NCBI RefSeq assembly: GCF_028864145.1
Contig: NZ_JARBHJ010000023.1
Location: 1 to 42,730, forward strand
Source of the DNA: Actinotignum schaalii
GTDB lineage: Bacteria > Actinomycetota > Actinomycetes > Actinomycetales > Actinomycetaceae
DNA length: 42,730 bases
Reading direction: 5' to 3'
The notes beneath the pieces are model-generated. The model was not told the origin of the DNA and did no database searches. It saw only the letters and a list, made by a program, of their open reading frames with translations. A program made the position numbers and the translations under genes. Positions 1 through 42,730 of the stretch are shown here, piece after piece. Position 1 is the first letter of the stretch. Every line of letters starts with the position of its first letter.

Positions 1-6
1 AAAAAC

Positions 7-106
7 GGACACATGACGCGGGACATACCCGGACATATCACGTGGGACATCCCGCCCGAAAACACGAAAAATCCCGCGTCACAGGCGGACCTATGACGCG
101 GGACAT
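7..106. repeat. Three 20-bp direct repeats next to tRNA-Ser(CGA)
   Basis: Three copies of a 20-bp unit, roughly GGACMYATSACGYGGGACAT, lie at 7-26, 31-50 and 87-106, just beyond the 3' end of the tRNA gene. No gene is visible here. Repeated short units beside a tRNA 3' end could be transposase- or integrase-binding sites, or the end of an insertion sequence lying further left. That is inference; no transposase is in the window. Confidence 0.6.
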
Positions 107-110
107 CACA
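80..110. repeat. tRNA-Ser-linked repeat, copy 1
   Basis: This 31-bp segment begins CACAGGCGGACCTATG and ends ATCACA. It shares its first 16 and last 6 bases with 13028-13058. Both copies abut the 3' end of a tRNA-Ser gene in the same orientation, so the pair may mark the edges of mobile DNA or be a conserved tRNA-trailing sequence. Confidence 0.55.
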
Positions 111-199
111 TGGCGGTGGCGGCGGGATTTGAACCCGCGGTAGCTATTAACTACACATCATTTCGAGTGATGCACCTTCGGCCGCTCGGACACGCCACC
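111..199 (-). tRNA. tRNA-Ser (anticodon CGA)
   Basis: On the minus strand the sequence folds as a class II tRNA. The acceptor arms are GGTGGCG and CGCCACC, the anticodon loop is CTCGAAA with anticodon CGA, and there is a long variable arm. The T arm is GCGGG-TTCAAAT-CCCGC and the discriminator is G. CCA appears encoded at 111-113. The long variable arm and CGA anticodon give serine, reading UCG codons. tadA lies downstream on the same strand side, and serS and a second tRNA-Ser lie within 13 kb. Confidence 0.95.
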
Positions 200-361
200 G
201 CAGAATAGATTACACGGCACACCCCGAATTTACCTAATCAATGCGGAGCACATCACGTTAAAGCTTCGAGGCACCGCGTCAATGCTGAAATAACGCGGCC
301 TAAGCACCGGACCAGTTTCGCGGTACCCGCCACCGCATATGCGCAACGCCGCCCCGTACGC

Positions 362-832
362 TCACCCGCGGAAGAACTTCCGTAGCTGCGCGGAGGTCTC
401 CTCTTCCAATATTCCCCCGATTACCTCGATGCGGTGATTGAGGCGCGGATCGCGCACCACGTCGCGCAGCGAGCCAGCCGCCCCCGCTTTCTCATCCCAG
501 GCACCGAAGATAAGCCGCCGAATCCGGGCGCCGACCATGGCCCCGGCACACATTGTGCACGGTTCCAACGTGACGTAAATATCAGCGTCGTCCAAACGCC
601 ACCGCCCGAGCGCCGCACCGGCCGCGCGCAGCGCCATGATTTCCGCGTGCCCGGCCGGATCGTGTTCGCGTTCGCGGGTATTCCAGCCGCGCGCCACCAC
701 GGCGCCGTCCACCACCACGAGCGCACCGACCGGCACATCCCCGCCCACCGCGGCCCGCGCCGCGAGCTCCATCGCTTCGCGCATGAATAGCTTTTCCGCC
801 GCGCGCATATCGCCCCGCTCGTCTCCCCGCAT
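362..832 (-). CDS. tadA: tRNA-specific adenosine deaminase TadA
   Basis: This enzyme deaminates adenosine 34 to inosine in tRNA-Arg(ACG), allowing wobble decoding. The protein is 156 aa, a usual length for the family. The zinc and proton-shuttle motif HAE lies at residues 62-64, and the two cysteine ligands are in PCTMC (91-95). VPVGA near residue 33 is also typical. The first ATG (832) has GGAG only two bases upstream. The in-frame ATG at 808 has GGGGCG before it and may be the true start, which would remove eight residues. The gene is divergent from upp across about 100 bp, a pairing often seen in actinomycetes. Confidence 0.95.
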   Translation of the reverse strand: MRGDERGDMRAAEKLFMREAMELAARAAVGGDVPVGALVVVDGAVVARGWNTREREHDPAGHAEIMALRAAGAALGRWRLDDADIYVTLEPCTMCAGAMVGARIRRLIFGAWDEKAGAAGSLRDVVRDPRLNHRIEVIGGILEEETSAQLRKFFRG

Positions 833-840
833 GGCTCCAT

Positions 841-934
841 TGTGTCACGAGCCTGAAAGCGCACCGTCTGTGTCACGAGCCTCAAGCTGAGCCGCCCGCG
901 CGCGTCGCCCGCCGGGTACCGCTATCCTTAAAGC
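841..934. promoter_or_regulatory. tadA-upp divergent promoter region with 14-bp direct repeat
   Basis: The 14-mer TGTGTCACGAGCCT occurs at 841-854 and again at 869-882, 28 bp apart. For upp, a -10 element TATCCT at 923-928 ends six bases before the ATG at 935. Transcription would therefore begin at or next to the start codon, giving a leaderless mRNA. No Shine-Dalgarno sequence is visible for upp. The repeat could be an operator between the divergent genes; no regulator is known. Confidence 0.55.
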
Positions 935-1573
935 ATGCACATCCTCGAAATTGACCACCCTCTGGTCGCGCATAAACTCTCTGTCCTCCGTGATGAAACC
1001 ACTCCGTCGGCAATTTTCCGGCAGCTAACCGAGGAGCTTGTGACTCTCCTCGCGTATGAAGCCACCCGGAATGTGGCGGTGCATGAAGTAACGGTCACCA
1101 CCCCGGTGGCCACCACAACCGGTGTGAAACTGGCCCGCCCGGCACCCATCGTCGTTCCGATTTTGCGGGCCGGCCTGGGCATGCTGGAAGGAATGACGAA
1201 ACTCCTTCCCACCGCTGAAGTTGGTTTCCTCGGCCTGCGCCGCGATGAGGAAACTCTCGAGGCCGTGACTTACGCTAACCGCCTCCCGGATGATCTGACC
1301 GGGAGGCAGTGTTTTGTTCTTGACCCGATGCTGGCCACCGGCCACACCATCCACGAATCCATCAACTACCTCCTGGAACGCGGGGCGCGTGATGTTACCT
1401 GCGTGTGCCTGCTGGCCACTCCGCAGGGCCTGGAGGAAGTGAAATCGCATCTGCCCGCGGATGCGGATGTCAAGATCGTCGTTGCCTCCATTGATGAGGG
1501 TCTCAACGAGAAGGCCTACATCGTGCCGGGTCTGGGCGATGCCGGCGATCGCCTGTACGGCGTCGTCGACTAA
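935..1573 (+). CDS. upp: Uracil phosphoribosyltransferase
   Basis: Upp salvages uracil, converting uracil and PRPP to UMP and pyrophosphate in the cytosol. The protein is 212 aa, close to the usual 208-210. The N-terminus ([13 protein letters not shown]) is typical of the family. The PRPP-binding loop is [12 protein letters not shown] near residues 128-139, and the C-terminal GDAGDRLYG uracil-binding segment is present. The start at 935 fits the family N-terminus and the leaderless promoter arrangement. Confidence 0.97.
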
Positions 1574-1606
1574 AACTCCAGAACCACGCGGGTGAGCGCC
1601 GTTTAC

Positions 1607-1629
1607 GCGGGTGAACAGTGCTCACCCGC
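1607..1629. terminator. Hairpin between convergent upp and tauE
   Basis: GCGGGTGA (1607-1614) and TCACCCGC (1622-1629) form a perfect 8-bp stem with a 7-nt loop. It sits between the stops of upp and the convergent exporter gene, so it could terminate both. No strong T run follows on the plus strand (TCCGGTTTTA). Confidence 0.5.
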
Positions 1630-1642
1630 TCCGGTTTTAAGA

Positions 1643-1656
1643 ACGACGACGCCGCC
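1643..1656 (+). repeat. ACGACGACGCCGC intergenic motif
   Basis: This is an exact copy of a 13-mer over-represented in the window, here extended as TTAAGA plus the 13-mer. The extended 19-mer recurs at 14383-14401. It lies just past the stop of the minus-strand exporter gene; read on that strand it is GCGGCGTCGTCGT followed by TCTTAAAA. Confidence 0.7.
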
Positions 1657-1674
1657 TCCCGGCCCGCGCCCCAC

Positions 1675-2499
1675 TTAGAGGAGGTCGCTGGCCAGGGTGC
1701 CGGCCGCTACCGCGAGAAGCAGCACGCCAAAGAGGATGGTGGCGATGCGATCGGGGATGCGCCGGCCGGCAGCTTCCCCGCCGACGCTTCCCAGCGCCGA
1801 ACCTGCGGTGAAGAGGGCGACGACCACCCAGTCCACGCTGAGGCCGGCCGTGAATTGCGGGATGCGGCCGAGCCCGGCCACCACCATATTGATGGTCATG
1901 ACGAGGAGTGATGTGGCACTGGCATACCGGGCGGGCATGCGCAGCAGCAAGATGAGGGCGGGAACCACTACGAAGCCGCCGCCCACCCCGAAGAAGCCGG
2001 AGAGCGCTCCCGCGCCGAAGGCACCCACAACGGTGATGAGGTAGGTGCGCCCGCGCAGGGTGGGGGCAGGCGGGTTTTCCGATGCGGTCGGTTTTCCCGG
2101 CACGTCCGAATTCTCCGGCGCGGTGCCCGAGCGTGATTCGCCGCTTGACCGCACCGCCCTCCAGAACATGCTCAGCGCCACCACCACAAGGAGCACGCTC
2201 AGCGACCACACGAGAATGCGCCCGGATACCGCGCCGGCTAAGAAAGCACCCGCCAGGGTTCCCGGGATGCCTACCAGGGCGAAGACGAGGCCGGTTCCCC
2301 AGCGCACGCGCCGGGCCAGCGCCGCGGAGATCATGCCAACAAGCGAGGTCACCCCTACGATAATGATGGATTCAGCAGAAGCTTGGTGTGCGCCATGCCC
2401 GAAAACGGTGAGGAGAATGGGGATGGTCAGGATCCCGCCACCAGCCCCGAGCAGGCCTACAACGAAACCGACAGCAATTCCAACTCCACAGGCAAGCAC
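1675..2499 (-). CDS. TauE/SafE-family sulfite/anion exporter
   Basis: A 274-aa integral membrane protein with the duplicated architecture of the TauE/SafE family. Two homologous halves each open with a glycine-rich loop (GLLGAGGGILTIP near residue 15 and GFFGVGGGFVVVP near residue 165). About eight hydrophobic segments are visible, separated by a charged linker around residues 110-145. The family exports or imports sulfonates, sulfite or other organic anions; the substrate here is unknown. The start is GTG. A small membrane-protein gene ends 23 bp upstream on the same strand, so they are probably cotranscribed. Confidence 0.85.
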   Translation of the reverse strand: MLACGVGIAVGFVVGLLGAGGGILTIPILLTVFGHGAHQASAESIIIVGVTSLVGMISAALARRVRWGTGLVFALVGIPGTLAGAFLAGAVSGRILVWSLSVLLVVVALSMFWRAVRSSGESRSGTAPENSDVPGKPTASENPPAPTLRGRTYLITVVGAFGAGALSGFFGVGGGFVVVPALILLLRMPARYASATSLLVMTINMVVAGLGRIPQFTAGLSVDWVVVALFTAGSALGSVGGEAAGRRIPDRIATILFGVLLLAVAAGTLASDLL

Positions 2500-2522
2500 A
2501 GCGTCACTCTATCGCAGCGCCC

Positions 2523-2723
2523 TTAGTCGCGATTCGACCACCAGCGCCAGATGATGACAGCAATACCCACCGCTACCGCGGCGATTCCCACCCAGCGGAT
2601 GATGGACACGGCCGTCGGATCCGCGGCGGGTGCGGCGAGGAGCTCGCCCGCCAGGGGCGCGTTGAGGGCCGGAGATGCGGTGAAGCCGGCAAGCTGCGGC
2701 GTCGTCGTTATGAGCAGATCCAT
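2523..2723 (-). CDS. Small single-span membrane protein
   Basis: A 66-aa protein I do not recognise. Residues 1-40 are rich in Ala, Pro and Thr. A single transmembrane helix follows at about 43-61 (IRWVGIAAVAVGIAVIIWRWW), and the tail is short and charged (SNRD). It lies immediately upstream of the TauE-type exporter on the same strand and could be an accessory subunit, but that is positional inference only. The gene contains an exact reverse copy of the 13-mer repeat at 2696-2708. It is short enough that its reality is not certain. Confidence 0.5.
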   Translation of the reverse strand: MDLLITTTPQLAGFTASPALNAPLAGELLAAPAADPTAVSIIRWVGIAAVAVGIAVIIWRWWSNRD

Positions 2724-2835
2724 AACGCAACTCTAACGTGACCATCGCCCGCGGGCCGCATCTCACGTAGAATCTCGAGGGTACAAACGGCGGCGATGCC
2801 GCAGGGCACGCACAGCAGCGAGGATACGAGAACTT

Positions 2836-3699
2836 ATGGCTAAGAAGAACCGCAAGAAGGATTCGGCAACCCCGAAGAAGAAGCGCGCGATTATTCCTTT
2901 TGTTGAGCGGCCTTTTGAGGGGCTGGATGCCGAGGCGGAGCTGGTGGCGATGCGTGATCTGCTGCCGCTGGCAACCATGACCGTGACCCTCACGGAGGAA
3001 TACGGCAGCGAAAAGGTTATTTTTGGCACGCTGCTGCCGAATATGGTTGGCGCGCTGCGGCGTACGGACGGCCAGCTCCTGGTAGCGATGCAGACGGTTA
3101 TGAATTCCGGCGACGCTTCTTTGGATATTGCCACGCGTGTCCTCGCCGGTCTGGAGCTCAAGCCGGGCGAAAGCTACCCGGGCGGCACGCAGCCGGAGGC
3201 CGGCTCCCCGCGCTTGCAGGATATTGTGGCCTCGTTCTCCGAACTGGAACTGCAAGAAGATCCGGCTTTCTGGATGACGGAAGAGGAAGCCGCCACTCCC
3301 GAATCGCAGGCGGCCTTGCGTGATGCCCGCGCGGATATGGTGCCCGCGGAGCGCATCGCATCCGTAAACGGTGCTTATTGGTGCCGGATGTCGCGCGAGT
3401 TTTTGCGCTGGGTGCGCCCCGAGCCGCGCGATGCGGTGCTGGACGGTTTGGCACGCTTGCGCGTCTCCGGCGAGGAGCGTTGGGACGACGACGCCCGCTT
3501 CATCGGGGCGTTCCGCGCCTACGGATTGTCGGTCCCGGTGTGGGAATTGGCGCGCGGCACCGAAGCGGAGGAATTGGAAGAGCCGCTGGCGAAGTTCGCG
3601 GAGAAGCTGAGTGCGGCTATTGCTTCGACCGAGCCGCTCACCGCGGAAGAAAAGCGAGCGCGCTCCGGCCTGGTTTCCCGCCAGGTGACCTTGCGCTAA
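2836..3699 (+). CDS. DUF5926 family protein
   Basis: A 287-aa cytosolic protein matching the actinobacterial DUF5926 family. It has a lysine-rich N-terminus (MAKKNRKKDS), then the characteristic PFVERPFEGL (about residues 21-30), an acidic centre, and an AYWCRMSREFLRWV segment near residue 178. The function of the family is unknown. The start is supported by a GAGGA-like site about 10 bp upstream. A glycosyltransferase gene follows, the usual neighbourhood of this family in actinomycetes. The coding segment lacks atypical composition. Confidence 0.85.
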   Translation: MAKKNRKKDSATPKKKRAIIPFVERPFEGLDAEAELVAMRDLLPLATMTVTLTEEYGSEKVIFGTLLPNMVGALRRTDGQLLVAMQTVMNSGDASLDIATRVLAGLELKPGESYPGGTQPEAGSPRLQDIVASFSELELQEDPAFWMTEEEAATPESQAALRDARADMVPAERIASVNGAYWCRMSREFLRWVRPEPRDAVLDGLARLRVSGEERWDDDARFIGAFRAYGLSVPVWELARGTEAEELEEPLAKFAEKLSAAIASTEPLTAEEKRARSGLVSRQVTLR

Positions 3700-3715
3700 G
3701 CGGCGTGGGCGCACT

Positions 3716-3753
3716 CCGGCTGAGCTGCCTTGCGTTCAGCCGGCCTTCTTTAG
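3716..3753 (+). terminator. Terminator after the DUF5926 gene
   Basis: CCGGCTGA (3716-3723) pairs perfectly with TCAGCCGG (3736-3743) across a 12-nt loop. It is followed by CCTTCTTTAG, a modest T-rich tail, 17 bp after the stop codon. Confidence 0.6.
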
Positions 3754-3803
3754 TGAACTTCCACTAGTTTATAGAAACAGTAAGCAAAGCCCCCGCTTTT
3801 CCC

Positions 3804-3818
3804 TATACACTTATGGGG
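3804..3818 (+). promoter_or_regulatory. Leaderless -10 element of the glycosyltransferase gene
   Basis: TATACACT at 3804-3811 resembles a -10 box. It ends six bases before the GTG start at 3818, and no Shine-Dalgarno sequence lies between. An ATG at 3813 is closed at once by an in-frame TGA. The arrangement predicts a leaderless mRNA starting with GTG, like those of upp and the SNF2 gene here. Confidence 0.55.
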
Positions 3819-4612
3819 TGAGTAAAGTCGGTCAGGTCGCGGTGGTCGTGCCCGCGAAGGACGAGGAGCAGTACGTGGGGCGTACTGTGCGCGCAGCGTA
3901 CGCGCTTCCGGGCGTGGACCTCGTGGTGGTGGTTGACGATGGGTCGGCTGACGAAACCCAAGCTATTGCCCGCGCGTCCGGGGCCACGGTGGTGCGCCAT
4001 TCCGTGAATCGCGGAAAGGCGTCCGCGATGGAGACCGGGGCGAAGGTGGTCCGCATGCGTGATGTCGAGGGCCGCCCGCCTCGCCATTTACTTTTCCTTG
4101 ACGCCGACCTGGGTGATTCGGCTATTGAGTGCGCTCCTCTTATCGCACCGGTTGTTGACGGCACGGTTGATTGTGCGATTGCTGCTTTACCTCCGCAGGA
4201 AGGTGCGGGCGGCCACGGTTTTGTGACTCGTTTGGGGCGCCGCGCAATTGAGCGCGCTACCGGCTGGTCTCCGCTTCAGCCGTTATCCGGGCAGCGCTGT
4301 ATGACGGCGGCGGCTTTTGATGCGGCCCGTCCCCTGGCGAAGGGTTGGGGCGTTGAGGTGGGGATGACCATCGATATGCTGGTGGCTGGCCTGACTCTCC
4401 AGGAGATTCCGTGCAATATTCGCCATCGTGCCACCGGGAATGATGTGGCTGGGACGTTGCATCGGGCCGGGCAGTACCGTGACGTTTTCCGGGCGGTGTG
4501 GTCACGCCGCTTCCACGGTGTTAAGGTGCCCGCGGAGTCTCGCGCTTCGGTCGGTTCCAGCGGCGCCGAGCATTTTGCTCCTTATCGCGCGCTGGTGTTG
4601 GAGCATTCCTGA
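3818..4612 (+). CDS. Family 2 glycosyltransferase
   Basis: A 264-aa GT-A-fold glycosyltransferase related to the glucosyl-3-phosphoglycerate synthase group. The nucleotide-sugar binding start VAVVVPAKDEE (residues 8-18) is followed by VVVVDDGSADET near residue 36. HSVNRGKASAMETGAK (about 61-76) and LFLDADLGDS with its DxD-type metal site (about 90) are also typical. No transmembrane helix is seen. The acceptor is unknown. The GTG start gives the expected N-terminus and fits the adjacent -10 element. Confidence 0.85.
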   Translation: MSKVGQVAVVVPAKDEEQYVGRTVRAAYALPGVDLVVVVDDGSADETQAIARASGATVVRHSVNRGKASAMETGAKVVRMRDVEGRPPRHLLFLDADLGDSAIECAPLIAPVVDGTVDCAIAALPPQEGAGGHGFVTRLGRRAIERATGWSPLQPLSGQRCMTAAAFDAARPLAKGWGVEVGMTIDMLVAGLTLQEIPCNIRHRATGNDVAGTLHRAGQYRDVFRAVWSRRFHGVKVPAESRASVGSSGAEHFAPYRALVLEHS

Positions 4613-4660
4613 GAGCTCTTCTCTCCGTCCTCCGCAATATAAATCTCGCGATTTTTCTTT

Positions 4661-4692
4661 CCGGCTGGCTGTTATCTGCCAGCCGGTTTTTC
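4661..4692 (+). terminator. Rho-independent terminator after the glycosyltransferase gene
   Basis: CCGGCTGGC (4661-4669) and GCCAGCCGG (4678-4686) form a perfect 9-bp stem with an 8-nt loop, followed by TTTTTC. The stop codon of the convergent membrane-protein gene (4672) falls inside the loop, so the two genes end on the same hairpin. Confidence 0.85.
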
Positions 4693-7047
4693 TTGTGGTT
4701 TTTGGATGGCATGCGTGCTTGCGCGTTCCTCTAAGGAACTTTCGCCGGCCCGCATGAGCCCGAGGGCAAAGGTGGGGGCGAGTAGCGCGACCCCGACTCC
4801 GAGAATGACCAGACCGGAGTCGTTAATAAGGGAGGCGTAGCCGAGGGCGAGGAAGCCCGCGGCAGCCGCAGCGGCCAGGCGCGGATGGGCCGCAATGCGC
4901 GCGTGTACCTGCGCGGTTGCTGGCCGGGCCCGCAGATCCCAGCGCCCCGAGGTCACGAGCCACACCACCACACATACTCCCGCGAGAAGGGTTGCGCCTA
5001 GCGCGCCGGCCACCAGGGGCGGCAGGCCGAAGAATGCTTGGGATAGTTTTCGGGCGACGACGGCGCCCGCCCCGCCGTGTTCCACCCTGCCTACGAAGTT
5101 GCCCAGGTGGGTGGTGGATCCCACCGCGCGGTCAAGCATAGCCAGGCCGGCCGAAACAGCCACCCCAGCTATGGCCGCGAGCGCGGTATGCCACCAGGTC
5201 CAGCGTTTTCCCCAGGTGTGCCAGGTGAGGTAGGCGAAGCCGAGGGTGAGGGCCGGTGGCCCGCCGGCATCGGCACCGAAAACGGGAAGCCCATCCAGGG
5301 CGATGGCGCACGCACCCACCGCGAGTACAGCGAAGCCAGCTATACGGGCGGCCCGGGTATTGGGGGCGGCCAAGCCACCGGCGCCACGTACCCGTGCAGC
5401 GAGGGCGGCGGCTGCGGCAAGCGCGCCGACAGCGAAGATGGCGAAGACCGAGTTATTGAAACCGAAGAACCGCCCGGCAACGGTGGGGAGGGATCCCATA
5501 ACCGAGGTGTTGGCGAGGGAGTATCCCCCACCAAAGGTGCTGACGAGTACGTCCGCCGCGATTACGGCGGCGCTGAGTGTCCCCAGCCGTGCCAGCGGAG
5601 CGGCGATCCAGCGCTCCCCTGCAGGGGTACGGCGGCGCGGCCCGGCTAGCGCCCAGGTGGCGAGGAGCGCAGCGAGGACAGCTAGGCTGCTCCACCACCC
5701 GAGTAGCGGGCGGGAGAAGGTCCACCACGGAATAATTCCGATGAGGAGCGCACTGACCGGCAAGGCTGCGAGCCAAGCCAGGAGTTGGGCGAAACCGGTG
5801 GGGCGGGCACGGCGGGCTGCGGCCCGGGTAGGGTGCGCAGGTGCGGTAGCAGCCTGCGAAACTGAGGTCCCGGCAGAACTTCCAGCAGCCGCTGCCACCG
5901 TTGCGGGTGGGAAGCGGGAAAAGCGGACCAGGTGGGCGGCAATGATGCCGAAGCAGACCAGCCCGAGGCCGGCGAGGAGGAGGTAGAACTGCGGGCTCAA
6001 CTGTGCAGTGAGATCTGCGCGCAGTGCTTGCCCGTGTAGGGTGGCATTGGCCGTGGCCAGCGTGGTTTTCCCTCCGTTATCTACCGTGAGCGGCACGGGG
6101 GCACCGGTATGCCAGGCGAGCACGCTGGGCGCCAGGTCAATGAGCTGAACGAGGCCAGTGGTGCGGGTAGTTGTGGAGCGAGCGAACGCCGTTGTTTCGC
6201 CCGGCTCCAGCAGTGCGAAGAAGCCAAGTTCGGCCCGCTCGGCACGGTCGGCCACAGTGGTGATGATGATGCGGGCCTGCGGTTGGTGGGCGGTAACGAG
6301 CGCGATGATTTCCCCGAGGCGTTCATCGAGCCCGGCCAGGCTCCCGGCGGGGGCATTCTTCGCATTAGCGCTTCCCGTATCAGAGGTTCCCGAATCGGCG
6401 TTCGCTACATCAATGCCTCCCGCATCAATGACGGTGAGGTCCCGCCCGGCGAGCACCGATCCATCCGCTAGGGCATCCGCGAGATCACGGTAGGCGATGC
6501 GCGATTCCTCCTGACGGTTGAGGGCGAGGGCAGCGCCCGGCCCCACCGCGAGCACCCGCTCCGGAGCCGCGGCCTGCGCGAGCGCACCCATCACCACGGG
6601 GTAGTGGTCGGCACTACTTTCTTCACTTATCCGCTCCGCATCGCGCACCGCACCATCCTGGGTCACCAGGGATTCCGGCGCCACACAGCTGCTGCCAGCA
6701 GGGGTGACAGCCGCACGGGCACCGGCCCCAAGGCTCACCCAGCCATCCGCCGCGCAGGTGGTAGGCGCGGCCGTGCGCACGGAAATATTGGCGAGGGCCG
6801 CGCCATAGCCCGAACCTGCCAACGCCGCGCTGAGCCGCGGGGTACTTTCCTCACCGACATCTGCCCAGCGCAGCCCGGCCACCCCGATCATCACCGTGGG
6901 GCGCGCTTGATCCGGCGCTGCCTGAGCGACTGTTGGCACGCTTAAAATGGCCCCGAAAGCCACCGTTGCAACAGCAAGCACAGCAGCCCAGAGCCCGGCC
7001 AGCCGCATCACGCGCTTGCCGGGGCTATCACCGTGAGAATTCCGCAT
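4672..7047 (-). CDS. Polytopic membrane protein with phosphatase-like extracytoplasmic domain
   Basis: A 791-aa protein. A signal or anchor helix at about 14-42 ends in AQA. An outside domain of about 310 residues follows, with the layout of alkaline-phosphatase-like folds (PTVMIGVAGLRW near 50 and a later segment IIITTVADR). About ten transmembrane helices occupy residues 355-770. GRFFGFNNSVFAIFAVGAL and a late SLINDSGLVILG are the most distinctive motifs and recur in uncharacterised actinobacterial membrane proteins. The metal-ligand set of a true phosphatase is not clearly complete, so the domain may bind rather than cleave. A cell-envelope role is inferred. An alternative start is Met14. 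Confidence 0.75.
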   Translation of the reverse strand: MRNSHGDSPGKRVMRLAGLWAAVLAVATVAFGAILSVPTVAQAAPDQARPTVMIGVAGLRWADVGEESTPRLSAALAGSGYGAALANISVRTAAPTTCAADGWVSLGAGARAAVTPAGSSCVAPESLVTQDGAVRDAERISEESSADHYPVVMGALAQAAAPERVLAVGPGAALALNRQEESRIAYRDLADALADGSVLAGRDLTVIDAGGIDVANADSGTSDTGSANAKNAPAGSLAGLDERLGEIIALVTAHQPQARIIITTVADRAERAELGFFALLEPGETTAFARSTTTRTTGLVQLIDLAPSVLAWHTGAPVPLTVDNGGKTTLATANATLHGQALRADLTAQLSPQFYLLLAGLGLVCFGIIAAHLVRFSRFPPATVAAAAGSSAGTSVSQAATAPAHPTRAAARRARPTGFAQLLAWLAALPVSALLIGIIPWWTFSRPLLGWWSSLAVLAALLATWALAGPRRRTPAGERWIAAPLARLGTLSAAVIAADVLVSTFGGGYSLANTSVMGSLPTVAGRFFGFNNSVFAIFAVGALAAAAALAARVRGAGGLAAPNTRAARIAGFAVLAVGACAIALDGLPVFGADAGGPPALTLGFAYLTWHTWGKRWTWWHTALAAIAGVAVSAGLAMLDRAVGSTTHLGNFVGRVEHGGAGAVVARKLSQAFFGLPPLVAGALGATLLAGVCVVVWLVTSGRWDLRARPATAQVHARIAAHPRLAAAAAAGFLALGYASLINDSGLVILGVGVALLAPTFALGLMRAGESSLEERASTHAIQKPQEKPAGR

Positions 7048-7196
7048 GGGAACAGCCTACTCGGGGCTTACGACACTTTCGGACGCCCCGAACGCCCCAC
7101 TCCGGGGCGGGATACAATAACCAGGCGACAGCGCGGGCAGGTGCACCGCCGCCCAGCTGCGCCGTCGTACTATTTCTCCACGCACGAAAGGACACC

Positions 7197-8153
7197 ATGC
7201 AATCCTCGCCCGCTACCGAACCGGTCCGCTATTCTTTCCTCGGCCCGCGCGGCACGTTTTGCTTTGCCGCTTTGCAGCAGGTAGCCAGCGAGGACACCGC
7301 CACCTTCGTACCCGCCGTGGACGTTCCCTCAGCGCTGCGGATGGTGCGCGCCGGGCAAACCGACGCCGCCGTGGTGCCCATCGAAAATTCGGTGGAGGGC
7401 GGAGTTAATGCCACTCTCGATTCGCTCACCGCCGGGTCGCCGCTGGAAATTCGCGGGGAAATGCTGGTTCCTATCGCATTCTCGCTGGCGGTGCGGCCCG
7501 GCACGCGCGCCGCGGATATTCGCCGGGTCGCCACCCATCCGCATGCCTGGGCACAGTGCCGCACCTGGATCGCCGAGCACCTGACAGACGCCGTGCATGT
7601 GCCGGCTACCTCCACCGCCGCCGCCGCGCGCGAACTGGCCGAGAACCCGGATGCAGATTTTGATGCCGCGATTTGCGCGGTACCCACCACCGGCGTGTAC
7701 GGGCTCGTCTCGCTGTCCGATGAAATCGCCGATAACCGCAATGCCGTCACGCGCTTCATTAAAGTGAGTAAGCCCGGGGAGATTCCCCCGGCGACGGGTT
7801 CGGATAAAACAACGCTCATGGTGCGGCTGGCCTCGGAAAAGCCCGGCGCGCTGCTGGAAATGCTGCAACAATTCGCCGCGGTCGGTGTCAATTTATCGCG
7901 GATTGAATCGCGTCCGGCCGGCGATCAGCTGGGTCGCTACGCCTTCTCACTGGATGCCGAAGGCCATATTCACGACGAGCGGGTGCAGGCCGCGCTGGTC
8001 GGACTGCATCGCATCTGCCCGGAGGTGACCTTCCTGGGTAGCTACGCGCGCGCGGACGGCCACGCCACTCGCCTGCACGCCGGGACTTCCGACGAAGATT
8101 TCGGTGCCGCACGCACCTGGGTCGCCTCGCTGCTCAGCCGGGTAACGCGCTAG
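7197..8153 (+). CDS. pheA: Prephenate dehydratase
   Basis: PheA converts prephenate to phenylpyruvate in phenylalanine synthesis. The protein is 318 aa. The N-terminal catalytic domain starts RYSFLGPRGTF and contains PIENSVEGGV and the TRF catalytic motif (NAVTRF). The C-terminal ACT regulatory domain shows PGALLEML and the ESRP allosteric motif, indicating phenylalanine feedback inhibition. The ATG at 7197 follows AAAGGA by four bases. The open frame extends further upstream but without homology, so this start is preferred. The upstream 150 bp is shared with the divergent membrane-protein gene. Confidence 0.95.
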   Translation: MQSSPATEPVRYSFLGPRGTFCFAALQQVASEDTATFVPAVDVPSALRMVRAGQTDAAVVPIENSVEGGVNATLDSLTAGSPLEIRGEMLVPIAFSLAVRPGTRAADIRRVATHPHAWAQCRTWIAEHLTDAVHVPATSTAAAARELAENPDADFDAAICAVPTTGVYGLVSLSDEIADNRNAVTRFIKVSKPGEIPPATGSDKTTLMVRLASEKPGALLEMLQQFAAVGVNLSRIESRPAGDQLGRYAFSLDAEGHIHDERVQAALVGLHRICPEVTFLGSYARADGHATRLHAGTSDEDFGAARTWVASLLSRVTR

Positions 8154-8200
8154 GGGTCCGGTACACGGTACGGTCTTCATCAAGAATCATCGAGTCGCCC

Positions 8201-9202
8201 ATGGATCAGCTGCGAACACCGCTCACGTTGAGAGCACTGCTTACCGAGCGGCTGTATGCGGCGTTTACGGACGCGTGGGCGGAGCTGCGCGGGGGCTCGC
8301 TCAGCGGTGAATCACTGCCCGGTACTTCCCCCGGCCCGGTGCTCGGCGACTCTCTGACCGGCCCGGACGCACTGCGAGTGCGGGATCTTTCCTGGCCGGA
8401 ACGCGAGAGCACCGTTCTCCACCTCAGCGGCCCCGGGTTGTCCTGGATTCTCAAAACTGCCGGGAACACTGCTTACAGCGTGGGGCGCGAAGCCCGCGCA
8501 CGCGCGTGGACCGGCCCTTTGGAGGCGCGCGGAACCGTGGCTCGCTTGCTCTGGTACGACGACGCAGTCCCGCTCGCCCTCCTCAACTATCTACCCGGAT
8601 GCGATGTTCTGGGCAGCCCGTGGGAATTATCCTCGCGGGTGCATCACCAGGCAGGCGCCGCCCTCGCGCTCCTCCACCGGGCGGGGGCGCGCCTAGATCA
8701 CGGCTTCGCCAAGGGCGCCCTCACCCGCACCCGGGCGCGGATCACGGAGATTCGCACGCTCGCTCCGGAAGACGCACTGCCCGCTGCTGTGGATGAGAAG
8801 CTCGCCGAAGCGGAGGATTTTCTGGCGAGTTACCGGCCGGGCAGCGTCGTCGTACATCCCACGCACGGGGATTGGCAGGCCCGCAATTGGTTGTGGGATG
8901 AGCCCGCCGGCCAGCTGCGGATCATTGATTTTGGGCGCTTCGGGTGGCGGCCGGCCGCCGCGGACTTCCTCGAGCTGCACGATCTCTGGCACACACATCC
9001 GGAACTGGACGAGGCCGCGGCACGCGGCTATCGGGAAGCCGGAGGAGACTGGCCCGCGGGGAGCGAAGTTGGCAGCGGCGAGCGCGGGAATGGCGGTGCG
9101 GGTGATACCGAGCAGCTTTTAAGAGTGGCGCGCGCCGTCGGCCATATGTGGCATCGCACCACAACGGCCCGCCGGATCGCGAGCGCGCCCGCCGCGCGCT
9201 AA
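8201..9202 (+). CDS. APH-type phosphotransferase family protein
   Basis: A 333-aa small-molecule kinase of the aminoglycoside phosphotransferase fold. The catalytic loop HGDWQARNW (about residues 225-233) carries the Brenner-type HxDxxxxN residues. IIDFGRF (about 244-250) supplies the metal-binding Asp. The N-terminal lobe is divergent, and the glycine- and serine-rich tail (about 285-305) is probably disordered. The substrate is unknown; many housekeeping actinobacterial members are not resistance genes. serS starts 9 bp after the stop, so the two are likely cotranscribed. Confidence 0.8.
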   Translation: MDQLRTPLTLRALLTERLYAAFTDAWAELRGGSLSGESLPGTSPGPVLGDSLTGPDALRVRDLSWPERESTVLHLSGPGLSWILKTAGNTAYSVGREARARAWTGPLEARGTVARLLWYDDAVPLALLNYLPGCDVLGSPWELSSRVHHQAGAALALLHRAGARLDHGFAKGALTRTRARITEIRTLAPEDALPAAVDEKLAEAEDFLASYRPGSVVVHPTHGDWQARNWLWDEPAGQLRIIDFGRFGWRPAAADFLELHDLWHTHPELDEAAARGYREAGGDWPAGSEVGSGERGNGGAGDTEQLLRVARAVGHMWHRTTTARRIASAPAAR

Positions 9203-9211
9203 GCTGGATCC

Positions 9212-10495
9212 ATGCTTGATATGCGTTCTGTTCGCGAGAATCCGGAAGCTATCCGTGAGTCCCAGCGCCGCCGCGGGAATGATCCCGCCACCGTCGATGC
9301 CCTGCTCGCCGCCGACGATGCGCGCCGCACCACCCTGCAAGAGTTCGAAGCCGCCCGGGCCGAACAAAAAGAGGTGTCGCGATCCGTGGGGAAGGCATCC
9401 CCGGAGGAGCGCCCCGCCGTGCTCGCCCACGCCAAAGAGCTGGCTGAAAAGGTCAAGGCGCTGGATGCGGCCGCGGCGGAAGCTGAAGAAACCTACCTGG
9501 CCGCCAATCGCGCGATTGAAAACCCGGTGCTCGCCGGGGTGCCCGCGGGCGGGGAAGATGATTACGAGGTGCTGGAAGTCATCGGCACCCCGCGCGATTT
9601 TGAGGCGGAGGGCTTCACCCCCAAGGATCACCTCGATATTGCGGAGGGCCTGGGGGCCTTGGATATGGATCGCGGCGCGAAGGTCTCCGGATCGCGCTTC
9701 TACTACCTCAAGGGAGTGGGCGCGCACCTGGAAATGGCGATGTTCCGCATGGCCATCGATCAGGCTGCCGAACACGGCTTCACGCTCATGACCACGCCCA
9801 CGATTGTGAACCCGGATATTATGTCCGGCACCGGGTTCCTCGGGGAACATTCCGATGAGATTTACTACCTGGGTGCCGATGACCAGTACCTGGTGGGCAC
9901 CTCGGAAGTGCCGCTGGCTGGCTACCACAAGGATGAGATTTTGGACTTGGGCGGTAAGCCGCGGCGCTACTGCGGGTATTCGGCCTGCTACCGGCGTGAG
10001 GCCGGCTCCTACGGGAAGGACACCCGCGGGATTATTCGCGTGCACCAATTCAATAAGGTGGAAATGTTCTCCTACTGCCCGGTGGAGCAATCCGAGGAAG
10101 AACACCGCGCGCTGCTCGCGATGGAACGCGAAATGATCGGGAAGATGGAACTTCCCTACCGCATTATTAATGTGGCGGCCGGCGATCTGGGTTCTTCCGC
10201 GGCACAGAAATTCGATTGCGAGGCGTGGCTGCCCACCCAGCACCGCTATATGGAAGTCACCTCAACCTCCAATTGCACCACTTACCAGGCGCGGCGGCTC
10301 AATGTGCGCGAGCGCGTGGACGGGAAAACCCGCGCGGTGGCCACCCTCAACGGAACCCTGGCCACTACCCGCTGGCTGGTGGCGCTTTTCGAGAACCACC
10401 AGCAGAAGGACGGCTCGCTGTACGTCCCCGAGGCGCTGCGGCCCTACCTGGGCGCCGGCCTGGCCGGACGCGAATTCATCGAGCCGGTGAACTAG
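9212..10495 (+). CDS. serS: Seryl-tRNA synthetase
   Basis: SerS charges tRNA-Ser with serine. The protein is 427 aa, normal for the family. An N-terminal coiled-coil tRNA-binding arm spans about residues 27-105 (Ala/Glu/Lys rich). The class II catalytic core follows: TSEVPL, motif 2 at [22 protein letters not shown], and motif 3 at [17 protein letters not shown]. The start follows an AGCTGGA site. Two tRNA-Ser genes (111-199 and 13062-13148) flank this region. Confidence 0.97.
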
Positions 10496-10538
10496 GCTCC
10501 CTGAACGGAGTAACCACCAGCGTAACGAAGGCGGCGAT

Positions 10539-11477
10539 GTGAAAATCCAGGAGGAATCGACGGCGGCGCGCTTGCGAGCCGCTTTCGATGCCGCCGGGAC
10601 CCCGCCGGCTGGGCCGGAGCTCATGGTCTGCCTGGACTTGGACGGCACCACGCTCCGCCCGGACGGAATCATCGCCGAACGGGTGGACGCCGCTTTCCAG
10701 GAGCACCTGCGCCGGGGAACCCACCTGGTGGTGGCTACCGGGCGCGGGCGCGAATCCGCCATTCCCGTGCTCGATATGCTGCGGGTGAGCGAAACCATTA
10801 TGGTGTGCTCGAACGGCAACGAAACGGTGCTGCTCGGTAACGCACAGCTTCCCGGGGTGGAGGTGCGCACGGTCCGCTCCATGACGGATCGCGGGGACGT
10901 GGTGCCGGTGCGCCTCGCCCACCTTTTCACCATGGAGGAAGCCGACCTGGCCCGGGCCCTCGATGCCATGCGCCGCGAATTCCCGGGCGCCTATTTCGCG
11001 GTGGAACCGGTGGAAGGCCCGCGGCGGGTAGCGCACGGGTACGCCACCGAACGCCTGGAACCCAATGCCATCTGGGTGAAATTCAAAGACCTCGTGGTCC
11101 CGGACGCCCTCCGCCTCATTATGGTGGTCCCCCGCATGGAAGCCGCCGAGCTCATGGCGCGCCTTTCCCGCCTCGATATGCCCGGGGTGGATTGGGCGGC
11201 GTCATCTTCTTCCGGCTCAGGCTGGGTGGATGCCGGACGGGCCGGGATCTCCAAGGCCAGCGCACTTGAAGTACTCCGCCGCGATTTCGGAATCGCGCGC
11301 GGGGGAACGGTGGCCGTGGGCGATGGCGGGAACGACATCCAGATGCTCGAGTGGGCCGGCGTGGGGGTCGCGATGGGGCAGGCGCTCGATTACGTTCGTG
11401 CGCACGCGCGGGCCGTGACCGATCCGGTATGGGACGACGGCGTAGCCACCCTCCTCGAGGTGCTGCTGGCGCGGTAG
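10539..11477 (+). CDS. Cof-type HAD-superfamily phosphatase
   Basis: A 312-aa HAD hydrolase of the Cof/type IIB group. Motif I is CLDLDGTTL (about residues 30-38) with the nucleophile Asp. Motif II is VVATGRGR, and motif IV is VAVGDGGNDIQML near residue 265. A large C2-type cap sits between motifs II and IV. These enzymes dephosphorylate sugar phosphates, cofactors or nucleotides; the substrate here is unknown. The start is GTG, with AAGG upstream. It lies 43 bp after serS in the same orientation. Confidence 0.88.
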   Translation: MKIQEESTAARLRAAFDAAGTPPAGPELMVCLDLDGTTLRPDGIIAERVDAAFQEHLRRGTHLVVATGRGRESAIPVLDMLRVSETIMVCSNGNETVLLGNAQLPGVEVRTVRSMTDRGDVVPVRLAHLFTMEEADLARALDAMRREFPGAYFAVEPVEGPRRVAHGYATERLEPNAIWVKFKDLVVPDALRLIMVVPRMEAAELMARLSRLDMPGVDWAASSSSGSGWVDAGRAGISKASALEVLRRDFGIARGGTVAVGDGGNDIQMLEWAGVGVAMGQALDYVRAHARAVTDPVWDDGVATLLEVLLAR

Positions 11478-11493
11478 GGGCGCTGCGCGTGGG

Positions 11494-11518
11494 AGGTGCC
11501 GGTATGCGGACGGCACCT
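11494..11518 (+). terminator. Hairpin after the HAD gene
   Basis: AGGTGCCG (11494-11501) pairs with CGGCACCT (11511-11518) across a 9-nt loop, 17 bp after the HAD stop. No T run follows, so termination is possible but unproven. Confidence 0.4.
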
Positions 11519-11537
11519 GAGGCTGCAGCCCCTGCCC

Positions 11538-11831
11538 TCACGCGCCTCTACGCGGGCGAATAATCACCCTACGGAACAAATATTTAGTCACTTTCATCGC
11601 TTCGAGCCGTGCCGCAATAGGGCGATCAGGGCGATACGAATACGCCTCAACCTCGCCGGTCTGTTTGTTCACAAGATACACCGGCTTCCCTTTGGGGACA
11701 GGGTTCGTGAAGACAATCGGGGCGTAATACTCGACGTCTTCCCCCCACCCGCGAGAATAAACTTTCCTGTCCGGATGCTTGTTATGCAAAACTTCCGCCA
11801 CGATCCGCTCAGCTTCTTTTCCTGTAATCAC
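11538..11831 (-). CDS. Imm35/YrhB-like small protein
   Basis: A 97-aa protein starting with GTG at 11831, chosen because GGGGGAG precedes it by a few bases. It has the layout of the YrhB/immunity-protein-35 fold: an N-terminal helix (GKEAERIVAEVLHNK), a central beta segment ending in a G/P-rich turn, and VYLVNKQTGEVEAYSY near residue 60, like the typical 'Vdk.TGev' signature. The C-terminus is basic (RRVIIRPRRGA). The assignment is by pattern only. No polymorphic toxin gene is seen beside it. It marks the left side of the accessory islet. Confidence 0.55.
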   Translation of the reverse strand: MITGKEAERIVAEVLHNKHPDRKVYSRGWGEDVEYYAPIVFTNPVPKGKPVYLVNKQTGEVEAYSYRPDRPIAARLEAMKVTKYLFRRVIIRPRRGA

Positions 11832-12149
11832 CGCTCTCCCCCTCCTGCACAAGGTACGTAGCCCACACCGGCCCCGGCTCGCAATAATCCCACCGTAACG
11901 CCGGGATAGCACCGAGAACCTTATTATTATGATAACTGCTGATAAGTGCCGGAGCCCACAAAAGGGAAGTTAGGGGAAGTTAGCTAGCGAAATCCTCATT
12001 CTCGGCGTCAGGGGGATTTGAGGGGCCCGCAAAGACGAACCAATCAATTCAATATCTTCGATAAGGACACGCGAGGAAACATAATCTAACCGGTACGTAT
12101 TTAGGCATTACCGTTATCGCAATGAAGCCCCAGAAATACTGGCATTATC

Positions 12150-12178
12150 TTGATAATCGTATGCGCCTGGCGTACAAT
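12150..12178 (+). promoter_or_regulatory. Near-consensus sigma-70-type promoter
   Basis: TTGATA (12150-12155) and TACAAT (12173-12178) are separated by exactly 17 bp. This is the best -35/-10 pair I found in the window. It points rightward into a 60-nt stretch without a coding frame that ends in a terminator, so it probably drives a small RNA. Confidence 0.65.
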
Positions 12179-12184
12179 GAACCT

Positions 12185-12244
12185 ACGACGAGTCCACCTC
12201 GGAAGCGTTGTCGCCGGGTCCTCACCGAGGGCCCGAGCTTTTTA
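12185..12244 (+). ncRNA. Candidate small structured RNA
   Basis: From the predicted start (about 12185) to the T run at 12239-12243 the transcript would be about 60 nt. A first hairpin is formed by CGAG-TCCAC-CTCG, with outer CGAC/GTCG pairing possible. The second is the terminator hairpin GGGTCCTC-ACC-GAGGGCCC. No start codon with a ribosome site is present. The RNA runs head-on into the DUF3800 gene, whose stop codon overlaps the T run, so it could be antisense to that mRNA's 3' end or act in trans. It does not resemble 6S, tmRNA, SRP or RNase P RNA. Confidence 0.5.
12216..12244 (+). terminator. Rho-independent terminator of the candidate small RNA
   Basis: GGGTCCTC (12216-12223) pairs with GAGGGCCC (12227-12234) across a 3-nt loop, with one G-T wobble. 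GAGC and then TTTTT at 12239-12243 follow. The rest of 11832-12149 contains no gene that I can support; it is AT-richer than its surroundings. Confidence 0.7.
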
Positions 12245-12946
12245 TGGAAGCCATTTTCTGCTTGTTTTTATATTTTCTAGTAGCGGCTTATAGGCACGTG
12301 CACACGCGCGCTGAGTTTCTTTCGAGGAGCTACCACCCTCTACCAGGCGACGGTGAAGATACGCTACGATATCAGCGCTTTGGATTCCAAAATGTTGCCG
12401 AGAATCTACAAACTCCATCGGACCTTCAATACACATGAGTTGCCGCCGCCGATATCCCGGATTCGTTACAGAGCAGTAATAATCCATGCGTTGCGCGTAA
12501 GTATCAGAATCCGGCACGCTATCAGCGATCACTCGACAGGTATCCCCAGCATTGCTAAGAAACAAGTTAACGCTTTCCAAGAGGTTCCGAAGGCATACTT
12601 CATACGGCGCATCTGGGTATTTGTAACGCGAATTGAGACGCCTTGTATCTACTCCCTCAATGAAAATAGCGGCTCCAGACCGCGATATTTCGGTTGTTAA
12701 CCGTTTCAAGAGTGCAATTGCCGAACCGAAATTCCTTTTCAGAGCAGTCCAATCGTCGCGCCCCGTCATAATGGAATGGCCGTGAAATTCAGGTATATGC
12801 GGCAAATTATTGACGCTCTGGTAGTAACTAGCACGGGCAGCAAACCGCCGATTCAGATCAGCCAACTGCTCGTCCGTAGCAAGCACACCTGCGATGTAAA
12901 AATGTCCCTCGCCATAGGACTCATCAATAAAAAGCGTGTGTTTCAC
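12242..12946 (-). CDS. DUF3800 domain-containing protein
   Basis: A 234-aa protein with the hallmarks of DUF3800: an N-terminal TLFIDESY motif (residues 4-11), a central strand-helix region, and the late FGIQSADIVAYLHRR segment (about 188-202), equivalent to the family's Q-x-A-D motif. The fold is considered RNase H-like, and the acidic residues (Asp8, Glu9, late Asp) would be catalytic. The biological role is unknown; members are common in phage-derived and defence islands. Base composition is clearly lower in GC than the neighbouring genes, which indicates horizontal acquisition. Confidence 0.8.
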   Translation of the reverse strand: MKHTLFIDESYGEGHFYIAGVLATDEQLADLNRRFAARASYYQSVNNLPHIPEFHGHSIMTGRDDWTALKRNFGSAIALLKRLTTEISRSGAAIFIEGVDTRRLNSRYKYPDAPYEVCLRNLLESVNLFLSNAGDTCRVIADSVPDSDTYAQRMDYYCSVTNPGYRRRQLMCIEGPMEFVDSRQHFGIQSADIVAYLHRRLVEGGSSSKETQRACARAYKPLLENIKTSRKWLP

Positions 12947-13027
12947 TACTATTCCCTCTTCGGATTAGTCTGGGCGCTGGCTCCCCGAGCGATACAAGTT
13001 ACAACACAAGCACGATGGCCACGACGC

Positions 13028-13058
13028 CACAGGCGGACCTATGGCACGCGCCATCACA
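13028..13058. repeat. tRNA-Ser-linked repeat, copy 2
   Basis: Matches 80-110 in its first 16 and last 6 bases. The different centre here makes a near-perfect palindrome, ATGGCACGCGCCAT (13041-13054). It ends four bases before the tRNA-Ser(GCT) gene's 3' end. Confidence 0.55.
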
Positions 13059-13061
13059 GAG

Positions 13062-13148
13062 CGGAGACGGAGGGATTCGAACCCTCGAGCCGCTATTGCG
13101 ACTAACACCTTAGCAGGGTGCCACTTTCGGCCACTCAGTCACGTCTCC
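13062..13148 (-). tRNA. tRNA-Ser (anticodon GCT)
   Basis: A class II tRNA on the minus strand. The acceptor arms are GGAGACG and CGTCTCC, and the anticodon loop CTGCTAA carries GCT, reading AGC/AGU. There is a long variable arm, and the T arm is GAGGG-TTCGAAT-CCCTC. CCA is not encoded (CTC follows the discriminator G). The AT-richer islet lies directly beyond its 3' end, a common integration position. Confidence 0.95.
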
Positions 13149-13362
13149 ATGCTCACCGGGAAAGCCTGAGCTCACCCGTGCAAGCCTTACTAGCGTACAC
13201 GCTCAGCGGGGCGTGGTGCCAGTTTTTTCGCGGCGGAATTGGTCACGCGGCGCCGCGCCGCATTGCGTGGCGGCGGGCCGGCGCTATTACCGCCAGGCCG
13301 GCGCTGCGGCGTCGTACCACACGCGCCGCCGCGGGCCGCACCACCGCGAGCGCGCAAGCACG
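13149..13362. other. GC-rich intergenic stretch downstream of nrdF
   Basis: No gene is visible. The decamer GGCCGGCGCT is repeated (within 13278-13305). Its self-complementary GCCGGC cores can pair to form a hairpin on the nrdF strand, a possible terminator. A GCGGCGTCGTAC variant of the recurrent motif sits at 13306-13317. Confidence 0.4.
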
Positions 13363-14352
<990 letters not shown>

Positions 14353-14388
14353 TTAGCGCAGGTGATGCGGGATAGATAACGGTTAAGA

Positions 14389-14401
14389 ACGACGACGCCG
14401 C
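14389..14401 (+). repeat. ACGACGACGCCGC intergenic motif
   Basis: Exact 13-mer, preceded by TTAAGA as at 1637. It lies between the protease gene (stop at 14461) and nrdF, read in reverse on the strand of both genes. Confidence 0.7.
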
Positions 14402-14460
14402 TCGCGCCGCCACACCCCGCCCATTCTAGACGGTTGAATCGGTAAGCGGTGCGAGCCAGG

Positions 14461-16059
14461 TCATGAGGTGCGCGGCTTGGGCTGGATACCTTGCTGGGAG
14501 ATATCCGCATACTGCGTCGTCGTGCCATCGATATTGGTGACGGTGAGGGTGTCATCGGCGATGCTCATCTTGGTCACGTTGGTGAATTCGAGGGGAAGAT
14601 GCGGGTTGAGGTGCTCGGGGTGGCGCAAGCCGAAAAGCCCCGGGTCGTGCCAGAGGCTGAGGGCGCCGTCACGGTCGAGGGTGAGAATATCAGCCATGCC
14701 CGAGCCGTCCAGGTCCCCGGCCGCGAGAGTGCGGAGGTTACGTAAACGGCGGTCACGCCCGCCGAGGATCCGCACAGAACGGAAACTACGCGCGGCATCC
14801 ACCTGGGCGAGGTCGCCGGTTTCTTCCTCGGCCCGCGGCAGAGTTTCTTCCCCGCTGCCGGCATCTAGGTAGAGCGCGACCGCCCCGGAGGACCACACGG
14901 TGAAGGCATCCGCACGGTCGGGCTGACCGCCCAGGTAACCGAGGACTTCGTGGGCCGGGTTACCCGGTTCAAGGGTGGCATCCCCCAGGGTGATGCGGGC
15001 TTCTTCCAGCAGGTCAGCGATGAGGTTATCCATGGGCACGCCCACGGATTCGTCATCGGTATAGCCGCCGCCGTCCTGCGCCCCGCCCGTAATTGCCACG
15101 ATGGCCCATTCCCCGCTCTCGTTCTGCTGGAGCCAGGGCCCGCCGGATACCCCGGTGGGCATCCCAGCGCATTCAATATGGAAGTAGTCCACGCCGTTTT
15201 CCGTGAAGGTTTCGGTGGAGTTACGGCAGTGGCGCGGGTAGGCGGAGGTGTAGTTATCGGCCTCGAAAGATTCAGCCACCGGGTAGCCGATCACCTCAAT
15301 ATCTGGTTGCTCCGGGCTCACATTGGCAATGGGCAGCCCGCCCGTCACATCTTCGAGGAGGTTGCCGAAGCGGTCCGGGTCCGCGGTAAGGACGGCGGCG
15401 TCGTACCGATCCGCATCCTCATCATCGCTGTAATACGCGTCGTTGATGACCACGGCGTCCGGGTCGATGCGCCAAATACCGTGGGGGATATAGGCGGTAC
15501 CGGCAATAATGGCGAATTGCGGTACGAAAACGGTAGCGGCGTAGGCATCTCCGGGCCAGCAGTGCGCGGCGGAAAGAATCTGGGAACGCCCCGGGGTATC
15601 GAGGACCACGCCGGTGCAGCCGCGGATCACCTGGGTTGTACCGGGAACCACGTGAAAGAAGGTCCCCACCTGCGGGATTCCCGGGAAGTTGTAGCCCGCC
15701 CCGGGTAGGCCCTCCCCCAGCCCAACATCGCTGACTTTCGGGTCCTCGTTGAGGGCGGCGTTGAGAGAATCGGGGAGCCCGGCACCGCGGTGGTAGGCGG
15801 CAGCCAGGACCCGGCCGTCCACAATGCCAGAGTCGTCAAATTCGGCGTCGAGATCGCGGTAGGTGGCGTCGTCGTCCCAGACGATAGCAACGCCGTCGTC
15901 GCCAAAATTATCGTAGGTGACCGGGCGGGGAATCGGAGCGGCGAGTACCGGGGCTTTGAGCAGCGCGCAGCCGCCCAGCGCTCCTGCTACCAGAACCAGC
16001 GCGAGTAGGGTGCCGAGAAGCACCACCAAAGTGCCCGCGTGACGATACCGATTCCTCAC
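14461..16059 (-). CDS. Secreted trypsin-like serine protease lipoprotein
   Basis: A 532-aa chymotrypsin-fold protease. The N-terminal hydrophobic segment (10-30) ends in a lipobox-like LGGC, so Cys31 is probably lipidated. The catalytic triad is His166 (SAAHC), Asp220 (DRYDAAVL) and Ser305 (GVSGGPW). A C-terminal region (about 400-530) contains DLDGSGMADILTLDRDG, a calcium-binding FG-GAP/VCBS-like repeat suggesting a partial beta-propeller. The start is GTG at 16059 with GGAG upstream. Its substrate is unknown; it would act at the cell surface. It precedes nrdF by 120 bp on the same strand but is functionally unrelated. Confidence 0.88.
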   Translation of the reverse strand: MRNRYRHAGTLVVLLGTLLALVLVAGALGGCALLKAPVLAAPIPRPVTYDNFGDDGVAIVWDDDATYRDLDAEFDDSGIVDGRVLAAAYHRGAGLPDSLNAALNEDPKVSDVGLGEGLPGAGYNFPGIPQVGTFFHVVPGTTQVIRGCTGVVLDTPGRSQILSAAHCWPGDAYAATVFVPQFAIIAGTAYIPHGIWRIDPDAVVINDAYYSDDEDADRYDAAVLTADPDRFGNLLEDVTGGLPIANVSPEQPDIEVIGYPVAESFEADNYTSAYPRHCRNSTETFTENGVDYFHIECAGMPTGVSGGPWLQQNESGEWAIVAITGGAQDGGGYTDDESVGVPMDNLIADLLEEARITLGDATLEPGNPAHEVLGYLGGQPDRADAFTVWSSGAVALYLDAGSGEETLPRAEEETGDLAQVDAARSFRSVRILGGRDRRLRNLRTLAAGDLDGSGMADILTLDRDGALSLWHDPGLFGLRHPEHLNPHLPLEFTNVTKMSIADDTLTVTNIDGTTTQYADISQQGIQPKPRTS

Positions 16060-16224
16060 CTGCTCCGCCTTCTTTCTCCGCGGGGTGCCTCCGCGGAAGT
16101 GGCACCTATCCTACCGCGCCGGTCCGGAAGCGCCGCGCCCGGTTCGCCTGCCGCACCCCGCCCCCAAAGAAGCTGGAACCCAAAGAACCCGGAACCCAAA
16201 CTTTCCTCATCCCCGGATGCGTCT

Positions 16225-16236
16225 TAAAATTAAAGG
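16225..16236 (+). promoter_or_regulatory. Leaderless -10 element of the SNF2 gene
   Basis: TAAAAT at 16225-16230 ends six bases before the ATG at 16237. The only purine-rich run (AAAGG) touches the start codon, too close to act as a ribosome site, so a leaderless mRNA is likely. A GGAACCCAAA direct repeat lies upstream (16175-16184 and 16191-16200). Confidence 0.5.
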
Positions 16237-19200
16237 ATGGCCGGCACACTTCGCTCCGCTATTGCAGCACTTACCTCGGATTTCTACGAGCTTTATTTCA
16301 CGCCTCCCATGCTCGCCCGCGGAAAACGCTACGCGGCAACCGGTCGCGTTCTTGAGATAAAGGAGAATTCCTACGGCATCGTCGCCCGCGTCCTCGGTAA
16401 CGGCCACACCTACCGGGTTCTTATTACCTCCGTACATCCCCTTACCGCGTCCTGCTCATGCCCGGTCTCACGGCGGTGTAAGCACACCGTTGCCACCTTG
16501 CTGGTGTACGCCGACCGTATGAAAGACCGCTCCTGGCGAACACTGCTTACCGATAGCCTTGTGGGAACGGAGCAGCGCCCGGATACCCGCGGTCTCGGGC
16601 TTATTCTCAGCCGCAGTGCGGAAAGCGGGGAAGTGACGGGATTGCTGCGCCCGGCCCAGCGGAATCTCAACGGGGAGTGGTCACACCGCACCACTACCTG
16701 GTCCACTATTGCTCCCGCGCACGGCTACAGCTCCGCCGCAGAAAGCTTGGACCCCCTCCAACTTGCGGCGCTGCGGGAAATACATGACGTGGCGAAGCGC
16801 GCCTCGTATTTTGACCCAAGTATTTCCTTGCAAAGCTTAGGTACTACGGCGATGGCCTACCTGGAAAATGCTCGCGATGCCGGGGTGGAGCTTTTTTGCG
16901 GGGATACTGATCAGCCGCTCCGCATCGATAAGACACCCTGGGGCGCCCAGCTCAGCTTGTCCGCCCGCGAGCGCGGGAGTGATGATCTGCTTTTGCGGGT
17001 GCTACCAGAAACCCCGGAGGGCACCCCGGCCGCCGTTATCAAAGGCACCGAGCCAGCCCTCGCCATGAGCTACGAAAACGATTCTTATGTCCTCGGCCGC
17101 ATCAACCCGAGCCTTCCCGCGGCTCTCTCCGAAACTTTGGGATCCGCGCAGCCCTTACGCATCCCCGCCGCGGAAATCCCCATGTTTGAACTCAACCTCC
17201 TTCCCGCCCTGCCGCCCGATATCAGGGTGGTCTCCCCCGACGGCGCGTTCACTCCGCATCGTTTCTCCGACCCGGTTCTGCACGCCCTGATCCGCCGCCC
17301 CGCGCCCGACGAGCTCAATTCGCAGCTCACCGGACCTTTCCTGCTGGAGTGGTACGCGAAACGCCAGCTGCTGGGCGCTGACAGCGCGGAGCCAACCGAA
17401 ATGCCGGCTTTGTATACACCGCTTACTTGGGGAAGCGGCATCATGAAGTTGCCGCAGGGGCAACTCCAGGCAGCCCAACGGGCCTGGCTCGCGGCTGATA
17501 TGCCCGAACTTCACTTCCCCCGCAGTCGCAACCTCGACATCACCACCTACCAGCACCTGCGCGAGGATATTGTTCCCGCCTGGCGCGCAGCCGGAATCTC
17601 GGTCACATTCGACGAGGGCGCGGATCTCACCGTCCTCACCGAAGCCCCGGTCCTCACCACCACCGTCACCGAGGATCGCGACTGGCTGGATCTGGGCGTG
17701 ACCGTCACCGTCGGGGAGCACGAGGTCCCCCTCCCCGTCCTCTACGATGCCCTCACTAGCGGCACCTACCATCTGGTGCTCGGAGATGTGGTCATCCCGC
17801 TGGGAAGCGATTTCGATGCGTTGCGCCAGCTTTTGTACGACGCCGCAGCGCTCGGCACCGTCACCCCGGAAAGCATTTCCGTGCCCCGGGCCCGGGTGCA
17901 CGCCCTGGATCTATCGGCGCTGGCCAATCCGCAGGCGCTCACCGATGCGCTGGGCCAGCTTGATCACCTTGGCGAGGCGGTGCCGGTTCCCGAAACTTTC
18001 CAGGGCACCCTGCGCGGCTACCAGGAGGCTGGCTATTCCTGGCTCACCCACCTGGCACGGGCTCACTACGGCGGCATCTTGGCCGACGATATGGGCCTGG
18101 GTAAAACCGCGCAAATGCTCGCCATGATCAGCGGCGAACGCGCGGAGGGCAAGTTGGAAGGCCCGGTGCTCGTGGTGGCTCCCACCTCCGTGGTGCCGGT
18201 CTGGCGCAGCGAAGCGGCCCGCTTCACCCCGGAGCTGCGCGTGCACACCATCACCGGCTCAGGTAAACGCCGTTCACAGGATGTGGCGGGTATTGCCGCG
18301 AGCGCGGATATTGTGGTGACCTCCTATACCCTGCTGCGCCTCGAGCGGGCGGAGTACGCGAAAGTGGAGTGGGGCGGGGTTATCCTCGACGAAGCCCAGG
18401 CGGTGAAGAATCCCAGCACGGTGGGCTATCGCGCCGTCGCCGCGCTCACCCGCCCCTGGACGTTCGCGGTTACCGGCACCCCGGTGGAAAATAGCCTCTC
18501 GGATTTGGCGGCCCTGCTGGCCCTCACCAGCCCCGGCCTGCTCCCGGGGCACGCGCGTTTCACGGAAAAGTTCCAGAACCCCATTGAGAAATTCAATGAT
18601 GAGGAGGCGGCCGCGCTGCTCACGCGCCTGGTGCGGCCCTTTATATTACGACGCCGCAAAGCCGAGGTGGCCAAGGACCTCCCCGCCCGCACGGTCACCG
18701 AGCTCAGTGTTCCCCTCGCCCCGGCCCACGCGCAGCGCTATCGAAAACAACTGGAACGCGAACGCCAGGAAATCCTCGGGCTTATCGATGACCCGAATGC
18801 CAATCGCATTTCGATTCTCGCTTCCCTCACCCGGCTGCGGCGCATGGCTATTGATCCGGGTCTGGTGGATGCGCGAATCACTACCCCGCCAGCGAAAACC
18901 ATGCTGCTCCTCGAGCACCTCCAGCAGATTATCCCGGAGGGGCACCGGGCCCTGGTATTCTCCCAGTTCACCACCTATCTAGAACGTATTGCCCACCAAC
19001 TTGACCGGGAGGGCATTACCTACAGTTATCTGGATGGATCTACCCGGGATCGCGCCGGTGCGATTGCGGCTTTCCGCGACGGCAGCACCCCGGTTTTCCT
19101 TATTTCCCTCAAGGCGGGCGGTACCGGGCTCACCCTCACGGAAGCCGATTACGTTTACATCATGGATCCGTGGTGGAATCCGGCCGCCGAAGAGCAGGCC

Positions 19201-19404
19201 ATTGACCGGGCCCATCGCATTGGCCAGGATAAGCCGGTCACCGTCTACCGACTTGCCTCGGCGGATACCATCGAGGAAAAAGTCATCGCCCTGCAAGCGC
19301 GCAAGCGCGAACTCGCCGGCATGGTGGACGAGGCGGCCCGCGGGCCCATCTCAGGGGCGGATATCCGCTCCCTTCTCGAGCTCACCGGGCCGGAGGCCCG
19401 CTAG
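16237..19404 (+). CDS. SWIM-SNF2 family DNA-dependent ATPase
   Basis: A 1055-aa Swi2/Snf2-type helicase-like ATPase. An N-terminal SWIM zinc finger (CxC...CxH: Cys73, Cys75, Cys81, His83) is followed by about 450 divergent residues. The ATPase core has Walker A ADDMGLGKTAQ, motif Ia VVAPTSVVPVW, Walker B LDEAQ and motif III AVTGTPVENSLSDL. The second RecA lobe has LVFSQFTTYLERI, LISLKAGGTGLTLT and the QAIDRAHRIGQ motif VI. Such proteins translocate on DNA and may remove bound proteins or RNA polymerase; the exact role is unknown. It is transcribed toward nrdE and ends on a shared hairpin. Confidence 0.93.
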   Translation: MAGTLRSAIAALTSDFYELYFTPPMLARGKRYAATGRVLEIKENSYGIVARVLGNGHTYRVLITSVHPLTASCSCPVSRRCKHTVATLLVYADRMKDRSWRTLLTDSLVGTEQRPDTRGLGLILSRSAESGEVTGLLRPAQRNLNGEWSHRTTTWSTIAPAHGYSSAAESLDPLQLAALREIHDVAKRASYFDPSISLQSLGTTAMAYLENARDAGVELFCGDTDQPLRIDKTPWGAQLSLSARERGSDDLLLRVLPETPEGTPAAVIKGTEPALAMSYENDSYVLGRINPSLPAALSETLGSAQPLRIPAAEIPMFELNLLPALPPDIRVVSPDGAFTPHRFSDPVLHALIRRPAPDELNSQLTGPFLLEWYAKRQLLGADSAEPTEMPALYTPLTWGSGIMKLPQGQLQAAQRAWLAADMPELHFPRSRNLDITTYQHLREDIVPAWRAAGISVTFDEGADLTVLTEAPVLTTTVTEDRDWLDLGVTVTVGEHEVPLPVLYDALTSGTYHLVLGDVVIPLGSDFDALRQLLYDAAALGTVTPESISVPRARVHALDLSALANPQALTDALGQLDHLGEAVPVPETFQGTLRGYQEAGYSWLTHLARAHYGGILADDMGLGKTAQMLAMISGERAEGKLEGPVLVVAPTSVVPVWRSEAARFTPELRVHTITGSGKRRSQDVAGIAASADIVVTSYTLLRLERAEYAKVEWGGVILDEAQAVKNPSTVGYRAVAALTRPWTFAVTGTPVENSLSDLAALLALTSPGLLPGHARFTEKFQNPIEKFNDEEAAALLTRLVRPFILRRRKAEVAKDLPARTVTELSVPLAPAHAQRYRKQLERERQEILGLIDDPNANRISILASLTRLRRMAIDPGLVDARITTPPAKTMLLLEHLQQIIPEGHRALVFSQFTTYLERIAHQLDREGITYSYLDGSTRDRAGAIAAFRDGSTPVFLISLKAGGTGLTLTEADYVYIMDPWWNPAAEEQAIDRAHRIGQDKPVTVYRLASADTIEEKVIALQARKRELAGMVDEAARGPISGADIRSLLELTGPEAR

Positions 19405-19445
19405 CTGCGCCGTCGTACCGCGAAAAGTACCCGCGCTTAAACCGG

Positions 19446-19479
19446 GCGGGCCGGTCACGTTTCCACGCAACCGGCCCGC
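19446..19479. terminator. Bidirectional hairpin between SNF2 gene and nrdE
   Basis: GCGGGCCGGT (19446-19455) and ACCGGCCCGC (19470-19479) form a perfect 10-bp stem with a 14-nt loop between convergent genes. A second hairpin, GGTAAAC-ACC-GTTTACC, lies at 19530-19546, with GTAAACACCG repeated at 19559-19568. A TAGCTGCGCCGTCGTACC block at 19402-19419 overlaps the SNF2 stop and is repeated exactly at 36036-36053. Confidence 0.65.
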
Positions 19480-19576
19480 TCCGCGCAGGCACGCAGCCCG
19501 CATGCTCGCTACCGCTCACCCGCACCACAGGTAAACACCGTTTACCCGCGCGGCGCAAGTAAACACCGCATACTTA

Positions 19577-21730
19577 CTACAGCATGCAGGAGACGCAGCC
19601 TTCCACTTCGGTGCCCTGGAGGGCGGCCTGGCGGATACGCATGTAGTAGAGCGTCTTGATGCCCTTACGCCAGGCGTAAATGTAATTGCGGTTCACGTCG
19701 CGCGTGGTCACGGTGTCCGGGTAGAACAGCGTGAGGGAAAGCCCCTGGTCCACGTGCTGGGTGGCTACCGCGTAGGTGTCGATGATCTTCTGCGGGCCGA
19801 TTTCGTAAGCATCCTGGAAGTATTCCAGGTTGTCATTGGTCATATACGGCGCCGGGTAGTACACCCGCCCGATCTTGCCTTCCTTGCGGATCTCAATCTT
19901 GGACACGATCGGGTGGATGGAGGAGGTGGAGTGGTTGATATAGGAGATGGAACCGGTGGGCGGAACCGCCTGGAGGTTCTGGTTGTACATCCCGTATTCG
20001 GCCACGTCCGCGGCCAGCTGGGCCCAATCTTCCCGGGTGGGGATGTGATGCGCGGCGAAAAGTTCGCGCACCCGCTCGGTTTGCGGGACCCACTCCTGCT
20101 CGAGGTACTTCGTGAAGTAAGCACCGTTTGCATAGGTGGAATCCTCGAAACCTTCGAAGCGCTCCCCGCGTTCCTTCGCCAGCAGCATGGAGGAACGGAT
20201 CGCGTGGTAGGCCACCGTGTAGAAGTACATATTGGTGAAGTCGAGCGCTTCTTCGCTCCCGTAGAAGATCCGCTCGCGGCCCAGGTAGCCGTGCAGGTTC
20301 ATCTGCCCCAGCCCGATAGCGTGGGACATCTCATTCCCGCGCTTGATGGAGGGCACCGAGTCAATGCTGGTCTGGTCGGACACGGCCGTGAGGGCACGCA
20401 CCGCAATCTCCACCGTTTTACCCAGGTCCTCCGAATCCATCGCCTTGGCAATATTGAGGGAGCCGAGGTTGCAGGAAATATCCTTGCCCACATGCTTGTA
20501 GGAGAGATCCGCATTGTATTCGGAAGGCTCGGATACCTGGAGGATCTCCGAGCACAGATTAGACATGGTAATCCGGCCCTTAATCGGGTTGGTGTTATTG
20601 ACGGTGTCCTCGTACACGATGTAGGGGTAGCCGGATTCGAACTGGATTTCGGCGAGGGTCTGGAAGAACTGACGCGCATCAATCTTCGTCTTCTTAATGC
20701 GCTTGTCATCGACCATCTCGCGGTACTTTTCGCTCACCGAAAGCTCGGTGAGCGGCTTGCCGTAGACCCGCTCCACATCGTAGGGGGAGAAGAGGTACAT
20801 GGGCTCGCGGTTCTTAGCCAGCTCGAAGGTAATATCCGGAATCACCACGCCCAGCGAGAGAGTCTTGATACGGATTTTTTCATCCGCATTTTCGCGCTTG
20901 GTATCCAGGAACCGCATGATATCCGGGTGGTGGGCATGCAGGTACACCGCCCCCGCACCCTGGCGCGCCCCGAGCTGATTCGCGTAGGAGAAAGAATCCT
21001 CGAGCAGCTTCATCACCGGGTTCACCCCGGAGGACTGATTTTGGATGCGCTTAATCGGGGCACCCTGCTCACGCAGATTGGTGAGGTTGAGCGCCACCCC
21101 ACCCCCGCGCTTGGAGAGCTGAAGCGCGGAGTTAATCGCACGGGCGATGGATTCCATATTGTCTTCCACCCGCAGCAGGAAGCAGGATACCAGTTCCCCG
21201 CGCGCCTGCTTACCGGCGTTGAGGAACGTGGGGGTGGCCGGCTGGAAACGCCCGGTAATCATTTCTTCCATGAGGTTGGTAGCCAGCTCGGTATCGCCAT
21301 CGGCCAGCGCGAGGGCCACGATGCACACCCGATCCTCGAAACGTTCGAGGTAGCGAGTACCGTCCCACGTCTTCAGGGTGTAGGACGTGTAGTACTTGAA
21401 GGCCCCCATGAAGGTGGGGAAGCGGAACTTATGCGCGTAGGCCTTCTTGTAGAGGTCCTTGATAAAGGCCATATCGTAGGCCTCGAGCACGCGTTTTTCG
21501 TAGTACCCTTCGCGCACGAGGTACTCGAGCTTTTCTTCTAGATCGTGGAAGAACACGGTGTTCTTATTGACGTGCTGGAGGAAGTACTGCCGCACGGCTT
21601 CGTGATCCTTCTCGAATTGGATCTTGCCTTCGGCGTCGTACAAATTGAGCTCGGCGTTGAGCGAGTGGTAATCAACGAGCGAATCACCCAGGTTTTCCGA
21701 ACCGGTATCCGTTAGTGTTGCGATGCCCAA
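19577..21730 (-). CDS. nrdE: Class Ib ribonucleotide reductase alpha subunit NrdE
   Basis: NrdE reduces ribonucleoside diphosphates. The protein is 717 aa, typical. The [14 protein letters not shown] segment carries the first active-site cysteine, and NLCSEI the radical cysteine. The C-terminal GCVSC pair (712, 715) accepts electrons from NrdH. No N-terminal ATP-cone is present, as expected for class Ib. The start is TTG at 21730, overlapping the end of nrdI by 19 bp, which suggests translational coupling. It is the last gene of the nrdHIE operon. Confidence 0.96.
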
Positions 21731-22110
21731 AACTGTTCCAAACCTTCCTTAACCGTGGCAACGTCCGTGGGCGTGCCGAGCAGTTCAAAGCGATACATCA
21801 TGGGGACGCCGCATTTCGCGGAGATAACATCCCCGGCGAGTCCGTAAACATCGCCAAAATTGGTATTTCCTCCGGCGATCACACCGCGGATGAGTGCACG
21901 GTTGTGTTCGTTATTGAGGAATTTGATGACGGGGCGCGGCACGGCGCCGCGATGGTTCCCGCCACCGTAGGTGGGGCAAATAAGCACGTAGGGTTCATCC
22001 ACCACGGGTGTTTCGCCGTGGATGGGGATGCGCACGGCATCGTAGCCGAGCTTTTCCACGAACCGGTGCGTGTTATTTGTTTGAGAAGAAAAATAGACGA
22101 TACGTGCCAT
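21712..22110 (-). CDS. nrdI: Flavodoxin-like protein NrdI
   Basis: NrdI supplies the oxidant that assembles the NrdF manganese-tyrosyl cofactor. The protein is 132 aa. The FMN-phosphate loop [15 protein letters not shown] is at residues 8-22, and [16 protein letters not shown] (about 46-61) and [10 protein letters not shown] (about 80-89) contact flavin. The lower-case neighbours agree: it sits between nrdH and nrdE on the same strand. Confidence 0.95.
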
Positions 22111-22152
22111 CGGTTCTTTCCTCAGCGGGCGGCACGCGGCCGCACCGCCAGC

Positions 22153-22416
22153 TTAGGCAGTCACCAGGGTGGGTTCCGCGGTGGCCTGCGCGCCGGCTTT
22201 GAGCGCCTTGATTTCATCGGGGCGGTAGCCGGACCAGTGATGACCGTTCGCGATAACCACGGGCGCCGACTGGTACCCGAGGGCCTTAACCGCCGCGAGG
22301 GCCTCCGCATCCTGAGTGAGATCCACGAGCTCATACTCCAGCCCCGCCTTATCGAGCGCACGCTTGGTGGCATTGCACTGCACGCACGCGGGCTTGGTGT
22401 AGACGGTAATGCTCAT
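22153..22416 (-). CDS. nrdH: Glutaredoxin-like electron donor NrdH
   Basis: NrdH passes electrons from thioredoxin reductase to NrdE. The protein is 87 aa. The redox motif CVQC is at residues 11-14, and the SGYRPDEI segment is characteristic of NrdH rather than glutaredoxin. The ATG at 22416 is preferred because GAGGAG precedes it by four bases; an upstream in-frame start at 22443 lacks this. It is the first gene of nrdHIE. Confidence 0.95.
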   Translation of the reverse strand: MSITVYTKPACVQCNATKRALDKAGLEYELVDLTQDAEALAAVKALGYQSAPVVIANGHHWSGYRPDEIKALKAGAQATAEPTLVTA

Positions 22417-22476
22417 GAGGTCTCCTCGGTTTCGGATTGTCACGCTGTGTGCGTGGTGGAACGACTACAAGGCTAA

Positions 22477-22524
22477 ACACTACACCTAGTGGCACCTAGA
22501 ACAAAAGACCACTAGAACTTGTGG
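22477..22524 (-). promoter_or_regulatory. Two NrdR boxes upstream of nrdHIE
   Basis: ACACTACACCTAGTGG (22477-22492) and CCACTAGAACTTGTGG (22509-22524) both resemble the 16-bp NrdR consensus (acaCwAtATaTwGtgt). They are spaced 32 bp start to start, about three helical turns, as usual for NrdR box pairs. NrdR would repress the operon when dATP is plentiful. No nrdR gene is in the window. Confidence 0.85.
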
Positions 22525-22529
22525 TTGTT

Positions 22530-22543
22530 ACGACGACGCCGCC
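22530..22543 (+). repeat. ACGACGACGCCGC intergenic motif
   Basis: Exact 13-mer plus C, six bases from the outer NrdR box, in the region between nrdH and lldP. Confidence 0.7.
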
Positions 22544-22626
22544 ACTCCCGCTTTGCGCTCATTTCCGCGGTTTTGGGACTTTGGGCCCGCGCTTTGTGAA
22601 GCTGGTAACCACCCCGCTCGGCGTGT

Positions 22627-22690
22627 CCTGCGGGTGGGCTGCGAGTTGGTCGCGGGCCGTCCGCACGAGCACGCATGGGCCACCCGCAGG
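22627..22690. other. Inverted repeat with nested hairpin, nrdH-lldP intergenic
   Basis: CCTGCGGGTGG (22627-22637) and CCACCCGCAGG (22680-22690) are perfect 11-bp arms enclosing 42 nt that contain a smaller GCGG-GCCGT-CCGC hairpin. Function is unknown: a structured RNA, a protein-binding palindrome or a terminator are all possible. The remainder of 22544-22969 shows no gene. Confidence 0.4.
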
Positions 22691-22780
22691 CCGCACAAAA
22701 TGAACAGCACGTCAGCTACACCTCTAGACACCCGCACAGCACGCCGGATCATTTAGCACATTTACCAATTTTCCACCAGA

Positions 22781-22809
22781 GTAAGGAGTCCCTTACCGGC
22801 CTTTTTGTG
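22781..22809 (+). other. Inverted repeat GTAAGG-N4-CCTTAC with T run
   Basis: GTAAGG (22781-22786) and CCTTAC (22791-22796) form a small palindrome followed by CGGCCTTTTT. It lies about 175 bp upstream of the lldP start. It could be an operator for lactate control or a weak terminator. I see no clear TNGTNNNACNA-type LldR site. Confidence 0.35.
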
Positions 22810-22969
22810 CGCAATATCACCCGCATTTCAGCGCTCTCAATTTTTATCTTGTGACCTACGTCCGTACGATCTTAATCAGACTTAACCGGATTCGGATTCG
22901 ACCGCCGTGACCAACGCTGCTCACCGACCCGTATCCGCCCCAACCTCGTGCGATGGATAGGAGAACATC

Positions 22970-24583
22970 GTGGAAGCCTTTACACAAACCGCCGCACCGC
23001 TGGGGAGTCTCACCCTCTCCGCCCTCGTGGCCCTCCTCCCGCTCCTCACGGTGTTCTTCCTGCTGGGCGTTGTCCATATGAAAGCGCACTGGGCGGGGGT
23101 ATGCGGCGTCGCCGTTGCGCTTGCCGTGGCAATTTTCGCCTTCCGCATGCCCGCCGGAATGGCGCTTTCCGCCGGTCTGGAAGGTGCCGTCTTCGGGATC
23201 TTCCCCATCACCTGGATCGTTCTCACCGCGATTATTCTTTTCGAACTCACGGTGGCCTCCGGGCACCACGACACCCTCATGCAAGCTTTCGCGCGCCTCT
23301 CTCCCGATCCGCGCGCGCTGGGTATTTTCATTGCTTTTAGTTTCTGTGCCCTCCTCGAAGCGCTGGCCGGTTTCGGGGCGCCGGTGGCAATCTGCGGTGT
23401 TATGCTCCTCGCCCTCGGCTTTGCGCCCTGGAAGGCGGCGCTCACGGTGCTGGTGGGCAATACCTTCGCGGTGCCCTACGGGGCAATGGCCACGCCCGTG
23501 CTCACCGGCGCAAACCTCACCGGCATCGATGCCGCTACTCTCTCCGCCCAGATCAGCGAACAAACCAGCGTGCTCGTCTGGCTCATCCCCTTCGCACTGC
23601 TCCTCATTATGGACGGCTGGCGCGGCCTGGCCCAGGTATGGCCCCTGGCCCTGGCGGTAGGAACCTCCTACGCGCTGAGCACGTGGCTCGCCGCCCGCAC
23701 CCTGGCACCCGGCCTGGTCAATATGGTTCCCGCCCTGGTGAGCCTGGCGGTGGGCATCGCGCTGCTGCGCATCTGGCAACCGCGCGGGAGCCGGGCCGCG
23801 GCCGAGCGCCTCACCGGCGCCGCACCCCGGCCGGCCGCCGAACGGATCCGCCCCGCGGCCCTGGCCTGGGCGATCTTCCCCTACGTACTCATCGTGGCCG
23901 TTTTCGTCACCACCCAGATGGTGCCGGCGATCCGCGGTGCCCTGGCCGCCACGAATGTGACGATCCACTGGCCCGCCCTGTGGGCCGGGGGTGAGAATCT
24001 GGTGCGCGGGGCCGACGGTACGCCCGCCGCCTCCACCACCTACACTTTCGCCTGGTTGAGCTCCCCGGGCACCCTGCTGCTCCTGACCGCCCTGGTGCTG
24101 GCCGCCTGCTACCGGATGAAGCCGGGCGCAGTGGCACGCCTGATGTTCGCCCAGGTCTATAAGCTGCGCTGGACTTTCCTCACCATCGGTTCCGTGCTCG
24201 CCCTCGCCTACGTGATGAACCTTTCCGGGCAAACCCTCACGATCGGCACCTGGATTGCCGGAGCCGGTTCCGTATTCCCCTTCCTCGCCCCGATTCTGGG
24301 GTGGATCGGCACCGCGGTCACCGGATCGGGAACCTCCACAACGGCGCTCTTCGCCAATCTGCAGCACACCGCCGCCACCCAGATCGGGGCGGACCCGGGG
24401 CTGCTGGTTGCCTGCAATACCGTGGGCGGGGCCGTGGGCAAAATGATCAGCCCGCAAACCCTGGCAATTGCCACCGGTGGGGTGGATATGGTCGGCGAGG
24501 AATCCGTGCTGCTGCGCCGGTCCCTGCCCTGGGCCTGCGGCCTGCTCATCCTGCTCTGCCTGCTGGTTGGGTTCCTCGCCTAA
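22970..24583 (+). CDS. lldP: L-lactate permease family transporter
   Basis: A 537-aa transporter of the LctP family (lactate/glycolate:proton symport). It has about 12-14 hydrophobic segments. The SFCALLEALAGFGAPVAICGVMLLALGF segment (about 125-150) is the family signature, and the C-terminal GSGTSTTALFANLQ and VGGAVGKMISPQ segments are also conserved. The start is GTG at 22970 with AGGAG seven bases upstream. It is first in an operon with lutABC, which makes lactate the likely substrate. Confidence 0.92.
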   Translation: MEAFTQTAAPLGSLTLSALVALLPLLTVFFLLGVVHMKAHWAGVCGVAVALAVAIFAFRMPAGMALSAGLEGAVFGIFPITWIVLTAIILFELTVASGHHDTLMQAFARLSPDPRALGIFIAFSFCALLEALAGFGAPVAICGVMLLALGFAPWKAALTVLVGNTFAVPYGAMATPVLTGANLTGIDAATLSAQISEQTSVLVWLIPFALLLIMDGWRGLAQVWPLALAVGTSYALSTWLAARTLAPGLVNMVPALVSLAVGIALLRIWQPRGSRAAAERLTGAAPRPAAERIRPAALAWAIFPYVLIVAVFVTTQMVPAIRGALAATNVTIHWPALWAGGENLVRGADGTPAASTTYTFAWLSSPGTLLLLTALVLAACYRMKPGAVARLMFAQVYKLRWTFLTIGSVLALAYVMNLSGQTLTIGTWIAGAGSVFPFLAPILGWIGTAVTGSGTSTTALFANLQHTAATQIGADPGLLVACNTVGGAVGKMISPQTLAIATGGVDMVGEESVLLRRSLPWACGLLILLCLLVGFLA

Positions 24584-24626
24584 ATGAATTCCTGCCCTGC
24601 CACAGTTCCGCGGGCGGCCGGGCACA

Positions 24627-24655
24627 GCGCCGCGCAGCGGCGCCGTCGTCGTAAC
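24627..24655 (+). terminator. Hairpin between lldP and lutA
   Basis: GCGCCGC (24627-24633) pairs with GCGGCGC (24637-24643) over a 3-nt loop. The hairpin is directly followed by CGTCGTCGTAAC rather than a T run, the same tail seen after the hairpins at 31501-31602 and 42535-42567. It may attenuate lutABC relative to lldP. Confidence 0.5.
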
Positions 24656-24678
24656 AAAAACGAAAGAAAAGAGTTGAT

Positions 24679-25521
24679 ATGAGCCTGATTCCCGGGCCGG
24701 AACCTCGCAAGAAAGTTGCGGTTTTCGCCACCTGTATTAACGAGGTGATGTTCCCGAATACCGTGAATAATACCGCGGTGCTGCTTGAGCGGCTCGGGTG
24801 CGAGGTGGAATTCCCACGCGCCCAGACCTGCTGCGGCCAGATGTTCACGAATACCGGTTATTTTGATCGGGCGCTGCCGAGCGTGCGGGCTTTCCTCGAA
24901 GCTTTTGAGGACTACGACTATATTGTGGGGCCCTCCGGATCCTGCGTGGGATCGGTGCGCGAACAGCACGAGATGCTGGCGCTGGATGCCGGTGAAGATG
25001 AGCTGGCGCGGCGCGTCCACGAAGTGCAGAAACGGGTCTACGACATCAGCGAGTTCATCGTGGATGTGCTCGGGACCGTGGATGTGGGCGCGTATTTCCC
25101 GCATACCGTGACCTATCACGCCTCCTGCCATTCGCTGCGCGTGGCCGAGGTGGGTGATCGCCCCATTCGCCTGCTGCAGGCGGTGCGCGGGCTGGAATAT
25201 ATCCCGCTGGAGGATATGCGCCAGTGCTGCGGCTTCGGGGGCACGTTCTCCGTGAAGAACTCGGACGTGTCTATTGCGCTGGGGCGCGATAAGGCCCGGC
25301 ACGTGCTGGAAACCGGGGCGGAATACGTGGCGAGCCTCGATAATGCTTGCCTCATGAACTTCGGGGGGATTCTCCACCGGGAGAAGAAACCCGTGCGCCC
25401 CATTCACATGGTCAATCTGCTGGTGCAGACCGCACCCGTTGGTGCGAGCGCCGGAGCGGGAACCGTAGGCGCTGCGGCTGTACCGGGCGCCGCAACAATC
25501 ACCACCGGGAGGATCGCATGA
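24679..25521 (+). CDS. lutA: L-lactate utilisation protein LutA (Fe-S subunit)
   Basis: LutA is a cysteine-rich-domain subunit of the LutABC complex that oxidises L-lactate to pyruvate. The protein is 280 aa. Two CCG domains are present: TCCGQMF near residue 51 with a preceding cysteine in ATCINE, and CCGFGGTFS near residue 190 with HASCHSLR before it. The C-terminal 30 residues are Ala/Gly-rich and unusual. lutB overlaps its stop by four bases (ATGA). Confidence 0.93.
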   Translation: MSLIPGPEPRKKVAVFATCINEVMFPNTVNNTAVLLERLGCEVEFPRAQTCCGQMFTNTGYFDRALPSVRAFLEAFEDYDYIVGPSGSCVGSVREQHEMLALDAGEDELARRVHEVQKRVYDISEFIVDVLGTVDVGAYFPHTVTYHASCHSLRVAEVGDRPIRLLQAVRGLEYIPLEDMRQCCGFGGTFSVKNSDVSIALGRDKARHVLETGAEYVASLDNACLMNFGGILHREKKPVRPIHMVNLLVQTAPVGASAGAGTVGAAAVPGAATITTGRIA

Positions 25522-27239
25522 AAACACTGAAATTGGAACGCCTCACCCCGGCCCCGCCCGACGGGGATCTGCTTGATTCCCCGGCCTTCCCCAAGGCCGC
25601 GGTACGCGAGCTGGGTAACGAAACGCAGGCGAAGAATCTGCATCACGCCACCCACACCATTCGCGCCAAGCGGCAGGCCGTGGTGAGCGAGCTGGATAAT
25701 TGGCAGGATATCCGCCAGGCCGGCGCCGATATTAAGAACCGGGTGGGGCGCCACCTCGATTACTACCTGGCAGAGTTTGAAAAGAACGCCACCGCGGCCG
25801 GGGCGCACGTGCACTGGGCGCGCGATGCGGAGGAAGCCAACCAGATCGTTATCGACCTGGTGCGCGCCACCGGGGAAAGCGAAGTCACCAAGGTGAAGTC
25901 CATGGTCAGCCAGGAAATTGACCTGAACGAACACCTGGAAGAAGCGCGGATCGCGGCGTGGGAAACGGACCTGGCCGAGCTTATTGTCCAGCTCGGGCAT
26001 GACCGCCCCAGCCATATCCTCGTGCCCGCGATTCACCGCAATCGTAGCGAGGTGCGTGAGATTTTCCTGCGGGAAATGGGCCAGTACGGCACTCCCTGCC
26101 CGCCCGATGTGACCGATGAGCCGGCCGAGCTGGCCGCCGCGGCGCGCGTGCACCTGCGCGAAAAGTTCATGCGCACCAAAGTGGGGATCTCCGGCGCGAA
26201 TTTCGCCATTGCGGAAACGGGTTCCCTGGTGGTGGTGGAATCCGAAGGTAATGGGCGTATGAATCTCACCCTGCCGGAAACCCTCATTTCCGTGGTGGGT
26301 ATCGAGAAAATTCTCCCCACTTTCCAGGATCTCGAAGTGTTCTTGCAGCTGCTGCCGCGTTCGTCCACCGGTGAGCGCATGGCGCCCTACGGAACTATTT
26401 GGACCGGCGCGCGCGAAGGTGATGGCCCGCGCGATGTTCATATTATTTTGCTCGATAACGGGCGCACCAAGGTGCTCTCCGACCCGGTGGGGCGCGCGGC
26501 GCTGCGCTGCATTCGCTGCTCGGCCTGCCTGAATATCTGCCCGGTCTACGAGAAAGTGGGCGGGCACGCCTACGGGTCGGTCTACCCCGGGCCTATCGGC
26601 GCGATTCTCAATCCGCAAATTCGCGGCCTGGAATCGGTGGTGGATCGCTCCCTGCCCTTCGCCTCCACCCTGTGCGGGGCGTGTAATGAAGTATGCCCTG
26701 TGAAAATCCCGATTTCGAATATCCTCGTGCACCTGCGGCGCAAAGCGGTGGATAAGAAACGGGCCGAAGCGGGCCTGCGCCCGCATGTTGAACCGATCCT
26801 TATGGCCGGAGGCGGCTGGGTGATGGGCAAGGGCTGGCGCCTGGGAGCCGCAGCCCGGCTGGCCAGCGTGGGCGGGCGCGTGATGGGCCTGTTCATGCAT
26901 TACATCGGGAATTGGCATATTCCCGGCGTGCACCGCTGGACCCGGGCCCGCGATGTTCCCATGCTGCCCAAGCGCAGCGCCCGCGCCACGTTCGCGCGGC
27001 GCAAGAAACGCGAAGCACGGCAGCTCAAGCGTTTCCAGAAAGAGTTGCAGAAGGGGCAGTTGCATCAGCTCGGTTGCGATCCGAGTTTGATCGACGGCGC
27101 CCCCGCCGCTCCGCCCGCGCAGCTACCGCCCGGAGCCGGGCAAGTACCGCCCACCGCGGGGCAAGTGCCGCCCACCGCGGGGCTGGTTTCGCCCGCACCT
27201 GATATTTTCGGCCGCCCAACCACGGAGGAGCTGTCATGA
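25518..27239 (+). CDS. lutB: L-lactate utilisation iron-sulfur protein LutB
   Basis: LutB is the ferredoxin-type subunit of LutABC. The protein is 573 aa, longer than the usual 470-480. The N-terminal LUD domain (about 70-290) is followed by two 4Fe-4S motifs, CIRCSACLNICPVYE and CGACNEVCPVKIP, near residues 330-400. The C-terminal extension includes a 7-residue tandem repeat, AGQVPPT, at 27135-27197 (two exact units plus a degenerate one). The ATG at 25518 overlaps lutA by four bases and has GGGAGGA upstream; the reading frame is open further upstream but that is not used. Confidence 0.93.
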   Translation: MKTLKLERLTPAPPDGDLLDSPAFPKAAVRELGNETQAKNLHHATHTIRAKRQAVVSELDNWQDIRQAGADIKNRVGRHLDYYLAEFEKNATAAGAHVHWARDAEEANQIVIDLVRATGESEVTKVKSMVSQEIDLNEHLEEARIAAWETDLAELIVQLGHDRPSHILVPAIHRNRSEVREIFLREMGQYGTPCPPDVTDEPAELAAAARVHLREKFMRTKVGISGANFAIAETGSLVVVESEGNGRMNLTLPETLISVVGIEKILPTFQDLEVFLQLLPRSSTGERMAPYGTIWTGAREGDGPRDVHIILLDNGRTKVLSDPVGRAALRCIRCSACLNICPVYEKVGGHAYGSVYPGPIGAILNPQIRGLESVVDRSLPFASTLCGACNEVCPVKIPISNILVHLRRKAVDKKRAEAGLRPHVEPILMAGGGWVMGKGWRLGAAARLASVGGRVMGLFMHYIGNWHIPGVHRWTRARDVPMLPKRSARATFARRKKREARQLKRFQKELQKGQLHQLGCDPSLIDGAPAAPPAQLPPGAGQVPPTAGQVPPTAGLVSPAPDIFGRPTTEELS

Positions 27240-27886
27240 CCTCGGCACGCGATGAGATTTTCGCGCGGATTCGCTCCGCGCTCGGTGATGTGCCCAGCCA
27301 GGATCCGGAAGAATCCGCGGTCAGCTGGGAATACAACCAGCCCACCGCCATTGAGGGCGACCTCGTGGATTATTTCCTCGAGCTTGTGGCCGATTACAAG
27401 GCCGACGTGGAGCGGGTCGCCCCGGAGGCGGTCCCGGCGGCTATCGTTGCCCACCTGCACGCCATCGGCGCGCGCTCCGTGGTGCTTCCCGCGGGGCTGG
27501 ATTCTTCCTGGCGCGCGGCTATTGCGGGGGATGGTTTCCAGGTGTACGACGACGATAACCTCAGCGCCCGCCAGCTGAACGATATTGATGCGGTGGTGAC
27601 GGCCGCCGCTGTCGGGGTGGCCAATACCGGTACTTTTGCCATGGACCATCGCGCCGACCAGGGCCGGCGTGCGCTCACCCTGGTGCCTGATGCGCATGTG
27701 TGCGTGCTGCGCGCCGATCAGGTTGTTTCCAATACCCCCGAGGCGATGACCCGGCTCCAGGATTCGGTGCGCGATGGCCAACCGATTACCTTCGTGGCCG
27801 GGCCCTCCGCCACCTCGGATATCGAGCTGAGTCGCGTGGAAGGCGTGCACGGCCCGCGCCAGCTGCACGTGCTCGTCGCCGGCTAA
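27236..27886 (+). CDS. lutC: L-lactate utilisation protein LutC (LUD domain)
   Basis: LutC completes the LutABC lactate oxidation complex. The protein is 216 aa. The LUD/DUF162 domain is recognisable from IDAVVTAAAVGVANTGTF (about 119-136), GRRALTLVPDAHVCVL and the terminal FVAGPSATSDIELSRVEGVHGPRQLHVLV. Its ATG overlaps the lutB stop by four bases, so lutA, lutB and lutC are translationally coupled. Confidence 0.94.
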   Translation: MTSARDEIFARIRSALGDVPSQDPEESAVSWEYNQPTAIEGDLVDYFLELVADYKADVERVAPEAVPAAIVAHLHAIGARSVVLPAGLDSSWRAAIAGDGFQVYDDDNLSARQLNDIDAVVTAAAVGVANTGTFAMDHRADQGRRALTLVPDAHVCVLRADQVVSNTPEAMTRLQDSVRDGQPITFVAGPSATSDIELSRVEGVHGPRQLHVLVAG

Positions 27887-27916
27887 ATAGGCGGCGCGGC
27901 AGGCAATACGGAGGCC

Positions 27917-27950
27917 GGGTGGCGGCGAGCGGTGCACCACGCCGCCACCC
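27917..27950 (+). terminator. First hairpin after lutC
   Basis: GGGTGGCGGCG (27917-27927) and CGCCGCCACCC (27940-27950) form a perfect 11-bp stem with a 12-nt loop, about 30 bp past the lutC stop. There is no T tail, so it may act together with the stronger terminator at 28021. Confidence 0.5.
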
Positions 27951-28020
27951 CGCGCGCAACCAGCGCTACCCCACCTTCAGTGCGGGTGCCCATTAGCACG
28001 ACGCGGCCACCCGCACGCCA

Positions 28021-28061
28021 GGGGCCCGGCCGGGATCTCCATCCCGACCGGGCCCCTTTTT
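28021..28061 (+). terminator. Strong Rho-independent terminator of lldP-lutABC
   Basis: GGGGCCCGG-C-CGGGAT (28021-28036) pairs with ATCCCG-A-CCGGGCCCC (28041-28056) with one mismatch and a 4-nt loop, followed by TTTTT. This is the clearest terminator in the window. Confidence 0.92.
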
Positions 28062-28118
28062 GCGTTTTGGGGTAATAGACAAAAATAGTTGCTATTGACG
28101 GGCGTGCTGCTAGTTCGA

Positions 28119-28209
28119 ACCCGGTATATGTTTTCCGAGATGTACTGCGAACGTCGTACATACGAAGTACATCTCTAAAAACACATGGCACCTCCCCAGG
28201 TACTGATGC
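28119..28209. repeat. Nested palindromic repeat, left copy
   Basis: This block aligns without gaps to 31781-31871; I count 76 matches in the first 90 positions. Within it, TGTTTT..AGATGTACT (28129-28146) pairs with AGTACATCT..AAAACA (28166-28183), and the centre holds TCGTA-CA-TACGA. The two copies are in the same orientation and bracket the surface-protein gene. It may be a MITE-like element or a recombination site. The rest of 28210-28440 is AT-rich promoter DNA for the surface protein, with TATAGT-like -10 candidates but no clear -35. Confidence 0.75.
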
Positions 28210-28440
28210 GGCCCCGCGCGAATCTGGAACTAACTATTTGTTGCAGTGCACCACCACGCAGTAGTTTTATTTATGTTTCCAATCCGATTAACGCTATAGT
28301 TTCGCGCACATATCCGCCTGTATTCCCTTGTTCAACCCTTTCCACCACATACAAGTACTAGACTGAATAAAAATAATAATGCCGAACCTTTACTAGAGGT
28401 ATCGCCCCAGCACCGCAGCTGCCAATTCCAAGGAGTGATC

Positions 28441-31400
28441 ATGCCGCAGCCCTCCATCCGCCAGCCGCGCTCCCGCGCGCTCCTCATATTCCTGGCGGTC
28501 CTCTTCCTTGTTCTTGGCACGCTGGTGTGGGCCACTCCGGGGCCGGCCCGCGCTGCCGATACCAACCCTGCCGGCGGTAGCCCCGCGGCCGATGCGGCGG
28601 CGCCGCGCGCCGTCGTGCAATGTTCACAAGATCCCAACGACCTCACGTGCCCCGAGGATCTCCTCACCCAGCGCATCCGCGAGGCCGGAACCACGCCCAC
28701 CCGTATTATTCTGGGCGCCACCGACACTCTCCTCACGAATACCCTGAAAATTCCCGCCGGTGCGGATATTGAGCTCGTCAACGGCGGGCGCGCCCCGTGG
28801 GGCGCCACCGATTCCGGGCTGGTGCGCGAAGATGGCTTCAGCGGCGTGATGGTGCAGGTGCCGGCAGGCGCCGCCCTCACTTTCGATAATTACGACGGTG
28901 GTACCTTCCGCATGCGCAGCCGCGGCGAATGGGTCCCGGGCGGCGGTACCCTCCTGGATGTGCGCGGGAAACTCACCATTAACGGCGGGGAATTTTCCGG
29001 GGTGCGCGAAGCCAGCGCGCAGAACACCGGCGCTATTACGGTGTACGGTGCGGATGCACGATTCACTCTCAATGGCGGCAAGGTGACCGATAACCAGCGC
29101 AAACTCGGTTCGCCTTCCTCCGTGCAGTACGGCGCTGCAAATATCGCGGTGACCAAAGGTGCCACCTTTGAAATGAACGGCGGCGAAGTGAGTAAGGGCC
29201 GTGCCCATTCCAGCAACGACAGAGGGTTTGGAGAAACGGGTGGTATCGGCGTGTACAACGGCGGTTCCGCCACCGTGAATGGCGGAACCATCACGGAGAA
29301 TGAGGGTTTCTCCGGCGGGCTCCAAGCCTGGACCTGGACCTCCGACAAAACTGAGGCCACCCCGGAGAAATCCGCGCGCACCCGCAGTTTCATCACGATC
29401 AACGATGGCACCATCTCCAAGAACCGCGCTTCCTTCTCCGGTGGTGGGATTCTTTCTTTCGGTAACTCCGAGGTCACCATGAACGGCGGCACCATCGATT
29501 CCAATTCGGCACCCAACGGTGGCGGCGTGGGAACCTTGGACCTGTACGTGTGGGGTGCGGACGGCACCTGGCAAGAGGTTCCCGGCGATGGTAAGAACTG
29601 GGGCTTCACCACCGCGCAGTGGTCGGAGCTGTCCCCCGGCGCCTTCACCATGAACGGTGGCACGATTTCGAATAACTCCAGCTGGCGCACCGGTGCCGGC
29701 GTGAACGTGGTTTCCAATAAGGTCCAGCTCAACGCCGGGACCATTAGCGGTAATAGTGCCGGCCAGCAGGGCGGCGGGGTCTATGTTTCCACCGCCACCT
29801 ACACCCTGCACGCCGGCAATACTCTGGTTACGGCGAATTCCGCTTCCAGGATTGGCGGCGGGATCTGGACCTGCCCCACCGGCAGCGTGGAGGTCCACGT
29901 GGATAACGGCGCGGCGATTTTCGGGAACGCCGCGACTCGCTACGGCGCGGACCTCGCGCACGATAACCTCGGTTCGGTCAGCTCCGCGCCGGTGTGGACC
30001 TCGGATGCGATTCTGGGCGGTGGCCTGGTGGATTACTACCAGGATAACGAAGGTGTCCGCTTCGACCCGGCGCAGCTGAGCCTGCCCGAGAAGGAGCGCC
30101 CGCGCCCCGAAGTCATCAAGGGGCGCGAGATTTCGAACGAGGGATTTGCCGCCGTGGTTTCCGATCCGGCTCAGGGTGCGGCTCGCGGGGCCGCGCGCCT
30201 GGTCATTACGGGCAACACCGCGCCGCGCGGTGCGGGTATCGGCACGAATGGCTCGGTTATTTTCGGCACGTGGGGTTACGCGCAGGCAACGGTCACGAAG
30301 CAGTGGTTCTATGAAACGACGACGCCGCCAGCTGGCGGTAAGCCCAGTCCTGTGCCGGCACGTCCTTCGGATATTGCCTCCTCGAGTGTGCCTATGCAGC
30401 TGGTCTCCGATACGTCCGCTGAGCTCCCGAACCCGCAGGTGGTGCAGAAGTTTAGCGTGACGGCTGGTGAGGAGTGGACGAAGAGCTTCGCAAAGCTACC
30501 GATCCGCACTGATGCTGGAGAGTTGTACGTCTACGCGGTGCAGGAGCTGGACGCTGCTGGCAAGGTGCTGAAAAGCAAGGTGTTGGAGACGTCGCAGCTG
30601 CTGGTGCAGCGCGGCGAAGAACTGCCTAAGCGCCCAGAACTGGCGGAAGGTATGGCTCCGCCCGAGGTGTGGTTCGTCGGGAAGGTCGCTAATGAGGTGC
30701 CTACGCCGGTGGATATCGCGGTTACGAAACAGTGGGCCTACCGCGATTCGAGCGATCCGGTGCCGGGTGCTGCGTTACCCGAGCAGGTGGAATTCGAGCT
30801 GCTGCGCGATACCGATGCGGCTTTCTCCCATCCCGAGGTGGTGCAGAGCTTCACCGTGACGAAGGCGGATAACTGGGTTCGCACACTCACCGGGCTGCCC
30901 CGCGCCACTGCGGAGGGCGTGGCCTATGTGTACGGGCTGCGTGAGAGGGGAACTGGCGAGATTGTGCCGGTTCCGGCGGCCCCTAGCGCTCCTGATGCTC
31001 CCGGCGGCCCCGAAGCCCCGGGCGAGGACGGCGTTATTCACCGCGCGGTGACAGTGGTCAATACCCTGACCCCGCCGCCTCCGCCTACTACGCCGCCCAC
31101 GGTTCCGCCGACAACGGAGCCACCGACTCCTCCCACCACTCCGCCGGTACCGCCCACAACCGAGCCGCCGGTACCGCCGACAACTCCCCCGGCTCCTCCG
31201 ACGACTCCACCTACAACGCCATCGGTACCGCCAACGACACCGTCGGTACCGCCAACTCCGAGTGAGCCACCGACGCCGCCCACGGTTCCGCCGAGTACGC
31301 CTACGGTAACTCCGCCGGCCAGCACGCCTCCGGCTACTCCGCCGAGCACACCGCCGGCGAATCCGCCGCGGATTGTGCGCACCGGCAGCGATGCCCGCAC

Positions 31401-31479
31401 CGGAGCGGCCCTCGCGGGCTCAGCGTTGCTCGCCGGCCTCGGAATCCTGGCCTGGCGCCGGCTGCGCACCGACCGCTAG
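28441..31479 (+). CDS. Cell-wall surface protein: beta-helix, Cna-B-like repeats, proline-rich stalk
   Basis: A 1012-aa exported protein. The signal peptide (residues 1-38) ends in ARA. About residues 90-600 form a right-handed beta-helix of repeats such as TINGGEFSG, TVNGGTITENEG and TMNGGTIDSNSA. Two modules beginning VTKQW (about 620 and 770) resemble Cna-B stalk domains. Then comes a Pro/Thr-rich spacer of PPTTP units (about 870-975), and finally RIVRTGSDARTG, a transmembrane helix and RRLRTDR. The sorting signal is non-canonical (IVRTG instead of LPxTG). The start at 28441 has AAGGAG five bases upstream. An adhesin role is inferred. Confidence 0.88.
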   Translation: MPQPSIRQPRSRALLIFLAVLFLVLGTLVWATPGPARAADTNPAGGSPAADAAAPRAVVQCSQDPNDLTCPEDLLTQRIREAGTTPTRIILGATDTLLTNTLKIPAGADIELVNGGRAPWGATDSGLVREDGFSGVMVQVPAGAALTFDNYDGGTFRMRSRGEWVPGGGTLLDVRGKLTINGGEFSGVREASAQNTGAITVYGADARFTLNGGKVTDNQRKLGSPSSVQYGAANIAVTKGATFEMNGGEVSKGRAHSSNDRGFGETGGIGVYNGGSATVNGGTITENEGFSGGLQAWTWTSDKTEATPEKSARTRSFITINDGTISKNRASFSGGGILSFGNSEVTMNGGTIDSNSAPNGGGVGTLDLYVWGADGTWQEVPGDGKNWGFTTAQWSELSPGAFTMNGGTISNNSSWRTGAGVNVVSNKVQLNAGTISGNSAGQQGGGVYVSTATYTLHAGNTLVTANSASRIGGGIWTCPTGSVEVHVDNGAAIFGNAATRYGADLAHDNLGSVSSAPVWTSDAILGGGLVDYYQDNEGVRFDPAQLSLPEKERPRPEVIKGREISNEGFAAVVSDPAQGAARGAARLVITGNTAPRGAGIGTNGSVIFGTWGYAQATVTKQWFYETTTPPAGGKPSPVPARPSDIASSSVPMQLVSDTSAELPNPQVVQKFSVTAGEEWTKSFAKLPIRTDAGELYVYAVQELDAAGKVLKSKVLETSQLLVQRGEELPKRPELAEGMAPPEVWFVGKVANEVPTPVDIAVTKQWAYRDSSDPVPGAALPEQVEFELLRDTDAAFSHPEVVQSFTVTKADNWVRTLTGLPRATAEGVAYVYGLRERGTGEIVPVPAAPSAPDAPGGPEAPGEDGVIHRAVTVVNTLTPPPPPTTPPTVPPTTEPPTPPTTPPVPPTTEPPVPPTTPPAPPTTPPTTPSVPPTTPSVPPTPSEPPTPPTVPPSTPTVTPPASTPPATPPSTPPANPPRIVRTGSDARTGAALAGSALLAGLGILAWRRLRTDR

Positions 31480-31500
31480 GCGAGCCCTGCGCCTAAGCCA

Positions 31501-31603
<103 letters not shown>

Positions 31604-31644
31604 TCGTCGTTCTTTCAGATAACCGCCCAAACCCAGCGCACACA

Positions 31645-31698
31645 AAGTGGTACCAGAACTACATTAACTAGATGATTTCCTGTCGTGACGTACCACTT
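31645..31698. other. Inverted repeat AAGTGGTAC / GTACCACTT
   Basis: Perfect 9-bp arms at 31645-31653 and 31690-31698 enclose 36 nt. It lies between the homopolymer tract and the right palindromic repeat. No gene is visible in 31603-31967. Function unknown. Confidence 0.4.
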
Positions 31699-31780
31699 CG
31701 TTGCCCCATAACCGGGCCGACCCTTTCAGACGCATCCTTCGAGATGCCTACTTGGCTGGGGCCGAGATGCAGGCTGCCGG

Positions 31781-31871
31781 ACCCGGCATGTGTTTTCCGG
31801 GGTGTACTGCGAATGTCGTACATACGAAGTACAGCTCTGAAAACACCTAGTACCTCCGCCGGTGCTGGTGT
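31781..31871. repeat. Nested palindromic repeat, right copy
   Basis: Same element as 28119-28209, about 84% identical and ungapped. The palindrome runs from GTGTTTTC (31790) to GAAAACAC (31846), with TGTACT and AGTACA inside and the same TCGTA-CA-TACGA centre. It sits 302 bp beyond the surface-protein stop, beside a possible glycerate kinase terminator (ACCCCT at 31901 and AGGGGT at 31927). Confidence 0.75.
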
Positions 31872-31967
31872 GACTCCTGAGGTTCGACTTATGTGATCGC
31901 ACCCCTCGGCAACACTTGTTTACCCCAGGGGTCATGGATGGTTAATCTAGCTGCCGCCACCGAGAAA

Positions 31968-33161
31968 TTAGGCACGCCGGCCGGCCGCGTAGAGGCGCAA
32001 GGCGCGTTCGGCGGCGTTTTCCAGGTTCGCCGCGCCCTCCGCAAGCGCCTCGTCAAGCGTGCAGGGCCGGTCCACAATCGGCACCAAGCCAACGAAGCCG
32101 TGTTCGTACAGGTCCTCCACGCCTTCACCGAGTTTCCCCGCGAAAGCAATAATCGGCACGCCGGCAGATTTACCGCCGCTGGGCGTATCACCGGCACCGG
32201 CACCGGCACCCGCACCGCGCCCGGCACCCGCACCGGCCGCCGCGGCAACCCGCGCCACCCCGGAAAGCGTTTTGCCCATGAGGGTTTGGCGATCCATGGC
32301 GCCCTCCCCGGTCAGAACCAGGTCCGCGCCGGCCATCGCCTCTGCTAGCCCCACGGTTTCCATGACCAGATCCACCCCGGATTCCAGGCTGGCCCCCAAC
32401 AGCAAAAATGCGAAACCGAGCCCGCCGGCCGCCCCCGCGCCCGGCGTCTCCTGCACGTCCATCTTCCCGGCAACGGTCGCGAAATTACGCAGCACCCCGT
32501 CCAGGAATTCCACGTCCGCGGGCGAAGCACCCTTCTGCGGCCCGTAAATCGCGGAAGCCCCGCGCTCCCCGAGCAGCGGATTATCCACATCGCAGGCCAC
32601 CCGGATGGTCACGCCGGCCAGGCGCGGATCCAGGCCGCTGAAGTCCGCCCGCGCCAAGCGCGCCATCTCCGCCGGGGTGGTGCCCAGCTCGGTGGCGGCG
32701 TCGTCGTAAAAACGTGCGCCGAGTGCCGCGAGCATCCCGGCCCCGCCGTCGTTCGTGGCGGAACCACCCAGGCCCACCAGAATCTCGGTGGCGCCCTCAT
32801 CGAGCGCCCGCGCAATAAGCTGCCCCACCCCGGTACTATCCGAGCGGCGAATATCGCGTTCTTCGGGGCGCAACTGGTCCAACCCCACCGCGGCCGCGCT
32901 CTCAAAAATGGCGTGCTCCCCCGCGATCGCCAGCTCAGCCGGCACCGTAGCCCCGCGCACCCCGGCCACCGGCAGCGTGATGATCCGGGCGCCCAGTGCA
33001 TCGGCAATGGCGCGGGCGAAACCTTCCCCGCCGTCCGCCATAGGAATTTCCACGCATTGCGCATCGGGTATAGCCCGCCGCGCCCCGGCCGCGAGCGCCG
33101 CGGCCGCGCGGGCCGCCGTCATGGATTCTTTGAAGCTATCGGGGCAGCACACAATTTTCAT
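31968..33161 (-). CDS. Glycerate 2-kinase (GarK/GlxK family)
   Basis: It phosphorylates D-glycerate to 2-phosphoglycerate, the last step of hexarate breakdown. The protein is 397 aa. The N-terminus CCPDSFKESMTA, IPMADGGEGF (about 43-52), EILVGLGGSATNDGGAGML and VLTGEGAMDRQT are family signatures. A Gly/Ala low-complexity insertion (about 305-330, GAGAGRGAGAG) is unusual, and its DNA is a short tandem repeat at about 32190-32240. The ATG at 33161 has AAAGG upstream and gives the canonical start; another Met lies five residues earlier. Confidence 0.93.
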   Translation of the reverse strand: MKIVCCPDSFKESMTAARAAAALAAGARRAIPDAQCVEIPMADGGEGFARAIADALGARIITLPVAGVRGATVPAELAIAGEHAIFESAAAVGLDQLRPEERDIRRSDSTGVGQLIARALDEGATEILVGLGGSATNDGGAGMLAALGARFYDDAATELGTTPAEMARLARADFSGLDPRLAGVTIRVACDVDNPLLGERGASAIYGPQKGASPADVEFLDGVLRNFATVAGKMDVQETPGAGAAGGLGFAFLLLGASLESGVDLVMETVGLAEAMAGADLVLTGEGAMDRQTLMGKTLSGVARVAAAAGAGAGRGAGAGAGAGDTPSGGKSAGVPIIAFAGKLGEGVEDLYEHGFVGLVPIVDRPCTLDEALAEGAANLENAAERALRLYAAGRRA

Positions 33162-33222
33162 GGCAGAGCCTTTCACGTCGGTGTCTACAATTTTCGCCGT
33201 GCTGAGTCACGCGGATGTTAAA

Positions 33223-33255
33223 GCTATCGAAACGCTATAGAAAAGCTATCGAAAA
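33223..33255. promoter_or_regulatory. Three 11-bp tandem repeats upstream of glycerate kinase
   Basis: GCTATCGAAAC, GCTATAGAAAA and GCTATCGAAAA follow one another exactly at 33223, 33234 and 33245. An 11-bp period puts each copy on the same face of the helix, as in operator arrays. The array is 62 bp upstream of the kinase start, and the middle unit contains TATAG, so it may overlap the promoter. Confidence 0.55.
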
Positions 33256-33341
33256 AATACGCGGGGCACACGAACGCGAGGAAATGGAGAAAACTCGCGC
33301 CCGCGCGCCCCGCGCGATAGGAACACTGGCAGCTTAAAGCC

Positions 33342-33394
33342 GGTAGCGTGCGGCACGCTAGCGTCAACGCAAACTAGTGTTGCCGCAAGCTACC
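33342..33394 (-). terminator. Long hairpin after the glucarate dehydratase gene
   Basis: GGTAGCGTGCGGCA (33342-33355) pairs with TGCCGCAAGCTACC (33381-33394) with one mismatch. On the minus strand it begins 11 bp past the gudD stop and is followed by GGCTTTAAG. It probably ends the gudD transcript, so glycerate kinase has its own promoter. Confidence 0.6.
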
Positions 33395-33404
33395 CGCCTT
33401 TTAG

Positions 33405-34739
33405 TTAGCGGACCAGTGCTGGCTTCTTATTATCGAACTTCCAGCCGGGGATGAGGTACTGCATGCCGATGGCGTCGTTGCGCGCGCCGCCGCCTTCCAC
33501 CTTCTCCTTGTAGAGTTCGTGCGCCGCGAGGATCTGGTCCATATCCGGCTCGATGCCCAGGCCCGGGCGCTGCGGAATCGTGAGCTTGCCGTCCACGATC
33601 TTGAGCGGTTCCTTGGTGAGGCGCTCCACGCCTTCCTGCCAGATCCAGTGGGTGTCCAGGGCGTTGTATTCGCCCGGGGCCGCCGCGCCGCAGTGGGCGA
33701 TCTGGGCCAGGGAGATATCGAAGTGGTTATTGGAGTGGCAGCCCCAGGTCATGCCCATATCGTGGCAGAGCTGGGCCACGCGCACCGAGCCGCGCATCGT
33801 CCAGAAGTGCGGGTCGGCCAGCGGGATGTCCACGGATTGCAAGGTCAGCGAGTGGGTCATCTGGCGCCAATCGGTATTGACCATATTGGTGGCTGTGGGC
33901 AGGCCGGTGGCCTTGCGGAACTCGTTGAGGATTTCACGGCCGGAGAAGCCGTTTTCCGCGCCGCAGGGATCCTCGGCGTAGGTGAGGATGCCGACCTTGT
34001 CCTTGCACAATTCGATGGCTTCCTTGAGGGACCATGCGCCGTTGGGGTCGAGGGTGATGCGGGCCTCGGGGAAGCGTTCCTTGAGGGCCACAATCGCCTT
34101 CATTTCTTCGGCACCTTCGAGCACGCCGCCCTTGAGCTTGAAGTCCTGGAATCCGTAGAGATCGTGGGTGGCTTCCGCGAATTTCACGATCGCTTCGGGG
34201 GTGAGGGCTTCTTCGTGGCGGATGCGGTACCATTCCACATCCGAATCCTTTTCGCGCAGGTAGGGCAGGTCCGTCTTATCCGGATCGCCCACGTAGAAGA
34301 GGTAGCCGAGCGCGCGCACCTGATCGCGCTGCTGGCCTTCGCCCAGGAGCGCGGCCACCGGCACGTTGAGGAACTGGCCGAAGAGGTCCAGGGTGGCCGC
34401 TTCCAGCGCGGTCACGGCGTGGACGGTGGTGCGCAGGTCGAAGGTCTGGAGGCCACGCCCGCCGGCATCGCGGTCCGCGAAGCGTTCACCCACCTCACGC
34501 AGGAAATTGTTGTAATCGGCCAGGGAGCGCCCCAGCACGATATCCTTGGCGTCCTCGATGGTGCGAGTGATCTTCTCGCCACCGGGAACTTCACCGATAC
34601 CAACGTTTCCGCTGGAATCTTCCATGACCACCACGTTGCGGGTGAAGTAGGGGCCGTGCGCGCCGGAGAGGTTGAGTTCCATGCAGTCATGGCCGGCAAC
34701 CGGGTAAACATCAATCTTCTTAATTGTGGGAACTGACAT
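33405..34739 (-). CDS. gudD: Glucarate dehydratase
   Basis: An enolase-superfamily enzyme that converts D-glucarate (and idarate) to 5-keto-4-deoxyglucarate. The protein is 444 aa, matching GudD. The KxK base pair is Lys201/Lys203 (FKLKGG). Metal-site residues are Asp231 and Asn233 (DPNGAW), Glu256 (YAEDPCG) and Asn285. His335 in [11 protein letters not shown] is the second base. The C-terminal [17 protein letters not shown] is also typical. It lies between garR and the kinase gene on the same strand. Confidence 0.96.
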
Positions 34740-34872
34740 CGTTGTCTTTCTTCTTTGGGCGCTGCGCGGATGCTGTGTGCCGCGCAGCGCGGTTGGTCGG
34801 AGTAGCAGAGTATGTGCGGTTATGTGTAGGTGCGGTGTTCTGGTGGGGTGCGGCTGCGCTACGCGCGGTTTT

Positions 34873-34885
34873 ACGACGACGCCGC
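34873..34885 (+). repeat. ACGACGACGCCGC motif in garR-gudD gap
   Basis: Exact 13-mer, here preceded by TTTT as in the in-gene copy at 32695-32711 (reverse). The 275-bp gap 34740-35014 holds no gene. It is rich in GGCCGG palindromes (34890-34950) that can form hairpins on the garR strand just before the motif. Confidence 0.65.
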
Positions 34886-35014
34886 TAGCTGGCCGCCGGC
34901 CGGCCGGTCAGGAGAACTTCCTTTCCGGCCGGTCCGGCCGCGCTCGGTTCCAGCCAGGCGCGGCTCGGAGTCACACGGCCGCGGCCAGCTGGTCAGTTAC
35001 GGCCAGCGGGTGCT

Positions 35015-35911
35015 TTACTCGGGCAGGCCCGGGTGCAGCTCGATATTCGCGAGCTTCTCGTAGAAGCGCACGAGGGAGGAGTGGTCCTCACCGGCATGGT
35101 CATCACCTTCGAGCACCGACATCATCTCGCGCACCTGTGCGGTGAGCGGAAGCGCGGAATTGACCCCGTGGCCGGTGTCCATAACGTTGTTGAGGTCCTT
35201 GATATGCAGGTTGATGCGGAAGCCCGGCTTGAAATTGCGGGCCAGCATCATGGGAACCTTGGCGTCCATCACCGTGGAACCGGCCAGTCCGCCGCGGATA
35301 GCGCGGTACACGGCTTCCGGATCCACCCCGGCCTTCTGGGCCATGGTGAACGCTTCGGCGCAGGCGGCAATATTGATCGCCACGATGGCCTGGTTGGCCA
35401 GCTTAGCAATATTGCCGGCGCCGATGGGCCCCACGTAGGTAACGTCCCCGGCCATCACGCCGAGCACGTCCTTGACCTCGTTGAAGAGCTCTTCTTCGCC
35501 GCCGACCATCACGGACATGGTGCCGTCAATGGCCTTCGGCTCACCGCCGGAAACCGGGGCGTCCAGCATCCGCACGCCGGCCTTTTCCAGGCCCGCGGCC
35601 ACCTCGCGCGAGGCGAGGGGTGCGATGGAGGACATATCAACGTAGATGAGCCCTTCGCGAGCACCTTCGATAATGCCACCTTCGCCCAGGGCCACCGCCT
35701 TGACGTGGGGGGAATTCGGAAGCATCGTGATGACCAGGTCGGCCTTCTCCGCCGCTTCCTTACCGTTCGCAACGGCGGTCGCTCCGGCTTCCACCACGTC
35801 GGCAACAGCTTCGGCATTGTGGTCGTTCACGTAGAGTTCGTGCCCGGCCTTGAGGAGGTTCTTCGCCATGGGCTTGCCCATAATGCCAAGACCGATAAAT
35901 CCGATCTTCAT
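35015..35911 (-). CDS. garR: 2-hydroxy-3-oxopropionate (tartronate semialdehyde) reductase
   Basis: It reduces tartronate semialdehyde to D-glycerate with NAD(P)H. The protein is 298 aa, a beta-hydroxyacid dehydrogenase. The Rossmann motif GFIGLGIMGKPMAKNL is at residues 4-19. Substrate-binding DAPVSGGEPKA is near 116-126, and the catalytic lysine is in GNIAKLANQ (about 166-174). A hexarate role is supported by gudD downstream and the permease upstream. Confidence 0.94.
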   Translation of the reverse strand: MKIGFIGLGIMGKPMAKNLLKAGHELYVNDHNAEAVADVVEAGATAVANGKEAAEKADLVITMLPNSPHVKAVALGEGGIIEGAREGLIYVDMSSIAPLASREVAAGLEKAGVRMLDAPVSGGEPKAIDGTMSVMVGGEEELFNEVKDVLGVMAGDVTYVGPIGAGNIAKLANQAIVAINIAACAEAFTMAQKAGVDPEAVYRAIRGGLAGSTVMDAKVPMMLARNFKPGFRINLHIKDLNNVMDTGHGVNSALPLTAQVREMMSVLEGDDHAGEDHSSLVRFYEKLANIELHPGLPE

Positions 35912-35962
35912 GGAGTTTTTCCTTCCTTTTTGTATGATCGTCAGGTTGGTGTTTCCAACGGG

Positions 35963-36000
35963 CGGAGCGTTTCACGTGGGGTGGGGCGCTCCGTTTCTTT
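35963..36000. terminator. Hairpin in gntP-garR gap
   Basis: CGGAGCG (35963-35969) pairs with CGCTCCG (35987-35993), followed on the plus strand by TTTCTTT. No plus-strand gene ends here, so it may serve as a processing or regulatory structure. The gap also carries TAGCTGCGCCGTCGTACC (36036-36053), identical to 19402-19419. Confidence 0.35.
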
Positions 36001-36069
36001 GCGCACCGTTTCCTCGCGGGGGTAGGGCGCGGCCGTAGCTGCGCCGTCGTACCCCTTCCCGGAGAAGTA

Positions 36070-37431
36070 TTAGGCCGGAACCACCAGGCTCAGCAGCAGG
36101 CAGGCACCCAGGCCGAGCACGGAGAGCAGCGAGGTGTAGGTGGTGCGGACCTTAATGGTTTCCGCCACCGAGAGCCCGAGGAATTCCTTGAACATCCAGA
36201 ACCCGGGGTCGTTCACGTGCGAGGCCATAATGGAACCGCACGCGGTTGCCAGGGTCATGATTTCGGGGCTCACCCCGCCACCGGCGATCATCGGCACCGC
36301 GATACCGGCCGCGGCCACCACGGCCACCGAGGCCGAACCGAGGGCCACGCGCATGAGCGCGGCGATAAGCCAGGCGATGATAATCGGGGAGAGGCTGAGG
36401 TTCTCGGTAATGGAGAGAATGTAATCGGAAATGCCACCGTTCTTGAGCACGGCCGCGAAGGCGCCGCCACCACCGATGATGAAGACAATCATCGCGATGG
36501 ACTTCACCGAAGCCGCGCAGGAAGCCATGATCTTATCCATGGGCACCTTGCGGACCAGGCCGAAGTAGGCCACGGCCACGAGGAGGGAGAGCATGAGGGC
36601 GAACCAATCGTGCCCGATGAAGGCCATTACCTTGGTGACCGCGTGCTCGTGCCCCAGGGTCACCTCGAGGATGGCGTGCCCGCCGATGAGGATAACCGGG
36701 AGGGCGGTGATGCACAGCGAGGCCCAGAAGCCCGGCATTTCTTCGTCGGTCCATTCCTTTTCATTGACCAGGCCGGCCGGCGGGCGGGCGGTCACAGACT
36801 TGACGAAGGGCAGGCGCGGCCACATGATCGCGACCACGGCACCCAGCGGAATGGCGAAGAGGAGGCCGTACAGCATGGTCAGGCCGATGGAGGCATCGTA
36901 CATATTCGCCACGGCCGAGGGGCCCGGGTGGGGCGGGAGGAAGGAGTGCATCGTGGACAGCGCGATTGCCATGGGCATCGCCAGCCACATAACCGGGATC
37001 TTGTAGGCCCGGCACACGGCGAAGACGATGGGGATGATGATGACGAAGGCGGTCTCGTAGAAGAGAACGACGCCGACGAGGAAGGACACGATCACAATCG
37101 CGAGCTGGGAGTGCTTGATCCCGAACTTGTTAATCATGGTGGTGGCGAGGCGGTTCGCCGCGCCCATATCCGCCATGAAAACGCCGAGCATGGCGCCGAA
37201 GCCGAGGAGCAGCACGAGTTTACCGGTCTGCCCGCCCACACCCGATTGGATGACGTCAAGGAGTCCCTTGACTTTCTCACCCTTGTCGTCAACGGTGGCC
37301 AGGAGAGGCATACCCTGCGCCATGCCCACCACGACCGAGACGATGACGAGGGCAATAAAGCCATTCATCTTCAGCACGATCATGAGGAACAGGAGCAGCG
37401 CAATGCCAAGTGCGAGGATTACTAGTGGCAT
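36070..37431 (-). CDS. GntP-family sugar-acid permease
   Basis: A 453-aa proton symporter of the gluconate permease family with about 12-14 membrane segments. LFYETAFVIIIPIVFAVCRAYKIPVMWLAMPMA (about 129-161), HSFLPPHPGPSAVA and the C-terminal DPGFWMFKEFLGLSVAETIKVRTTYTS are family signatures. Known substrates are gluconate, glycerate and related acids. Its place inside the hexarate locus suggests glucarate or galactarate, which usually enter via unrelated GudP/GarP (MFS) carriers; this is inference. AAGGA precedes the start. Confidence 0.9.
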   Translation of the reverse strand: MPLVILALGIALLLFLMIVLKMNGFIALVIVSVVVGMAQGMPLLATVDDKGEKVKGLLDVIQSGVGGQTGKLVLLLGFGAMLGVFMADMGAANRLATTMINKFGIKHSQLAIVIVSFLVGVVLFYETAFVIIIPIVFAVCRAYKIPVMWLAMPMAIALSTMHSFLPPHPGPSAVANMYDASIGLTMLYGLLFAIPLGAVVAIMWPRLPFVKSVTARPPAGLVNEKEWTDEEMPGFWASLCITALPVILIGGHAILEVTLGHEHAVTKVMAFIGHDWFALMLSLLVAVAYFGLVRKVPMDKIMASCAASVKSIAMIVFIIGGGGAFAAVLKNGGISDYILSITENLSLSPIIIAWLIAALMRVALGSASVAVVAAAGIAVPMIAGGGVSPEIMTLATACGSIMASHVNDPGFWMFKEFLGLSVAETIKVRTTYTSLLSVLGLGACLLLSLVVPA

Positions 37432-37478
37432 GGTTTTTCCTTAGTTTCCAATCTCATCACTGAGATAGCCGGATACGG

Positions 37479-38366
37479 CTAGATATTGGTGACCGCTTCG
37501 ACGGCCTTTTCGAGCGCCGGGCGGAATTCGGGGGCAAGTTCACGGGCCGGTGCGAAGCAGTAACCCGCTTCCACACCCGCCATACGCAGGCCTTCCTTGA
37601 GAACCACCGGGAAGGTGGCCACGTCTACGAGGTTGCGCAGCGGCGAGAGCGCATTTTGCAATTCGAGGGCGCGTTCGCGGTTGCCGGCGCGGTATTCGTT
37701 GTAAATGCTGGAGACGAGCTTGGGCGCAATATTCGCGGTGGAGGCGATGGCGCCGGCGGCCCCCAGGCACAGGGCCGGGTAGATGAGGGTATCGCGGCCC
37801 ATAATGACGTCGAAGTCATCGGGGAGCTCGCGGATGTAATCCCCGGTGAGCGTCATATCGCCGGCGGAATCCTTGATGCCGATGATATTGGGGACGTTCA
37901 CGAGTTCGCGCATGGTGCTGAGCGCTACCGGAACCTTGGTGCGGCCCGGGTTGGAGTACACCAGGATGGGCAGATCGGTTTCTGCCGCGATGTTCTTGTA
38001 GTGTTCGACCAGTTCAGACTGGGTGGGGGTCATGAAGTAGGGGGTGAGGACCGAAAGGGCGGAAACTCCACCAACTTCCTGGACCATATGGGCGGTTTTA
38101 ATGCAATCGCGCGTGGTAATTTCCGAGGCGCCGGCGTAGACCGGTACCCGGCCATTGGCCTGTTCCACGGCGATTTCAACAACGCGGCGCTTCTGGTCAT
38201 TATCAAGACCGTAGATTTCACCGGAGCTGCCGAGCACGAAAATACCGTGCACGCCGTTGGTGATCGTGTAGTCGATGACGTCGCGCAGACCCTGCTCCAG
38301 CAAGTTTCCTTCGCGATCTAGAGGTGTGACGAGAGCGGGAATCACGCCTTCTGCATGGAACTCCAT
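37479..38366 (-). CDS. DHDPS/NAL-family class I aldolase, probable 5-keto-4-deoxyglucarate lyase
   Basis: A 295-aa TIM-barrel protein of the dihydrodipicolinate synthase superfamily. GSSGEIYGL (46-54) binds the alpha-keto acid carboxylate, Tyr137 (VYSNPGRT) is the proton relay, and Lys165 (GIKDSAGD) forms the Schiff base. True DapA is unlikely because the gene heads a hexarate operon. It could cleave 5-keto-4-deoxyglucarate to pyruvate and tartronate semialdehyde, which GarR and the kinase then use, or dehydrate-decarboxylate it to 2-oxoglutarate semialdehyde. No ketoglutarate-semialdehyde dehydrogenase gene is nearby, so the aldolase is favoured. AAGGAG precedes the ATG; gntP starts 47 bp downstream. 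Confidence 0.8.
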   Translation of the reverse strand: MEFHAEGVIPALVTPLDREGNLLEQGLRDVIDYTITNGVHGIFVLGSSGEIYGLDNDQKRRVVEIAVEQANGRVPVYAGASEITTRDCIKTAHMVQEVGGVSALSVLTPYFMTPTQSELVEHYKNIAAETDLPILVYSNPGRTKVPVALSTMRELVNVPNIIGIKDSAGDMTLTGDYIRELPDDFDVIMGRDTLIYPALCLGAAGAIASTANIAPKLVSSIYNEYRAGNRERALELQNALSPLRNLVDVATFPVVLKEGLRMAGVEAGYCFAPARELAPEFRPALEKAVEAVTNI

Positions 38367-38388
38367 AGTTCTCCTTGGTTGCGGCTTC

Positions 38389-38418
38389 AGTTTCGACTTC
38401 GCCAGCGAAACCGAAACT
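38389..38418. promoter_or_regulatory. Inverted repeat in aldolase gene leader
   Basis: AGTTTCG (38389-38395) and CGAAACT (38412-38418) flank TTCG..CGAA, giving a nested inverted repeat 22 bp upstream of the aldolase start. It could be an operator or a leader hairpin. Confidence 0.4.
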
Positions 38419-38432
38419 TTGTGGACAGTCAG

Positions 38433-38455
38433 CTACGTATGTAGACACTAGTATT
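38433..38455. promoter_or_regulatory. Shared 23-bp hexarate element, copy 1
   Basis: CTACGTATGTAG followed by ACACTAGTATT. It matches 40610-40632 at 19 of 23 positions, and all four differences leave the CTAC-N4-GTAG palindrome intact. It lies 67 bp upstream of the minus-strand aldolase operon. Joint control of both hexarate units is inferred; the IclR protein encoded next door is the obvious candidate. Confidence 0.65.
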
Positions 38456-38591
38456 AAAACGCGGTTTTGAAACTACAGGGTGGGACTAACGTCTGAGCTA
38501 TGTAGGGCAACACAGATGTTCCGCGGCACAGTTCCGGGGAACTTGTTGCGGTGTCCTTTACTATGGAACCTAGAGAAATGAAAGAAATTAT

Positions 38592-38661
38592 CGTGGTACC
38601 GTGGCACCCCTGAGGTACCCCACAGCGCGCGGCTTTCCGCCAGGCGCCGTGGTACCACGGC
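38592..38661. promoter_or_regulatory. KpnI-type palindromes upstream of iclR-family gene
   Basis: A perfect 16-bp palindrome, GCCGTGGTACCACGGC, lies at 38646-38661, 21 bp before the regulator's start. A second CGTGGTACC is at 38592-38600, 56 bp upstream. These are likely operator sites for autoregulation. The rest of 38456-38591 shows no gene. Confidence 0.6.
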
Positions 38662-38682
38662 TTACGAAGGTGTTGGATCCGT

Positions 38683-39447
38683 TTGAGAGCTACAAGCACA
38701 ACCGGCGGCGGTGTTCGCCCCGTCAAATCTGCCTCGCGCACCGTTGACCTGCTCGAATTCCTCGGCAGGCGCATTGCCGACCCCCCGCGCTTGGCAGAGA
38801 TTTGCGCGGAGTTAGATGCGCCACGTTCCTCCACCTACGCGCTGCTGCGCACCCTCATCGACGCCGAATGGGTGCAGGCCACCTCCACGGATCGCTACAT
38901 GCTGGGCATCCGCGCCCTGACCGTAGGCACCGCCTATATCGACGCCGATCCGTACGTGCGAATCGTGCGCCCGATCCTTGTGGATCTGGCAAAAGAGCAC
39001 GGGGAAACTTTCCATATGGGCCGTTTCGATAACGCGGAAATCGTGTATCTCCTCACCCAGCAATCCGACCGTTCCACTCGCACTTATTCGCGTGTGGGGC
39101 GCCGCCTGCCCGCGGCGGCCACCGGGCTGGGCAAGGCCGTGCTGGCTCACCGCCCCGCAGATATCCCGGAGGAACTGGTGGCGCTGACGGAGCGAACTAT
39201 CACCTCAGAAGCGCAGCTGCGCAAGGCCCTCACGGAGACCGCCACGCGCGGTTACGCTATCGATAATGAGGAAAATACCCTCGGCCTGCATTGCGTGGCA
39301 TTTTCTCTCCCCTACGAAAGCCCGGTGCGCGACGCCATTTCCTGTTCTATCCCCAGCGCGCGCTGGAGCGCGGAGCGTGAAGCGGAGATCGCGGCAGCCA
39401 TGCGCACCGCGGTTAATCGCATCCTCGATTCCGCGCCGATTGCGTAG
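38683..39447 (+). CDS. IclR-family transcriptional regulator
   Basis: A 254-aa regulator. The N-terminal winged helix-turn-helix spans about 12-75 (SASRTVDLLEFLGRR, then LAEICAELDAPRSSTYALLRTLI). The C-terminal effector domain spans about 85-250, with GRRLPAAATGLGKAVLA and RGYAIDNEENTLGLHCVAFSLPY typical of the family. It is divergent from the aldolase-permease-gudD operon, so it probably senses a hexarate or its keto product. The start is TTG at 38683; the family usually has a few residues before the helix-turn-helix, which fits. Confidence 0.9.
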   Translation: MRATSTTGGGVRPVKSASRTVDLLEFLGRRIADPPRLAEICAELDAPRSSTYALLRTLIDAEWVQATSTDRYMLGIRALTVGTAYIDADPYVRIVRPILVDLAKEHGETFHMGRFDNAEIVYLLTQQSDRSTRTYSRVGRRLPAAATGLGKAVLAHRPADIPEELVALTERTITSEAQLRKALTETATRGYAIDNEENTLGLHCVAFSLPYESPVRDAISCSIPSARWSAEREAEIAAAMRTAVNRILDSAPIA

Positions 39448-39472
39448 CACGGAGAAGAATGGGATGGGTGGT

Positions 39473-40132
39473 TCACGTTTCGAGAGCTTCGAGTGCGACG
39501 GCGCGGTCATGACGCACCGCGACGCGTAACTGAATCTTCTCCCATTCCCGGATCCCTCGATATAGTGCATCGCGTGCTTGCGGTGCACATGCCGCTCCGA
39601 ACTCATCGATCACGAAAAGAAGAACCTCTTCAAGGCAGGGCCGGAACCTGCGCCCACCCACCGGGAAATGAACATTGGCAATACGAGGAGTGCGGGCCGC
39701 GTTCTTGATGCGCCGGCGTGCCCGGCGGGAATGATGACCGCTCAGGAGCAAAGCGTGCATCCATTCATCGCCGTGCGAATGTATCTGGATATGCGCGCAG
39801 GGAATAGTTGAGCGTGGTGAGCGAATGTAATCCCAGCGTACTAGAGGCTCTTTTCCTTCGTGTCCGCGGATCACTGAAAATGTTGATTGATCGACCGTGA
39901 GAAAACCACTCTCCGGATCGAGAAAAACTCGATAGTCAAATAGCACAAGCAGGTTGTGCGGAAAAGCTATGCGGCCACTGATTCGCTTTCCAGGTGCTTC
40001 ACTCAGCACCACCGACTCGATACTTACTGAAGAATTTTCATCTAGAAAACTGCTTATCTTTCCGAGGTGGTCAGCAAATCTTTCGGCCTGGAACTCTAGG
40101 CTTCCACCTGGATGATCACGGTTCTCGACCAT
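39473..40132 (-). CDS. Protein of unknown function, second gene of a two-gene cassette
   Basis: A 219-aa cytosolic protein I do not recognise. No signal peptide or membrane helix is seen. The centre contains HIQIHSHGDEWMHALLLSGHH (about 113-133), with four histidines and acidic residues that could bind a metal. A basic stretch follows (SRRARRRIKNAARTPR) and then an amphipathic C-terminus. It overlaps the upstream small gene by 17 bp, so they are translationally coupled. Its composition is less GC-rich than neighbours, and it interrupts the hexarate locus, which suggests acquisition as a cassette. Confidence 0.65.
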   Translation of the reverse strand: MVENRDHPGGSLEFQAERFADHLGKISSFLDENSSVSIESVVLSEAPGKRISGRIAFPHNLLVLFDYRVFLDPESGFLTVDQSTFSVIRGHEGKEPLVRWDYIRSPRSTIPCAHIQIHSHGDEWMHALLLSGHHSRRARRRIKNAARTPRIANVHFPVGGRRFRPCLEEVLLFVIDEFGAACAPQARDALYRGIREWEKIQLRVAVRHDRAVALEALET

Positions 40133-40325
40133 AGCGAGCCAACTTCTCGAAGTAATCTAATCCGTCCAATTCGAAATAGAGCTTCGCTTCTTTTTCGCCG
40201 AGCAGGTAGTTATCAGCGCGTAGGTCGAATTCTTCCCGGGTCATCCTGACTTCGCGCAGAATCTCCTCTTTCCGCGCCAGAATTTCTTCCAGCGAGGTGT
40301 AGGTTCGCCCGATAATGACTGTCAT
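40116..40325 (-). CDS. Small protein, first gene of the two-gene cassette
   Basis: A 69-aa, highly charged, mostly helical protein with no recognised domain. RTYTSLEEILARKEEILREV is likely a helix, followed by MTREEFDLRADNYLLG and an acidic C-terminus. The ATG at 40325 has GGAGGTGA seven bases upstream, a near-perfect ribosome site, so longer in-frame starts are not needed. Small acidic gene followed by an overlapping larger gene is an architecture shared with toxin-antitoxin modules, but no toxin family is identified. Confidence 0.65.
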   Translation of the reverse strand: MTVIIGRTYTSLEEILARKEEILREVRMTREEFDLRADNYLLGEKEAKLYFELDGLDYFEKLARYGREP

Positions 40326-40396
40326 AGTGGTCACCTCCGTCCTTCTCCGCCATTCTCGCATGGCGTGGAAGCGTAAAAAAGACCTAGGTAACGCCT

Positions 40397-40568
40397 TGTG
40401 GACAAGGATGACGTTTGCGGATTCTGTGGATAACTTCGATACCGCTGCCACTACCTATCCCGGGCAATCTCGCTGTTCTCATCCGCCAGTTTCGAAAACC
40501 TGACTAACTTGAACCAACTCAGACCTACCGACGACGCCGCCACCCGGTTCGATCCCCAATTATCCGCA
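40397..40568. promoter_or_regulatory. Cluster of DnaA-box-like 9-mers
   Basis: TTGTCCACA (complement of 40397-40405) and TTATCCACA (complement of 40425-40433) match DnaA-box consensus sequences exactly and lie 28 bp apart. TTATCCGCA at 40560-40568 has one mismatch. Two exact boxes in one small intergenic region are notable, but no dnaA, dnaN or AT-rich unwinding element is nearby. The segment also holds CGACGACGCCGCC at 40529-40541. Confidence 0.4.
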
Positions 40569-40609
40569 AAGATGCGCCATCTGGGGACTTATGTCACATT
40601 TGCCACGGT

Positions 40610-40632
40610 CTACATCTGTAGATACTTGTATT
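40610..40632. promoter_or_regulatory. Shared 23-bp hexarate element, copy 2
   Basis: CTACATCTGTAG followed by ATACTTGTATT. It is the counterpart of 38433-38455, in the same orientation, and lies 91 bp upstream of the galactarate dehydratase start. Confidence 0.65.
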
Positions 40633-40722
40633 GCCGGTAGGTAGGCTGACGCCGTGTGTGCACCGCCGCACGGGTGCCTTTCCGGCATATCTCAGGCAGA
40701 CCCCAAGGCAAAGGAGCATATT

Positions 40723-41853
40723 GTGAGCCGGGATACCATCGCACACGTGAAGCTTTCCCACGTTATTTTGCCACTGAACAACCCGATTTCTGACGCAAAG
40801 GTGTTCACCGGGCGGCAAAAGCCCATGACAGAGGTGAATTTCCTCTTCTGCGAAATCGAAACAACCGACGGCCATTCGGGCCTTGGTTTCTCCTATTCGA
40901 AGCGTGCGGGTGGGCCAGCCCAATTCGCCCACGCTTCCGAAGTGGCCGATAACCTTATCGGGGAAGATCCCAATGATATTGACCGGCTGCGGGTGAAACT
41001 GCTGTGGGCCGGTGCTTCGGTGGGGCGCAGCGGGGTGGCGGTGCAGGCCATCGCCGCCATTGATGTGGCCCTGTGGGATTTGAAGGCGAAGCGGGCCGGG
41101 CTGCCGCTCTCCAAGCTTATTGGTGCCCACCGCGACTCCATCCGCACGTACAACACTTCCGGCGGCTTCCTTTCCTCGCCGCTGGAGGAAGTGATCGAAA
41201 ATGCGCTGGCCTCGAAGGAGCGGGGCATTGGCGGTATCAAGATCAAGGTGGGGCACCCGGATCACCAGGTGGATTACACCCGCGTTAAGGCGGTGCGCGA
41301 GGCCCTGGGCGATGATTTCCCGCTTATGGTTGATGCGAATCAGCAGTGGGATCGCCCCACCGCGAACCGCATGTGCGAATGGCTGGAAGAATTCAATCTG
41401 GTGTGGATTGAGGAACCGCTGGATGCCTACGATTACGAAGGGCACGCGGAGCTTGCGCGGCGTTTCATTACTCCGATTGCTACCGGTGAGATGCTCGCTT
41501 CGGTGGCCGAACACGTCAAGCTCATCGAGAACCATTCCTGCGATTTCATCCAGCCGGACGCCCCGCGCGTGGGTGGCGTATCGGAATTCCTCAAGCTGAC
41601 GAAGCTGGCCGAGCATGCCGGGCTGCAACTCGCCCCGCATTTCGCCATGGAGATCCACTCCCACCTGGCGGCCACCTACTCCTTGGAGCCGTGGGTGGAG
41701 CACTTCACCTGGCTGGATCCGCTCTTCAATGAGCATATGGAAATCAAGGACGGCCGCATGATCGTTTCTGACCGGCCCGGCCTGGGCGTGACACTTTCCG
41801 ACCAGCTGCGCGCCTGGACGGTTAATACCTTCGAAGTAGGCCAGCGGCCCTAA
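40723..41853 (+). CDS. L-talarate/galactarate dehydratase
   Basis: An enolase-superfamily enzyme that dehydrates galactarate (or L-talarate) to 5-keto-4-deoxyglucarate. The protein is 376 aa. It follows the Salmonella TalrD/GalrD sequence closely from memory: VSDAKV-like start, GFSYSKRAGG, LLWAGASVGRSG and NTSGGFL. Catalytic Lys173/Lys175 (IKIKVG), metal ligands Asp204 (DANQQW), Glu230 and Glu256 (TGEM), and His306 (APHFAMEIH) are present. The GTG at 40723 has AAAGGAG upstream; longer starts lack homology. Its product joins the gudD pathway. Confidence 0.92.
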   Translation: MSRDTIAHVKLSHVILPLNNPISDAKVFTGRQKPMTEVNFLFCEIETTDGHSGLGFSYSKRAGGPAQFAHASEVADNLIGEDPNDIDRLRVKLLWAGASVGRSGVAVQAIAAIDVALWDLKAKRAGLPLSKLIGAHRDSIRTYNTSGGFLSSPLEEVIENALASKERGIGGIKIKVGHPDHQVDYTRVKAVREALGDDFPLMVDANQQWDRPTANRMCEWLEEFNLVWIEEPLDAYDYEGHAELARRFITPIATGEMLASVAEHVKLIENHSCDFIQPDAPRVGGVSEFLKLTKLAEHAGLQLAPHFAMEIHSHLAATYSLEPWVEHFTWLDPLFNEHMEIKDGRMIVSDRPGLGVTLSDQLRAWTVNTFEVGQRP

Positions 41854-41928
41854 CGGGAACTTGCCCTCATAATTGATCGGCAACAATGGCCATGCCGATA
41901 TGGGCAATGGTGATCTATGAGCCGAAAA

Positions 41929-41971
41929 CTGGGGCGTGATTGACGGCCATACGCTGACAATCACGCCCCAG
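41929..41971. terminator. Bidirectional terminator, perfect 14-bp stem
   Basis: CTGGGGCGTGATTG (41929-41942) and CAATCACGCCCCAG (41958-41971) enclose a 15-nt loop between two convergent genes. On the minus strand TTTT follows directly, and on the plus strand a weak ATTTT follows. Confidence 0.8.
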
Positions 41972-41977
41972 GGGGTA

Positions 41978-42304
41978 CTAATTTTCGCGTCCTATAGCGA
42001 GGTTTTCTCTCCGATATTTATAGCCGACCATGTAGCCCACCACAAGGATAACCACGGCAAATTGCGTCCATGACGAATTCTGTATTACCAGCAGCGCTAT
42101 TGCACTTGCCATATAGAATCCCGCGTGGAGGATTTCCGTGAGACCTTCCCGCCGCCGCCAAGAAAAACTCCACAATGCTAAGAGAACCAGCAGGACGGTC
42201 TCGAGAACAACCGGGATATCAGTCCATTCGCCCTGCTTGAGATTGGCAGCGAGAAAGATGAGGATTCCACCCCACATCCCTTCTGGGAATGTGCGCCACC
42301 ACAT
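41978..42304 (-). CDS. Small polytopic membrane protein
   Basis: A 108-aa protein I do not recognise. Four hydrophobic segments are visible: MWGGILIFLAANL, VVLETVLLVLLALWSFSW, LHAGFYMASAIALLVIQ and FAVVILVVGYMVGY. A short basic loop (RRREG) lies between helices 2 and 3, and the tail is basic (KYRREN). The ATG at 42304 is chosen because AAGGAGG precedes it by six bases. Composition is less GC-rich than the catabolic genes. Confidence 0.7.
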   Translation of the reverse strand: MWWRTFPEGMWGGILIFLAANLKQGEWTDIPVVLETVLLVLLALWSFSWRRREGLTEILHAGFYMASAIALLVIQNSSWTQFAVVILVVGYMVGYKYRRENLAIGREN

Positions 42305-42534
42305 GACTCGCCTCCTTATCTCACGGCGCCTCAATTTTCACTTCACTCAGAGTTACATCATCATCGACGCAACTGGTCGAAATTGTTGCCGAGAAGCGTA
42401 TCTCACATTAGATACATTATTAACATACACTTCAGTCCAATATTTACGCAACAATTCAATTTGCGGGTGGGTGAAGATGGTGCTGAATATTTCCCGGGCC
42501 GCGGCGCGGGCAAGGAACACGGTGGCCGGTTGGC

Positions 42535-42580
42535 CCCGGGGTGGGCGGATTTTCCGCCCACCCCGGGCGTCGTCGTATTT
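42535..42580 (+). terminator. Perfect 15-bp hairpin with CGTCGTCGTATTT tail
   Basis: CCCGGGGTGGGCGGA (42535-42549) pairs with TCCGCCCACCCCGGG (42553-42567) over a TTT loop. It is followed on the plus strand by CGTCGTCGTATTT. It lies about 55 bp beyond the stop of the minus-strand gene at 42622. The region 42305-42534 is AT-rich at its left and holds no gene I can support. Confidence 0.7.
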
Positions 42581-42630
42581 AATGCGTGGTATTTAATACG
42601 CGGTATTTCATGCGTGCGTATTTATGCGTG
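42575..42630. repeat. Four imperfect 14-bp tandem repeats
   Basis: GTATTTAATGCGTG (42575), GTATTTAATACGCG (42589), GTATTTCATGCGTG (42603) and GTATTTATGCGTG (42618) follow each other almost without gap. The last unit contains the stop codon and final codons of the minus-strand gene, so the array looks like a duplication spreading from the gene's 3' end. Confidence 0.75.
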
Positions 42631-42730
42631 CACCTCGCGTAGCAGCGCCGCGATTTTCTCCGAATCCTCCACGCTCAACGGCACCTGCGGGGCACGCATC
42701 AACGGCGAGCACTCCACCCCACACAAACGC
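42622..42730 (-). CDS. DHDPS-family protein, C-terminal end (gene continues beyond the window)
   Basis: Thirty-five codons are open from the window edge to TAA at 42622. The peptide ends RAPQVPLSVEDSEKIAALLREVHA, matching the usual C-terminus of dihydrodipicolinate synthase/N-acetylneuraminate lyase proteins (R-x-P-x-x-PL followed by an amphipathic helix). The upstream part is outside the window. With the aldolase at 37479 it may be a second lyase of the hexarate pathway, or DapA; the fragment cannot decide. Confidence 0.6.
   Translation of the reverse strand, partial: RLCGVECSPLMRAPQVPLSVEDSEKIAALLREVHA

Follow-up and report, generated by a model that had tools for sequence, protein, structure and literature searches.

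The window analyzed here is a stretch of 42,730 nucleotides from Actinotignum schaalii in which a promoter-like sequence is followed by two hairpins and a T-run that meet the 3′-end of a gene for a DUF3800 protein. The question raised by this locus is whether these signals delimit a small RNA gene and, if so, how such an RNA is related to the DUF3800 protein encoded on the opposite strand.

Promoter, Hairpins, and Terminator in the Window

The features of the locus, with the basis for each assignment, are as follows.

12150–12155, plus strand: TTGATA, −35 element of the small RNA promoter (read from the sequence)
12173–12178, plus strand: −10 box TACAAT (sequence and conserved spacing to hairpin 1)
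12185–12246, plus strand: predicted small RNA of ~60 nt (covariance-model match at 12183–12250; covariation)
12185–12211, plus strand: hairpin 1, ACGACG-AG-UCC / GGA-AG-CGUUGU (fold and comparison)
12213–12238, plus strand: terminator hairpin, GC-CGGGUCCUC / GAGGGCCCG-A-GC (fold and covariation)
12239–12243, plus strand: terminator U-run, partly opposite the DUF3800 stop codon at 12242–12244 (sequence)
12242–12946, minus strand: gene for a 234-aa DUF3800 protein (PF12686), transcribed toward the RNA and ending ...RKWLP-stop (profile match and tree)

The promoter boxes are read at 12150–12178 with a spacing of 17 nt, as described in an earlier note on this DNA, and together match the consensus at 10 of 12 positions. 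The start of the RNA at 12185 was inferred from the −10 spacing and its end at 12246 from the U-run. Hairpin 1 contains a purine-rich internal loop and is the part of the RNA with the highest sequence conservation. The terminator stem begins 36 nt past TACAAT at 12215, or at 12213 when two outer pairs are counted, and its last base is 12238. The earlier description of an 8-bp terminator hairpin with a T5 run is correct for the hairpin and the T5 run (12213–12243) and wrong for the stem, which has 9 pairs, or 11 when the outer pairs past a bulge are counted. The collision with the 3′-end of the DUF3800 gene is real, since the stop codon on the minus strand occupies 12242–12244 and the T5 run occupies 12239–12243.

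The case for a promoter and a terminator is weak when judged by consensus sites only, barely better than shuffled sequence. Consensus counts for positions 9000–16000 gave 3 promoter-like sites versus 2.1 expected from shuffles and 9 terminator-like sites versus 6.0 expected. These near-expected counts favor a reading in which sites resembling a promoter and a terminator lie together by accident, or in which the hairpin terminates DUF3800 transcription. By fold energy the unit probably exceeds chance, as the 66-nt strand folds at −30.5 kcal/mol versus −18.5 kcal/mol for shuffles (z of −4.4). The decisive comparison is the one among relatives, which argues at the level of sequence that the putative RNA gene is more than chance.

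Three other interpretations of the segment were rejected. A coding reading was considered for the frame ...RKRCRRVL..., which spans some of the RNAs; the length of the hairpin-1 segment varies by single bases across the RNAs, from 27 to 30 nt, so that no reading frame is preserved, and the absence of a coding frame claimed earlier is upheld. The sequence CGACGAGUCC superficially resembles a hammerhead, but it differs in its core and has no match in Rfam. A terminator serving DUF3800 was discarded because no T-run follows the hairpin on the DUF3800 strand.

Collection of Related RNAs

A DNA search of 59 genomes located the unit in three of five congeners, with copies that are 87%, 81%, and 84% identical, and in G036 alongside a DUF3800 gene. 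The covariance model built from these five sequences matched 12 of 213 family genomes. Eleven of these matches were accepted and one was left out (G065, 24.3 bits, partial hairpin). Iteration and protein-led searches brought the collection to 26 RNAs with that of the window included; 15 of these, among them the window's, were found RNA-first and 11 came via the protein or its flank. In a sample of 396 genomes from the order the RNA model matched 14 genomes, of which 6 were accepted, and the DUF3800 gene is convergent in three of the four newly accepted RNAs. The 8 matches left out of this sample (L120–L127) score at most 31.6 bits with no DUF3800 seen; L119 (32.8 bits, without DUF3800) was retained for its −10 spacing and fold. 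From another set of 21 matches, 10 that were weaker or on the opposite strand were left out. The acceptance cut for RNA matches was chosen after their contexts had been seen. Model R3 detected its own copy alone in 394 genomes of the class, a search in which diverged copies may be lost because the first pass scores few candidates per genome.

Searches were also conducted from the protein side. A four-protein alignment used against named genomes returned five loci, all five with the RNA, and two of these were new (Agromyces humatus and Microbacterium sp. 2FI). The protein search returned 12 plasmid records from six genera and no phage record. When one plasmid record per genus was read, the RNA was present in five of the six. 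Protein searches of viral contigs found no relative, though the RNA pattern reached one such contig: the strict hairpin-1 pattern has a single match there, adjoined by a convergent DUF3800 relative. A looser pattern returned the same viral contig and one chance match with neither a terminator nor DUF3800.

The genome of the window holds one copy of the RNA, and each RNA has one hairpin-1 unit. Two RNAs of the class are present in G120 (L023), at 590–646 and 1501–1579. One is convergent at the 3′-end of the DUF3800 gene and the extra one, without a DUF3800 gene of its own, lies ~150 nt upstream of the gene start. A divergent geometry in G120 had been noted as an exception and was dropped once the second, convergent RNA was identified.

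Conservation and Covariation

In the alignment of the 26 RNAs, the window's included, 97.2% of the base-pair cells are paired and two-sided changes appear at 13 of the 20 base pairs. The covariation score is 0.492 versus 0.180 for shuffled alignments and at most 0.137 when the partners are slid. For the first 11 RNAs alone the corresponding values are 98.6% paired, 10 of 20 pairs with two-sided changes, and a covariation score of 0.361 versus 0.150. The alignment was fitted to the structure, a procedure that is hardly able to create the signal in hairpin 1 because hairpin 1 is nearly ungapped (27–30 nt).

A hexamer of the form xAnnnT ends exactly 6 nt upstream of hairpin 1 in 14 of 20 RNAs (TAnnnT in 11). 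Thirty distances were tested, and none of the others gave more than 4 of 20. The positions that follow the stem carry T at 4.85 of 8 on the RNA strand versus 0.65 of 8 on the other strand (26 RNAs, with the stem end misplaced in G120). Conservation of the RNA gene extends to its sequence, its fold, and the position of its promoter.

We conclude that the small RNA gene is very probably real. The covariation, the promoter spacing, and the confinement of the T-run to one strand leave hardly any room for a chance origin or for a terminator of DUF3800. The earlier claim of an undescribed small RNA is supported by covariation, by promoter spacing, by the absence of an Rfam match among the 24 of 26 RNAs scanned, and by the linkage with one DUF3800 clade. 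The covariance search of the two hairpins near DUF3800 homologues that had been suggested recovered the RNA beside DUF3800 relatives. A lack of both the promoter and the hairpin pairing in homologues of the islet would have spoken against the RNA, and the comparison did not show this.

Geometry at the End of the DUF3800 Gene

The distance from the last base of the terminator stem to the DUF3800 stop codon was compared for 20 loci that have the gene. The stop codon falls 0–6 nt past the stem in 15, 20 nt past the stem in G316, and 37 nt past it in a Frondihabitans plasmid. In G036 and G088, where the C-terminal frame is changed, the DUF3800 gene extends into the hairpin. G120 was left unscored because its terminator was not aligned. 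In 17 of the 20 loci the stop codon thus falls after the last stem base, and the RNA can overlap DUF3800 coding sequence by no more than its U-tail.

This geometry bears on the proposal, made in the earlier note, that the RNA is antisense to DUF3800. In a type I-like arrangement the RNA would pair with the 3′-end or the read-through tail of the DUF3800 mRNA. The two genes are convergent, the RNA ends near the stop codon, and the gene itself enters the hairpin in G036 and G088. The DUF3800 strand is without a T-run, and the DUF3800 mRNA may therefore extend across the RNA gene; antisense action is conceivable in that a transcript reading on would be complementary to the RNA. The proposal is disfavored by the 17 of 20 loci in which the gene ends past the last stem base. 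Moreover, such pairing requires neither a conserved fold nor a fixed distance to the −10 box, yet both have been kept, and RNAs persist where DUF3800 is gone. We regard cis-antisense action as quite unlikely, and as less likely than restraint of the DUF3800 protein by the RNA.

The protein often ends in W-x-P where the RNA terminator meets the gene (window 12242–12256, G122, G209, G552, the plasmids, and also the type B loci described below), which may reflect constraint on the protein or on the DNA.

The DUF3800 Protein and Its Clade

The protein encoded in the window matches PF12686 with an E-value of 8e-10 and 40 bits, for a curated cut-off of 21. An RNase H nuclease fold is reported for the DUF3800 family in an excerpt of PMC10910872. 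Residues D8, E53, D142, and D192 are among those invariant in 10 aligned proteins, and we infer that they are catalytic. No convincing relative of known structure was found by sequence in the PDB (best E of 0.12), and of four DUF3800 proteins compared with PADLOC, three had no match and the fourth had one at chance level (E of 0.054).

An independent profile search located PF12686 in 61 of the 213 family genomes. A tree was calculated for 75 of the 85 DUF3800 places in the family, with short ones left out. The window's protein belongs to a clade of 8 with support of 100/99. For all 8 proteins of this clade a convergent RNA adjoins the 3′-end of the gene, and none of the other 67 gives a match that exceeds 14.4 bits. 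Four of the clade RNAs came from the RNA search, three from model R2 applied to 79 other loci (37.0, 29.8, and 23.0 bits, with the next-best match at 14.4 bits), and that of the eighth member, G120, from a 22.9-bit match.

The hairpin-1 distances track the DUF3800 distances for 17 pairs with a Mantel r of 0.58 (0 of 9,999 permutations as high), a correlation that would also arise from shared descent alone. Two protein–RNA pairs are found in G209. One of these RNAs and the RNA of G009 have the same hairpin-1 sequence, and the G009 protein is the closest to the partner of that same RNA. The suggestion that the RNA is a partner of this element agrees with the linkage to one DUF3800 clade, the covariation, and the promoter spacing, and it is likely that the RNA works together with DUF3800.

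A Sister DUF3800 Group and Type B RNA

In the order sample of 396 genomes the protein profile gave 19 DUF3800 matches, only 6 of which have the RNA, all previously known. In the tree the remaining 13 proteins fall into a single group (97/94) together with a protein from a Micromonospora plasmid. Inspection of those 13 by eye identified 8 with a candidate type B RNA, 3 with a variant, and 2 with nothing clear. The Micromonospora plasmid has no match to the RNA model and is type B by eye. Type B sits at the same place, convergent with the sister DUF3800 group, and comprises a −10 box, a hairpin 1 unlike that of the window's RNA, and a terminator that resembles it.

Candidate type B RNA, strand opposite to DUF3800, at the DUF3800 3′-end: G[CT]AGGACGCC-loop-GGCCTCCCGC, terminator CGCCTTAGACCCCG...CGGGGTCTTCGTGC (by eye)
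Type B loci: L133, L143–L147, and L151–L153; variants L141, L148, and L154

RNAalifold proposed 20 pairs for 9 type B examples, 9 of them with two-sided changes. When each protein is labeled by its RNA (type A, type B with its variants, or none/other), 4 changes are required on the tree versus 13.5 for shuffled labels. The pattern seen in this sample is one in which the RNA class appears to follow the protein clade.

Relation to Rfam and Published DUF3800 Motifs

The Rfam set of DUF3800 motifs runs from I to XI, and the motifs were reportedly introduced by Weinberg and colleagues in 2017. The RNA in the window has the features of such motifs, namely adjoining DUF3800 genes and a conserved secondary structure with covariation. 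No family of Rfam 15 fits the RNA in a scan of 24 of the 26 RNAs (all except those of the Agromyces and Microbacterium loci), and the DUF3800-n models gave no match to these 24 at E up to 1. For the stretch in the window, at E up to 10, there was no DUF3800-n match and two unrelated families appeared at E of 8.2 and 9.2. As far as scanned (24 of 26), the RNA is a candidate new class of DUF3800-associated RNA that is not in Rfam.

At the Rfam thresholds, DUF3800-IX (RF02968), DUF3800-I (RF02969), and DUF3800-XI (RF02975) were detected in the 79 DUF3800 loci beside three (L035, L040, and L042), three (L099–L101), and two (L050 and L067) genes, respectively. Each set is confined to one protein clade, other than that of the window's protein, so that the DUF3800 clades of this bacterial family tend to have their own RNA classes. 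Excerpts of the literature state that Rfam 15 includes DUF3800-I and -IX (PMC11701678), mention DUF3800-IX (PMC7657543), and associate DUF3800 with putative ncRNAs (PMC10910872). In the excerpts of the published DUF3800 literature among the matches listed there is no description of the window's RNA and no tested function for DUF3800.

RNAs beside Broken or Lost DUF3800 Genes

The DUF3800 genes beside the 26 RNAs, as judged by tblastn within 1,300 nt or as far as the contig reached, are full in 15 cases, broken in 5, and undetected in 6. A convergent DUF3800 gene, full or broken, lies at ~100 nt or closer for 20 of the 26 RNAs and for 9 of the 15 in the RNA-first set, where the gene is full in 5 cases, broken in 4, and undetected in 6. 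G036 and G088 have a frame change close to the C-terminus, and G552 has one close to the N-terminus. There is an internal loss in G208, and in G167 there is a gap and the first 68 residues are unmatched. The last codons (...RKWIP) can still be recognized by eye in G234, which has no tblastn match. The 11 RNAs beside broken or undetected genes mostly retain their pairing; that of G234 has lost part of it. The genomes of G001, G003, G004, and G234 have the RNA and no match to PF12686. Between G003 and G004, 1 of 55 bases is changed in the RNA core, whereas the upstream 250 nt have 18 changes in 249 bases, a difference that is not clear.

Persistence of an RNA beside a broken or lost partner would fit an antitoxin, and would also fit an independent RNA or a recent loss of the gene. 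An independent host small RNA, for which the DUF3800 neighbor is incidental, would account for the four genomes with the RNA and no PF12686 match and for the extra copy in G120. In actinobacterial chromosomes and plasmids as well as on a virus contig, the RNA nevertheless occupies the same place relative to genes of the DUF3800 clade, and its type follows the protein clade, and so we consider incidental proximity improbable.

Surroundings of the Locus

The stretch between a HAD-type hydrolase gene and tRNA-Ser(gct) has a G+C content of 47–54% versus 55–71% around it, and contains the DUF3800 gene on the minus strand with the convergent RNA unit. Genes appear to have been exchanged repeatedly at this islet.

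Several further observations were made in this region. Positions 11900–11941 of the window match the congener G003 (95%). The start of the segment at 12011–12089 matches G003 and G004, and the whole of it matches G005 (75%). The matching stretches in G003 and G004 border small genes that are absent from the window and have no Pfam match where tested. An ORF of 124 aa on the minus strand at 11538–11912 has no Pfam or NCBIfam match, and a similar ORF is present in G003 (L009, 13756–14142). In the congener G004 a DUF488 gene (L010, 7435–7983) takes the place of DUF3800 between the RNA and tRNA-Ser(gct). By raw count, a tRNA or SRP RNA gene is present in the flanks (about 1.2–1.5 kb) of 15 of 79 DUF3800 loci (L026–L104), as expected for exchange sites.

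Proposed Function of the RNA–Protein Module

The pairing of DUF3800 with a conserved small RNA suggests a two-part RNA–protein system. We propose that the module in the window consists of the DUF3800 protein, a member of an RNase H-type family, and a convergent, structured small RNA of ~60 nt that would be driven by its own sigma-70-type promoter and closed by a one-way terminator. Hairpin 1 would bind the DUF3800 protein, and the bound hairpin would keep the nuclease inactive, so that the RNA would be antitoxin-like, as in AbiF with its RNA. The module may serve in defense or in the upkeep of a mobile element. The proposed restraint by hairpin 1 rests on the analogy with AbiF, another RNA-linked nuclease, which is bound and neutralized directly by its RNA according to an excerpt of PMC12373285. 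On balance we slightly favor a two-gene module of this kind, in which the RNA restrains a DUF3800 nuclease active in defense or mobile-element upkeep; inhibition of DUF3800 as the role of the RNA is put forward tentatively, at a little under even confidence. Several results count against the proposal: the RNAs that persist after loss of DUF3800 suit an independent role as well, the repeats and common transcript of type III systems are missing, the four proteins compared with PADLOC gave nothing beyond chance level, and only 6 of 19 DUF3800 genes in the order sample have an RNA of this class.

The RNA could instead be a cofactor or guide, with hairpin 1 as a handle and DUF3800 activated or directed by the RNA. 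The clade linkage and the correlated distances fit this arrangement equally well. DUF3800 is described as an accessory nuclease in some VI-F and V-A2 CRISPR loci in an excerpt of PMC12669027, and excerpts of PMC10910872 and PMC12669027 place DUF3800 proteins in Cas12a2 (V-A2) and VI-F loci. The RNA has no variable guide-like segment, however: the hairpin-1 segment is 27–30 nt, the remainder is terminator, and the loop of hairpin 1 is 3–5 nt in the folded examples. The RNA also persists in the four genomes without a PF12686 match. A cofactor or guide is, on these grounds, a minority possibility.

Beyond the window, restraint of DUF3800 by an RNA leads to a general proposal that we offer as speculation, with the odds against it. 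DUF3800 and a dedicated trans-acting small RNA might constitute a widespread and unrecognized toxin–antitoxin or defense module, in which an RNase H-type nuclease is combined with many exchangeable RNA classes (the window's, type B, and the Rfam motifs) on plasmids and phage-like elements, and from which the DUF3800 proteins of V-A2 and VI-F loci would be recruits. The proposed recruitment of Cas13 from AbiF offers a parallel for DUF3800 in V-A2 and VI-F loci. The pattern in this sample, in which the RNA class follows the protein clade and RNAs stand beside broken or lost DUF3800 genes, can be tested as a claim of general validity. An RNA of ~60 nt with a fixed promoter position and a single DUF3800 clade is a handy pair with which to ask whether such RNAs inhibit, activate, or guide.

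Comparison with Known Systems

DUF3800-I, -IX, and -XI are likewise small structured RNAs adjacent to DUF3800 in the same bacterial family; their sequence and fold are unlike those of the window RNA, and their models give no match to it. DUF3800-I and -XI lie on the same strand as the gene, upstream of the conserved domain, whereas the window RNA is convergent. Like the window RNA, DUF3800-IX is convergent with its gene and reaches as far as the stop codon (in L042 the RNA extends to 1394 and the stop codon begins at 1393), but it differs in having a long closing stem, a multibranched structure in two of three folds, and no T-run.

AbiF with the RNA RCd22 (Rfam RF03085) similarly combines a ribonuclease-type protein with an adjacent small RNA of a described motif. 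AbiF is a HEPN protein, whereas the protein in the window belongs to an RNase H-type family; for AbiF, two RNA motifs occupy the 5′-portion of a transcript shared with the protein, in contrast to one hairpin unit and a convergent gene. The type III toxin–antitoxin systems (ToxIN, CptNI, and TenpNI) also use a structured RNA to inhibit a nuclease, as is proposed for the window. Type III antitoxin RNAs are made of repeats and share one transcript with the toxin, with the RNA first, whereas the window RNA has one hairpin-1 unit without repeats and the two genes are on opposite strands. In the convergent type I system txpA–RatA a small RNA lies at the 3′-end of the gene, and the window RNA is likewise convergent at a gene 3′-end. 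Unlike txpA–RatA, the window encodes a predicted nuclease of 234 aa, the fold of its RNA is conserved, and the coding overlap is a few nucleotides.
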